From Polyangiaceae bacterium (GTDB taxonomy: Bacteria; Myxococcota_A; Polyangia; Polyangiales; Polyangiaceae): DNA of 52,536 nucleotides. The translations under genes were made by a program, and so were the position numbers. Location of the stretch: the NCBI GenBank assembly GCA_947475525.1, contig CANJMI010000026.1, positions 1 through 52,536 on the forward strand. Reading direction: 5' to 3'. The notes under the pieces are model-generated. The model was given only the letters and a program-made list of their open reading frames with translations, did no database searches and was not told where the DNA came from. Of the stretch, positions 1 through 52,536 are shown one piece after another; the first letter of the stretch is position 1; each line of letters starts with the position of its first letter.

Positions 1-417
1 GCACAGCGCCTCGCGCCCATGGTGAAACGGCGAACTTGTGGAGCATCTGGCCAAGCCGTCGCGGTCGCGGCGCACCGATTGACCCAACGGGCTTGGTTGC
101 CTGGAACGGAGCGCAACCTCATTCGACTCGTCGGAGAGTGTCCCGCCGATCCTGCCGCCATCGAAGCACTGAAGGCGGCCCTACGTCGGTCCTCGGATGC
201 AGGACTTCGCGTTGAAGCTGGACGATACCTTTCCGCAGCGGACGCTGCTGACGCGCTTTCTCGAGGAGCTCCTACGAAGCCATGAGTCGGTCATCCCCCG
301 CCCGCCTCCCTCCTGGCAGCCTCTGGTGGCCGCCACCTTCCGCGAACCCTTCGGCGCGCGCAATCCCAGCAATTTGCCTGATTTTCAATTGATATGTGGG
401 GTGCCAGGTAATCGGCG
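1..417. other. No supported gene; probably decayed sequence
   Basis: Short open frames exist here on the plus strand (19-285 and one beginning at 197), but neither has a recognisable domain, a good ribosome binding site or a neighbour that explains it, and they overlap each other in different frames. The stretch lies directly before a truncated Rpn-like reading frame, so it may be the degraded remains of related genes. The true context upstream of the window is unknown. Confidence 0.4.
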
Positions 418-897
418 ATGCCTGGTCCTTCTCACGCCGCGAGCGTCGACCTGCTCACCGGGTGGCTCGACGTCGTGCTCGAGTTGTTGCGCCTCGCCGG
501 TGTTGAGCGGCCGTCGTTCGACTACCTCAATCAGGCGACCGAAAGCCTCGCGCCTTCGCAACTCGGACCGTTCTTGTTGGAACTCGTTGTCAGGCTGATG
601 CGACGCCGCAGCGACGGGCCGCCCGCGTGCGTCTGCGTCTTGGTGGTCGAGGTGCAGGCGACCTTCGACGCAATGAAGGTACGGTCGTGGTCGCTCGGAG
701 CGGGGGAAATGTCAGGGGGGCACAAAGTCGAGTGGGGCAAACCAGTCGATCTTGCGCAGGTGCGCCTAGTCGACGCGAGCCAAGGGCTTGAAGGTGTCAA
801 GGTGCGCGGCACGCGTCCGGCAGGAACGCATTTTAATCGGGGTTTCTCTCTTGCTGAACTACCGTCGGCAACATGCGCACGATCTTCCTATGGGTAG
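418..897 (+). pseudogene. Truncated Rpn/PDDEXK-like protein fragment
   Basis: The first 90 or so residues start MPGPSHAASVDLL and continue with a helical leucine-rich stretch and the segment CVCVLVVEVQ, followed by a Lys and SW. This resembles the N-terminal part of a family of roughly 250-350 residue proteins with a restriction-endonuclease-like (Rpn-type) fold that I remember as abundant in myxobacteria and actinomycetes. After about residue 92 (near 690) the resemblance is lost and the frame runs on into the start of the next lipoprotein gene with no further family features. I read it as a 3'-truncated relic. The family assignment is from memory of motif style, not from an alignment. Confidence 0.35.
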
Positions 898-1298
898 CAT
901 TCGCGGCAGTCGCGTGCGGCGGCAAAGCGGTCGTTGATGCTGGCGGCGCCGGCGGCGCTGGCGGCACTGGCGGCACGAGCACCTCGACCGCCAGCAATCC
1001 GATGCTCGCCGGACCCACGCCTGTCTGTCCCCCGCATAGCGATCCGGGCTGCTGTTTCGGCGACGGTGGTTGCTGCGATTGCGTCAGCAACAGCGTGTGC
1101 CAACAGAGCCCCTCCCAGGAGCCCACGACCGCCACCACGGCTTTCGACGACTGCGTGTGTCAGGCCGCTGTGTGCTTGACGGAATGCGACTCCGCCTGTG
1201 CCAGCAACGGCATTGACGAGGGTTGTAGCGAGTGCGCCGAGAAGGCCGCCGCGGCCCAGTGCGCCGCCGAGTTCAAGGCCTGCCCAATCAACGACTGA
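873..1298 (+). CDS. Cys-rich lipoprotein, unknown function
   Basis: A 141-residue secreted protein. The N-terminus is a short signal peptide ending in the lipobox VACG, with the lipidated Cys at about residue 15, so it should be anchored in the membrane and face outward. A low-complexity Gly/Ala/Thr linker follows (about residues 23-40), then a Cys-rich domain with about 17 cysteines, including CCFGDGGCCDC and several CxxxC pairs near the end; these are likely disulfides. This architecture is typical of myxobacterial surface lipoproteins. The ATG at 873 was chosen because it gives a complete lipoprotein signal. It overlaps the end of the upstream relic frame. No partner gene or function is evident. 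Confidence 0.75.
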   Translation: MRTIFLWVAFAAVACGGKAVVDAGGAGGAGGTGGTSTSTASNPMLAGPTPVCPPHSDPGCCFGDGGCCDCVSNSVCQQSPSQEPTTATTAFDDCVCQAAVCLTECDSACASNGIDEGCSECAEKAAAAQCAAEFKACPIND

Positions 1299-1371
1299 GG
1301 GCCGCTGCCGGCGACGACAAGGGACGTCCGTGAACCCTCGTCATTTGCCAGCGCCGGCGTCACGGCCGGGT

Positions 1372-1590
1372 CTAACACCCCGCGGTCGCTGCGGAAGCGA
1401 GGACGAAGCTGCGGATGGCCAGGTTGACCGCACCACCGGTCACGACGACCACCTTATGCATGTTGCCGTCGCGCTCGCGCTCGCGCTCGAGGCGTTTCAT
1501 CACGTTGACCGCGTAAGAACATCGGAAGGTAGCTCGCAGAGTTCGGGCGTACGGGAAGCCGGTGCCGGTGGAGCGAAGAGACCCCTGTCA
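1372..1590 (-). pseudogene. Short antisense gene remnant
   Basis: On the minus strand an open stretch ends at a TAG at 1372-1374 and is bounded by a TGA at 1590. It encodes a natural-looking C-terminal sequence containing MKRLERERERDGNMHKVVVV and then GGAVNLAIRSFVLASAATAG. There is no usable start before a possible ATG at 1500, which would leave only 42 residues. The pattern of a charged helix, a beta strand and an LAIRSF segment faintly recalls STAS/SpoIIAA-like domains, but I cannot assign it. It is most likely the 3' relic of a lost gene. It fills most of the otherwise empty 338-bp gap before the histidine kinase. Confidence 0.3.
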
Positions 1591-1636
1591 CGTCGGCGGC
1601 CCGGGGGGATGGGCGAGGTGGGGCCGGACTCCGATG

Positions 1637-4656
<3,020 letters not shown>

Positions 4657-4660
<4 letters not shown>

Positions 4661-5334
4661 GCGTGCGCCAAGTGGGTGCCAAGGTGCGCGAGTGTCCGCG
4701 TCCAGGTATCGGCGGCGGCGCTCGGCACGTAGGCCTCGGGGCGTGTGTCGTTGAAGAACGCGTGACCTGCGCCCGGGTAGATGCGGACCTCGGTAGCGAT
4801 GCCGCGCGCCGTCTGGGAATCCGCGAACGCGCGCGCGTCCTCCACCGAGAAGAAGTTTTCGTTTTCACCGAAGAAAATCAGGCCCGGCGCTGCGATCTTC
4901 GCGACGTCTGCGGCGCCCGCGGGGGGAAAGCCGTAGTAGGAGACGTACGCATCGACGCGCGCGACCGACGACGCGATCATCGCGAGGGCCCCGCCCATGC
5001 AGAAGCCGACGACGGCCACGCGCTCGCACCCGCACGCGGTGCGTAGGTGCTCGACCGCGCCCGCGATTTCCTGCGCCGCGCGCCCGAAGTCGAGGCCGTG
5101 CATGAGGTGCGACGCCTCCTCGGCATCGACGGTCTTCTTCCCGCGGTAGAGGTCCGGCGCGAGCACGGTGTAGCCGAGGGCCGCGAAACGCTGCGCGACG
5201 TCTTCGATGTGCGGCACGAGCCCCCACCACTCTTGGACGAGCACGATGCCTCGCTTTGCGGAGGGGGCCGAGACGAGCAGACCCGAGGTTGGGCCAGGGG
5301 CGGCCGAGAAGGTCACGGTGGCAGTCGGATTCAC
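4657..5334 (-). CDS. Dienelactone hydrolase family protein
   Basis: An alpha/beta hydrolase of about 225 residues, the usual size for this family, which opens lactone rings such as dienelactone. Landmarks with the GTG start at 5334: the family segment VQEWWGL near residue 34, nucleophile Cys112 in GFCMGG, and His191 in GAGHAFF. The acid position, normally Asp in GxxDHF, reads GENENFF, so Glu159 appears to replace Asp. The open frame extends upstream to 5466, but that would overlap the divergent peroxiredoxin gene, so the GTG beginning VNPTATVTF is preferred. Its stop overlaps the histidine kinase start by 4 bp, forming a two-gene operon. The physiological substrate is unknown. Confidence 0.85.
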
Positions 5335-5443
5335 CCTGCGACCGTACCGCAACCGAACAGGGTCGCAAGCGGCTTTAGGCCCTTGTTCGGCTTGCCTGGC
5401 CGCGGCTCGTAGCGTACGCCGGGGCTTCAAGAGGAATACCTGC

Positions 5444-5929
5444 ATGACGATCAAGGTTGGAGACAAGGTTCCGAGCGCGAAATTTCAGGTCGTGAACGAA
5501 AACGGACTGGGCGATACCGTGCCCGCCAGCGACTTTTTCGCTGGAAAAAAAGTCGTCCTCTTCGCGTTGCCGGGGGCGTACACGCCGACCTGCTCGAAGC
5601 AGCATTTGCCCGGGTTCGTCGCCAAGGCCGCGCAGTTCGGCGAGAAGGGTGTCGATGTCGTCGCCTGCCTGTCGGTCAATGACTCGTTCGTCATGGCTGC
5701 GTGGGGCACCGACCAGGGCGCGTTCGGCAAGGTCACGATGCTCGCCGATGGCAACGCGGACTTCACCAAGGCTGTCGGCCTCGGCGTTGATCTTTCTGGC
5801 TTCGGCCTCGGCTATCGGAGCCAGCGCTACGCAATGGTCGTCGAGGACGGCGTCGTGACCACGCTCGACGTCGAAGAAGGCGGCAAGTTCGAAGTTTCGA
5901 GCTGCGATGCGGTCCTGAAGAAGGTCTGA
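5444..5929 (+). CDS. Peroxiredoxin, Prx5 type
   Basis: A 161-residue thiol peroxidase that reduces hydroperoxides. The peroxidatic Cys50 lies in PGAYTPTCSKQHLP, the hallmark of the Prx5/redoxin group, and the conserved Arg is Arg127 in SQRYAM. Further cysteines at 75 and 154 could serve as resolving residues; Cys154 in VSSCDAVL is near the position used by atypical two-Cys Prx5 enzymes. No signal peptide is present, so it acts in the cytoplasm. The ATG at 5444 has a GAGG about ten bases upstream. It is transcribed divergently from the hydrolase/kinase operon across a gap of about 110 bp. Confidence 0.93.
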   Translation: MTIKVGDKVPSAKFQVVNENGLGDTVPASDFFAGKKVVLFALPGAYTPTCSKQHLPGFVAKAAQFGEKGVDVVACLSVNDSFVMAAWGTDQGAFGKVTMLADGNADFTKAVGLGVDLSGFGLGYRSQRYAMVVEDGVVTTLDVEEGGKFEVSSCDAVLKKV

Positions 5930-5940
5930 GCCGCTCGGTC

Positions 5941-5988
5941 CGTTCGATGGCATCGAACGCCCTCGGTCGAAAACGACGAGGGGCGTTT
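5941..5988 (+). terminator. Candidate terminator hairpins after the peroxiredoxin gene
   Basis: Two overlapping inverted repeats follow the stop codon. The first is an 8-bp perfect stem, CGTTCGAT / ATCGAACG at 5941-5948 and 5952-5959. The second pairs AACGCCCTCG (5956-5965) with CGAGGGGCGTT (5977-5987) with one bulged base. The two cannot form together because they share 5956-5959. Only a short T run follows, so intrinsic termination would be weak. The two alternative stems could simply reflect base composition. Confidence 0.35.
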
Positions 5989-6090
5989 GCGTCCGAGGTA
6001 CGCCAGCATCCCGGGTTGGAGGCGCTTGGCCGCATGCTCCTTTTCCCGCTTCAAGTTTCCTGGCCGTCCCATCCAACGGCATGATGCGCC

Positions 6091-7707
6091 ATGGCGAAGC
6101 AACTGGCCGAAGGGGGGATCGATGGCAGCGGTGCCTCGCGCCGCGTGGCGAGACTCTCCTACGTAGGCGTTTCGCCGCTCATCCCCTGGGGGGCCGATTA
6201 CGGCCTCGTTTTGTTGGCGGCCCTCGCGTACTTCCTCGACGGCCAGCGTGTACCGCTGCTCCTCGGAGTGCTCGCGCTGTTGTCGTTCTTCTTGCGTTTC
6301 ATTGGTTCGCGCGTTCGCGTGGCGGTGACGGCAGACCCTAGCGACGGCGCGTATCACGTCACGATCACACGCTGGGGGCGTCGCGCGTCGTACGTCGCCG
6401 GAAGAAGGCCGCTGCTCCAAGTGACGCGTAGCGAAACGTTCTTGGGACGACTTGCGTCGCGTCATGGAAATCGTCCCAGAGGCGGTGCGCTCGAGCTCGC
6501 GCTGCACCTCGGCGGGGAGGTCCTGCCGTTGCCGTCGCTCTGGCTCGACGTCGCCTTCGAGTCGCGGCTTGCCCCGTTTCTCGAAGCGCTCAATGGTTTA
6601 GGGCGGAGCGGCAAAGCGAAGTCGTCGAGGAAGCCTCCCGAGGAAAACGATTCGTTCCCAAAGACGGGGCCAGGTATCCCCAAGAACGCGACGAACCTCA
6701 CGTGGATGCGCGCCCACCGTGATGCCGTCCTGCGAACGGGAGCACGCGCGCAACCGGTCCCCGCGGTCGCACGGGACGCGGTTTTTCGTTACGCGCTGAT
6801 GCTCGTCACGCTTGCCATCGTGCTAGCCCGCCAGCCGATGCTCGAGCGTGCAACTCGGCTCGGTTGGGCGATGGGCCTCGGGGGCCTGGCGGTGATCATC
6901 GTCGCGGTCGCGTCGATCGCGACGCGCCTGCGCGTCGAGCGCGGCAAGGACGGTAAGGCTGCGGTGGTCGTTTCGACCGAGGTGCTCGGCTTCTCGCTCG
7001 GAAGTCGTCGTGTGCCAGCCGACGACGGACTGCGGATGCTGCGCTTCTCGCGGGATTGGGAAGATTCGGATGGCTCGCAAACGGCGATCGAGCTCGTTCT
7101 CGTCGAGCGCAACGGTCGCGCCTGGCCCGCCGGAGCCCCCGACCGCGACGGCGTGTTGGAGGCGTTCGGAGGAGAGCTCCCGTGGCTAGCCCCGACCGCG
7201 CCACTGGCTTCCTCGCGGGAGGCGCCCCCGGTCGCGCCCTTCGACGAGCCTCAAGGTGAGGTGCCCCATTGGCCCGCCGGCGGCGTGCAGTACGTTGCGG
7301 CGGCGGCCGTCACCGTCTTTCTTGTGACGGCAAGCATCTTCGCCGTCGATGTTCTTGCCCTCAGCGCCGCCGACCGCTGGGTGGAGACGAGCTACACGAT
7401 CTACACGACGCACGGCAAAGGCGGGCATCCGGTCACCCGCGCTTCGACCGTGCTCGACCCGAGTGTCACGTTTCCCGCACCAACGAACGCGCGTGGGGCC
7501 ATTCGAGAGAACCGTACGTGCTGGGTGTTGGATCATCCCGGCGGTCACGACATCGTCCGCTTGACCAAGCCCAGTGGACCGCCGCGCGTCTGGGAGAAGT
7601 TTCATAAGGAACGTTTGGTCTGGCTGCGGATGAGCAGCGTCTTCGTCTTGCTCGCCTTTGCCAGTTGGCTGCGCCCGCTGCGCGGCTCGGCGGTGCGGGC
7701 GGGTTGA
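6091..7707 (+). CDS. Multi-pass membrane protein, unknown function
   Basis: A 538-residue protein that I do not recognise. Predicted membrane segments lie at about 36-70 (a hairpin rich in Leu and Ala), 231-249 and 256-277 (a second hairpin), 401-424 and 512-530. Between the hairpins is a soluble beta-rich region with alternating Arg/Val strands, repeated after the second hairpin (about 280-390); the resemblance suggests an internal duplication of a hairpin plus a beta domain similar in layout to bPH-like (DUF304) domains, but this is inference. A poorly conserved, charged linker with FPKTGPGIP sits near 190. The ATG at 6091 follows the peroxiredoxin terminator region. No neighbour explains it. 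Confidence 0.7.
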   Translation: MAKQLAEGGIDGSGASRRVARLSYVGVSPLIPWGADYGLVLLAALAYFLDGQRVPLLLGVLALLSFFLRFIGSRVRVAVTADPSDGAYHVTITRWGRRASYVAGRRPLLQVTRSETFLGRLASRHGNRPRGGALELALHLGGEVLPLPSLWLDVAFESRLAPFLEALNGLGRSGKAKSSRKPPEENDSFPKTGPGIPKNATNLTWMRAHRDAVLRTGARAQPVPAVARDAVFRYALMLVTLAIVLARQPMLERATRLGWAMGLGGLAVIIVAVASIATRLRVERGKDGKAAVVVSTEVLGFSLGSRRVPADDGLRMLRFSRDWEDSDGSQTAIELVLVERNGRAWPAGAPDRDGVLEAFGGELPWLAPTAPLASSREAPPVAPFDEPQGEVPHWPAGGVQYVAAAAVTVFLVTASIFAVDVLALSAADRWVETSYTIYTTHGKGGHPVTRASTVLDPSVTFPAPTNARGAIRENRTCWVLDHPGGHDIVRLTKPSGPPRVWEKFHKERLVWLRMSSVFVLLAFASWLRPLRGSAVRAG

Positions 7708-7915
7708 GCTGCGCGAGGTTCCAACGATCGACGGAGTCCGCGTCTCGTTCCAGGATCTATGGGAGTATTGCGAGATCGTTCACGTTACGTCGGGCCTCGA
7801 CATCGTGATACCGAGCCTCGACGACCTGATCGCGACCAAGCGCTTCGCGGCGCGGCCCAAGGACGCCGAGGACATCCGGATGCTCGAGGTGCTACGCTCC
7901 ACACGTGGCACCTAG
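7703..7915 (+). pseudogene. C-terminal fragment of a nucleotidyltransferase-like gene
   Basis: The frame directly after the membrane protein encodes about 70 residues beginning near VELREVPTIDG and including LDDLIATKRFAARPKDAEDI. That last motif is typical of the C-terminal part of short nucleotidyltransferase-fold proteins of the AbiEii/DUF6036 kind, where a Lys-Arg pair and a PKDxEDI box end the domain. The N-terminal half with the catalytic GS motif is missing: upstream in this frame there is only the tail of the preceding membrane protein read out of phase. I interpret it as a 5'-truncated relic. Its stop overlaps the start of the next small gene by 11 bp, as in an original operon. Confidence 0.5.
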
Positions 7916-8144
7916 GGTAATCTCCCCGGCGTCGCACGGGGAGCGCGCAAGGCTACGCGCGATCGCGGAGCGACGCCTGACGGCGGCAGAGTTCAACGCG
8001 TACGTCGACGCACCGATGAGCGACGACGAACGCGAGGCCATCCTCGAAAACATCGCCTGGTTCACGCGCCGCTATCCGACGGCCGGAGAGCGCCTCGCAT
8101 GGTGCCGTCGCGTGATGACAGAGGGCGTGTTGCCACGCAGCTGA
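7905..8144 (+). CDS. Small conserved-looking protein, partner of the truncated nucleotidyltransferase
   Basis: A 79-residue soluble protein with a GTG start at 7905 that lies inside the end of the upstream nucleotidyltransferase fragment. It is mostly helical and acidic, with the segment LTAAEFNAYVDAPMSDDEREAI cut across its middle, followed by WFTRRYPTAGERLAWCRR. Small helical proteins of this kind commonly sit beside nucleotidyltransferase-fold genes in myxobacteria and may act as partner or antitoxin, but I infer that only from position. If the neighbour is dead, this gene may be an orphan survivor. Confidence 0.55.
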   Translation: MAPRVISPASHGERARLRAIAERRLTAAEFNAYVDAPMSDDEREAILENIAWFTRRYPTAGERLAWCRRVMTEGVLPRS

Positions 8145-8248
8145 GGCGCGCCTTCATGGCCGCGGGCGGCGGCTACGCGAGCGACAGACGAGCCGGCAAC
8201 GGACGAGTCCCCCTGCTCGACGGCCCACCGACGACCTCGTGCGACCCG

Positions 8249-8788
8249 TCACGTCACCGTAAAGCTGAGCTCCGCCGTAAGCGGAGCCACCGCAGCGTCG
8301 GTCGTGACGTTGAGGCTGCCCGTCGCCGCGCTCTGATTGCCGGCCATGGAATCGATCACCTTGACACCAATCGTGCAGGTTTGGTTCGGACCGAGCGACT
8401 TCCCGGTGCACGTGTTCGACGACTCGGAGAACTTCCCTTGAGGCCCCGAGGAGGGCTGCGTGAATTCGACCTTCGTTACCTTCACCGTGCCGCCGCCGGC
8501 GTTGGTCACGGTGAAGAGCGTCTCGTCGCTGGGCTGGCCCGGCAGGATGATCGTCCACGATGCCTTGGTTGGCGCGAGCGTCGCCATGGCCGCCATGCCG
8601 CTGCTCGACGAAGCGCTGGACGCCCCACCGCTGCCACCGCTTCCACCGCCGCCGGATGCCACGGAACTGGACGACTGGACCGTCGATGCCGCCGAGGCGT
8701 CCGTATCATTGTCCCCGCCGCAGGCAACCGCCGCGAAGAAACACAAGGCCATGCTGGGAACAATTGCGAGAGGTGAAACTCGAACCAT
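8249..8788 (-). CDS. Lipoprotein with an Ig-like (ASPM/Hydin-type) domain
   Basis: About 179 residues. The ATG at 8788 gives a signal peptide ending in the lipobox AVACG; the frame is open further upstream, but that part has no signal features and overlaps repeat debris. After the lipidated Cys comes a Ser/Gly linker, then from about residue 70 a beta-rich domain with FTVTNAGGGTVKVTKVEF and an NTCTGKSLGPNQTCTIGV segment. This is the style of choice-of-anchor-D / ASPM-SPD-2-Hydin Ig-like domains, which act as extracellular structural or adhesion modules. Two cysteines in the last segment probably form a disulfide. The role is unknown. Confidence 0.75.
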   Translation of the reverse strand: MVRVSPLAIVPSMALCFFAAVACGGDNDTDASAASTVQSSSSVASGGGGSGGSGGASSASSSSGMAAMATLAPTKASWTIILPGQPSDETLFTVTNAGGGTVKVTKVEFTQPSSGPQGKFSESSNTCTGKSLGPNQTCTIGVKVIDSMAGNQSAATGSLNVTTDAAVAPLTAELSFTVT

Positions 8789-8852
8789 CGATGGATCGTA
8801 CAAATTCGGTCCGAGGTCCGCAACGCCTGCGGCAGGGGGAGCTGCTCCGACG

Positions 8853-9023
8853 TGGGGCTGGAAGGCCGATGGCGACCCTCGCGGCGGTCCAAAAACCGGC
8901 GCCATTCAGGGACGAACGGCCACGCTCGACGCGGAGGGCACGACGCTCACGCTCAGCGGCGAGACCGGCTGCGGCGCGGACACGTTGGTCACCCTGACCG
9001 TGACCTCCTACGTCTGCGAGTGA
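8853..9023 (+). pseudogene. Fused remnant of a LamG gene end and a Cys-containing C-terminal domain (repeat copy A)
   Basis: Bases 8853-8876 are identical to 12122-12145, inside the LamG lipoprotein gene, and encode the same GWKADGD motif. After an 18-bp junction the sequence resumes as a near copy of 12442-12570 and encodes TGAIQGRTATL through to a shared C-terminus TSYVCE. About 296 bp present in the other copy are therefore missing here, and the two parts are joined in one reading frame. There is no credible start or signal peptide upstream. This looks like an internally deleted duplicate. Confidence 0.6.
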
Positions 9024-9131
9024 GCGGATCTTGCAGGGGAAGCGCGTTGCGCCCTCAAGGGCCCCGCCACAACGTGCACGAGCTCAATTTCGGCGATCGC
9101 GCGTGCGGGTTGGACCCACCCACTCGTCCCA
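8895..9131. repeat. Direct repeat copy A (237 bp), pair with 12442-12678
   Basis: Aligned by eye with no gaps against 12442-12678; about 14 differences in 237 bp (roughly 94 percent identity). The segment contains the 3' end of a plus-strand reading frame (stop at 9021-9023) and the 3' end of a minus-strand Tudor-knot gene (stop at 9084-9086). Differences are clustered: 3 in the 129 coding bases before the plus-strand stop, but 8 within the next 23-bp spacer. Confidence 0.9.
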
Positions 9132-9749
9132 ACTCGCCGCGTAACCGTCGTAGTGGACGAGCCAAAGCTTGCCCAAGGTCTTCACGACCGTCGCGGGGTA
9201 GAAGTCTTGGTTCCACTCGACCTCCACCTTCGCCCCAACCTTGCGCATCACGGCCGCGCTCGCGTCAGTACCTTGCTCGGCAACTGCGCGATTATCGAGA
9301 ATCCACTCGTCCAACGCCGGAGCCGCCCCCGGGTACGTGACGCGCATGAAGTCACCCTCGACGGCCGTAACCTTCGCGTCGTAGGGGGCGCCATCCCGCT
9401 CCACCACGAGCGTGTGTCCGACCGGATAGCTCCGATACCGAAGCGGCTCGAGGTCCTTCGAGGCCACCGTCCGCTCCCCCACGCTAGCGTAATCGAGGGT
9501 GCGGAGCACCACCTCTCCAGGCCCCTTGCCCGTGCCGACTACGCGCCCGACGACTCTCGGCTGGCCGGTGAGCGTCACGTAGTCGCCGAGCCGTGGCGCG
9601 TCGGTCCGGCGAGCAGGCGCTGCGTGAACGGATGCAAATGCCGCGGGAACCTTCGCGAGCGCCGCATCGAGCGCGCGCATCCCAATGCCGGTGCTCGCCG
9701 CTTCCGCGACGACAGCCACGGGCGCCTCGGCCTCGAGAACACAAAACAC
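9084..9749 (-). CDS. Secreted protein with a C-terminal Tudor-knot/Agenet-like domain
   Basis: About 221 residues from the GTG at 9749. The last 50 residues contain VEVEWNQDFYPATVVKTLG and then a YDGYAASWDEWV segment, the pattern of Tudor-knot, Agenet or chromo-barrel-like folds, and the middle region (about 60-165) holds at least one similar SH3-like repeat. Such domains occur in myxobacterial secreted proteins; the ligand is unknown. The N-terminus is odd: the same frame continues upstream of 9749 as IVRFFLLIAA, a good signal-peptide core, but without ATG, GTG or TTG before a stop at 9828-9830. The original start may have been lost where an RCC1 fragment abuts. The 3' end lies within the repeat. 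Confidence 0.65.
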   Translation of the reverse strand: MFCVLEAEAPVAVVAEAASTGIGMRALDAALAKVPAAFASVHAAPARRTDAPRLGDYVTLTGQPRVVGRVVGTGKGPGEVVLRTLDYASVGERTVASKDLEPLRYRSYPVGHTLVVERDGAPYDAKVTAVEGDFMRVTYPGAAPALDEWILDNRAVAEQGTDASAAVMRKVGAKVEVEWNQDFYPATVVKTLGKLWLVHYDGYAASWDEWVGPTRTRDRRN

Positions 9750-9776
9750 CGCGGCGATGAGCAGAAAGAAACGGAC

Positions 9777-9938
9777 GATGCGCTCGGCTTCGTCAATCTC
9801 GGAAACTTCAAGAAAGCGGTATCGCTTTCAGTAGGCGGCAAACACGCCTGCGCCATCCTCGATGACAACACCGTGAAGTGCTGGGGCGCGAACAATCAGG
9901 GGCAGCTTGGTCTCGGCGACACGAATTCGCGAGGGGAC
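9777..9938 (+). pseudogene. Single orphan RCC1-type repeat
   Basis: Fifty-odd codons in one frame encode VSLSVGGKHACAILDDNTV, then KCWGANNQGQLGLGDTNSRGD. This is one textbook RCC1 repeat of the kind found many times in tandem in myxobacterial lipoproteins with seven-bladed propellers. Here only one blade remains, with no signal peptide or further blades on either side. It abuts the 5' end of the Tudor-knot gene on the other strand and overlaps that gene's possible signal-peptide region. It must be a recombination remnant. Confidence 0.7.
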
Positions 9939-9973
9939 GGTCGACGCTGCAGGAAAGAATTCGCGCTTGGTGC

Positions 9974-11137
9974 TCAGCTCTGACACGTACAAGGGATGGG
10001 AGTGTCCGCGTTGTAGACGCGCAAGACGTTCAGCCAGGTCTTCACCTCAAGAAGATCGTTACGACACTGGTTGTTGTCGTTCTTCGTGATGAGCGCCCGC
10101 GCTCGCGTGCAGCTCGTCTGTGCCTCGGCCTCCTTGTCCGCGCCCTTGAGGCCCATCGCGATGCCACAAATGCAACTCACGTACTTGTCGCAGAAGCTCT
10201 CCGAGGTCACGGCATCGACGAACGACTGCACCTCCAGCGCCGCGCACTGCGGCGCACCGACATCGGGCCCAAGGATGCTCGTGATTTTGTCGGCCTGGCA
10301 CCTGTTGCGCGCAAGCAGACCAACGCCAAGCTTCTTGTCGTTCGCGATCTCGACGCCGTAGAGCGTGCTGTCGCTTCCGAGCTTCTCGACGACCTCCTTC
10401 GTCTTCGACGGAAGGGCCGCGCTCCCCATCGCCATAAAGAGTCCGTCGGGACACGCTGCGGGAGGTGCATCCGCACATGCCGACGCTTCAGGCGCCGGAG
10501 CGCCTGAAATGCTGCCGAAGATCCAAATGTCGTCCAAGCAGAGGTCGTTGTAGGTACCCTTGTTCACCGCCACGGCCGTCAGCTTCAGCGACTTCACCGC
10601 CTTGCCAATCTTCACACGCTTGCGGCGCCCCTTGTCGGTGAAGCGGTTGAACTCGACCGTCTCCTCACCGCCGTCCCAGGTCACTTTCATCGTCTGGAAG
10701 ACATTGTTTTTGTCCCACGCGTCGAACAGCCGGTTCGACCGCTTCGTGAACCAACCTCCGCTAACGTCGACGTACTCGACGAACGTCCCCGGCACGAAAG
10801 TCGCTTCGACCCACTCACCCGTTCCGTCGCCGGGCGAGTCCTCGGTCCACGAGGTGGTCGGCCAGCCATCGAACGCGTAGCGCGCGCCGTGGCACGCCTG
10901 CTCCGACGAGGCCTTCACGTCCGCAACCGCGCTTTTCGTAATTTCGGTAACGGTCCGCACCTCGGCAGCCGGTGCGGTTGGCACAGCACCCGCGCTCGCG
11001 GCAGGTTTTGATGTTCCCGAGCTGGAGCTCACCGATGCGGAGCCAGCGCTCGATGCGGTCGGCTTCGATTTGCAACCAACCGGAAGGACGAGACCGAGAA
11101 CCGAGAGGGCGGCGACGAGCGGACGAGCGTTGGGCAT
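9974..11137 (-). CDS. Lipoprotein with a discoidin-like (NADase-type glycan-binding) domain
   Basis: A 387-residue lipoprotein. The ATG at 11137 starts a signal peptide ending in LPVGC; the open frame continues far upstream but is antisense to the LamG gene and has no signal there. A Ser/Ala/Pro linker covers about residues 27-70. Residues about 72-205 contain ACHGARYAFDGWPTTSWTED and LKLTAVAVNKGTYNDLCLDD, matching the NADase-type glycan-binding (F5/8 discoidin-like) domain that binds sugars. The C-terminal 170 residues are a separate Cys-rich helical domain, including CDKYVSCICG and a final CTCQ, that I do not recognise. The product probably sits on the cell surface. Confidence 0.75.
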   Translation of the reverse strand: MPNARPLVAALSVLGLVLPVGCKSKPTASSAGSASVSSSSGTSKPAASAGAVPTAPAAEVRTVTEITKSAVADVKASSEQACHGARYAFDGWPTTSWTEDSPGDGTGEWVEATFVPGTFVEYVDVSGGWFTKRSNRLFDAWDKNNVFQTMKVTWDGGEETVEFNRFTDKGRRKRVKIGKAVKSLKLTAVAVNKGTYNDLCLDDIWIFGSISGAPAPEASACADAPPAACPDGLFMAMGSAALPSKTKEVVEKLGSDSTLYGVEIANDKKLGVGLLARNRCQADKITSILGPDVGAPQCAALEVQSFVDAVTSESFCDKYVSCICGIAMGLKGADKEAEAQTSCTRARALITKNDNNQCRNDLLEVKTWLNVLRVYNADTPIPCTCQS

Positions 11138-11359
11138 TTTCGAACCTACGGTGAGAAAAAAACTGCGAGAAAGCGACCCATAGCATGAGTTGACCCGCAT
11201 CGGCCCGTACCACAGGCTCGTTGGCGTCAAGTTTAATTCGTCACCACGGGCCGCCGACCTTGGTTGACGCCCCCTCCCATCAACGTTTCTCGCTCCCATT
11301 GAGGTCGCCCCATACGTTTCCCTTCGCCTGTCTCCCTTCGAGCCCTCACGCTCGCCCCC

Positions 11360-12274
11360 GTGGCCGCCATGCTGTCGCTGGCAACTCACGCGTGCGTTCC
11401 GACGCTCGTCATCGATGCCAAGTCGGACACGAGCGCTGGCTCCACGATGATCGGCAGCGGCGCGACCGGCAGCACCGGCGCGGGCGGCATGACCGGTGCA
11501 GGAGGCAGCGGCAACGCGTGTGGGGATGTTCTGACGGACGACGCCAACTGCGGCGTTTGCGGAAACGCGTGCGCGTTCAACGCGTCCTGCGTGGCCGGAA
11601 CGTGCGCTGCGCTTCCCTGCCATGCGCTCACGTTCGACGGAAAGGACGACTACGTGACCGTGCCGGCGAGCGCGGACTTCGCGTACGGCGCGGAATTCAC
11701 CGTGGAGTGGTGGATGAGGGCGAACGCCGGCGTCGACTATCCCCGCATTCTCTCCCACGAAGCAACGATGGGCGCGCCGAACACCCTCTACACGTCGTGG
11801 TCCATCGACGGGGTAAACAAGCTCGGACAGGTTCGCTTCCAGACCGCCAACAACATGCTCACTCAAGCGTCGACCACGCTTGTCGCACTCGGCGAGTGGG
11901 CCCACGTCGCGGCCGTGATCACAGGCGGAAATAAAATCACGCTCTTCGTGAACGGCGCAAAGAGCGATACGAGGCCGGCCGCCTTTAGCGGCGACACCAC
12001 CCAGGTCGCGCTCGGGATCGGTGCCCAGTTGAAATACCTCACGGATTACCCTTACGGAGGCGGCATCGGGCCGCTGCGGCTGAGCAAGGTCGCGCGCTAC
12101 GCGGGGGCGTTCAGTCCAACTTGGGGCTGGAAGGCCGATGGCGACACGCTCGCGGTGTGGAACATGTTCGAGGGAGCCGGCACGACGCTCCTCGACCAGT
12201 CGGCAGGCAAGCATGACGGCACCCTCGTCGGTCCGGGTTGGGAGACGCTTGCCGTGTGTCCCGGCGGGTCGTGA
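11360..12274 (+). CDS. LamG/concanavalin A-like lectin lipoprotein
   Basis: A 304-residue protein from a GTG at 11360. The N-terminus MAAMLSLATHACVP has a lipobox-like THAC, but the hydrophobic core is short; in the same frame upstream there are 18 more codons that would complete a signal peptide, with only an ATA as possible start. A Gly/Thr/Ser linker and a Cys-rich segment (CGVCGNACAFNASC) precede a LamG-type jelly roll at about 85-290, with FDGKDDYVTV, EWWMRANAG, GEWAHVAAVI and FVNGAKSD as typical strand motifs. It should bind carbohydrate at the cell surface. Its 3' end shares sequence with repeat copy A, and its stop overlaps the next small frame as GTGA. Confidence 0.75.
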   Translation: MAAMLSLATHACVPTLVIDAKSDTSAGSTMIGSGATGSTGAGGMTGAGGSGNACGDVLTDDANCGVCGNACAFNASCVAGTCAALPCHALTFDGKDDYVTVPASADFAYGAEFTVEWWMRANAGVDYPRILSHEATMGAPNTLYTSWSIDGVNKLGQVRFQTANNMLTQASTTLVALGEWAHVAAVITGGNKITLFVNGAKSDTRPAAFSGDTTQVALGIGAQLKYLTDYPYGGGIGPLRLSKVARYAGAFSPTWGWKADGDTLAVWNMFEGAGTTLLDQSAGKHDGTLVGPGWETLAVCPGGS

Positions 12275-12570
12275 AGCCTTCGTGGAAAAACAAGGGAACG
12301 AAGAGTGCGCAGGTGATGACCGGAAGCTACGCAAGCACGGAACTGACGAAGGTGGTCTGCGATGCGAACACACTGGGAGCTGAGGTTCGTGTGGCGAACG
12401 CAAACGGCGTCGAGCTGAAGCCCCTCGCGAACATCAAGGAGACCGGCGCCATTCAGGGACGAACGGCCACGCTCGACGCGGAGGGCACGACGCTCACCCT
12501 CAGCGGCGAGACCGGCTGCGGCGCTGACACGTTGGTCACCATGACCGTGACCTCCTACGTCTGCGAGTGA
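12271..12570 (+). CDS. Short Cys-containing protein or surviving C-terminal domain (repeat copy B)
   Basis: An open frame of 99 residues beginning with a GTG that overlaps the LamG stop codon (GTGA), so it could be translationally coupled. The product contains SYASTELTKVVCDANTL, then a beta-rich tail with GETGCGAD and a final VTSYVCE; I do not recognise it. It lacks a signal peptide, so it may be the C-terminal domain of a lost lipoprotein. The last 129 bases are almost identical to copy A at 8895-9023, with two of the three differences silent, which suggests the coding part stayed under selection after duplication. Confidence 0.4.
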   Translation: MKPSWKNKGTKSAQVMTGSYASTELTKVVCDANTLGAEVRVANANGVELKPLANIKETGAIQGRTATLDAEGTTLTLSGETGCGADTLVTMTVTSYVCE

Positions 12571-12678
12571 GCAACTCTCGCACGCGGAACGCGTTGCGCC
12601 CTCAGGGGCCCCGCCACAACGTGCACGAGCTCCATTTCGGCGATCGCGCGTGCGGGTTGGACCCACCCACTCATCCCA
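12442..12678. repeat. Direct repeat copy B (237 bp), pair with 8895-9131
   Basis: Partner of 8895-9131 at a constant offset of 3547 bp. Besides the plus-strand reading-frame end it holds, on the minus strand at 12631-12678, the last codons of a Tudor-knot gene (ending WVGPTRTRDRRN) whose stop codon has mutated from TGA to GGA and whose body is absent. So copy B lost the minus-strand gene, while copy A kept it. Confidence 0.9.
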
Positions 12679-12784
12679 CGCCGCGGCCCACCGACGACCT
12701 CGCGGGCCGTGGCCCCACGCACAACGTGGCCGGCCTCGAACGAGGCGGCATGCTACGAGCCTCGCCCCTCGGCGCTAAAACCTC

Positions 12785-14344
12785 ATGAAGACCCCCATCC
12801 GAAACCTCGTGCTCATTTTGGGCGACCAACTCGACGAACGTGGCGCCGCGCTGACGGACTTCGATCCGCAGCGCGATGCGATCTGGATGGCCGAGGTCTG
12901 CGAAGAGTCCACCCATGTCCGGTCGTCCAAACAAAGAACCACCGTCTTTCTGAGCGCGATGCGTCACTTTGCCGAGCTCCTTCGCGGCAAAGGTTGGCAC
13001 GTCGCCTACAGCACGCTCGACGACCCAAACAACTCCGGCACGCTCGCGGGGGAGCTTCGGCAAGCACTCCAGCGTTTCGAGCCCACGAAGCTCGTCGTCA
13101 CGGAACCAGGTGAATGGCGCGTGCTCCAGAGCCTTCGCTCCACAGCGCGTGAGCATGAGCTTTCCCTCGAGGTTCGCGAGGACACGCATTTTTTCAGCAG
13201 CGTCAGCGACTTTCGCCGCCATGCCGCGGGCCGAAAACAACTGCGGCTCGAGTATTTTTATCGTGAGTTGCGTCAACGAACGGGCATCTTGATGAACGGA
13301 AAAACGCCCGTCGGGGACCAATGGAATTTCGACGCCGCCAACCGTGAAAGCTTCGGAAAAGCGGGACCTGGTCCGCTGCCCGCGCCAACCCGCTTCGAAC
13401 CCGATGCGACGACCCAGGAGGTGATCCGATTGGTGAACCAACGGTTCGCCGACCATCCGGGCACGGTCACAACCTTTGGCTGGCCCGTGACGCGCGCGGA
13501 AGCCCAAAAGGTGCTCGAGGAATTCATCGAACACCGGCTTCCGAACTTCGGAACCTACCAAGATGCGATGTGGGAGGGCGAGGTGTGGCTCTACCACTCG
13601 CACCTGTCGTGCGCGCTGAACCTGAAGCTCCTCAACCCAAGAGAGGTCGTCGCGGCGGCCGAGAATGCCTTCCGTCGGGGCCGAGCACCGCTCGAAGCAA
13701 CGGAGGGTTTCATCCGCCAAGTCCTCGGTTGGCGAGAGTACGTTCGCGGCATTTATTGGACCACCATGCCCGACTACGCCGGTCGCAACGAAATGAACGC
13801 GCACGCGGCGTTGCCAGCGTTTTACTGGACGGGCGAGACGGAGATGGCGTGCCTACGCGATGCCATCGCTCAAACGCTCGAGCATGGTTACGCCCATCAC
13901 ATTCAACGTCTGATGGTCACCGGGCTCTACGCGCTTTTGATGGGCGTTACGCCCCGCGAGGTGCACGAGTGGTACCTAGGTGTGTACGTCGACGCCGTCG
14001 AGTGGGTCGAACTCCCCAACACCCTTGGCATGAGCCAGTTTGCGGACGGTGGCCGCATGGCCAGCAAGCCCTACGTCGCGAGCGGCAAGTACATCGCTCG
14101 CATGAGCAACCACTGCAAGGGCTGCCGCTTCGACCCGGCGCAATCGACCGGCGAGAGCGCGTGCCCATTCACGACCTTGTATTGGGATTACTTGAACACA
14201 CACGAGACGAAGCTCGCGGCCAACCCCCGCATGGCGATGCAGCTAAAGAATCTCAAGCGGCTTTCCGACAACGATCGACGCGCCATCGCAGCCCAGGCGT
14301 CGCTGCACAGGTCGATGGTCTACGGCGTCCCTCCCACCTCGTGA
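12785..14344 (+). CDS. Iron-sulfur bacterial cryptochrome/photolyase (FeS-BCP, (6-4) photolyase-like)
   Basis: A 519-residue flavoprotein of the deoxyribodipyrimidine photolyase-related family. The Rossmann-like antenna domain starts with LVLILGDQLDE (residues 8-18). The FAD domain contains GWREYVRGIYW (315-325) and HHIQRLMV (371-378), whose histidines match the active-site pair of (6-4) photolyases. Four cysteines expected to bind the [4Fe-4S] cluster are present: Cys356, Cys444 and Cys447 (NHCKGC) and Cys460 (ACPF). By homology it uses blue light to repair UV (6-4) photoproducts, although some members act as light sensors. It lies 177 bp upstream of a CPD photolyase, so the two main UV lesions would be covered together. 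Size is normal for the family. Confidence 0.93.
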   Translation: MKTPIRNLVLILGDQLDERGAALTDFDPQRDAIWMAEVCEESTHVRSSKQRTTVFLSAMRHFAELLRGKGWHVAYSTLDDPNNSGTLAGELRQALQRFEPTKLVVTEPGEWRVLQSLRSTAREHELSLEVREDTHFFSSVSDFRRHAAGRKQLRLEYFYRELRQRTGILMNGKTPVGDQWNFDAANRESFGKAGPGPLPAPTRFEPDATTQEVIRLVNQRFADHPGTVTTFGWPVTRAEAQKVLEEFIEHRLPNFGTYQDAMWEGEVWLYHSHLSCALNLKLLNPREVVAAAENAFRRGRAPLEATEGFIRQVLGWREYVRGIYWTTMPDYAGRNEMNAHAALPAFYWTGETEMACLRDAIAQTLEHGYAHHIQRLMVTGLYALLMGVTPREVHEWYLGVYVDAVEWVELPNTLGMSQFADGGRMASKPYVASGKYIARMSNHCKGCRFDPAQSTGESACPFTTLYWDYLNTHETKLAANPRMAMQLKNLKRLSDNDRRAIAAQASLHRSMVYGVPPTS

Positions 14345-14521
14345 GCCCTCGCCACGGTTGACTCGAAGCGGCAGGCCGCCCGCCGTCTGGCCCCGGGTCG
14401 TGTTCTCGCCTTCAAAGAGCGCACGGTGCCGCGAGCCCATGTGCGCCTGACGTGCTACGCCCACGACGGCGCGGTTTTGCCCGCCACCGCTTATGCGGCA
14501 ACCCCGAGAGATGGAACGAGC

Positions 14522-15973
14522 ATGCGCACGATTGTCTGGTTTCGCGGGAAAGACCTCCGCATCGCCGACCACGCCCCCCTCACCGACGCGGCGCGGGCGG
14601 GAGAGGTGATCCCGCTTTTTGTCCTCGATCCTTACTTTTTTGCGAAGGACCGCGCAAAGACGCTCCCGAACCGCATTCAGTTTTTGCTCTCGTCGCTGCG
14701 CTCGCTCGAAAAAAACGTAGCCGCCAAGGGCTCGCGCCTCATCGTCGTCGAGGGGCGTGCAACCGAGGTGATTCCGCGCCTTGCCGCGCAGTGGCACGCC
14801 GATAAGGTGGTCGCGCACCGCTGGGTCGAGCCGTTCGCACGGACCCGCGACGACCGCGTGAAGGCAGCGCTACGCGTTCCGTTTGAGCTCTACGAAGGCG
14901 AGACCCTCTTGCCACCCGGGACGCTGCGCACGGGAGCGGGAAAGCCGTACGCCGTGTTTAGCCAGTTCGCCAAGAGCTTCACCAAGACCGCCATCGTCGA
15001 TGACGCGCTCCCCGCGCCGAAGAGCCTCCCCGCGCTACCGGCCGACGTGCGTGCCGACGAGGTGCCGATCCCGACGATGGAGTCGCTCGGGCTGACCGAG
15101 AACCCCGCTGTCCAGTTGGGTGGTGAACGCACAGCTCATGAGCGACTCGTCCGGTTCCTCGAGCGCGCCGCCAACGCTTATGCGAACGACCGCAACCGAA
15201 TGGACCTCGAGGGTACGAGCCGACTCTCCGCGGATCTCAAGTTCGGCACGCTGTCGCCGCGTCAGGTGTGGAACCAGGCGAAGGCAAAGGTCACCGACGA
15301 CACGTCCGCGCGCGCCTACTTAAACGAGCTGCTTTGGCGCGAGTTCGCTCACTCGACCCTTTGGGACCGACCCGAACTTTTGACCGAACCGTTTCAACCG
15401 CGTTTCAAGGCGTTTCCATGGGTGCAGGATGACGCCGCCTGGCACGCGTGGTGCGAAGGGACAACGGGCTACCCCATCATGGACGCGGCAGCCCGACAGC
15501 TTCTCGGCGCGGGGTTCGTGCACAACCGCGCGCGCATGATCGCGGCGAGCTTCCTCACCAAACACCTGCTCATCGACTACCGGCGCGGCGAAGCCCACTA
15601 CATGCGCTACCTGACGGACGGCGATTGGGCGCAGAACAACGCGGGGTGGCAGTGGTCGGCCGGCTGCGGCTGCGACGCCCAACCTTACTTCCGCATCTTC
15701 AACCCCGTGACGCAGGGCGAGACGTTCGACCCGGACGGCGAGTACGTGCGCCGTTGGGTGCCCGAGCTCGCGAAGCTCCCCGCGAAGTTCATCCACAAGC
15801 CGTGGGAAGCTCCCGCGGACGTTTTGCGCGCCGCCGGGGTGTCGCTCGGAAAAAGCTACCCACGCCCGATCGTCGACCACAAAGAGAGCCGCGAGCGCTT
15901 CCTCTCCGTCGCGAAGCAGCACTTGCAAGCGCCCGTCGAGGGCCATGATCGTCTCGAGAACCAGCCAACCTAA
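14522..15973 (+). CDS. phr: Class I CPD photolyase
   Basis: A 483-residue deoxyribodipyrimidine photolyase that splits cyclobutane pyrimidine dimers using FADH- and blue light. The N-terminal domain (IVWFRGKDLRI) should bind the antenna chromophore. The FAD domain shows GTSRLSADLKFGTLSPR (231-247), WREFAH, TGYPIMDAAARQL (315-327) and NNAGWQWSAGCG (372-383). Compared by eye with E. coli PhrB, the photoreduction triad reads Trp300, Tyr353 (in place of Trp359) and Trp376. The ATG at 14522 was chosen because MRTIVWFRG is the canonical N-terminus; the frame is open further upstream. It heads an operon with a DUF2177, an acyltransferase and a DUF1295 gene. Confidence 0.95.
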   Translation: MRTIVWFRGKDLRIADHAPLTDAARAGEVIPLFVLDPYFFAKDRAKTLPNRIQFLLSSLRSLEKNVAAKGSRLIVVEGRATEVIPRLAAQWHADKVVAHRWVEPFARTRDDRVKAALRVPFELYEGETLLPPGTLRTGAGKPYAVFSQFAKSFTKTAIVDDALPAPKSLPALPADVRADEVPIPTMESLGLTENPAVQLGGERTAHERLVRFLERAANAYANDRNRMDLEGTSRLSADLKFGTLSPRQVWNQAKAKVTDDTSARAYLNELLWREFAHSTLWDRPELLTEPFQPRFKAFPWVQDDAAWHAWCEGTTGYPIMDAAARQLLGAGFVHNRARMIAASFLTKHLLIDYRRGEAHYMRYLTDGDWAQNNAGWQWSAGCGCDAQPYFRIFNPVTQGETFDPDGEYVRRWVPELAKLPAKFIHKPWEAPADVLRAAGVSLGKSYPRPIVDHKESRERFLSVAKQHLQAPVEGHDRLENQPT

Positions 15974-15987
15974 GGCCCGCGAAAAGC

Positions 15988-16416
15988 ATGACATCCTCCG
16001 CGCAATACCCGCTCGTCGCCATCGTCCTCGCCGCGGTGACCGTCACCGTCACGATGATGGTCCTCGACCTGACGTTCCTCGGCGTCATCGCGAAGTCGTT
16101 CTACGACGTGGCGCTTGGACCACTCAAGAGGCCGACCGTGCATTGGCCAGCGGCGCTCGCGTTCTACGCCATGTACGTCGGAGCGATCACCGCCTACGGG
16201 GTAGTCGGCGCCGAGAGCCTTGGCAACGCGTTCTCGCGCGGAGCGGCGCTCGGCTTCGTGTGTTACGCGACCTACGAGTTGACGAACTGGGCCGTTCTCG
16301 CGGGCTGGCCGGCACGACTCGTCCTTGTCGATATCGTGTGGGGCGTGGTGCTGACCGGGTTCGCATCGCTCGCCGGTCGGGCGGCGCTCGAACGGGCTTC
16401 CACGGCGCTTCGATGA
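15988..16416 (+). CDS. DUF2177 family membrane protein
   Basis: A 142-residue integral membrane protein with four predicted helices (about 8-32, 50-72, 80-103 and 112-132). Family signatures are the FYAMYVGAI segment after the second loop and CYATYELTNWA, close to the FYxxYxxG and ATYDLTNxA boxes of DUF2177. The biochemical role is unknown; members are often found beside photolyase genes, DUF1295 genes and cyclopropane-fatty-acid synthases in light or singlet-oxygen regulons of proteobacteria. It starts 14 bp after the photolyase, and its stop overlaps the acyltransferase start as ATGA, so the proteins are probably made together. Confidence 0.88.
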   Translation: MTSSAQYPLVAIVLAAVTVTVTMMVLDLTFLGVIAKSFYDVALGPLKRPTVHWPAALAFYAMYVGAITAYGVVGAESLGNAFSRGAALGFVCYATYELTNWAVLAGWPARLVLVDIVWGVVLTGFASLAGRAALERASTALR

Positions 16417-17477
16417 GCAAGGCGGCGCGGGAGCCCTTCCTCCAACGCTGGGGCCGTCGGGTGCTCACCATCCCTGCGTTTTTCCTCGGCGGAACGCTCT
16501 ACCTCGCGCTGTTGCCGCTGACGCTCGCGTTCACGGCGGTGCTCGACCTGCTCCGGCCTTTTGCCGGGACCTTCTCGCGAAGTCGCGCCGTGCTCATGTT
16601 CGCGCTTTACGTCGTGTGCGAGGTCGTCGGCATCGCGGTCGCGCTCGCCATTGGCGTGGCGATGCTCGGCGGCCGCCTCGGTGGCGAGGCACGCTACGTC
16701 GCTGCGAATGCGGCGCTTCAGCGGTTTTGGACGGACGCGCTCTTTTTCGGGAGTCTCCGCATCTTCGGGATGCGCGTCGCCATCGAAGGCGATGCGCTCG
16801 CGCCGTCGGGGCCCTTGCTCTTTTTCGTTCGGCATACGAGCGTCGCCGACACCGTGCTCATCGCGGCGCTGATCGCAAACCCCGCGCGGCGCCTCCTTCT
16901 CTACGTGCTCAAGCGCGAGCTTTTGTGGGATCCGTGCCTCGATCTCGTCGGGCTCCGATTGCCGAACGTGTTCGTCGCGCGGGACGGAAAACGCGGCGAG
17001 GCAGAGATTCGTGCGGTCGCGGGGCTCGCGGCGCTCCTCACACCTTCGCGCGCGGTGTTGCTCTACCCCGAGGGAACACGCTTCTCCGAAGCCAAGCGGC
17101 TCCGCGCAGCGGCTTCCTTGCGCGAACGCGGACACGCGGAGCTCGCATCCCAGGCTGACCGCATGCGCCACGTGTTGCCTCCCAAACTCGGGGGCTCTCT
17201 CGCCCTGCTCGACGCGGCGCCGGAGGTGGACGTCGTGTTCGTCGCGCACACGGGGTTCGAGGGCGCGGCGAGCCTTGCCTCGTTCTGGGGTGGCGCTCTT
17301 GTTGGCAAGACGATCCGCGTGCGACTCGAGCGGGTCCGGGCCGCTGCGATCCCAAGCGACAACCGCGATGCGTGGCTCTTTCAGCGGTGGCTCGAGCTCG
17401 ACGCTTGGGTCGCCTCGCAGCTCGCTCTGGCCACCGGCTCGGGCGGTGCAGGCGCCGCGGAGGGACCCGTCCGATGA
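16413..17477 (+). CDS. PlsC-type 1-acylglycerol-3-phosphate acyltransferase family protein
   Basis: A 354-residue membrane acyltransferase. Two to three hydrophobic segments occur in the first 100 residues (about 20-48 and 55-85). The catalytic HX4D motif is seen in RHTSVADT, and the second block is YPEGTR, which places the phosphate of the acceptor. It is therefore likely to acylate a lysophospholipid or related glycerol lipid at the inner membrane. It is longer than typical PlsC (about 240 residues) because of the N-terminal membrane region. The start ATG at 16413 overlaps the DUF2177 stop, and its own stop overlaps the next start, both as ATGA. The context suggests membrane-lipid remodelling linked to light stress. 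Confidence 0.88.
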   Translation: MSKAAREPFLQRWGRRVLTIPAFFLGGTLYLALLPLTLAFTAVLDLLRPFAGTFSRSRAVLMFALYVVCEVVGIAVALAIGVAMLGGRLGGEARYVAANAALQRFWTDALFFGSLRIFGMRVAIEGDALAPSGPLLFFVRHTSVADTVLIAALIANPARRLLLYVLKRELLWDPCLDLVGLRLPNVFVARDGKRGEAEIRAVAGLAALLTPSRAVLLYPEGTRFSEAKRLRAAASLRERGHAELASQADRMRHVLPPKLGGSLALLDAAPEVDVVFVAHTGFEGAASLASFWGGALVGKTIRVRLERVRAAAIPSDNRDAWLFQRWLELDAWVASQLALATGSGGAGAAEGPVR

Positions 17478-18289
17478 CGTTCGAACTCGTGAGAGACAAC
17501 GCGCTCCTCTTGCTCGTGCTCGTCAGCCTGCTGTGGCTCGTCAGCGTGAAGCTCCGCGACGCGAGCATCGTCGATCCGTGGTGGTCGATCCTGTTCCTGG
17601 CGGTGAGCGCACGCACGGCCGTCGTGACGGGGTTTGGCCCCCGCAACCTCGCTCTCCTCGCGCTCGTCGCAGCGTGGGCACTGCGCCTCTGGCTCCACTT
17701 GCTCGTGCGCAGTCGCGGCAAACCGGAGGATCCGCGCTACCAAGCATTTCGCGTGCGTTTCGGTGCCGAGCGGTACTGGTGGGTGTCCTTCTTTCAGGTC
17801 TTTTTGCTTCAAGGGTTGCTGGCGCTCGTCATCTCCGCACCGCTTCAGTACGCCGCGTCACGCGCGTCGTCGGAGCCCTTTCACGCGCTCGACGCGCTCG
17901 GCCTCGTCCTCTTCGCGACGGGCTTCGTGTTCGAGGCGACGGCCGACCGGCAGTTGCAGCGTTTTCGCGACGACCCGGCGAGCCGCGGACGGGTGCTCGA
18001 CACCGGACTCTTCGCGCTGACGCGCCACCCCAATTACTTCGGCGACGCGGTTCTCTGGTGCGGTTTCGGCTGCTTCGCCTCGACATCGTTCGCGGGGGCG
18101 CTCACCTGGTTCGGTCCTGCGCTGATGACGTTTCTCCTCATGCGAGTGTCCGGCGTGACGATGCTCGACGAGCACCTCACCAAGACGCGGCCCGGCTACG
18201 CCGCGTACATCGCGCGAACCCCAGGGTTTTTCCCTCGTTGGCCGAAGAAGCGCGACGGCAACGCGGTAGAATCACGCGAGACCCTTTAG
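17474..18289 (+). CDS. DUF1295 family membrane protein (steroid 5-alpha-reductase-like)
   Basis: A 271-residue protein with about six membrane helices. Family motifs are DPWWSILFL near residue 35 and the C-terminal TRHPNYFGDAVLWCGFG, the usual NADPH- or methyl-donor-site region in the steroid 5-alpha-reductase / isoprenylcysteine methyltransferase superfamily, followed by TRPGYAAYIARTPGFFP. It may reduce or otherwise modify a lipid, but the substrate is unknown. Start overlaps the acyltransferase stop by 4 bp. It is the last gene of the photolyase operon and ends 10 bp before the convergent dehydrogenase gene. Confidence 0.9.
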   Translation: MTFELVRDNALLLLVLVSLLWLVSVKLRDASIVDPWWSILFLAVSARTAVVTGFGPRNLALLALVAAWALRLWLHLLVRSRGKPEDPRYQAFRVRFGAERYWWVSFFQVFLLQGLLALVISAPLQYAASRASSEPFHALDALGLVLFATGFVFEATADRQLQRFRDDPASRGRVLDTGLFALTRHPNYFGDAVLWCGFGCFASTSFAGALTWFGPALMTFLLMRVSGVTMLDEHLTKTRPGYAAYIARTPGFFPRWPKKRDGNAVESRETL

Positions 18290-18299
18290 CCGCTCGCGC

Positions 18300-19382
18300 T
18301 CACGCGTAGTATTGGCCGAAGCGATTCGTGATGAATTGCTGGTAATCGACGTCTTCTTGGCGGACGAAGCCCTTCTGCGGGAGCTTCCCCTCGAGTAGAA
18401 GGTCAAGCACGCCGCAGATCCCGGCGGCCGTCGTGATCTGAATTGCCGACCAGTTCTCGTTGTAAATGGTTTGGTGCTGCACCGTGCGCGCGAAGGTGTA
18501 CTCGGTGTAGGTGCCGTATTTCTTACCCGTCGCCGACACGAACACGACCACCTGATCTTGGTAGGTCGTTGGCAACGCGCGCTCGAAGATCGCGCACATC
18601 GCCTTCTGGTCGTCGGCCATGCGGAGCTCGTTCATCAAGAGGCGCATGTAGTTGTTGTGGCCCGGGTAGCGAATCGACTTGTAGTTGATGTTCTGTACCT
18701 TGCCTTGCAGCGTGCGGCACAGGCTCCCGAGGCCCCCGGAGGTGTTGAACGCTTCGTACTCGACGCCGTCGACCATCAAGCCTTCGAGGCCCTGCAGTGC
18801 TTCGACCGAGCGGAGTTCGCCGTTCTTCAAGACCTCGCACGGGTTTGCGTACTCGTTGATCAGGCCCTGCGTGCTCCAGGTCAGATTGTACTTCAACATG
18901 TTGCTCGGGAAGCGAGGCAGCGCGCCGACGCGGAGCTTCAAGCTCTCGCACGAGTCGAGGCGTTTCATCAGGTGCTTGCCCGTGATCGTGATGAAGCCTG
19001 GGGCGAGGCCGCACTGCGGGATCAGCGCCTTGTTCGACTTCGACTCGAAGGTGAGCACCTGCCGCGTCGTCTCGATGTCCTCGGTGAGATCGAGGTAGTG
19101 GATGTCGTACTTGACCGCCTGCTCGGCGATGAACGGATTGCATTCGAACGGGCAGCACGACAGCACCGCCGCCACACCGTCGAGCACCGGTCCGAGTGTC
19201 TGCGCGTCGCTGAAGTCGACCTGGTGACCGGTCGCGCCCCCGCCGACGCGCTCCGCAAGCTTCTTCGCCGCCTCGCCGTCGACGTCGCCGATCCGCACCT
19301 GATAACCACCCGTTCGCCCGAGAAAATGGGCGACCATTCGGCCGATTTTGCCTGCACCGAGGACCGCGATCGACGTCGTCAT
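18300..19382 (-). CDS. Saccharopine dehydrogenase / lysine 6-dehydrogenase-like protein
   Basis: A 360-residue NAD(P)-dependent enzyme. The N-terminal Rossmann fold begins IAVLGAGKIG with the GxGxxG at 9-14, and the family catalytic domain shows YLDLTEDI, PQCGLAPGF and a C-terminal substrate domain ending in the segment with GYC-like spacing. This belongs to the saccharopine dehydrogenase/LYS9 superfamily; the closest familiar activity is oxidation of lysine or saccharopine, but homospermidine-type or carboxynorspermidine-type activities are also possible. The ATG at 19382 gives the canonical N-terminus. No lysine or polyamine gene is adjacent. It is divergent from the membrane protein gene at 19445 across 62 bp and convergent with the photolyase operon. 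Confidence 0.85.
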   Translation of the reverse strand: MTTSIAVLGAGKIGRMVAHFLGRTGGYQVRIGDVDGEAAKKLAERVGGGATGHQVDFSDAQTLGPVLDGVAAVLSCCPFECNPFIAEQAVKYDIHYLDLTEDIETTRQVLTFESKSNKALIPQCGLAPGFITITGKHLMKRLDSCESLKLRVGALPRFPSNMLKYNLTWSTQGLINEYANPCEVLKNGELRSVEALQGLEGLMVDGVEYEAFNTSGGLGSLCRTLQGKVQNINYKSIRYPGHNNYMRLLMNELRMADDQKAMCAIFERALPTTYQDQVVVFVSATGKKYGTYTEYTFARTVQHQTIYNENWSAIQITTAAGICGVLDLLLEGKLPQKGFVRQEDVDYQQFITNRFGQYYA

Positions 19383-19444
19383 GGCGTCGGCTCTTACAGC
19401 AGATTGCACGCCGTGGACACCTTCGGCTGCGCTACGGTCATGGC

Positions 19445-19894
19445 GTGACGGGCTGGCGGATAGTGGAGGCGCTCCATGGCCATGCGGCGGTCCTTGCCGC
19501 TGCGGGGCTCGCGCACCCTGCGGTGCTCTTGCGCAAAGGGGCGCCGATGTCACCGCGCACGCGGTTGTCGGTCGGATTGACGGTGGGTTTGGTCCTCGTC
19601 GCGTTTGCGTCTGGTCTGACGATTTACGGGGCGTACGTCGACAAGGTGCGGGTGCAGCTCTTCTTGCACAGCGAGCGTGCGGGGCTGCTCTTCGAGACGA
19701 AAGAGCACATCGCGTTTGCGGTGACGGCGATAACCATCGGGGCCGGCGTTTGCGCTTGGTTTGCGCCGAAGGAGGCGCGGGAGCTTCGTCGCGCGTCGGC
19801 GGTGGGGTTCGGAGTGGCGGCCGCGCTGTGCCTCGTCACGTCGGGGCTCGGGACGTACATCGCTTCGGTGCATGGCTTTGGCGGCGTGCGCTGA
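19445..19894 (+). CDS. Small four-helix membrane protein
   Basis: A 149-residue hydrophobic protein with a GTG start. Helices are predicted at about 8-28, 40-62, 84-106 and 118-140. Histidines sit in or near helices one (ALHGHAAVL and AHPAVLL) and three (ETKEHIAF), and His occurs in the last loop, an arrangement that would allow heme or metal binding, but no CxxCH or other proven motif is present. I do not recognise the family. It is divergent from the dehydrogenase and 103 bp upstream of a kinase gene. Confidence 0.6.
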   Translation: MTGWRIVEALHGHAAVLAAAGLAHPAVLLRKGAPMSPRTRLSVGLTVGLVLVAFASGLTIYGAYVDKVRVQLFLHSERAGLLFETKEHIAFAVTAITIGAGVCAWFAPKEARELRRASAVGFGVAAALCLVTSGLGTYIASVHGFGGVR

Positions 19895-19997
19895 GCGCGC
19901 ATGGGCCTTTATCGCGCCGCTCTTGCGCTCGGGGTGACCGACCTTCGCGCGATTCCTTCGCCCCCGGTGACCAGCCAGGTGTACCCTCGGCACCACG

Positions 19998-20870
19998 ATG
20001 TGGCCGCCAACAACGGGCGATCGAGTCCACGCAGAGCTCGTTCTTGTCGAGCCTTTGGCCGAGGGCGGCATGAGCGTCATCTGGGTAGGCGACCACCGGC
20101 GGCTCGGTCACCGCGTTGCGGTGAAGTTCCTCCCGCCCAAGCTCGCGCTGAAAGAGCCATCCCTCGTGCAGCGCATGGGTCGCGAAGCGCGCATCGCCGA
20201 GATGCTCGCAAGTCCCCACGCCGTCACCGTGTTTGAACACGGGACCGCCGAAGATGGCGCGGCCTACCTCGTCATGGAACTGCTCGAGGGCGTCGAGCTT
20301 GCGCAGTCGGTCTCCGAGGCCGGCCCGCTCGCGCTTCCCCAGGCGGTGATGCTCGTGCGCCAGGTGGCCCTCGTGCTGGAGCGTGCGCACAGCCTCGGGA
20401 TCGTCCATCGGGACGTCAACCCGAGCAACGTGTTCTTGCTCAACGTGAATGGCGAATTGTTTGTTAAATTGCTCGATTTTGGTGTGGCGAAGGTAAACGA
20501 CACCTCGCTCGGTGACTCGTGCGTCACCAACGTCGGCTCGGTGATAGGAACGCTTGGCTTCATGAGCCCCGAGCAGGTTCTCGCGAGCGGTGACCTCGAC
20601 CCGCGCGTCGATGTTTTTGGTCTCAGCGTCGTGGCGTACTTCGCGCTGACCGGGGACCCGCCATTTTCCCTGAATGAAACTTCGCCATTGTTCTCTCAAT
20701 GGAAGGCGGGGCCGCCGCCGATCCGGCACGCGCTGCCGAACGTGTCGCTGGCGTTGGCTACCGCGCTCGATGGATGGTTCGCGCGCGGCCTCGCGACCGA
20801 GCGCAGCGAACGCTTTCAGACTGTACGTGAGCTCAGCGCGGCTCTCGACGTGATCCTCGCCGGCGCCTGA
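19998..20870 (+). CDS. Hanks-type serine/threonine protein kinase
   Basis: A 290-residue kinase that consists of little more than the catalytic domain, without a membrane segment, so it should be cytoplasmic. The Gly-rich loop is LAEGGMSVIW, the ATP Lys is in VAVKFL, the catalytic loop is IVHRDVNPSN (catalytic Asp139), and the metal motif is LLDFGVAK. The position usually held by Lys two residues after the catalytic Asp is Asn141. An SPEQV motif marks the APE region. Substrates are unknown. It is convergent with the comF-like gene, 8 bp apart. Confidence 0.92.
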   Translation: MWPPTTGDRVHAELVLVEPLAEGGMSVIWVGDHRRLGHRVAVKFLPPKLALKEPSLVQRMGREARIAEMLASPHAVTVFEHGTAEDGAAYLVMELLEGVELAQSVSEAGPLALPQAVMLVRQVALVLERAHSLGIVHRDVNPSNVFLLNVNGELFVKLLDFGVAKVNDTSLGDSCVTNVGSVIGTLGFMSPEQVLASGDLDPRVDVFGLSVVAYFALTGDPPFSLNETSPLFSQWKAGPPPIRHALPNVSLALATALDGWFARGLATERSERFQTVRELSAALDVILAGA

Positions 20871-20878
20871 CGGTCAGC

Positions 20879-21505
20879 TCACGGCACGCGCGCCAGCGCA
20901 AGCATCGTCACCGTCGTGGCACCCGCCGCCCGCAGCGCATCGGCGCAGGCTTTCGCGGTTGCGCCCGTTGTGACGACGTCATCGATTACGATCACCCGCC
21001 GGCCCTCGACCGCGCATGGGCGTCGCACAACGAACGCGCCTTCGACGTTGGCGGCTCGGGCAGCCGCACTCAACTCGACTTGCGGTCGGTCACCTCGCTT
21101 GCGCTCGAGCGCGTCGACATTGAGCGGAGCTCCCAGCGATCGGACTGCACGGCGCGCGAGGAGTGCTGCCTGGTTGTAGCCGCGATGCACGAGGCGCCGC
21201 GGGTGCAGGGGTACGGGCAACACCACGTCGCCCTCCAGACCCGCGCGGAGGGCTGCGGCCCTCAAGAGATCGCCGAGGGGGGATGCGAGGTCGGGCCGGT
21301 CGCCGAATTTGAGTCGCCGCACGGCGTCGGCAAGGGGGCCCCCGTAAGCTCCGCCCGCAACAACCAAGACCCCCGCCACGCGAGCATCGGGGATCTCAAT
21401 GACCGCCCGCGCGCAGACTACGCAAAAGACCGTACGCGCGCGGAGCTCCGCACTGCAGGCCGCGCACGATGGAGGAGAAAGCAGGCGGCCGAGTGCGGTG
21501 AACAT
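20879..21505 (-). CDS. ComF family protein (phosphoribosyltransferase fold)
   Basis: A 208-residue protein. The N-terminus has a four-cysteine zinc site (Cys14, Cys17, Cys28, Cys31 in CAAC and CVVC), then the ComF core with LPVPLHPRRLVHRGYNQA and the PRPP-binding loop VIVIDDVVTTGAT. ComF proteins help take up and process single-stranded DNA during natural transformation and other DNA handling; the exact reaction is unsettled. The start ATG at 21505 precedes the zinc site directly. Length matches the family. Confidence 0.92.
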   Translation of the reverse strand: MFTALGRLLSPPSCAACSAELRARTVFCVVCARAVIEIPDARVAGVLVVAGGAYGGPLADAVRRLKFGDRPDLASPLGDLLRAAALRAGLEGDVVLPVPLHPRRLVHRGYNQAALLARRAVRSLGAPLNVDALERKRGDRPQVELSAAARAANVEGAFVVRRPCAVEGRRVIVIDDVVTTGATAKACADALRAAGATTVTMLALARVP

Positions 21506-21585
21506 CGGCGTTAGGTCGCCATGAGCTCGGTGAACGTTTCACCCTCGTTCGACCATGCCCGGGGCGACCCCGTGAAGAGATCGGG

Positions 21586-23706
21586 ATGACCGCGCGACCT
21601 CGACGGGATAAGGATGGGGGAGCCGCGTTTCGCGGAAGCGATTCGTCTAGATTCAGGAGCAGCGGAGTGGCTTCGCCAGAGCAGTGGAGATGGGCCGACG
21701 ATCACGGCGTGCAGCGCCTCCTCGGCGCCGATGAGCTGCGTGCCGCGCTCGAGTTGGGCCACCTTCGGCCTCAGACTCTCGTGTGGCGCCGCGGCATGGC
21801 CGAGTGGGTTCGTGCCGAGTCGCTGCCGGAGCTCGCTTCGATGCGGGGCGCCGCGGGAACGGTCGCGTTGCCCGCGGACCTTGGCGCGAAGGCCCCTCAT
21901 AGCCCGTCGATTCCGGAGCCCGTCGGTACGGACGACTCGACCTCGCGGCACGCGAAACGTACCGGCCTCCTCGACGGCGGAGCGCATGCTCGCCGACAAA
22001 AATCGACCCTGATGGGCGTCGGGGATGGCGTCTCCGAGGTTCCGTCGCGCCGCACGGATCTCCTCGCTGTGCCGTTAGCCCCGCGGCTCTTGACCCTCGC
22101 CGACGTTCCCGTCGACGAAGAGAACACGCACGTCGCTGTGCGTCCCTCGTCGAGCCGGCCTCAGCCCACCGAACCGGCGAAGCCCTCCGGCAATCGCGGC
22201 AGCGGCGAAGCTCCGCCGCTGAAGAGTCGTCGCCCCGTGAAGCGCGCTTCGGGCGACACCACCCTCTCGGCCATCGGTGATGCCGCCCCGAGCGCGCAGG
22301 CGCAACGTGAGCGCCCGGTCACCCAGGCTTTCCCGTCTTTTTCAACGCCCGGTGAAGGCGGCGTGTCGGACCGAGCGATCCAATCGTTCGTCGCCGGGTC
22401 GAGTTTTGTGGGGGGCAGTACCGGCGAGGGACTTTTTTCAATGCCGCCTGTGGTTGGTGTCGACGACTCCGAAAGCATGTCGCCATCACCGCCTCGCTCG
22501 CGACGCTTTTCCGTCACGGACCGGGCGTTGCCATCCGATCGCCAGCCTCGGCGCGTGTCGGCGAAGATGCTCGGCATCGGTGCCGTGGCAGCGCTCCTCT
22601 TGGTGGCAGGCTCGTTTGCAGTTGGACGCTTCTCCGGTTCGTCGAAAAGCGTTCCGGCTGTTACGCCCGCCCAAGTCGGTTGGGTGACCGTGCCCTTGTA
22701 TTCGCGCGCGCGCTCGGCCGGGGCGATGCCGCGCCCGTGCTTGATGCAGGCAGCCCCGGCGCGCTGGGCGGCGAAGGCCGAACGCGCCATCCCGATCGAG
22801 CTTGTGCCGTCTACCGCGAGTGCGCTTGCCGTGGGTTACGGTCGCACCGCTAGTGAGCCCCGCGGACTCGTTTACGACATGGATACAGGCCAGATCACGA
22901 GTACGCACGAGCCTGATTCCAAGGTCGATGGCCTCGTTCGCGTCGCTCCGCTCGAGAGCAACGCGCGCATAACCTTCGCTGCCGTCGCGGCCGAACAAGA
23001 CGGCATCACGCACGCAATTTATCTGCGCGCCGAGAAACCGATGCTCGTTGGCGTCGTGGGCGACGACCTCGCAGTTCTCGCGGAGGCGGGTGCCACGCCG
23101 AGGCCGCTCTGGAAGGTGCCAGGTCCCATTACGCGGCTGCAAGTCGCTCCGTTCGGGGTCAACGCTGTGGGGGGCTTCGGTGTCGTTTACATCGCGTCGG
23201 ACCGAGTGTGGTACGGCGCCGCGAAGACCGACGGCACGATTTTGCACGAGCCAGCGGCGCTCGAGAGTGCGGGCAAAGTCGGCAAACCAATGCTCGCGAG
23301 CAACGGTCGCGACGTCTCGGTCGTCTACGCCGAAGGCGTGCCCGGTGACGTTCCAGTGCGCGTTCGTTGGGCGCACGGTCCGATATCGGAGCCTCTCACC
23401 ACGGCCCCTTTCGTCGAACTTCCGGCCGGTGGCCCAGGCGGCGATGCGATCGCGCCCGACATCGCCGCGTTGCCCGAGAATCGTTGGATTCTCGTGTGGA
23501 CCGAGGGCCGCGAGGGCGACCGTGCGCTCCGTGCGCAGACCTTCGACTCGCGCCGTGTGCGGGTCGGCTCTGCGCTGCGCGTGTCACCCGAGACGGGAAA
23601 CTTCGGTCAGGGTACGTTGGCCGTCGTCGGCGACCGGGCGGCCGTCGCTTTCCTTCTGAAAACCGATTCGTATCAGCTCTGGGGAACCGTGCTGCAATGT
23701 CGATGA
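21586..23706 (+). CDS. GYF_2 (DUF4339) domain membrane protein with a large C-terminal beta domain
   Basis: 706 residues. A GYF_2 domain occupies about 33-85, with WRWADDHGVQRLL and TLVWRRGMAEW, a fold that binds proline-rich peptides. A long disordered Pro/Ser/Arg region (about 90-320) contains several Pro-rich stretches. One membrane helix lies at about 327-350 (GIGAVAALLLVAGSFAVG). The remaining 350 residues are beta-rich, with repeating units such as VVGDDLAVLAEAG and VSVVYAEGVP, reminiscent of a propeller, and probably lie outside the inner membrane. It could pass information across the membrane, but no enzyme domain is seen. It overlaps the next lipoprotein gene by 10 bp and so is likely co-translated. 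Confidence 0.75.
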   Translation: MTARPRRDKDGGAAFRGSDSSRFRSSGVASPEQWRWADDHGVQRLLGADELRAALELGHLRPQTLVWRRGMAEWVRAESLPELASMRGAAGTVALPADLGAKAPHSPSIPEPVGTDDSTSRHAKRTGLLDGGAHARRQKSTLMGVGDGVSEVPSRRTDLLAVPLAPRLLTLADVPVDEENTHVAVRPSSSRPQPTEPAKPSGNRGSGEAPPLKSRRPVKRASGDTTLSAIGDAAPSAQAQRERPVTQAFPSFSTPGEGGVSDRAIQSFVAGSSFVGGSTGEGLFSMPPVVGVDDSESMSPSPPRSRRFSVTDRALPSDRQPRRVSAKMLGIGAVAALLLVAGSFAVGRFSGSSKSVPAVTPAQVGWVTVPLYSRARSAGAMPRPCLMQAAPARWAAKAERAIPIELVPSTASALAVGYGRTASEPRGLVYDMDTGQITSTHEPDSKVDGLVRVAPLESNARITFAAVAAEQDGITHAIYLRAEKPMLVGVVGDDLAVLAEAGATPRPLWKVPGPITRLQVAPFGVNAVGGFGVVYIASDRVWYGAAKTDGTILHEPAALESAGKVGKPMLASNGRDVSVVYAEGVPGDVPVRVRWAHGPISEPLTTAPFVELPAGGPGGDAIAPDIAALPENRWILVWTEGREGDRALRAQTFDSRRVRVGSALRVSPETGNFGQGTLAVVGDRAAVAFLLKTDSYQLWGTVLQCR

Positions 23707-24548
23707 TTCGCAACGTTTGGTGTGCTTTTTTGCTCGCCGGTAGCCTTTTTGCAGCAGGTTGCGCGGGCAGCGATTCGCTGGTTGAGAAGGGTGAGCGCGT
23801 TCAGACGGGCAAGGGGCGCTTCGACGCTTATTTCGGCCAGGTGATCGAGCTTCGCGAAAAGGTAAAGGCCCTCGATTCCGATCTCTTTCCGCTGCGGCAG
23901 CCGCTGACCGAGGCGTACGACATGAACGTGGACTCCCCGCTCTCGAAGCTGATGGCCGAGACGAAGAAGCGGCTCGAGAAGTACAAATCATTCGGCGTGA
24001 GCGCGTCGCTACGGATAACGCCCAACCCGATCGTCGTTCTTTCCCAAGGGGACCTCTCGCAAGACGAGGCGGATGAGGTGACCCTGAAGGCCATCCAGGA
24101 GACGGCGGTTCGCTCGCTCGCGACCTACCGCGAGTACGACCAGTTGCTCGAGCTGGCCGTGCGCTACGACGAGCAACGCAGCGCACTCATCGACCAAGTT
24201 GAGAAGTTCGGTTCCGAGGTCGCCGACAAGTCCAAGCTCGAGAACGAGATTCTCGGTGCCGGGCGTATCCTGGCCGAAGTTCAAAGCAAGCTTCTGAAAG
24301 ACATGCGGACATGTTCTCTTCTGCTCGTCGCGCTGAGCGACGCGGTCGACACCGGCGGAGCGACCGCTCGGGATGCCAGCTGCGACGAGGCGATGAGTCA
24401 CTGGAAACCGCTCAAGCGCGTCGCGCGAAGTGGGAAGCGTAGCGTAGGTTTGGGACCTCGCTCCGGTGGCGGAGCGGCTCCCACGTCGCCGGGACCGGCT
24501 GCCGCGCCTCCCGCTGCAAAGAAGCCGAGTGGCGACTTCGATATGTGA
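23697..24548 (+). CDS. Helical lipoprotein
   Basis: 283 residues from the ATG at 23697 (GGGGA about 11 bases upstream); an ATG at 23703, forming ATGA with the previous stop, is an alternative. The signal peptide ends in the lipobox FAAGC. The mature part is predicted to be long helices with heptad-like patterns (about 30-90 and 130-215), followed by a low-complexity Pro/Ala/Gly tail and a final KKPSGDFDM. No domain is recognised. The 10-bp overlap with the GYF_2 protein gene suggests the two products work together in the envelope. Confidence 0.75.
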   Translation: MSMIRNVWCAFLLAGSLFAAGCAGSDSLVEKGERVQTGKGRFDAYFGQVIELREKVKALDSDLFPLRQPLTEAYDMNVDSPLSKLMAETKKRLEKYKSFGVSASLRITPNPIVVLSQGDLSQDEADEVTLKAIQETAVRSLATYREYDQLLELAVRYDEQRSALIDQVEKFGSEVADKSKLENEILGAGRILAEVQSKLLKDMRTCSLLLVALSDAVDTGGATARDASCDEAMSHWKPLKRVARSGKRSVGLGPRSGGGAAPTSPGPAAAPPAAKKPSGDFDM

Positions 24549-24599
24549 ACTGCCCGCGGCGCGAGATTTGCGTGACGGGTCGCCGTGAGTCGGGACACT

Positions 24600-26060
24600 A
24601 TGCGAGTGATGTTGCGGCGCGTTTCGGGTTTTGCGGCGGCGCTTACGTTGGCGCTGATGTCGGCGAGCGCACGCGCAGAGGACCCGCACGAGCTGCCGGA
24701 CGAGGAGGGCCTCCGCATTGGGGACTGGACGTTCCAACCTTCCGTCGCGTTGCGCACGCGCGCCGAGTACCGCCGCTCGCCGGTGGATCTCGGGGGTTCG
24801 GTGTTCGCGTCGAACGCGGTTCAGGCCGATGGGTTCGGTTCCTCCGCGCCTGCCGTGACGGCAAGCCTCCCCTCCGTTCGCGATGCGTTCGCGCTCTCCG
24901 AGCGTGCACGTCTTGGGGTTGGCGTGCGCAACGGGCGCGTGGGAGCGCAACTCACGCTGCAGGATGCGCGCGTGCTCGGGTGGCTCCCTGGAAGCTCCGC
25001 GGCGCTCACGCCCTCCGGCAGCGCTGCCGTCCAGCCTTACGAGGCGTATCTCGACCTGCGCTCGGATGCGGAGCGGCCGGGCATCGAGGCGCGCATCGGA
25101 CGGCAGGCGGTGTCGTGGGGCGAGGGGCGTCTACTCGGTTCACGCGATTGGTCGCAAGCCGCAGCATCGTTCGACGCGGTGCGCGTGCAAGCCCACTTCG
25201 GAGAGGGCCTCGCCGATCTTGAAGCCTTTGCCGCGCTGCTCGCTCCGCCGGGCTCGGTTCCGCCGCCTCTTGGAGTCAATGGCTCGCAATCCGTAGGCGC
25301 GGGGGCTCAGCTCTTCGGCGTCCGCAACGCGTGGCATCTCGCGGCCCTCGTGAATGTGGAGGCGAGCTTACTCGCGCGGATCGCCCGTGGTCCGCTGCCG
25401 ATGGAGCTCACGGGCGGCGACACGTTCACCGCCGATCTTCGCGCATACGGTGATTATCGCGGGGTTTCCTACTCCGCCGAGGGCGCGTGCCAACTGGGTC
25501 GCGTCGCCGGGTACGGCTTGAATCGCTCCCTCGGCGCATTCGCCGGTGCCGCTCGATTGGATTGGCAGACGGCCCTCCCTCTCGACGTGCGCTTCGGGCT
25601 TTCGGGCGCCTACGCAAGCGGCGACGCGTCTGGCGGCAACGGCTCGCGGCTGCAGCGCTTCGACCCGATTTTGCCTGATGTTCATCGGCACCACGGAATG
25701 ATGGACCTCGTCGCCTGGTCGAACCTTCTCGACGGCGCCGCTTCGGTTGGCGTGCGTCCTCTGCAGCGCTTCGACGCGCAGGTGCGTTACGCATTCTTGG
25801 GCCTGGCCCAGCCGGGCGATCGATGGACGAGCTCCGGCATGCTCCCTGTCGGCGTCGCGCCCGACAACACCTCACGCGTCCTCGGCCACGAACTCGACGC
25901 GCGCATCGCCTTCGAAGCGACCGAATCCGTGTCGTTCGACGCCGGCTACGGTTTGATGGTCACCGGCGCAGGTGCTCGCAACATTCTCGGTGCCGCCGGC
26001 CGCTCGACGCCCGACCTTCTGCAGTTCGGTTACCTCCAAGCGTCGTTACGCACGCGCTGA
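24600..26060 (+). CDS. Alginate-export-like outer-membrane beta-barrel
   Basis: About 486 residues. The ATG at 24600 gives a clean signal peptide (MRVMLRRVSGFAAALTLALM then SASARA); a GTG at 24585 is an alternative start. The mature protein has the strand pattern and aromatic girdles of a 14-20 stranded barrel, with the family-like segments LRTRAEYRR, ARIGRQAVSWGEGRLLG and LGHELDARIAFEATES. These are typical of the alginate_exp domain, first described in the alginate export porin AlgE, but in myxobacteria such barrels are not tied to alginate. It ends with LQASLRTR rather than a terminal Phe. It follows the helical lipoprotein after 51 bp and probably belongs to the same unit. Confidence 0.8.
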   Translation: MRVMLRRVSGFAAALTLALMSASARAEDPHELPDEEGLRIGDWTFQPSVALRTRAEYRRSPVDLGGSVFASNAVQADGFGSSAPAVTASLPSVRDAFALSERARLGVGVRNGRVGAQLTLQDARVLGWLPGSSAALTPSGSAAVQPYEAYLDLRSDAERPGIEARIGRQAVSWGEGRLLGSRDWSQAAASFDAVRVQAHFGEGLADLEAFAALLAPPGSVPPPLGVNGSQSVGAGAQLFGVRNAWHLAALVNVEASLLARIARGPLPMELTGGDTFTADLRAYGDYRGVSYSAEGACQLGRVAGYGLNRSLGAFAGAARLDWQTALPLDVRFGLSGAYASGDASGGNGSRLQRFDPILPDVHRHHGMMDLVAWSNLLDGAASVGVRPLQRFDAQVRYAFLGLAQPGDRWTSSGMLPVGVAPDNTSRVLGHELDARIAFEATESVSFDAGYGLMVTGAGARNILGAAGRSTPDLLQFGYLQASLRTR

Positions 26061-26098
26061 CGGGTCGCACCAACGCTCGAGCTTGCTGCGACGCCGGC

Positions 26099-26596
26099 CT
26101 ACTTGGACTGTTTTTCGTCGTCGGGCTTTTCCGCGCCGCTTCCCGAGCTCGTGCAGGCTCCGGCGTCGCAGAATTGGCCCTTCTTGTGGCAGTCGAGGTC
26201 GGTCTTGCAGCGACCAGGCGAGGTCTCTGCATCGCCGCTCGACTCCCCGAAGTAGGGGGCATTGAGCTTGACGAGCATCTCGTCGACCCGTGATTTCGCG
26301 TCCGTCGGCAACGAGCCTTCAGCCGCGTGCTCGCGGGCGGCGGCGTTGGCAAGCCAATGGCGGGCGTCGCGCTTCTGTTCGAGCCTGAAGTGGCTCATCC
26401 CGCGGTAATACGCGTATTGCGCGCGCTCCACTTGCGATAGCGAGTCGATGTCGCCCTCGAGCACTTCGAGCAGGAGCAAAGCCTTGTCGTACTCGTTCGT
26501 TTCGTAGTGGAGACGCGCGCGGTCGAAGTCGTCCCGGTACGTGGCACAGCCGACGAGGGCCAAAAGGAAAGCGGCAACGAGCCCAGCACGCACCAT
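26099..26596 (-). CDS. TPR-like lipoprotein with a Cys-rich tail
   Basis: 165 residues. The signal peptide MVRAGLVAAFLLALVGC ends in a lipobox with Cys17. Residues about 22-100 form helical hairpins with TPR-like spacing (ARLHYETNEYDKALLLLEVLEG, cut here as 20 or fewer per motif: ARLHYETNEYDKALLLLEVL). The tail holds four cysteines in the order CKTDLDCHKKGQFCDAGAC, the myxobacterial Cys-rich style, then a charged end. It is probably a periplasmic scaffold. It is convergent with the beta-barrel gene and divergent from the PEGA kinase gene, whose start lies 127 bp away. Confidence 0.78.
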   Translation of the reverse strand: MVRAGLVAAFLLALVGCATYRDDFDRARLHYETNEYDKALLLLEVLEGDIDSLSQVERAQYAYYRGMSHFRLEQKRDARHWLANAAAREHAAEGSLPTDAKSRVDEMLVKLNAPYFGESSGDAETSPGRCKTDLDCHKKGQFCDAGACTSSGSGAEKPDDEKQSK

Positions 26597-26723
26597 GCGG
26601 CGGAGCGTAAGCGTCGCTTGCGGCTCGGAGCAAGCGGCGAATGGCCTCCTCTGCGCTGATATGGACGTGGGGCGTCGATTGATCTAACCCTCTGAGTGCG
26701 CGTATCCTCCCCTGTCCGCCCTG

Positions 26724-28805
26724 ATGTCACATCCCCCGAAGACCAGCCCCGGTTTGCCCGAGTCCTCGCGTGGGGCTCCTCCCAGCATGGGGCGAGGCTC
26801 GCGGCCGGGCGTTGCGGTGCCGGACGCTCCGCCCTCGGGCGACGCACCTGCCTCGCGTGAAGCGCTGCCACGGGCCTTCGGCAAGTACACGCTCCTGCGT
26901 GAGCTTGCGTCGGGCGGCATGGCGAAGGTCTACCTCGCTCTGCAGCGCGCGGTCGCCGGCTTCGAGAAGCTCGTCGTCCTCAAGCGCATTCTTCCCGAGC
27001 TCGCACGCGATCCGAACTTCGTCGAGATGCTGCTCGCTGAGGCGCGCACGGCCGCGACGCTGAACCACCCGAACGTCGTTCAGACGTTCGACGTCGGCGA
27101 GAACGAAGGCACCTACTTCATCGCCATGGAGTACATCAACGGCGAGGACGTGAGGTCCATCGTCCGTGCGATGAAAAACAAGAGCGTCACCGAGTTTCCG
27201 CTCGAACACACGCTGACGATCATCAATGGAATGTGCGCCGGGCTCGCGTACGCCCACGAGAAGCGCGGCCTCGACGGTACTCCGCTCGACATCGTGCACC
27301 GGGACGTTTCACCTCAGAACGTCATCGTTACGTTTTCCGGTGACGTGAAGATCGTCGACTTCGGGATCGCGAAAAGCACCGCGGCGGTGGCGGCAGAGAA
27401 GACGACCGCAGGGCAGCTGAAGGGCAAGGTCCCGTACATGTCGCCCGAACAGGCGCGCGGCGAGGAACTCGACCACCGGAGTGACATCTTCGCGCTCGGC
27501 ATCATGCTCTTCGAGCTGACGACCGGGCGCCGGCTCTTTAAGGCCAAGAGCGATTACGAAACGCTCCGTTTGATCTGCGACCGCGACTACCCACGGCCGT
27601 CGCAAGTGAAGCCGGACTACCCGCTCGCGCTCGAGGCGGTGGTGATGCGCGCTCTCGAGAAAGACGTGACGAAGCGCTACCAGTCCGCGCGCGACATGCA
27701 AGCCGAGATCGAAGCGTTCATTCGTGAGGAGAAGATCGCCGCGTCGACGGTGAGCCTCTCGACGTGGATGAATTATCTCTTCGAAGAGAAGATCGCGGCG
27801 CAGAAGACTGTGCTTCAGGACGTCAAACAGCTCGCCGACGTGATCGCGACGCAGCAGGTGGATGCCGGCGCCGACTGGATGAAGGAGACGAGCTTCACCA
27901 TTGGTGCGGCGACGATCACCGGCACGGATCTCACCGGTTTCCACGAGCTGAAGAAGCGCCAGACGCGCATGTTCGTCGGCCTTGGGCTGGCGGTCGCCGT
28001 GCTCGGCGGAGGTGGCGCGTTCGTCGCGATGAAGGCCAAAAAAGTACAGGCCACCGTCGTGGAGCCACCGCCGCTCGAGCCTGAGGTGAAGCGCGGCAAA
28101 CTCACCGTCACGAGCGAGCCTGATCACGCCTACGTGCGCATCGCGGGCGAGCTGCAGGGCCAGACGCCGCTGTCGGCCGAGAAGCTCCCGATCGATATGG
28201 AGCTCGAGGTTAAAATCTCGAAAGAAGGCTTCGAGGACGCCTTCGAGAAGGTGACGCTCACCGCCGAGAAGCTCGACCAGACCGTGGTGGTGAAGCTGAT
28301 GCGGGGCACAGCCTCGCTCGTCTTCAGCCTCGAGCCCAAAGAGGCGTTCGTCGTCCTCGACGAGAAGAGCACGGCGGCTCCTGAGGGCGGCTGGCTCAAA
28401 GGCGCGAAGATGGTCGAGCTCTCTGCGGGTGAGCACAAGGTCGTGTTCTCAGCCCCAGGCTACGCGCCCGAAGTCGTGAAATGGAAGGCTGCCAAGGGCG
28501 AGGCCAAGACGGTCGAGATCAAGCTGAGAAAGAGCGTTCCGTCGTCGGCGAAACCGGGCGAGAGCGCCTCGCCGACGCTCACGAGCCCCGGTGGCCGCGG
28601 AACCGTCAACGTCAATTCCAAAGGCGGCTACTGCGCCTCGACGATGGTCAACGGGAAGAACGTTGGGCCGACGCCTGTAGCTGGCGTGAGCGTGAGCGCG
28701 GGGCCCGTGTCGGTGGTCTGCAAGACGGCCGATGGCAAGACGGCAATGGGCGGCGGCACGGTCAAGGACGGTGAGACGGCGCGCATCACCGTCTCGATCC
28801 ACTAG
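26724..28805 (+). CDS. Membrane Ser/Thr protein kinase with PEGA-type extracytoplasmic domains
   Basis: 693 residues. The kinase domain spans about 53-325, with LASGGMAKVYLA, VLKRIL, the catalytic loop IVHRDVSPQN (Asp194; Ser196 where Lys is usual), IVDFGIAK and SPEQARGE. A helical linker follows, then one membrane helix at about 416-436. The outer part contains PEGA-like repeats (from about 455: KLTVTSEPDHAYVRIAGELQ, and again near 530-600) and a final beta domain with one disulfide-capable Cys pair. The kinase is thus likely to sense surface or envelope conditions and phosphorylate cytoplasmic targets. The first 50 residues are Pro-rich and disordered. The ATG at 26724 is the only reasonable start. 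Confidence 0.92.
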   Translation: MSHPPKTSPGLPESSRGAPPSMGRGSRPGVAVPDAPPSGDAPASREALPRAFGKYTLLRELASGGMAKVYLALQRAVAGFEKLVVLKRILPELARDPNFVEMLLAEARTAATLNHPNVVQTFDVGENEGTYFIAMEYINGEDVRSIVRAMKNKSVTEFPLEHTLTIINGMCAGLAYAHEKRGLDGTPLDIVHRDVSPQNVIVTFSGDVKIVDFGIAKSTAAVAAEKTTAGQLKGKVPYMSPEQARGEELDHRSDIFALGIMLFELTTGRRLFKAKSDYETLRLICDRDYPRPSQVKPDYPLALEAVVMRALEKDVTKRYQSARDMQAEIEAFIREEKIAASTVSLSTWMNYLFEEKIAAQKTVLQDVKQLADVIATQQVDAGADWMKETSFTIGAATITGTDLTGFHELKKRQTRMFVGLGLAVAVLGGGGAFVAMKAKKVQATVVEPPPLEPEVKRGKLTVTSEPDHAYVRIAGELQGQTPLSAEKLPIDMELEVKISKEGFEDAFEKVTLTAEKLDQTVVVKLMRGTASLVFSLEPKEAFVVLDEKSTAAPEGGWLKGAKMVELSAGEHKVVFSAPGYAPEVVKWKAAKGEAKTVEIKLRKSVPSSAKPGESASPTLTSPGGRGTVNVNSKGGYCASTMVNGKNVGPTPVAGVSVSAGPVSVVCKTADGKTAMGGGTVKDGETARITVSIH

Positions 28806-28835
28806 CCGGTCGGCGTGGAGCGCCATGGCGGCGCG

Positions 28836-30857
28836 TCAGTCTGCGAACCACCAGTAGTGAAAGCTCGCGAACCGCACAGGCTCGGTTGGGCGGACGACGA
28901 CGTCCTCGGTGCCTTGGGGCACCGCGATCGCGCGTTCGTCGAAGCCTTCGCCTTGCGCGATGATTGACGCTAATCCGAGCTTTTTCCCGTTGGCCCACAC
29001 TTCGAGCGCGCTCTGCGAGGAGACGCGCATGACGAGCGTCACCGGGCTCGTCACACTCACCTGGAAGCGGTCCCGCACCCGCTCGATACGCCCGCCGTCC
29101 GCGAGCCTCCGATCGTCCGGTGTAAAGCCCACTTTGGCGACGCACCAATGGCTGCGCGCATCCCCGAGCTCGTATGCGTGCAACGCTTCGGACTCCGCAT
29201 CCGCGACGTCGAGCGTGCCGATAAGCACGCCTTTTACCTCGGAAAACGGCGTTTCTCCTGAGCCGAGGAGCTCGTAGTCCGCTTCAGCCGCCGTCATCGT
29301 CGCGGCACCGAGGATGCTCTGGTCGCGCACCGTGGCTTCCGTCAGCGTTTGCCCCAGCACGGCATCCATCGCCATCCATTGGCGGTACACGAAGAGGTGC
29401 GTTGGCAATGGCAGTCGAGCGGCATCTCGCCTCTCCCAGTGCTCGAAGCGCGCGCCTGCGCCTCGGGCCCAGTACGGCGCCTCGCCTTCGGTCGTGAGGC
29501 CGACGACGTCGAAGGTTTTGCGACCCGCCAGGTACGCGATTGCGCCGGTATCGTTAACGCCGATCAGCGCGTCGGCAGGGAGGTTTGCAGCCGCCCAGTT
29601 TCCGAGGCTGACTTGCTGCTCCGCGATGGCGCGCGCTGAGTTCGCAAGATCGGCGGTCGCCCCGTCGAGCTTCATCGCCAGCGACGCAACGAGCCCAAAC
29701 GACAACGCCGGCACGACAATCCCGAAGAACGCGCCACGTCGGCTCAGGCGACTGCCGACCTCCACGAAGCACGTCACGGCGAGCAAGAACCACGCGGGCG
29801 CGAACGGCCAGATGTAGCGCACCCGGTTCCAGAGCAGCGTGGCGTAGGTCGTTGGGCCAAGCGTGCCGAGGGCCAACGCGAGCACCATCAAGGCGCGCCA
29901 TCCCGAGCCGCGCCTCCGTGCGAGCAACGGCAACGTGACGAGCCCACCAGCGAGCAGCCACACGAATCCCTCAGGCAGGAACTCGGTGGTCCACGCTCCG
30001 CCGTTCAGCAGATCGCCGATGAGCAAGCGCGCTTGCGCGAGGGTCGAGGAGAGCACCCCTGCGGCATCGAGGTACGGGTCGAACGCGAGGTGTTTCACCA
30101 TCGCGGTTGAAGAGGCCGCGTGACCCGTCGCGATGCGGTGCGCGAGCGGGATCAGGGCCGGACCCGTCATGGCGACGGCGAGCGCGACGAGTGTGCGGGC
30201 GCGTTCCCGCGATGCGCGAAGCCCGACGGATAGGGTGAGGACGGCGAGGGCCGTTGCGAGTGCGCCCTCGGGGCGTGCGAGTGGAGCGAGGAGGCCGAGT
30301 ACCGCGAGCTGGGCCGTCGTGCCACGCCGGTGGGTCGGTCGGCTCTCGGCATGCTCCGAGGCGACGCGAGCTGTGCGCACGAGCAGCCACGCAAAGAGGA
30401 GCGTCTCCATGCCGCTCCATGCGAACCACGCAAATGCCCCGAAAACGCTGCACATTGCGCCCGCGGCGAAGGCTCCTGTCTCGCCGACGAGGCCGCGTCC
30501 GAGCCGCCAGGTTTCGTATGCGACGGCGGCGTGCAGCACCGTTCCGAAGAGCCATGCCACCCACACGAGCTGCAAGCCGTGCAGTCCCGCCCAGAAAAAC
30601 GGGACGAAACCGAGTGGCCACGCGAAGCTCGTCGCGCCCGACGAATACCCGCCACCGGGCGTGAATTCGAAGAACTGGCCCTGCGCGAGGCGAGCCGCGA
30701 ACTGCAAGTGAATGAACGAATCGTCGAGAGGAAAGGCCGGCTCCCCCGCGCGATCGAGGATGCGGCTGACAGCCACCGCCGCGAGGAGGAGCGACGGAAT
30801 CAGTGCCGCGAGAAACGGGCGAAGCCACCGCTCACGCGTCGATGCCGATTCGCTCAT
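28836..30857 (-). CDS. GT-C-like polytopic membrane protein (probable glycosyltransferase)
   Basis: 673 residues with about ten membrane helices in the first 430 residues and a soluble C-terminal domain of about 240 residues with a beta-rich end (QVSVTSPVTLVMRVSSQ). After the first helix lies the acidic motif PLDDSFIHLQ, the place where GT-C enzymes carry their catalytic Asp-Asp/Glu in the first extracytoplasmic loop. It probably transfers a sugar from a lipid carrier, but donor and acceptor are unknown. The ATG at 30857 overlaps the trmB stop as ATGA, so translation is coupled. The frame continues 12 codons upstream into trmB; that start is unlikely. Confidence 0.75.
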   Translation of the reverse strand: MSESASTRERWLRPFLAALIPSLLLAAVAVSRILDRAGEPAFPLDDSFIHLQFAARLAQGQFFEFTPGGGYSSGATSFAWPLGFVPFFWAGLHGLQLVWVAWLFGTVLHAAVAYETWRLGRGLVGETGAFAAGAMCSVFGAFAWFAWSGMETLLFAWLLVRTARVASEHAESRPTHRRGTTAQLAVLGLLAPLARPEGALATALAVLTLSVGLRASRERARTLVALAVAMTGPALIPLAHRIATGHAASSTAMVKHLAFDPYLDAAGVLSSTLAQARLLIGDLLNGGAWTTEFLPEGFVWLLAGGLVTLPLLARRRGSGWRALMVLALALGTLGPTTYATLLWNRVRYIWPFAPAWFLLAVTCFVEVGSRLSRRGAFFGIVVPALSFGLVASLAMKLDGATADLANSARAIAEQQVSLGNWAAANLPADALIGVNDTGAIAYLAGRKTFDVVGLTTEGEAPYWARGAGARFEHWERRDAARLPLPTHLFVYRQWMAMDAVLGQTLTEATVRDQSILGAATMTAAEADYELLGSGETPFSEVKGVLIGTLDVADAESEALHAYELGDARSHWCVAKVGFTPDDRRLADGGRIERVRDRFQVSVTSPVTLVMRVSSQSALEVWANGKKLGLASIIAQGEGFDERAIAVPQGTEDVVVRPTEPVRFASFHYWWFAD

Positions 30858-31486
30858 GGCGTGCGCGCGCGACGGCGGTACCGCATACGGCACACCGGCA
30901 ATCCGTCTTCGTCGGCACGCTTCTCTCGATTGCTGCGCGCGCCGTAAGGGTTGGCCGCGAGTAGCGGGGAGCCTGGCTCGTCACCGGCGGCCTCCAGGAG
31001 CGGATGCACGAGCACCGACTCGTAGCGTTCGGCGCGGTCCATGACGTCCGTCTGCACGTAAAGCTCCCCGCCATCGCACAAAAGCCTGACGATTTGCTCG
31101 GCGAGCTTATCACCGAGGACCATGCGCTTGGCGTGCCGCTTCTTCCACCACGGGTCGGGGAAGTGCACGAATACCCGCGCGACGCTCGCCTCGGGTTGCA
31201 GTCGAGGCAGCGCGTCCTTCGCATCTTCGCAGACGACCCGAGCCCGTCCGCCGAAGCCCTTCGCACGGAGGCGCTCGTCGACGATGGTCGACCACTTCCG
31301 CTTGATCTCCATGCCGAGGAGTCGAGCGTCGGGCGCGGCGACGGCACGCTCCAGAATGAACATGCCTCGGCCTGGCCCGATCTCGAGTTCGAGGGGTTCG
31401 TTCCCAGGCAGAAACTCGGCGAGCAGGACCTCGTCTCCTTCGGGAAGTCGTGGTGGGTTTGCGTATTGGGCGCGTGGGTCGCGCAT
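30854..31486 (-). CDS. trmB: tRNA (guanine-N7-)-methyltransferase
   Basis: 210 residues, the standard length. TrmB adds a methyl group from S-adenosylmethionine to N7 of G46 in the tRNA variable loop. The SAM site is LELEIGPGRGMF, and the diagnostic motif is HFPDPWWKKRHAKR followed by the ELYVQTDV block. The protein is cytoplasmic. It sits between the DUF2203 gene (46 bp upstream) and the membrane glycosyltransferase-like gene, with which it overlaps by 4 bp. The C-terminus is basic (RYRRRART). No oddities. Confidence 0.96.
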   Translation of the reverse strand: MRDPRAQYANPPRLPEGDEVLLAEFLPGNEPLELEIGPGRGMFILERAVAAPDARLLGMEIKRKWSTIVDERLRAKGFGGRARVVCEDAKDALPRLQPEASVARVFVHFPDPWWKKRHAKRMVLGDKLAEQIVRLLCDGGELYVQTDVMDRAERYESVLVHPLLEAAGDEPGSPLLAANPYGARSNREKRADEDGLPVCRMRYRRRARTP

Positions 31487-31532
31487 GACGATGAGCCTCC
31501 AGGTCGTCTCGGATGGGGAAGTCGGCCCCCGC

Positions 31533-31994
31533 CTAATTCAGCATTCGCCCGCGCACTGGGGCGAGCGGTTTCCGCTCCGAAAACCCCTGGTCGAGCTCAT
31601 GAAAATGCTCGATGCGAGTCTCGCCGTGGCGCCAACACAACCAGACGATACGGTCGTCGATTCTGCCGTAGAAATCGAGCAAGCCATCGCGTGGGTCTTT
31701 GATGACGGCGCCGAGTTCTTCGACGAAGAGCCACCCCTCGCGGTAGCGACGCACGAGCTCGCCGACGTGGTGCTTGAGCCGGCGCAACTCCTGTGAGTCT
31801 TCCGAGCGCTGGGTGATGTCGACCATGTCTGCGTGGCGGCCACCTGCGGGTGGAGTGCGCTCGTTCAGCTCCGCGATGAGCCTCTGGATCGTGCCACCGA
31901 GCTCGAGTTGCTCCGCCACACGCTTGGCGAGCTCGGGCACGAGGCCGTTCGCCTCTTCGATCGAAAAAACGCGGGGTCCTACGGTCTCGTTCAT
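31533..31994 (-). CDS. DUF2203 family protein
   Basis: 153 residues, soluble and mostly helical in the first 100. The C-terminal signature KDPRDGLLDFYGRIDDR then IVWLCWRHGE and the end EHFHELDQGFSERKPL matches DUF2203. The function of the family is unknown; several conserved His and Glu residues in the last 40 positions could bind a metal. It is the first gene of the operon with trmB, and its start is about 95 bp from the divergent mechanosensitive channel gene. Confidence 0.88.
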   Translation of the reverse strand: MNETVGPRVFSIEEANGLVPELAKRVAEQLELGGTIQRLIAELNERTPPAGGRHADMVDITQRSEDSQELRRLKHHVGELVRRYREGWLFVEELGAVIKDPRDGLLDFYGRIDDRIVWLCWRHGETRIEHFHELDQGFSERKPLAPVRGRMLN

Positions 31995-32088
31995 GGCCCG
32001 CGAATCCTAGGCGAGGATCACGCACTGTCAAACGCTACGTTGCGGCGTGCGGCTCGAAGCGCTCATCGAATGGGTGTACGTCTGCACG

Positions 32089-33621
32089 GTGAACCGCCGC
32101 TTTGCTGTGCTCATCGGGCTTTTCTTCGGGCTACTTTTCGCGCCATCGGTTGCGTCGGCGAAGCCCATACCGAGCTGTAAATCACCGCAAAATGCCGTTG
32201 AGTCGGTCTTTGCGTGGCAGCTCGGCAAGCAACAAAGCCTCGCGCATGCGGCAAAGTGCTTGGAGAACGCCGGTCGCTCTCCGCGCCAACTCGAGGAGGC
32301 CGCTCGACGCTTGAAGGCGGTGTTCGATGCCGAGGGGGCGATCATCCTGCCGGAGAAGCTCTCGGACGACTCGGACTTCCTCGACAACGACAAGAATCCA
32401 CACGTGGTGGCCCATGCTCGCTTCCCCTCCGTCTTCGTCGAGAAACGCGATGGCCGCTGGGTGTGGACCCGCGAGTCGCTCGATTGGATCGACGAGTATT
32501 ACGCCGATCACCTCGGTGCGCTCGACCGCGTGATCGACGCTGTGCCGGAGCGATTGGGTGTCACCGTGGGCTCGCTCGCGCTCTGGCAATACATCGCGAT
32601 TGTCCTGCTTTTTGTGGGCGGAATGGTGATGAGTCGCCTTCTGCGCGCGCTGATCAGTCTGTGGATGAGGCGCGGCAACGCACCGACGCCGGCCCCTCCT
32701 GCGCTCGGGCGGCGCGTGCTCGATCGGGCGGCGCTCCCGATGAGCCTTGCCCTCTTCGCCTTGTTCGTTCGCGCGCTCTACCCCGAGCTTCGATTTCCCG
32801 TGCACGTCTCGGCGACGCTGCACCTCGGCGTGCGGCTTACGTTGTCATTCGCGACGCTGCTGGCGGCCTTCCGCTTCGCCGATGTCTTCGCCGATGGCCT
32901 CAGCCAGCGCGCGGGGAACGCGCAGTCGCGACTCGACGAACACCTCATCCCGATCATCCGCAAAGTGCTGAAGGCCGTGACCCTCTTGGTGGGGCTGCTG
33001 CTGATCCTGCACAACCTCAACATCGATGTGACGGGGCTCTTCGCCACACTCGGACTCGGTACCCTTGCTATCGGTCTTGCGGCGAAAGACGCCCTCGCCA
33101 ACTTGTTCGGGGGCCTCAGCATCTTCGTCGATAATCCGTTCAAGATCGGCGATTGGATCCACGCAGATGGTGTCGATGGTGTCGTCGAAGAGGTCGGCTT
33201 TCGTTCGACCCGGGTACGCACCTTCTACGATTCGCTGATCGTCATCCCGAACGCGAAGCTCGCCGACTCGAAGATCGACAACTACGGAAAACGCCGCCTG
33301 CGCCGCGTGCTCTTTACGCTGAACGTCGTTCACGGGACGACCACGGAGGCCATTGGGCGCTTGTGCAAGGCGCTCCGCGAGGTCGCCGACGCGCGGCCGA
33401 ACATCGAGGCGTCGAAGACCGATGTCGTCTTGGTTGGGGTCGGCGGGGTTGGCCTCGAGGTCAGCGTGACCTGTTTTTTCCACGCTGAAGCCGACCTCGA
33501 GGAGCCGCAGGTCAAGCACGAGCTGCTCGTCGCGGTGCTCGACCGGGTACGCGAGCTCGGGGTCACGCTTCATGCCCCGCCTACGCCTCCGGCCCTGCCG
33601 CCGGTCGCCGACCGCCGGTGA
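32089..33621 (+). CDS. MscS family mechanosensitive ion channel with a periplasmic N-domain
   Basis: About 510 residues. The GTG at 32089 gives a signal peptide (NRRFAVLIGLFFGLLF, then APSVASA); an upstream GTG at 32047 would add 14 residues before it. A soluble periplasmic domain of about 130 residues follows, then four or five membrane helices (first near LWQYIAIVLLFVGGMV). The MscS pore helix and hinge are clear: LFATLGLGTLAIGLAAKD, then FGGLSIFVDNPFKIGDWI, and the beta domain has VEEVGFRSTRVRT and IPNAKLADSKI. It should release solutes on hypo-osmotic shock; the extra periplasmic domain may tune gating. No operon partner is seen. Confidence 0.92.
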   Translation: MNRRFAVLIGLFFGLLFAPSVASAKPIPSCKSPQNAVESVFAWQLGKQQSLAHAAKCLENAGRSPRQLEEAARRLKAVFDAEGAIILPEKLSDDSDFLDNDKNPHVVAHARFPSVFVEKRDGRWVWTRESLDWIDEYYADHLGALDRVIDAVPERLGVTVGSLALWQYIAIVLLFVGGMVMSRLLRALISLWMRRGNAPTPAPPALGRRVLDRAALPMSLALFALFVRALYPELRFPVHVSATLHLGVRLTLSFATLLAAFRFADVFADGLSQRAGNAQSRLDEHLIPIIRKVLKAVTLLVGLLLILHNLNIDVTGLFATLGLGTLAIGLAAKDALANLFGGLSIFVDNPFKIGDWIHADGVDGVVEEVGFRSTRVRTFYDSLIVIPNAKLADSKIDNYGKRRLRRVLFTLNVVHGTTTEAIGRLCKALREVADARPNIEASKTDVVLVGVGGVGLEVSVTCFFHAEADLEEPQVKHELLVAVLDRVRELGVTLHAPPTPPALPPVADRR

Positions 33622-33731
33622 TCCCGGTCGCGGGGACCCGGCATTCGACGAAGTTCCACGGTGTGAATGCCCCTCGTGAGGCGTTCGGCTTGACCCTCGG
33701 CGCAAGCTGGCACAGAGAATTGCCGAAGACC

Positions 33732-34778
33732 ATGGGCCCACGGTGCACCTTCGGCATGCTCCTACCCGCGTTGCTCGGCGCCTTGACGGCGTGCGACCGT
33801 GGGACGCCCAAGCCGGATCCGACCAAGGCTTCGAGTGCCGCGCCTAGTGCGTCGGTCGCGATGCTCAAGCTCGAGGGCGTTGACACCGGATCGATGACCA
33901 CACGCGAGACGCAGGCGTGGTCGGCGCTCGTCGCATCGCAGCTCGCTCCTTGCAAAGAGGTCGCGGTCCCTCTCGCGCAATGTGTCGCCGAAAAGCGTGA
34001 CTGCAAGGCGTGCAAGCCCGCGGCGGAGTTTCTCTCGCGCCAGGTTCAAGCGGGCCTCCCGAAAGAAGACATCGTCGCGTCGTACGAGGCGCGCTTCATG
34101 CCCGATAAGGTCAAGGCGATCGTCATCGGAGATTCTGCCACGCGCGGTCCAAGCGATGCGCCCGTCACACTGATCGAGTTCGCGGATTTCGAGTGCCCCT
34201 CGTGTGGCAACGCGTACCCACTATTCGAAGCGATCTACGGGCACTACGAAGGCAAGGTTCGTTTCGTCTTCAAGAACTTCCCGCTACCCGCTCATTCCAA
34301 CGCGAAGCTCGCCGCTCAGGCTGCCGTCGCCGCTCAGAAGCAAGGCCAGTTCTGGGGAATGCACCACGTGCTCTTCGAGAATCAGACCCGCCTGACGGAG
34401 CCTCAGCTCCTCGGCTACGCGGCAAAGGCGGGCCTCGACATGGCGAAGTTCAAGGCCGAGCTTCACGCCGAAGACGCGAAAACCCGCATCGACGCGGAGT
34501 TCAAGCAGGGTGATGAGCTGGGGGTCGATGCGACGCCGACGCTCTACATCAACGGCCGGCAGTGCGATCTCTCGAAACTCGGAAATCCAGCAAAAGAGCT
34601 GGAGATATGGATCCGTTTCGAGCTTGAGTTGGCCGGTGTGACCCTCGGTGCCCCGCTCGTCGGAGCGACCCCGCCATCGGCATCGGCATCCCCGATCGCA
34701 TCGCCCTCGGCATCGGCATCTCAAGCTGCAGCCGCATCGTCTGCGCCTTCCGCGCCTGCCCCGCACGTGAACCACTGA
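33732..34778 (+). CDS. Lipid-anchored DsbA-like thiol-disulfide oxidoreductase
   Basis: 348 residues. The ATG at 33732 starts a signal peptide that ends in the lipobox LTAC; the frame is open upstream to a GTG at 33618, but only this start gives a signal. A linker is followed by a small domain with four cysteines (APCKEV, AQCVAE, CKAC), then a DsbA/thioredoxin fold with the active site FECPSCGNAYP (Cys155 and Cys158) and the cis-Pro loop GVDATPTLYI. The tail is low complexity (Ser/Ala/Pro). It probably makes or exchanges disulfides in the many Cys-rich secreted proteins of this genome; a role in envelope redox control is an inference. The four-Cys domain could be a redox relay. Confidence 0.88.
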   Translation: MGPRCTFGMLLPALLGALTACDRGTPKPDPTKASSAAPSASVAMLKLEGVDTGSMTTRETQAWSALVASQLAPCKEVAVPLAQCVAEKRDCKACKPAAEFLSRQVQAGLPKEDIVASYEARFMPDKVKAIVIGDSATRGPSDAPVTLIEFADFECPSCGNAYPLFEAIYGHYEGKVRFVFKNFPLPAHSNAKLAAQAAVAAQKQGQFWGMHHVLFENQTRLTEPQLLGYAAKAGLDMAKFKAELHAEDAKTRIDAEFKQGDELGVDATPTLYINGRQCDLSKLGNPAKELEIWIRFELELAGVTLGAPLVGATPPSASASPIASPSASASQAAAASSAPSAPAPHVNH

Positions 34779-34797
34779 CGAGGTCTAGGAGGCGTAC

Positions 34798-35538
34798 ATG
34801 CGTGTCGTCGAGACTTGTGGCTGCTTTCCGACCGGTAAGCATTATCCGGGCATCGCTCACTTGGTCCACGTTGAGGCGGTCGGCGTGGCGGGCGAGTTCG
34901 AGGCTGAAGCGGCGTGGTTCGATTGTCCGATCGCGTTCATCGACACCGAGACGACCGGCTTCGATGCGAAGAGCGAGCGCGTCGTCGAGGTAGCGATCGT
35001 GTTCGGCAAAAGCGGGCAGGTGTTCGACCGCAAGAGCTGGCTCGTCAATCCCGGCATTCCCATCCCGAAGGCGTCGACCGACGTCCATGGCATCACCGAC
35101 GAGCACGTTGCAGACAAGCCTCCGTTCTCGGCTATCGCCGGTGAGTTCGTCGCGGCACTCGAGGGTTTCGTCGCCGCAGCGTACAACGCGCCGTTCGACC
35201 GAGCCTTTATCCTGGCCGAGCTCGATCGGGCCGGCGTGGCCCTCGCTACCCGCCCACCCGCGCTCCGCGAAGAGGTCTCGTGGATCGATCCGTTGATCTA
35301 CGCTCGCGAGCTTTTCAAGGGTCAAGGCGAGAGTCGCGCGCTCGGCGCGGTGGCTCAGCGGCTCGGCGTGGCCATGGAGCGTGCGCACCGCGCGACCGAC
35401 GACGCCGAGGCCGGCTTGCTCGTGCTTTACGCGATGAGCTCCGATGCGCGTGTGCCCCGAACGTATGCGGCCTTGATTCAGGAGCAGCGTCGGCTCGAGC
35501 GCTCCCAGCGAGCCGCGCAAAGCTTCTGGCGGAAGTGA
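34798..35538 (+). CDS. DnaQ-like 3'-5' exonuclease (DEDDh)
   Basis: 246 residues. The exonuclease fold carries all catalytic acids: Asp49 and Glu51 (FIDTETTGFD), Asp134 (YNAPFDR), and His197 with Asp202 (HRATDDAEA), which is the DEDDh arrangement of proofreading subunits and RNase T-like enzymes. An unusual N-terminal extension of about 40 residues with CGC precedes it. The start has a perfect AGGAGG at 34787-34792, five bases from the ATG, which supports the extended N-terminus. It could act as a stand-alone repair exonuclease or an alternative polymerase III epsilon subunit. It is followed after 3 bp by a membrane protein gene. Confidence 0.9.
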   Translation: MRVVETCGCFPTGKHYPGIAHLVHVEAVGVAGEFEAEAAWFDCPIAFIDTETTGFDAKSERVVEVAIVFGKSGQVFDRKSWLVNPGIPIPKASTDVHGITDEHVADKPPFSAIAGEFVAALEGFVAAAYNAPFDRAFILAELDRAGVALATRPPALREEVSWIDPLIYARELFKGQGESRALGAVAQRLGVAMERAHRATDDAEAGLLVLYAMSSDARVPRTYAALIQEQRRLERSQRAAQSFWRK

Positions 35539-35541
35539 ACG

Positions 35542-36057
35542 ATGGCCGCGACCAAGCGAAGGCTGCCCGTCCTTCAACCGAAGGATGACGAAGGCGAATC
35601 GCGGCCCCCGTGGCAGTGGACTGCGATCGGCGGCGCCACGACGATGCTCGTGCTCTTGCCTCTCGCGATGGCGACGGCGTGGTTGGCGCGACACACCTAC
35701 GGGTCGTACGTTCACGGCGCGACCCCCGCGGAACTTCAACAGTCGGTCGAGGCGTTGACCGCTGGCCAGAGGATCTGGCTCAGTCTCCTTTCGGTCGTGG
35801 CGCCTATTTTTTCCCTCGCGGTCGCGAGCGTGGCGGGGGGCGCGCTCGTCGGGCGCTTCGGTGGGGCCGCTGGAAAACGCGAAGCGGCGCTCGGTGCCGT
35901 ACTCGCGGCCGCGGTAAGCTCGGCGATCGCTGCGCGTGGGTTCATCGCCGCGCCGGGTGGGGCGGTGCTTTGGCTTTTCACTTCGGTTGTCATGTTCGTC
36001 GTTTCCGGGGCGATGGGGCTCCTCGGTGGAGTCGCGGGCCTGCGGCTGCGTCGCTGA
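35542..36057 (+). CDS. Small membrane protein, unknown function
   Basis: 171 residues. A charged N-terminal tail of about 25 residues is followed by four predicted helices (about 27-49, 78-104, 115-134 and 140-166), rich in Gly and Ala. I do not recognise a family. The start is 3 bp after the exonuclease stop, so it belongs to the same transcript. Gly-rich helix contacts in helices two and four suggest a compact bundle, perhaps an oligomer. Confidence 0.65.
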   Translation: MAATKRRLPVLQPKDDEGESRPPWQWTAIGGATTMLVLLPLAMATAWLARHTYGSYVHGATPAELQQSVEALTAGQRIWLSLLSVVAPIFSLAVASVAGGALVGRFGGAAGKREAALGAVLAAAVSSAIAARGFIAAPGGAVLWLFTSVVMFVVSGAMGLLGGVAGLRLRR

Positions 36058-36168
36058 ATCGAGCCGCGTGTCGGCGACCTCGTTGCGGCGCACGCTAGGC
36101 AAGAGACGCGTCGGTCGCGTAGGCTCGGGCGCAGTCGTTGGTCCCGTTTCGACGCTTTGGAATTCGAC

Positions 36169-38256
36169 ATGAAACACGTTTCACGCTTCGCTTTCGTTGC
36201 CGCCCTCGCGGCCTCCTGTGCCCCGCTTGGCGGCGGCTGCGGCTCATCGTCGGACGCGCCCCCTGCGGACGCCTCGTCGACGGCGACGGGCGCATCGGGG
36301 CCTCCCGCGATCTGCAAGGTGCCGGCGGCGCCGAGCGGCACTTGGTACAAGGACATCACCGCGAAGGTGTTGCCCCAAGGCGGTGACCCCGACGCGGCTC
36401 CTACGGCGGGTTCGGTGCGCGCCGGCGATCTCGACGGTGACGGCTACCCGGATCTCGTGACGACGGGCGGCGAAGGGTTTCCAACCCGGCCTGCGGTGGG
36501 TACGGGTGGGCGTCGTGACACGGTTGGAAGTCGCACGCGCAACGTGTTTATGAATCGCCCCGATCCGAGCGATCCGACTGGCACCAAGCGCATCTTCGTG
36601 GACGCGACCGAAGACTCGCACCTGCTCGATACGCGCGACGGTAAAGGCGGCTACGCCTTTGGTGTGGCAAGCCTTGGTGACGTCGACAACGACGGCGATC
36701 TCGATGTCGTCGTTGGGCCTAGCGACGCGGGCGCCGGTCAGCGTCTCTCCGACGATCCGGGCGCCGTGATGCTGAACGACGGCAAAGGGCGCTTCTCGCT
36801 CGGGCCCGCGGGCACCGGGCTCGACAAGGTGACGGGCTACGCGTCCGCAACGTGCACGCTCCTCGACTACGACAAGGATGGGGCGCTCGACTTTCTGCCC
36901 GGGACGTTCGCGTACCCGCCGCCGAACTTCAAGCCGCCGGTCCTCTTGCGCGGGACCGCGGACGGAAACTTCGTCGACATGGCGAAGGGCCTCGGCTTCC
37001 CCAAATTCTGCAAGGCGCCGGTCGGCGGAGCGCCGACGTGTTCACCGAACTATGGCCTCACCGCCTGCGATCTCGACATGGACGGCGATCAAGACATCCT
37101 CTTCGCGTCGTACGGTCGCGAGCCGAATCAAATCTGGCGCAACGACGGCGGGAGCTTCACCGACGTCGCTCTTGAGACGGGTCTCGCTTACGATGATCGC
37201 CAGGATTTTTCGGACGATCAATCGTACCGCTGCTACTGCAAAAATCGCCCGGGCACATGCGATCCCGAGCCTCCTGCGCCAGCTCAAGGGATCTGCGAGG
37301 GCTTCGGAATCAAGCTCTGCCAAAATGCGCATTGCACGTTTGCGCCGGCGACCTCGTGCACGACCGACGACGAGTGCTTCGGCGACGCGCGCGGTTGGTA
37401 TCCCGGCTACTCGGACAAGCCGTGGCGCCTCGGCGGGAACAACTATTCACTCGCCTGTGGCGACATCGATAACGACGGCGACATGGACATCATGACCTCG
37501 ACGATCCGCCACGCGGATGTCGGAAGCGCGTCCGATCCGTCCGAGCTCTGCTTCAACGACGCGGCCCCGGGCGGTCCCCTCGGGAAGTTCCGACGCCCCG
37601 GCCCCAAGGCGACGGGCATCGATCGCACCGACTTCGAGAAGGGGCTCAACTGGAACACCGGTGACCTCACCACGACGATGGCCGACATGGACAACGACGG
37701 CCTGAAGGACATCTACCTCGCGTCGTCCGACTACCCTGGCGATCACGGTTGGGTCTACCGGCAAAAGGCCGATCACACCTTCGAGGACGCGACCGAGGCC
37801 TCGGGCATCGGCCAAGTGCAGAGTCACGGTCTGGCGTTCTTCGACTACGACAAGGACGGCGATCTCGACGTCGCCATCGGGACCTCGACGATGCGCGTCG
37901 GAGGTCATGCCACGCTCGTCGTTTACGAGAACACCGTCGGTCAGGCTTCGAACTGGCTGCAGGTGGAGCTTCAGGGTGGCGGGGTGGGCAAGACGAACCG
38001 CTCGGCTATCGGTGCGCTCGTCAAAGTTACGGCGGGCGGCTTGACACAACAGCAAGAACTTCAAGGCGGCCATTCTGCTACGACGACCCAGAACGAGCTC
38101 GTCCTGACCTTTGGCCTCGGCACAGCGTGTGCGATAGACAAGCTCGAAGTTCGTTGGCTCGACGCGGTCAACACCGTGGCGACGTACGCGAACGTTCAGC
38201 CGAATTATCGCGTCACGATCACGGAAGGCAAGCCCGCGGTTGCGTACGTCGAGTGA
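36169..38256 (+). CDS. FG-GAP/VCBS-repeat lipoprotein with an ASPIC/UnbV end (CRTAC1-like)
   Basis: 695 residues from the ATG at 36169. The signal peptide has a lipobox-like end near GGGC. Several FG-GAP blades with calcium-binding loops follow: DLDGDGYPDLV, DVDNDGDLDVV, DYDKDGALDFL, DLDMDGDQDIL, DIDNDGDMDIM, DMDNDGLKDIY and DYDKDGDLDVA. They should form an integrin-alpha-like propeller. A Cys-rich insert (about 345-405, with CYCKNRPGTC and CTTDDECFG) interrupts the blades. The C-terminus (ELQGGGVGKTNRSAIGALV, ending in VTITEGKP) is an ASPIC/UnbV domain. The product is a surface adhesin-like or binding protein of unknown ligand. An ASPIC end after FG-GAP repeats is typical of CRTAC1-like proteins. 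Confidence 0.88.
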   Translation: MKHVSRFAFVAALAASCAPLGGGCGSSSDAPPADASSTATGASGPPAICKVPAAPSGTWYKDITAKVLPQGGDPDAAPTAGSVRAGDLDGDGYPDLVTTGGEGFPTRPAVGTGGRRDTVGSRTRNVFMNRPDPSDPTGTKRIFVDATEDSHLLDTRDGKGGYAFGVASLGDVDNDGDLDVVVGPSDAGAGQRLSDDPGAVMLNDGKGRFSLGPAGTGLDKVTGYASATCTLLDYDKDGALDFLPGTFAYPPPNFKPPVLLRGTADGNFVDMAKGLGFPKFCKAPVGGAPTCSPNYGLTACDLDMDGDQDILFASYGREPNQIWRNDGGSFTDVALETGLAYDDRQDFSDDQSYRCYCKNRPGTCDPEPPAPAQGICEGFGIKLCQNAHCTFAPATSCTTDDECFGDARGWYPGYSDKPWRLGGNNYSLACGDIDNDGDMDIMTSTIRHADVGSASDPSELCFNDAAPGGPLGKFRRPGPKATGIDRTDFEKGLNWNTGDLTTTMADMDNDGLKDIYLASSDYPGDHGWVYRQKADHTFEDATEASGIGQVQSHGLAFFDYDKDGDLDVAIGTSTMRVGGHATLVVYENTVGQASNWLQVELQGGGVGKTNRSAIGALVKVTAGGLTQQQELQGGHSATTTQNELVLTFGLGTACAIDKLEVRWLDAVNTVATYANVQPNYRVTITEGKPAVAYVE

Positions 38257-38275
38257 GCGCGCGCCAGCGTTGGCG

Positions 38276-39025
38276 TTAGAATCGATACGCGGCGGAGGCG
38301 CTGAGCACCGGCGCCTTCACCCATGTGGTGTAGACGTCGTCCAGGAAGGTGTTGGTCGCGGCGGACAGCTCGGGGAGCTCACGTGTGCTGCGCGGTCCGT
38401 TCAGGTAGAGCCGCGTCTTCGATGCGATGGTCTGGAGGTACTCGAGCGAGGTCCCCAGCACGAGCCGATCGGCGACGACCCAGCGCCAACCGACGCCCGC
38501 GTGAACACTCTCGAGTGTCGAGTCGATGTTGACGTTGAGGGCGTTGTAGTCGCTCGGGAAGGTCTTGTCCGTCACGGCCTCGACCGATTCCTTGCCGCCG
38601 AGGTGACCGCCGAGGGCGTTCAGCGTGTAGCCCACGTAGGCCTCGAAGCCCCGTGTGGGGAATGGCCGAATGCCAACGGCGATGCGCGCCGTGAGCGAGT
38701 CTTGAATGCCCGCCCGAATGAGGTCGGAGGTCGCGTCTGCCGTTGGGCCGCTGCCGTACGCACCAACACCCAACAAAAACGCGTCAATGGCTTCGACGTA
38801 CGGTGTACCGAGCCAGCCGAGTTCCCCGCGGAGCTGAAGACCAAACGGGCCTTCGATGATGGCTTGCGCGCCGGCGACCATGACCGGCACGGCCGTGACT
38901 ACCCCGACATCGACGGTCACCACGGGCTGTGCTTTTTCCGGCGGCTCGTCGGCCCGAATCGGAAGCGTGAAGAGTGTCGCGAGGCCTGCTGCGAGGGCGG
39001 CGCTGATGAGGTGGGGTGTGGTCAT
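38276..39025 (-). CDS. Outer-membrane beta-barrel protein
   Basis: 249 residues. The ATG at 39025 starts a signal peptide (TTPHLISAALAAGLATLF, then TLPIRA). The mature chain alternates hydrophobic residues in about eight strands and ends in ASAAYRF, with the terminal Phe recognised by the BAM complex. It resembles small eight-stranded barrels, but I cannot name the family. The frame is open for another 330 codons upstream, but that part is antisense to the pentapeptide-repeat gene and has strong composition bias, so it is rejected. It is divergent from the spike island, sharing a 157-bp control region, and convergent with the CRTAC1-like gene. Confidence 0.78.
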   Translation of the reverse strand: MTTPHLISAALAAGLATLFTLPIRADEPPEKAQPVVTVDVGVVTAVPVMVAGAQAIIEGPFGLQLRGELGWLGTPYVEAIDAFLLGVGAYGSGPTADATSDLIRAGIQDSLTARIAVGIRPFPTRGFEAYVGYTLNALGGHLGGKESVEAVTDKTFPSDYNALNVNIDSTLESVHAGVGWRWVVADRLVLGTSLEYLQTIASKTRLYLNGPRSTRELPELSAATNTFLDDVYTTWVKAPVLSASAAYRF

Positions 39026-39182
39026 CGTGAGCGAACCTCGAAGCCAAAGCGAGCGAGCGCCGCAGTCCAACACGTTGCCGCGAGCGAGTCGATGTGCCTT
39101 CCTTCCAGAACGCGAACGATCAACGTTCGAATTCGCAACTTCGACCGTAACGCCCGTGAGAACCTGCGCCCCGGATTGACCG
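39026..39182. promoter_or_regulatory. Shared control region of the spike island and the divergent barrel gene
   Basis: This 157-bp gap must carry promoters for both directions. It contains a short inverted repeat, CGAACG at 39113-39118 and CGTTCG at 39124-39129, and a palindromic CGAATTCG right after it (39128-39135). It could be an operator. I see no convincing -35/-10 or -24/-12 pair. Confidence 0.3.
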
Positions 39183-40247
39183 ATGGATACCGACCGGACA
39201 GCGCTTCTTGAACTCGCACGTCGCGGGGAGTTGATCGGTGCGCGCCTCGAATCGGCGAAGCTAAGCGGGGCCGATCTTCGCGGTGTCGATTTGCGGCGAA
39301 CGGAATGGCTCGACGCGGACCTCTCGCGGGCCAATCTCGACGGTGCGCTGCTGACCGGAGCGAAGCTCGTCGGCGCGCGAATGGAGGGAGCGTCTCTCGT
39401 GGGGGCACAGCTCGCGGACGCGACGCTGGATGGCGCGGTCCTCGCGGGAGCCGACTTGCGGCAAGCGAACTTCACCGACGCGACGCTCGTTGCCGCCGAC
39501 GTCCGGGGCGCCATTCTCGGCCAGACGATCTGGATGAACGTCGACTTTTCCGCGGCGAACCTCGCCGGCCTGGAGTTTAGCGAAAGCCGCGTCGTGTGCG
39601 CTTCGCTTGCGAAAGCCGACCTCCGTGGGGCGCGATTTCGCGTCGCCGATTTCGCAGGCGCCGACCTGCGCACAACGTTGCTCGACGGGTCGACCGTGTT
39701 CGAGCAATGCGGGTTCGAGCGGGCCGACTTCGAAGGGGTCTCGCTGCAGGACGGGTCGCTCGTGCGCTGCCGCTTCGACGGCGCGAACTTGAGCGATGCC
39801 GATTGGTCGCGTTCCGATCTTCGGCAAGCGAACTTCAGCGCTGCGCTCTTGGTGCGCACGCGCATGCTCGCAGTCCGCGCCTCGCGTGCGAGCTTCGCGA
39901 ACGCCATCGCGCCCGAGGTGAATTTCAGCGGTGCGATGCTCGAGGACGCCGAGTTCGGTGGCTGTGATGCACCGAAAGCAAACTTTACCGCGGCACGCTT
40001 GGCCAAGGCGCGCTTCGTCAACGCGAAACTGATAGGCGCGTTCTTCGTTGGCGCCGACCTGAAGCTCGCTGATTTTGCGCACGCGACACTCTCGGCGGCG
40101 CACTTCGATGCCTCGACGCTCGACTATGCGAACCTGCACCGCGCGACGCTCGCGGGCGCCTCGTTTGCGGGCGCATCGCAAGTTGGGCTCCGCACGACGG
40201 ATTCGGCGTTGGCGCAGGCCGAGGACTTTTCAACCGCGGGAGGATGA
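39183..40247 (+). CDS. Pentapeptide-repeat protein
   Basis: 354 residues made almost wholly of pentapeptide repeats of the A(D/N)LXX kind from residue 20 on, e.g. LSGADLRGVDLRR, DLSRANLDGALLTGAKL and ADLRQANFTDATL. It should fold into a right-handed quadrilateral beta-helix about 60 coils of five residues long. There is no signal peptide. It is the first gene of the spike island and ends 3 bp before the PAAR-like gene. Pentapeptide proteins occur as separate or fused parts of type VI secretion tips and effectors, where the rod may serve as adaptor or cargo carrier. No toxic enzyme domain is visible. Confidence 0.9.
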   Translation: MDTDRTALLELARRGELIGARLESAKLSGADLRGVDLRRTEWLDADLSRANLDGALLTGAKLVGARMEGASLVGAQLADATLDGAVLAGADLRQANFTDATLVAADVRGAILGQTIWMNVDFSAANLAGLEFSESRVVCASLAKADLRGARFRVADFAGADLRTTLLDGSTVFEQCGFERADFEGVSLQDGSLVRCRFDGANLSDADWSRSDLRQANFSAALLVRTRMLAVRASRASFANAIAPEVNFSGAMLEDAEFGGCDAPKANFTAARLAKARFVNAKLIGAFFVGADLKLADFAHATLSAAHFDASTLDYANLHRATLAGASFAGASQVGLRTTDSALAQAEDFSTAGG

Positions 40248-40250
40248 GCG

Positions 40251-40661
40251 ATGGGACTTCCAGCAGCATCGAAGGCGGGGGGCATGTGCATGGGTGTGCC
40301 CGACGTGTGCAAAGTACCTGCGCCGCCTGCACCACCGATCCCGATGCCGTTTCCGAATCAAGCGATGCTCGCGACCGCGACCAAGACGTGCGCCAAGGTG
40401 CAGATCGAGTGCATGGACGTCGTCGTCGAGACCTCCGAGATTCCGAACAGCAACGGTGACGAGGCCGGCGTCGGAGGCGGCGTCGTGTCGAATACCTTTG
40501 CGCAGAAGGTCGTGTTCAAGCTCGGTAGCACCACAGTGAAGGCACAAGGCAAAGGCTTCGCTTATCAGTCCGCGATGACCGCCCACAACGGCTCGAATCC
40601 GAACATGCCCGCGGGTCTCCACTCCGCTCCGAGCCAAGCCAAAGTCAGTGTGATGCCGTGA
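40251..40661 (+). CDS. PAAR-like DUF4150 spike-tip protein
   Basis: 136 residues, a DUF4150 / Tox-PAAR-like protein. Typical features are the N-terminal Pro/Met-rich stretch with CKVPAPPAPPIPMPFPNQA, the residues PNSNGDEAG, and GGVVSNTFAQKVVF. The domain is thought to form the sharp cone that caps a VgrG trimer and to carry effectors. Here it is a solo domain without a C-terminal toxin. The ATG has GGGAGG seven bases upstream (40238-40243). Its stop overlaps the DUF2169 start as GTGA, so the tip and its adaptor are probably translated together. Confidence 0.9.
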   Translation: MGLPAASKAGGMCMGVPDVCKVPAPPAPPIPMPFPNQAMLATATKTCAKVQIECMDVVVETSEIPNSNGDEAGVGGGVVSNTFAQKVVFKLGSTTVKAQGKGFAYQSAMTAHNGSNPNMPAGLHSAPSQAKVSVMP

Positions 40662-42778
40662 CGGCGCCGTCGGGTTTTTCAATCCCGCTGCGGTTCGCGT
40701 TGCCGCCGCGCGCGAAGGAGGTGGTTCCAATTCTCGAGAGCCCGGGGCTTGCGGCCGCGTGTTTTGGCTTTCAACTTCAGCCCCCGACCGAGTGCATCAT
40801 CCTCGCGGTCAAAGCCACGTTTGCGCTGGTTCCGGGCGGGGTCGCCACGTGGTGTGAGGAAGCCGAGCCGCTCTCGGGAGACGAGCCGCTCTCGGACGAT
40901 GTGGTCAATCCTCCCGGAGAAGCCCACGAAGGAGGGAGCCTCGCGCGGGCGACTGACTTTGCCCCATGGAAGCCTCGCGCAGACGTCACGCTGACGGGGC
41001 ACGCGTACCCTTCCCACACGGCGCATGCTGCCCACACGGCGCAGGTATCGCACGTGGCCCTGACGTTCGGCGCCCTTCACCAGCGGGCCGCGGTGCTCGG
41101 CGATCGTGAGTGGCACGGAGAGGTTCCGACGGCGCCCGCAACCTTCGATCGAATGCCGCTCGTTTGGGAGCGCGCTTTCGGCGGCAAAGGCTTTCCGAAA
41201 AATCCGTGCGGCCGCGGTTTCCACGGTGCGATGTTGCCGAATCTCGAACAGGCTACGGGCTTGATTCGCTCCCCGAAGGACGCGCCCGAGCCCGTGTGTT
41301 TTGCGCCCGTCCCGCGGGAGTGGCAGCTTCGCGCGCACAAGCTCGGGACCTACGACGCGGCGTGGCGTGCGCAGCGATGGCCGTATTTTCCAAGGGATTT
41401 CGACTGGTCCTACATGAACGCGGCCCCGGTCCCGCTCCAGATTGACTACCCCACCGGCGCCGAGCACTTCGAGCTCGCGGGCGTCCATCCGACGCTCCCG
41501 TCGATCGTAGGCACGCTCCCCGGACTCCGCGCGCGAGCGTTTGCGCTTGGGACCGATGAGGCTGGCTCCACCTTTCGTGAGCTGCCGCTCAAGCTCGACA
41601 CGGTGAGTTTCGACGCCGATGCGCTGCGAGTCTCGCTGGTTTGGCGAGGACACCTCGAGGCGAGCCATGCCTGCGCCCCCGAAGTCTCGCGGTTTTACGT
41701 CATCCTCGAGCCCACAGCGGAGCCCACGCCAATCTCCGGCGTGTTCGCGCGCATGACCGAGGAGCTCGTCGCGCGTTATGGTCCGGGCGTCATCCTTCCG
41801 TCGAACGATCCCCCCGTCGTTCCGGCCGCGCCGCCGCCGCAACCGAAGGCACCGACTCCGCGCGTCGATCGGGCACAAGCGCTTGAGTTCATCGCCTCGC
41901 GTGAGTCTCTCGCCGGTGCCGATCTTGCTGGCTACGATCTCTCGGCGGTCGAGTTGTCGCACCGTGATCTCGCAGGAGCGAACCTCGTCGGAGCGTTGCT
42001 CGAAGGCGCGAACCTCAGCGGCGCGAACCTCAGCGGCGCGCGGCTCACGCGGGCCTATGCACCGTCGGTGAATTTGCGTGGAGCGAACCTCGCGGGAGCA
42101 AACCTCGCCGAGGCGGTGCTGACGGCGAGCGACCTCAGCTCGGCCGTGCTCGACTACGCGACGCTGGCTGAAGCCCACGCGGTCGGGGCTCGCTTCGAGG
42201 GCGCTGCGCTCGCGCATGCGAACCTCACCGACGCGGTGTTCGATGACGCGGTATTCGACCGCGCGGTGGCGAGTGGTGCGGCGTTCTCGGGCGCTTGGCT
42301 GAGGCGTGCGTCTTTTGTGGAGGCGACCCTCGAGGACGCGCAGGCTTACGAGATTGAAGCCGAAGGCGCGAGCTTCGATCGCGCGCGTATGGCGCGGCTA
42401 CGAGGTGACGGCGCGAAGTTGTCGCGTGCATCGTTCGTCGGGGCGGACGCGAGTGACGCGAGCTTCGACTCCGCGGTCCTTGCCGCGGCGCGCCTCGATG
42501 GGGTGACGCTCTCGGACGCGGTACTGGCCCACGCTGATTTTACAGGCGCCGTGCTCGATCGCGCGACGTTGAAGGGAGCGCGGCTCCGCTATGCGAACCT
42601 CGAGCGCGCCGCCTGTCGCAAAGCCAACCTGATGGAGGCGAGCCTCGAGGGCGCGAACCTCCATCAGGCGGATCTCCGAGGCGCGAACTTGTACGGCTGC
42701 AATCTGAACGGCGCGTCGCTCGACGGCACTCAACTCGAACTCGCGATTCTCGCGAACACCCTGCTCGCTCCCCACTGA
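40658..42778 (+). CDS. DUF2169 adaptor fused to a pentapeptide-repeat rod
   Basis: 706 residues. The N-terminal part (about 1-350) is a DUF2169 domain: VKATFALVPGG, WERAFGGKGFPKNPCGRGF and WPYFPRDFDWSYMNAAP are its hallmarks. A Pro-rich hinge (VVPAAPPPQPKAPTP, near 390) leads into pentapeptide repeats from about 407 to the end, such as LAGANLVGALLEGANLSGAN. DUF2169 proteins are chaperone/adaptor proteins that load cargo onto type VI spikes. The GTG start overlaps the DUF4150 stop by 4 bp. A DUF2169-pentapeptide fusion is known among type VI effectors and adaptors. No catalytic domain is visible in the repeats. Confidence 0.9.
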   Translation: MTAPSGFSIPLRFALPPRAKEVVPILESPGLAAACFGFQLQPPTECIILAVKATFALVPGGVATWCEEAEPLSGDEPLSDDVVNPPGEAHEGGSLARATDFAPWKPRADVTLTGHAYPSHTAHAAHTAQVSHVALTFGALHQRAAVLGDREWHGEVPTAPATFDRMPLVWERAFGGKGFPKNPCGRGFHGAMLPNLEQATGLIRSPKDAPEPVCFAPVPREWQLRAHKLGTYDAAWRAQRWPYFPRDFDWSYMNAAPVPLQIDYPTGAEHFELAGVHPTLPSIVGTLPGLRARAFALGTDEAGSTFRELPLKLDTVSFDADALRVSLVWRGHLEASHACAPEVSRFYVILEPTAEPTPISGVFARMTEELVARYGPGVILPSNDPPVVPAAPPPQPKAPTPRVDRAQALEFIASRESLAGADLAGYDLSAVELSHRDLAGANLVGALLEGANLSGANLSGARLTRAYAPSVNLRGANLAGANLAEAVLTASDLSSAVLDYATLAEAHAVGARFEGAALAHANLTDAVFDDAVFDRAVASGAAFSGAWLRRASFVEATLEDAQAYEIEAEGASFDRARMARLRGDGAKLSRASFVGADASDASFDSAVLAAARLDGVTLSDAVLAHADFTGAVLDRATLKGARLRYANLERAACRKANLMEASLEGANLHQADLRGANLYGCNLNGASLDGTQLELAILANTLLAPH

Positions 42779-42788
42779 AGAGGTCCCA

Positions 42789-45700
42789 ATGTCCGAGGAT
42801 AACAAGGTCGCACCGAGCCGCTTCTCCATCCTCGTTCCGGAACCGAAGACGCGCCTCAACATGGGCAAGCCCGAGGCCGGCGCCAACGCCTTCGGCTACC
42901 CGGGGATCTCGCTGCAAGCCGAAGGTAACTTCTTCGCGGACATCGCCAAGACGCTCCACGTGCAGAGCGCCTTCAAGGTCCACTTGCAGGCGGGCGACCA
43001 CTGGGACCAGTTCGCCTACAAGAACATGACGATGGCCGCGAACCTCAACGCGACCTTGGCGGCCAACGCTAAAGTCGTGATCGCGGCGGGGGCCGGGCAA
43101 CCCAACTTCCCCACGATTCCTTACGGAGAATCGAGCCCGACGTGGATCGATTACAACAACCTTAAGCTTCATTACACCATCGACACCGTCTCGCTGGGAT
43201 TGAAGAAGCTTTTCTATGGCGCGGGATGGGAGACCGAGCAGAAGAAGCCCAAGACCATCCAAGACAAGTGGTTTTCGGACGACCCCCCGCCGATGACTGA
43301 CGGGATGCTTCACGAGCTCGACACGATGTTGCTCGACCTCGGTTACGACCGGAAGGCCCAGGCGTCGACCTTCACAGCCTTCCTCCGGCCGCTGAAGTGG
43401 GCCCCCGACTTCATCTCGGCTCAACCCCTCACGCTGCCTTGGAATTGGGAGACGAGCGAGTTCAAGTTTCTCCTATCCGCGGACCCTTATGCGCCGAGCG
43501 CCGTGATGGGCCTGGGCCCCGCGCGTGTATGGACGACGTTCATGGCGTACGTGCTGCAGACGGGCGTGCTCGTGAAACGCCTCTCCGACACACTCGAGGC
43601 GTTGATCCCGTCGATCGCCGAGTTCGCGCTGATATCTCGGATCCGCGGACTTGTTTTCGCGGCGCGCTCGTTCAACGAGGCCATCGTCAAGACCGACCCG
43701 AATGCGTGGAAGCAGTTCAACCCGAACGCTTCGGACAACGCGTGGAAGCAAGTCAAAAAGCAGAGCATGGAGCCCTTTTCGGCGGAGACCTGGAAAAAAA
43801 GCACCGCCGAGCTGACGAGCGCACCGGAGCCGTATGACCTGTCCAATTGCTCGTCATTCGAACTCGAGGTCCTCGACAAAGTAGGTGGCCCGGCGCGCAA
43901 GGTCGACTTCAGCGCGCTGGGGACGCCGGCGAAGATGACCCTCACGCTGAAAGACGAATTCACAGCGATCGCTCCGACGCTGACCGTTGGCCACAAACTA
44001 TCGCTCGGAGGCATCGTCGTCTGCTGCACGGCCGCGGGCGCCACTCCAGAGTGGAGTCATGGAGACGCCGCCGAGGAAGGCCTACCCGAAGGCTTCACTT
44101 ACGCGAGCGGACGCCTCGTAAAGGGCGGAGAGCTGTTCACGGCGGAAGAGTCGAGCCCGGCCTTGAGCTTCCAGGATCGCACGTTCGAGACCGGCACCCT
44201 GGCCCTCGTCGTCGATGGTACGCCCTACGCGGTACCCGGTCTCGCCGCGCTCAACGCGCTGAGCGGGAATGGCCGCGCAACCCAGCTCGCGGCGAAGCTC
44301 AACGGCGTTGGCGGCGCCACCGCAACGGCGTCGAACGCCACCGTCATTGTCACGAGTCCGAGCGTCGGAGGGAGGTCGTCGCTGGCATTGGCGGCGAGCG
44401 AACCGGTGCATGGCGAGCTCGGTCTCGAAGGTGAAGGCAAGCGCGATGCGGCGCGGCTCACCGCCGAGCAGCTTCGGGCCTACCTCGAAGGCAAAGGAAA
44501 CTTCACGGTGGAGTTTCAAGGCGTCGCGCCCGCTCGTTGGCTCGAGGTTAAGCACAACGTGTCGGGAAAACCCGGTTACCTCGAGTTTGGGGGCGAGCCC
44601 GCGAAGGTGTTTTTCGGAAAAGATCCGGCGAGTGCGGAGGGAACGGACCCGGGGAACTCCGCGAAAGACGTGCAGGCACCGCTCAATGCGTTGTTCGAGA
44701 TCACCGAGGGCAATGCGGTTAACGCGCTCTTTCGTCCCGTGCTCGACGCGGTCCAGCAAGTCGTCGAAGTGTGGGGCAAGATCGAAGACGCGGTGAAGGG
44801 TCTTCAGGCTGCCTTCACGCCACAGAAGGTGAAGCCCCACCTCATGCTCACGGCCGGAGTCGGAGGCGTCACCGTCGCGACAAACGGCGCGGTGAACGAG
44901 GTCGGGCACTCGGTGACGCTTATCGCAGCCGGCAACATGGAGGAGCCGAACACCGCGAAGTTCACCCCGCTCATCGAGCACGTCATGCACGCCGTCGAGG
45001 AAGGGAGCGAGGCCCTCGAGCATTATTTCTGGGGAAACCCCTACCACGCAGACCTTTTCCCGAAAGGAAGCGGCGCGATGAACCTGATCTCGAGCGGCCC
45101 GATCACGATGGTCGGTGCCGAAACGGTCAACGTGCTTTCGCAACAGAGCTTCAACCTCATCGCAACAAACGTCGAGGCCGTGTCGCACGAGAACCTCACG
45201 ATCGCATCGCATCGCGGCACCGTGTTGCTGCGAGGTCCGACGATTCAGCTCGGCGACGTGACGCCAGCGGGAGTCACGGCGAAGGCGCGTATGCCAACCG
45301 CGAGCGTCGTTCTGGATGCCGACAACACGGTTTCTGCGCGCACCAAGGCGGTCGGCATCTGGCTCGACGACGCGAAGACGTCGGTGTCGCTTGGCTCTCG
45401 AGCCGCGGCCGCGTTCGACTCGGCGAAGATGGGTCTTACCGTCAAGCCTGCCGAGATCGTCCTTGGGGACGCTGAAGCAAAACTGAAGCTTGCTGGCAAA
45501 GAAGCGACGCTCACGGCGAAGACGAAGATCGTCCTACACGTCAATGGAAAGTCCGACCTCGAAGCGACCGGAGGCAAGGTCGCGATCCATGGCGACCTTG
45601 ACGTCGGCGGCGTGCTCAGCGTGAAGGGCATGCCGATGCCGGCGCCGCCGGATATCCCGAGCCTCGCGGCAGTCAACATCGAGTTTGCGGTGCTGAAGGG

Positions 45701-45965
45701 CCAGCTCGCCGCGATGGAGGCCACGGCGAAGCTTCTCGCGGCGGCGGTCAAGACGGCCGACGCGGCCATCGTCAAGGTACGAGAGGATCTCGTCCCGATG
45801 GTCGTGTTGGCCGGTCAGCAACTCGCGCTTGAGGCAGCTGAGCTCGTGCGCGCCACGCTTCGAGAACAGCTCGAGGCGCTCGACGCGAAACAAGCGGAAC
45901 TCGAAGCCAAGGTCCGTGCGCTGGGACGCGCGGATGCCTTGAAACCGCGCCGCAACAGCATTTGA
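42789..45965 (+). CDS. Large beta-helix spike-shaft-like protein with C-terminal coiled coil
   Basis: 1058 residues, not recognisable as a single known family. N-terminal residues 39-108 and the region about 755-950 have alternating hydrophobic/polar strands (e.g. SGPITMVGAETVNVLSQQSF, ASHRGTVLLRGPTIQLGD, KAEIVL-like units), the pattern of the DUF2345 needle that follows the OB domain in long VgrG proteins. The middle (about 340-640) holds three beta modules resembling flagellin hook-IN or bacterial Ig-like units. Residues about 955-1045 are a coiled coil. It lies between the DUF2169 gene (10 bp) and vgrG (45 bp) and has an AGAGG before its ATG. I infer it completes the spike of the short VgrG, or is a structural effector. 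Confidence 0.6.
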   Translation: MSEDNKVAPSRFSILVPEPKTRLNMGKPEAGANAFGYPGISLQAEGNFFADIAKTLHVQSAFKVHLQAGDHWDQFAYKNMTMAANLNATLAANAKVVIAAGAGQPNFPTIPYGESSPTWIDYNNLKLHYTIDTVSLGLKKLFYGAGWETEQKKPKTIQDKWFSDDPPPMTDGMLHELDTMLLDLGYDRKAQASTFTAFLRPLKWAPDFISAQPLTLPWNWETSEFKFLLSADPYAPSAVMGLGPARVWTTFMAYVLQTGVLVKRLSDTLEALIPSIAEFALISRIRGLVFAARSFNEAIVKTDPNAWKQFNPNASDNAWKQVKKQSMEPFSAETWKKSTAELTSAPEPYDLSNCSSFELEVLDKVGGPARKVDFSALGTPAKMTLTLKDEFTAIAPTLTVGHKLSLGGIVVCCTAAGATPEWSHGDAAEEGLPEGFTYASGRLVKGGELFTAEESSPALSFQDRTFETGTLALVVDGTPYAVPGLAALNALSGNGRATQLAAKLNGVGGATATASNATVIVTSPSVGGRSSLALAASEPVHGELGLEGEGKRDAARLTAEQLRAYLEGKGNFTVEFQGVAPARWLEVKHNVSGKPGYLEFGGEPAKVFFGKDPASAEGTDPGNSAKDVQAPLNALFEITEGNAVNALFRPVLDAVQQVVEVWGKIEDAVKGLQAAFTPQKVKPHLMLTAGVGGVTVATNGAVNEVGHSVTLIAAGNMEEPNTAKFTPLIEHVMHAVEEGSEALEHYFWGNPYHADLFPKGSGAMNLISSGPITMVGAETVNVLSQQSFNLIATNVEAVSHENLTIASHRGTVLLRGPTIQLGDVTPAGVTAKARMPTASVVLDADNTVSARTKAVGIWLDDAKTSVSLGSRAAAAFDSAKMGLTVKPAEIVLGDAEAKLKLAGKEATLTAKTKIVLHVNGKSDLEATGGKVAIHGDLDVGGVLSVKGMPMPAPPDIPSLAAVNIEFAVLKGQLAAMEATAKLLAAAVKTADAAIVKVREDLVPMVVLAGQQLALEAAELVRATLREQLEALDAKQAELEAKVRALGRADALKPRRNSI

Positions 45966-46010
45966 CCTGCTGCGCCGCCGTCTTCGCTTCCACGTTCAAC
46001 GGAGTTCCCA

Positions 46011-47438
46011 ATGCGCAACGTCACTGCCGTCCTTTTTTCCGATGACTTCTCGTGCGACGGGCTCGAGGTGACTCGAGTCGTAGGGACCGAGCGGATCTCG
46101 AAACCTTACGAGTTCGAGGTCGAAGTCGTCGTCCGCAACGACACCGCACCGTCGGCGTCTTCGCTCGTGGGCGCTTCGGCCGCGCTCGCGTTTACCGCGG
46201 ACGGCTCGCTCGAGCGCGTGTTTTCCGGCTTCGTCGCTGGCGCGGTCGAGGGGCTCGATCCCGGTTCCGCCCTGCGGACTTGCCGCCTGCGCATCGTGCC
46301 ATTGCTCTCTCGGTTGTCGGAGGTGTCGCTGCAGGGCGTTTATACGGGCGCGGTACCCGACATTGTGTTCGAGAAGCTCAAGTTGTGTGATGTCACGTAC
46401 GAAGCGAGGCTCGGCGCCACCTATCCCGAGCGAGATTATGTCGCGCAGTTCGCGGAGACGGATCTCGACTTCGTCAGCCGACACTGCGAGCACCTCGGGA
46501 TAAGCTACTTTTTTGCGTGCACGCGGGAGGGCGAGCGTGTCGTGTTCACCGACGACAATCGGTTCATCGATGCGCGCGCCGACCTCAAGCTTCCGTTTCG
46601 CATGCGGGGCGAGACGCTCGACGTGTACCGCCTGGAGACGACCGTGACGCTATCGCCATCATTTTACATGGTGACGGATTACAATTACCGCAATCCGACG
46701 GTGGAGCTCGTTGGCCGGTGCGACAATGCCGCCGGCACCGGCGGTGGAGTGATCGAGAACGGCGCCCACGCCAAGACCGTGGAAGAGGCGACGGCGCTGG
46801 CGCGGATCCGCATCGAAGAATTCGAGTCCCGGCGCGAACAGTTCACGGGTGAAAGTGACCGACCCGAGCTTGGCGCGGGCGTGATGTTCACGCTCGAGGA
46901 CCACCCCTACCTGGCCGAACCGGAGCTCCTCGTCACGGGAGTCGAGCATCGGATTGAGCAGCCAGCGAGAGGGGAGGCCAGCGGTACGCTCGCGTATTCG
47001 AATCGCTTCACCGCGATTGCGGCGAAGCTAACCTACCGTCCTGAGCGGCGGACGCCGGTTCCCAAGATATCCGGCTTCCGCGGCGGGCTCGTGGTTGCAC
47101 CGAAAGGCAGCGACGGCACGACCCCGTGGCTCGATGAGTTCGGCCGCTACCACATCAAGCTTTTCTTCGACATGCTCGGCTCCGATGGAGGCGAGCCAAC
47201 CTCGCGCGCGATGCGCCTTATCCAGTCCCACGCGGGGGAGGGTTACGGCATGCACTTTCCGCTGCGGCCGGGGACCGAGGTGCTCGTGTCGTTCGTCAAC
47301 GGGGACGTCGATCGACCGATCATCGTCGGGGCCGTACCAAACCCGCTGACGCCGTCGCCGGTCGACGCCACCGTCTCGCTTCACAGCCGCATTCGCACCG
47401 CGTCGGGCGTCACGGTCGAGTTCGAAGACGGAGACTGA
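46011..47438 (+). CDS. vgrG: Short VgrG spike protein
   Basis: 475 residues. The gp27-like part (about 1-350) begins VLFSDDFSCDGLEVTRVVGT, with the usual ATYPERDYVAQFAETDLDF and CEHLGISYFF motifs. The gp5-like OB domain (about 365-450) has DEFGRYHIKLFFDM, MRLIQSHAGEGYG and IIVGAVPNP. The chain stops after SRIRTASGVTVEFEDGD, which is the point where full-length VgrG proteins begin their beta-helix needle, so the shaft is absent. It is the last gene of the island. VgrG forms the trimeric puncturing device of a type VI secretion system; the sheath and baseplate genes are not in this window. Confidence 0.94.
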   Translation: MRNVTAVLFSDDFSCDGLEVTRVVGTERISKPYEFEVEVVVRNDTAPSASSLVGASAALAFTADGSLERVFSGFVAGAVEGLDPGSALRTCRLRIVPLLSRLSEVSLQGVYTGAVPDIVFEKLKLCDVTYEARLGATYPERDYVAQFAETDLDFVSRHCEHLGISYFFACTREGERVVFTDDNRFIDARADLKLPFRMRGETLDVYRLETTVTLSPSFYMVTDYNYRNPTVELVGRCDNAAGTGGGVIENGAHAKTVEEATALARIRIEEFESRREQFTGESDRPELGAGVMFTLEDHPYLAEPELLVTGVEHRIEQPARGEASGTLAYSNRFTAIAAKLTYRPERRTPVPKISGFRGGLVVAPKGSDGTTPWLDEFGRYHIKLFFDMLGSDGGEPTSRAMRLIQSHAGEGYGMHFPLRPGTEVLVSFVNGDVDRPIIVGAVPNPLTPSPVDATVSLHSRIRTASGVTVEFEDGD

Positions 47439-47505
47439 GAGCGGTACGCCGAAAGCCGGGGCGCTCGTCCTTTACGCAGCCCGGGTCGCGCGCTACGACG
47501 CCCGC

Positions 47506-48138
47506 GTGGACGGGAGCCTCGTGTTCGGATTGACGGCGTTTTCCTCGCTGTTTGCGATCGTCGATCCGTTTGCGGCGTTGCCCGCGTTCCTCGCGCTGAC
47601 CGGCGGGGAGCATGAAGCGAAGCGCAAGGGGATAGCCTTCCGCGCCAGCTTGACGACGATCGTCGTGCTGTCGACTTTCGCGCTGACGGGGAAGCTCATC
47701 TTTCGGTTCTTCGGCATCACCATCCCGGCGTTCAAAATCGCGGGGGGGATCCTGCTCTTCACCATTGCCCTCGACATGCTTCGCGCGAAGCCATCGAAGA
47801 CGCGGACGACGCTGGCCGAAACCGAAGAGGGTGCCCACAAGGAGGACGTCGGCGTGGTCCCGGTGGGGATCCCGCTCTTGTCGGGGCCAGGCGCCATCGC
47901 GTCGGTGACGCTGCTCGGCGAGCGTGCAAAATCGCTGGATGAGCGCGCGGCATTGCTCATCGCGATCACTGCGATAGGTCTGCTCACCTGGGGCGTGCTC
48001 CGCTCCGGTGACGTCGTGGCGCGCGTGCTTGGAAAGACCGGCATCAACCTGATCGCGCGCATCATGGGTTTGTTGCTCGCGGCGGTGGCGGCGCAATTCG
48101 TCATCGACGGCGTGCAGGCGGTGGTTCGCGCGGTGTGA
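47506..48138 (+). CDS. MarC family membrane protein
   Basis: 210 residues, six predicted helices, the normal size of MarC/NAAT proteins. Family motifs: SSLFAIVDPFAALPAFLALT in the first helix pair, IAGGILLFTIALDML in helix three, and PLLSGPGAIASVTLL at the start of helix four. The original link of MarC to antibiotic resistance has not held up, so the substrate is unknown. The start is a GTG 67 bp after vgrG; it is probably transcribed separately from the island. Confidence 0.92.
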   Translation: MDGSLVFGLTAFSSLFAIVDPFAALPAFLALTGGEHEAKRKGIAFRASLTTIVVLSTFALTGKLIFRFFGITIPAFKIAGGILLFTIALDMLRAKPSKTRTTLAETEEGAHKEDVGVVPVGIPLLSGPGAIASVTLLGERAKSLDERAALLIAITAIGLLTWGVLRSGDVVARVLGKTGINLIARIMGLLLAAVAAQFVIDGVQAVVRAV

Positions 48139-48226
48139 CGGTGAGGCCGCCCGGGTTCGCGTGGCGGGCGCTCATTCGGTAACGCCCTTGCTGCTGCGCG
48201 AGGCTCACGGTGCTAGGGACTCGCCC

Positions 48227-49105
48227 GTGCGCGGCATTGCCCCTTTGAGTTTTGACGAGGACCTCGCGATCCGCCTCCCTCGTGCGGTCGCGGGTGACAC
48301 GGCGCCGCTCTTTCAATTGCTCGCTAGCAACGGCGGACTTCCCGGCGTGCGCGTCAACGCGCGGATGGTCGATGCGTTCGCGCGGGCGTGTGCGTCGCGT
48401 GGTGCGGCGGCCGAGCGCCTCGTCGCGACGATGGCTGGCCTCGATGCGCAGCAGGCTCCTGGGGCGAGCGATCGCGAGATCCTTCCGATATGCGCCGTCG
48501 CAGCACTAGGGGCACGGGCGGCCGCAGACGCGAGCACGACGGAGTACGCGCTGACGGTCCTTCACGGGCTCGCGGACGACCTTCGTTTTCGCGTGCGCGA
48601 AGCCGTGCCGACGGCCCTGGCACGCATCGGCGGGTCCCCGGGCGCGGTGCTCGTCGGGCAACTCGATGGCTGGATGGACGGCCTTTTTTCGGCGACGGCG
48701 GTCGTGCTCGCGCTGGCCTCTCCGCAATGGCTCGATACCTTGAAGGACTTCGATGGAGCCCTCATGCGACTCGATGAGGCGTGGAGGCTCGCGACCGACG
48801 CGCCTCGTTCGGCCGCGCGCTACCCCGGGTTCAAAGCGCTGCTCGAGGCGCTCTCGTCGTCACCGGGTGTTTTCGCGGCGCGCTTTCGTACGCCGGTGTT
48901 CGACATGATGGTGCGCTGGGCCGCGACCTGCGAGCCGCCGATGCGCGACGTGCTCGAGGCCAACCTCGGCGGGTCGAAGATGTCGGGTCGCCTCAAGGTC
49001 GAGGCGGAGCGTGTTCACCGCGCGTTGAAAGCCAGCGCACCCATCCCGCGTGACCCCACCGAGAAAGTCCAGTTCACGCGTGGGCGTGGCTTGCGCCGGC
49101 ATTGA
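48227..49105 (+). CDS. Helical HEAT-like protein, unknown function
   Basis: 292 residues. The GTG at 48227 has an AGGGA about 8 bases upstream; an upstream GTG at 48161 would add 22 residues. The chain is all-helical and Leu/Ala/Arg-rich, with repeats of helix pairs such as ADDLRFRVREAVPTALARIG, which recalls HEAT or armadillo repeats. No catalytic motif is seen, and no signal peptide. Similar proteins are scaffold-like. The 3' end is close to the end of the convergent MYXO-CTERM gene (32 bp). Confidence 0.65.
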   Translation: MRGIAPLSFDEDLAIRLPRAVAGDTAPLFQLLASNGGLPGVRVNARMVDAFARACASRGAAAERLVATMAGLDAQQAPGASDREILPICAVAALGARAAADASTTEYALTVLHGLADDLRFRVREAVPTALARIGGSPGAVLVGQLDGWMDGLFSATAVVLALASPQWLDTLKDFDGALMRLDEAWRLATDAPRSAARYPGFKALLEALSSSPGVFAARFRTPVFDMMVRWAATCEPPMRDVLEANLGGSKMSGRLKVEAERVHRALKASAPIPRDPTEKVQFTRGRGLRRH

Positions 49106-49137
49106 TCGGCGGGCCGCGAGACGGTTCGGCTGGTCCT

Positions 49138-52100
49138 TCAGGCCGCCCGCTTGCGACGTCGCCCCAACGCCACCGCGAGCGTGAGGCCGAGCCCGAGGGC
49201 GATGCGCGCGTCACCGCCGGCGCCGTTCGACGCGAGGTTGCAGCCGGTGGTCATTCCGCTCACCACGGGCGGCGTGACGCATGCGCTCGCCACACATTGG
49301 AATCCCGGCGCGCATTCGCTCGTGTCCTCGCAGCGATCGACGCAAACCTTTGTTCCGAGCGACGGGTCCGCTGGGTTGCAGCTGTAGGTCCCGCATTCGA
49401 GCGCATGGCAGACGCCGTCCGGTAGCGCCGAGCCGTTGCTGCGGCAGGTGTCGCACGCGCCGTCGCAGCTCCGATCGCAGCACACGCCCTTGTGTACGCC
49501 GGTGCCTTCGCCCTCCGCCGTGGAGGGTGCATTGACGCAGTGACCGCTCGCGCACGCCGCGTCGGAGTCGCAGCTCTCGCCGTCCGCAGGGAGGCATTTT
49601 CCTTCGTGCGAGCAGGAGCCGATGCGACCGTCGAGCGTGCACTCCGCATCGGGGCCATCGAGCACGACTTCACAACCGCCCCCCGGTGCCGAACACCGCT
49701 CGCATGCGTTTTTGCAGGCATTTTCGCAGCAAATGTTGTCGGCGCAGCGGATCGAGTTGCACTCGTGGTCGTCCGTGCACGGCTTGCCCAGGTCGTTCGA
49801 GCCGACCACGCGCTGCGCGAGGACGCGTGGCACATCGAAGCTTGGGCGGTGTTGCTCGTAACCGAGCAGCGCGCCGCTGTTTGCGGTCTGCGCGAGGGCC
49901 GGAGCCCCGGCAGCTAGCAAGCTCCCGTCGGGTATCGGCTCCGTGACCGTGACGGGCGTAAGCGAGCTCCAGTTCGCGCGATCGAGCGCAACGTCGACGC
50001 GGGTCGTGTAGATCTGTTTCACGCCGCCGGCGGCTGCCGCTTCGAACGCGACGAGGTAGGTCGCGCCATCGACGACCACCTTCGGTGCGGCAGCGTCGAG
50101 CTCGCCGCTGAGGAGGAGAGGCTCAGGCGGCGAGTCGCCCGAGTTGACCGCCGCTTGAAGCGCGGAATTAACGCGCATCGCGTACAAGCGCCGGCCGTTG
50201 TTGCCGACATGCTGCCAGACGAGCAACCCTTCGTCTCGGTCCCCGCGAAAGACCAGCGCCGCGCGGTGATCCTCGCCGGGGTCATCGTTGAACTCGAGCG
50301 GTTGGGCTTGCTCGAGGCTTGTTGCAGCCGCGGCGAGGGTCGCCCCATAAAGCTTGCCTTCGCGTTCCCACACGAGCGCCGCGTCGGCGTCGTGTGTGGA
50401 GGCGATTGCCGGGTATTCGGCGAGCTTCTCGTCTACCGCGAAGGACTTGATGTCTGCCATCGAGCCCGCGGGATCGACGGGCAACCGGGCGATGAGAAGC
50501 TGCACGGGCGCCGCGTTCACGTCACCATTGGACGCGCGCTCCTCCATGACGAGGGTGTACCCATCGCCGGTGACCGCAATCGCCGGGTGGCGAAGCATTC
50601 GGTTCGTCGTCTCGGAAAAAAGCGTCCCTTTCTTCGGCTGCTCCTTCGCGCTCCCTCGCAGCAGGCGAAGGCCGAGGCTTTCGTTGACGCTGACGATGGC
50701 CCCAATGGGGAATGCCGGAGCGGCAAGCAACCACGATGGGGTGGTACCAAGGGCGGCCGCGACGGCCGGCTCGAACGTCGCGAACGTCCCGAAGGGCTCG
50801 TCTTCGACCAGCCGCGTCGGCGTGCCGCTCGACTTCCCGTCCGAATCGGTAGCGACGTAGGTGACGGTTCCGTGCCCGTCTTCATAGCGAAGATCCGTCC
50901 ATGCCGCGAAGGCCCCTGTGGAGGTTGCCGCGAGGGCGACCTCCCGCTGAGTGTTCGGCATGTTGGAAAGGACCTGGCCCTTCGTAGGTTCCGAGTTTCC
51001 GACCAGCGGAACCCGCGCCACGTACGTATCGGTTGCCTCCACCTCCGGCGAAGGAGACTCGAAGACCTTCACCGCCGTGGGCGTTGGCGACGTGGTAGCC
51101 GCGACGTCGATGCGAGTGGCTGCGGCTTGGAAAACTTCGGTGTTCGCCGTCCCCCCCGTCGGGTAGCGTCGAATCCCCGCTTCGTGGCCGCCCCCGCCCG
51201 TTTGGCTCCACCCGACGAGCATGCCGCTCCCGTGCAGAGAAGGGACACTCCCCTCTTTCGGATAGGGCGCGACGCCGTCCGGCGTGAGCTTTACCAGGGC
51301 CCCCGGGGCCTTCTCGATTTGCGACGGGAGGCCTGCGAATTCGTCGCGGCTCATGTAGAGCGCTCCTGAGTCCGCTCGCCAGACATAGGCGGACACGACA
51401 GATTTGGACGCCGCGCAGGCGAGCAGCATTTGGGCGTCGGCGGGCTCCGTCGGGGGGAAGCTGACCGGAAAGTTGATAGGCTTCTTCGTTGGCGGCACCG
51501 AGCCGTCTGCAGCGAAATACCATTCCTCCAGCGCTAAAACGCTTCCTACGGAGTCTGATTTGATGGCCGCCACGACGCGGTATTGCCCCCCACACAAGGC
51601 GAGCCCCACAGCAGACGTGCCAGCCGGCGTTGCCCCAAGAAAAGTCGTGTGCGCCCCGTTGTTGGTATCGACCCCGGCGACGTACAACTTGGCAGGCAGT
51701 ACCATCATGTCCCCGGTGTCGTTCGTCACCACTCCGACCGTAAAGTGGTTACCCGATGCGGCCAGCCCGACGACCGTCGCCGTTTCGTTTGGCCCGGCGG
51801 GCTCCTGCTGCCCCGGCTTGAACAGCAGCTCCGTGGTTTCGCCGACGGCCTTCGTCGCGGAGGCCGAAGGGTCGACCCTGGCCATCATCACCTTCGCCCC
51901 GGTTGACCACGCCACGAGATACTGGTTCCCGTCGAACGTCACGCGGGGCGCGCGCGCTCCGGTTGTGGCGATAACGATGCCACCGATGTCGCGGGGCAGG
52001 CCGGTCACCGCGTCGATGCGCGTGCCGTAAATCTCCGACACACCGTGCCGCGTATCTTCCCACACCGCGAAAAACTCATCCACGCCGCCCGCGACGCGCG

Positions 52101-52236
52101 CCCGACGCTGGGTGCCCGGAGCCGGCAACTCGGAGGTTGTCGGAAGCGAGGAATCGAGCTCGTACGCGTCGGCGGACTCGACGAGCGCCGCGGAGAGAAC
52201 GACAGCCAAACCGATGCTCAGTCCAAGCGTCTTCAT
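49138..52236 (-). CDS. MYXO-CTERM surface protein with propeller-like and Cys-rich regions
   Basis: 1032 residues. The ATG at 52236 gives a signal peptide (KTLGLSIGLAVVLSAALV, then ESADA). The large N-terminal part, to about residue 800, consists of beta repeats with FAVWEDTRHG, YLVAWSTGA, WTDLRYEDGHG and LVWEREGKLYG, typical of bladed propellers. The next 170 residues are Cys-rich with patterns CTDDHECNSIRCADNICC and CDSDAACASGHCV. The end is TGCNLASNGAG, a helix ALGLGLTLAVALG and RRRKRAA: a MYXO-CTERM-like sorting signal that anchors proteins to the surface after cleavage. The frame is open upstream for another 73 codons, which look non-coding. A surface-binding role is likely, the ligand unknown. 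Confidence 0.85.
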   Translation of the reverse strand: MKTLGLSIGLAVVLSAALVESADAYELDSSLPTTSELPAPGTQRRARVAGGVDEFFAVWEDTRHGVSEIYGTRIDAVTGLPRDIGGIVIATTGARAPRVTFDGNQYLVAWSTGAKVMMARVDPSASATKAVGETTELLFKPGQQEPAGPNETATVVGLAASGNHFTVGVVTNDTGDMMVLPAKLYVAGVDTNNGAHTTFLGATPAGTSAVGLALCGGQYRVVAAIKSDSVGSVLALEEWYFAADGSVPPTKKPINFPVSFPPTEPADAQMLLACAASKSVVSAYVWRADSGALYMSRDEFAGLPSQIEKAPGALVKLTPDGVAPYPKEGSVPSLHGSGMLVGWSQTGGGGHEAGIRRYPTGGTANTEVFQAAATRIDVAATTSPTPTAVKVFESPSPEVEATDTYVARVPLVGNSEPTKGQVLSNMPNTQREVALAATSTGAFAAWTDLRYEDGHGTVTYVATDSDGKSSGTPTRLVEDEPFGTFATFEPAVAAALGTTPSWLLAAPAFPIGAIVSVNESLGLRLLRGSAKEQPKKGTLFSETTNRMLRHPAIAVTGDGYTLVMEERASNGDVNAAPVQLLIARLPVDPAGSMADIKSFAVDEKLAEYPAIASTHDADAALVWEREGKLYGATLAAAATSLEQAQPLEFNDDPGEDHRAALVFRGDRDEGLLVWQHVGNNGRRLYAMRVNSALQAAVNSGDSPPEPLLLSGELDAAAPKVVVDGATYLVAFEAAAAGGVKQIYTTRVDVALDRANWSSLTPVTVTEPIPDGSLLAAGAPALAQTANSGALLGYEQHRPSFDVPRVLAQRVVGSNDLGKPCTDDHECNSIRCADNICCENACKNACERCSAPGGGCEVVLDGPDAECTLDGRIGSCSHEGKCLPADGESCDSDAACASGHCVNAPSTAEGEGTGVHKGVCCDRSCDGACDTCRSNGSALPDGVCHALECGTYSCNPADPSLGTKVCVDRCEDTSECAPGFQCVASACVTPPVVSGMTTGCNLASNGAGGDARIALGLGLTLAVALGRRRKRAA

Positions 52237-52454
52237 TCGATGCCATGCATCCCACCAGACCGCGCTCGATCCCGCCAGCCCTTCGCGTATCCTCGCCACC
52301 TTGGAAAGCTCCAGCCCTGACAAATTTACAGCATGCCTGTTGCATTGCGTTGACAACACCCCCACCAATAGATAGCGATCAATGAGCCCGCACGTTGGAC
52401 GCGCGCCTCGCGAGACCGACCGTCGCTCAAACCAAACCAAAGTTGGGACAGCCA
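52237..52454. promoter_or_regulatory. Divergent control region
   Basis: A 218-bp gap between two divergent genes for surface proteins. A perfect TTGACA lies at 52350-52355 on the plus strand, but no good -10 element lies 16-18 bp downstream. The stretch around 52321-52380 is AT-richer than its surroundings, as expected for promoters. Confidence 0.3.
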
Positions 52455-52536
52455 ATGGACAAAGGCACCGTGATTAAGAGAGGCGTGATGATCGCCGCCG
52501 CATCCGCGCTCGCCGCGGCATACGGCTGCGAGCGAC
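52455..52536 (+). CDS. Start of a lipoprotein gene, cut by the window end
   Basis: The last 82 bases encode MDKGTVIKRGVMIAAASALA, then AAYGCER, a complete lipoprotein signal: basic n-region, Ala-rich core and a lipobox ending in Cys25. The rest of the gene lies outside the window, so the function cannot be told. It is divergent from the MYXO-CTERM gene. Confidence 0.6.
   Translation, partial: MDKGTVIKRGVMIAAASALAAAYGCER

Follow-up and report, generated by a model that had tools for sequence, protein, structure and literature searches.

Bacterial tandem duplications decay into partial pseudogenes, and the rearrangement of gene order through duplication followed by differing losses from the copies is a published idea. 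In TDRL, described mostly from mitochondrial genomes, neighboring genes are duplicated directly, the copies suffer complementary loss, and the order that results is changed, with remnants left between the surviving genes. Under the SNAP hypothesis, a duplication whose two copies then lose different genes yields a new bacterial gene order; duplication rates are given as high for segments of tens of kilobases and larger, the two opening steps, duplication and then divergence, are said to show signs in natural isolates, and further tests are called for (Brandis and Hughes, 2020; PMC7055797).

The locus analyzed here, part of a 52,536-base stretch of a Polyangiaceae genome (hereafter the window), is ordinary in kind when set beside these systems and is partly readable. 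With TDRL it shares the direct duplication of neighbors, complementary copy loss, the changed order and the remnants between, but it belongs to a bacterial chromosome and its losses are incomplete. Direct duplication, deletions and frame breaks are also what decaying bacterial tandem duplications display, whereas here the part retained is where two convergent genes meet, and a 19-base repeat stands at one edge. The likeness to SNAP lies in a chromosomal duplication, differing losses per copy and a rearranged order; in that hypothesis the unit comprises tens to hundreds of genes, is held by selection and becomes fixed by the loss of different essential genes (PMC7055797), unlike the present case, in which the unit is a few genes and their duplication as whole genes is only likely.

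A sequence-only reading of this DNA had proposed a dot plot of 8200-12800 against itself. A BLAST comparison of the whole window with itself returned two pairs at E <= 1e-4. The stronger of these, which is the strongest repeat of the window, joins 8895-9141 (copy 1) to 12442-12685 (copy 2), with 230 of 247 positions identical (93%, E 7e-102), the copies being in the same orientation and 3547 bases apart. The earlier reading had placed a 237-bp repeat of about 94% identity at 8895-9131 and 12442-12678, and ungapped comparison yields 14 mismatches over this length (223 of 237 equal, 94.1%) and 18 over the 246 bases of 8895-9140 and 12442-12687. The second pair matches 8846-8884 with 12115-12155 (41 columns, 88%, E 2.5e-6) and sits immediately upstream of the long repeat in both copies, in equal order and on the same strand; its right-hand member falls within the LamG reading frame described below. 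Neither this shorter match nor the 19-base repeat had been noted before. The repeat is genuine, and chance similarity or an assembly artefact is extremely improbable as its source: the genome is a draft of 59 contigs, and one frame break discussed below could be an assembly error, but the E-value of the long match speaks against chance and 18 differences in 246 bases are unlike a wrongly duplicated read. A dispersed repeat was considered and rejected, as a query spanning 8820-9160 hit only these two places in the 5.15 Mb of its own genome (59 contigs); the same query matched 10 of 38 other genomes over stretches of at most 59 bases. Elsewhere in the window, at 42005-42040, exact 16-base words 15 bases apart form a short tandem repeat.

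The repeat holds the 3' ends of two converging genes, as had been proposed: the plus-strand frame stops on TGA at 9021-9023 in copy 1 and at 12568-12570 in copy 2, and the minus-strand gene, of the Tudor-knot type, stops at 9084 in copy 1. Next to copy 2, the plus strand carries an open frame at 11360-12274, for which a family search gives Stig1-like and Laminin_G_3 matches, followed in another frame by 12277-12570, for which (12277-12567) no Pfam or NCBIfam family scored above the cut-off and nothing of note was found among solved structures. The latter segment encodes a domain of about 97 residues, denoted R here, which also occurs as the C-terminal module of Cys-rich proteins at other loci (L041, 18317-18967; L071; L070). 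In another genome of the same family, G103, a 650-codon open frame (contig C338) comprises a Cys-rich part, LamG and the same C-terminal domain R in one protein; when this protein was compared with the window by tblastn, LamG aligned in a single frame as far as 'CP', and R aligned from 'PSWK' in a different frame. Since the two domains share a frame in G103, copy 2 has a single LamG-R gene on its plus strand, with the Stig1-like Cys-rich region and LamG as its 5' part; its frame is broken somewhere from about 12262 to 12276, which could be an assembly error given the 59-contig draft. The frame 12238-12570, described in the earlier reading as the kept plus-strand gene, is thus the 3' end of a larger, broken LamG-R gene that includes 11360-12274, and a caution applies to taking the apparent short kept gene at face value; LamG-R is present only at this copy.

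The two junctions are homologous and collinear with one LamG-R gene. Copy 1 reads from the end of LamG into the end of R in a single frame: a remnant of the LamG domain end (APTWGWKADGD; 8846-8884, 88% identical to 12115-12155) is in frame with the R tail at 8895-9023, which consists of the last 42 whole codons and the stop. From the BLAST coordinates, a net 278 bases are missing internally relative to copy 2, in agreement with the internal deletion proposed earlier, and the 5' part of LamG-R is absent as well. For the roughly 10 bases at the deletion (8885-8894), no other site in the window has 10 or more matching bases, and to the left of copy 1 we found no convincing remnant of the LamG 5' part, only short weak matches. 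The left edge of copy 1 adjoins the upstream region of a small lipoprotein-like minus-strand frame (8249-8788; an ORF whose start is our choice) with a weak choice_anch_D match of 22.3 bits (cut-off 45). The plus-strand side of copy 1 is a collapsed LamG-R remnant that ends against the Tudor-knot gene.

On the minus strand, the frame 9084-9749 at copy 1 has MBT and Tudor-knot matches above the cut-off. It is open farther upstream; of the codons ATG, GTG and TTG, the earliest in the frame is a GTG at 9749, which lies within what we read as a signal-peptide-like stretch, RIVRFFLLIAAVFCVLEAEA, extending past this codon; none of the three precedes that stretch, and the rarer start codons CTG, ATT and ATC are present upstream of 9749. 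To call the Tudor gene at copy 1 kept, as the earlier reading did, is therefore too strong, and this gene is itself doubtful. Between it and the next minus-strand gene lies a fragment of an RCC1-repeat gene (9822-9983, plus strand; family match), possibly marking an old join, and the space between the copies is further occupied by an F5/8C-like gene (9974-11137, minus strand) with NADase_transloc and NADase_discoid family matches. In copy 2 the Tudor gene is reduced, as had been claimed, to its final codons with the stop lost (12631-12685, minus strand): the tblastn match (12634-12690; about 57 bases, some 19 codons) covers residues 203-221 of 221 only, and the stop was lost through one base, TCA at 9084-9086 against TCC at 12631-12633 in plus-strand letters. 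To the right of copy 2, as far as the photolyase-like gene, there is no convincing second remnant of the Tudor, RCC1 or F5/8C genes; tblastx for residual homology outside the copies gave short weak matches only (best E 0.002).

That each copy preserved a different member of the pair is therefore accurate as a description, a full-length Tudor frame accompanying copy 1 alone and LamG-R copy 2 alone, but each of the surviving genes looks damaged. The arrangement would be explained if a unit of about 3.5 kb, comprising a surface-protein-like LamG-R gene, the converging Tudor-knot gene and the F5/8C gene, had been duplicated head to tail and complementary deletions had followed, a scenario whose chances we put at about even. 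From copy 1 the greater part of LamG-R, comprising the 5' portion and the net 278 internal bases, would have disappeared while the Tudor gene was retained; copy 2 would have retained LamG-R, which later acquired its frame break, and would have lost the Tudor gene save for the last 57 or so bases. Head-to-tail duplication with deletions gives just this outcome, a nearly whole LamG-R at the right-hand copy and a whole Tudor frame at the left-hand one. The strength and shared orientation of the repeat, the LamG-tail match that precedes it in both copies, the single frame of LamG and R in G103 and the in-frame passage from LamG tail to R tail in copy 1 also speak for it. Tandem duplications are common in bacteria, and the same orientation together with a short distance is typical of them; we rank this scenario first on account of that frequency and of the proximity and shared direction of the copies. 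The tandem nature of the duplication, the presence of both genes whole in the duplicated unit and the order of events are what we infer. Two LamG-R/Tudor convergent junctions are present, so of the earlier proposal of a duplicated gene pair that much stands; duplication of the whole pair is likely, with only about 57 Tudor bases in copy 2 to represent the second gene. The missing second Tudor, RCC1 and F5/8C remnants to the right of copy 2 weigh against tandem duplication, as does the missing LamG 5' sequence to the left of copy 1.

This small Tudor share would be accounted for if LamG-R alone had been copied to the right of F5/8C together with the last 57 or so Tudor bases, the source LamG-R having then decayed and the Tudor gene never having been duplicated. 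Such partial duplication fits about as well as duplication of the whole pair and by our count involves one event fewer, but the orientation and closeness of the copies are, on general grounds, typical of tandem duplication, and among the repeats of the window at E <= 1e-4 there is no second insertion of this kind; we regard it as possible, at a clearly lower probability. Copying may also have run in the opposite direction, with the LamG-R 3' part and the whole Tudor gene copied leftwards to 8846 and the Tudor gene deleted afterwards at copy 2. The LamG 5' part would then not have had to be lost in a step of its own, the left edge at 8846 being simply the copy boundary, but the internal deletion and the 19-base scar would still be required and there is no positive mark of this direction, which makes the scenario improbable. 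Either partial copying or copying in the opposite direction needs about as many steps as tandem duplication.

The right edge of copy 2 bears on all of these scenarios. The sequence CGGCCCACCGACGACCTCG occurs exactly, on the plus strand, at 8221-8239, in the space that separates the lipoprotein-like gene from a small gene pair whose end is near 8165, and at 12684-12702, where the second occurrence starts as the long repeat ends. With at most one mismatch it has two matches in its own 5.15-Mb genome and none in four other genomes of the genus; with at most three mismatches it has three in the window, a number reached by none of 100 dinucleotide shuffles (mean 0.13). A common oligonucleotide was rejected as an explanation: the inner 17 bases were found in 10 of 82 loci, all ten being stretches of the own genome, which has two full-length matches. 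The 19-base repeat marks a further breakpoint at the right edge of copy 2. It precedes copy 1 yet comes after copy 2 and so is not collinear with the long copies; plain tandem duplication does not yield this order, and an extra step is needed. Under tandem duplication, the scar in copy 2 would have been closed by 19 bases identical to 8221-8239. We infer that the repeat is either templated sequence of this kind, left where a deletion was repaired, or part of a permuted copy made through a circular intermediate or template switching. Under partial duplication, the right join would likewise be a 19-base templated piece or the product of a circular intermediate in which the Tudor tail had come to adjoin 8221-8239; a Tudor tail followed by sequence from the left of the source is the order expected of a circular or template-switching copy. 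In its fullest form, with LamG-R relocated by such a copy along with the Tudor tail and the 19-base piece from its far side, permuted and inserted 3.5 kb away while the source decayed, this explanation is rather unlikely.

Genomes of relatives were compared with the locus. Domain R is found in three of 183 genomes of the order, its own included (G000, G003 and G103), and a search of a genome collection with R gave one locus, on the 38,967-base MAG contig VGRJ01000037.1, presumably the same as contig C37 of G003. The R gene of G003 contains two R units and is convergent with a different open frame (L041, 17279-18160); at both R loci of G103, the next open frame that is 250 or more codons long lies on the R gene's own strand. 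The N-terminal part of the Tudor protein is present in seven of the 183 genomes, own included, and R and this part occur together only in the own genome and G003, where they are on separate contigs (C37 and C192) and the Tudor relative aligns over residues 79-169 in one comparison and 79-161 in another; the whole Tudor query matched 21 of 39 relatives, own included, mostly in the C-terminal Tudor-knot region. The F5/8C gene and the photolyase-like gene were each found in three of five genomes of the genus, own included, the F5/8C match of G001 having two internal stops. For contigs C251 of G001 and C150 of G003, similarity to the window is confined to the small gene pair around 7711-8165; contig C293 of G001, collinear with 13754-17516 (98.6%), begins inside the photolyase-like gene and stops short of copy 2. 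Among eight stretches of G001, G002 and G003 compared with the window, none spans the region, and the unduplicated ancestor that the sequence-only reading had looked to relatives for was not found in those examined, which counts against tandem duplication; contig gaps leave room for one.

Several further features of these contigs were recorded. Placement of the G003 R gene downstream of the small gene pair on C150 was rejected: the contig ends have no exact overlap longer than 10 bases, and it is the end of C184 that encodes the stretch at the C37 edge. On C184, just upstream of the R gene start, we read an IS3-type transposase-like frame (L067, 2-874). The match of G001 C293 to 13754-17516 (98.6%) is followed by a 95% match to 813-1304, two other G001 matches being 83% and 89%, a pattern that may reflect a rearrangement between strains, a recent transfer, or a contig of foreign origin in the draft genome. 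On C60 of G001 (L053), 50-base direct repeats of 94% identity (9701-9750 and 12100-12149) flank a stretch containing a broken F5/8C gene fragment, a similar-looking scar.

The R tails of the two copies are equal at 126 of 129 bases and only 69-74% alike to G003, whose F5/8C ortholog is 79% alike; given this difference between the copies and the relative, the duplication probably postdates the split from G003. At the three sites that differ, the last R unit of G003 agrees with copy 2 at two and with neither copy at one, as would be expected if copy 1 were the dead copy, three sites being few. Divergence between the copies is uneven, which also weighs against tandem duplication. The space between the converging stop codons (9024-9083) begins with a strongly diverged spacer, 9024-9046 against 12571-12593, that has 8 mismatches in 23 bases compared with 7 in 215 elsewhere, where identity is about 97% (Fisher p 9e-6, only indicative since the boundaries were set after the mismatches had been seen and 9133-9140, with three mismatches and a gap in the gapped alignment, was excluded). 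Gene conversion of the flanks or a single multi-base change is a possible cause. The idea that the shared spacer encodes a conserved RNA hairpin was rejected; the space has no notable RNA fold, and four folds were no better than shuffles (z +0.72, +0.67, +0.22, and -0.82).

The locus does nothing as a unit; duplication and decay produced it as a by-product and left an altered gene order. If the relocation of LamG-R by a circular or template-switching copy were true, a half-finished change of gene order would have been caught in the act. Compared with the first two steps of SNAP, the locus resembles a later stage, although at a much smaller scale, and it offers a readable small example of a possible change of gene order in bacteria.
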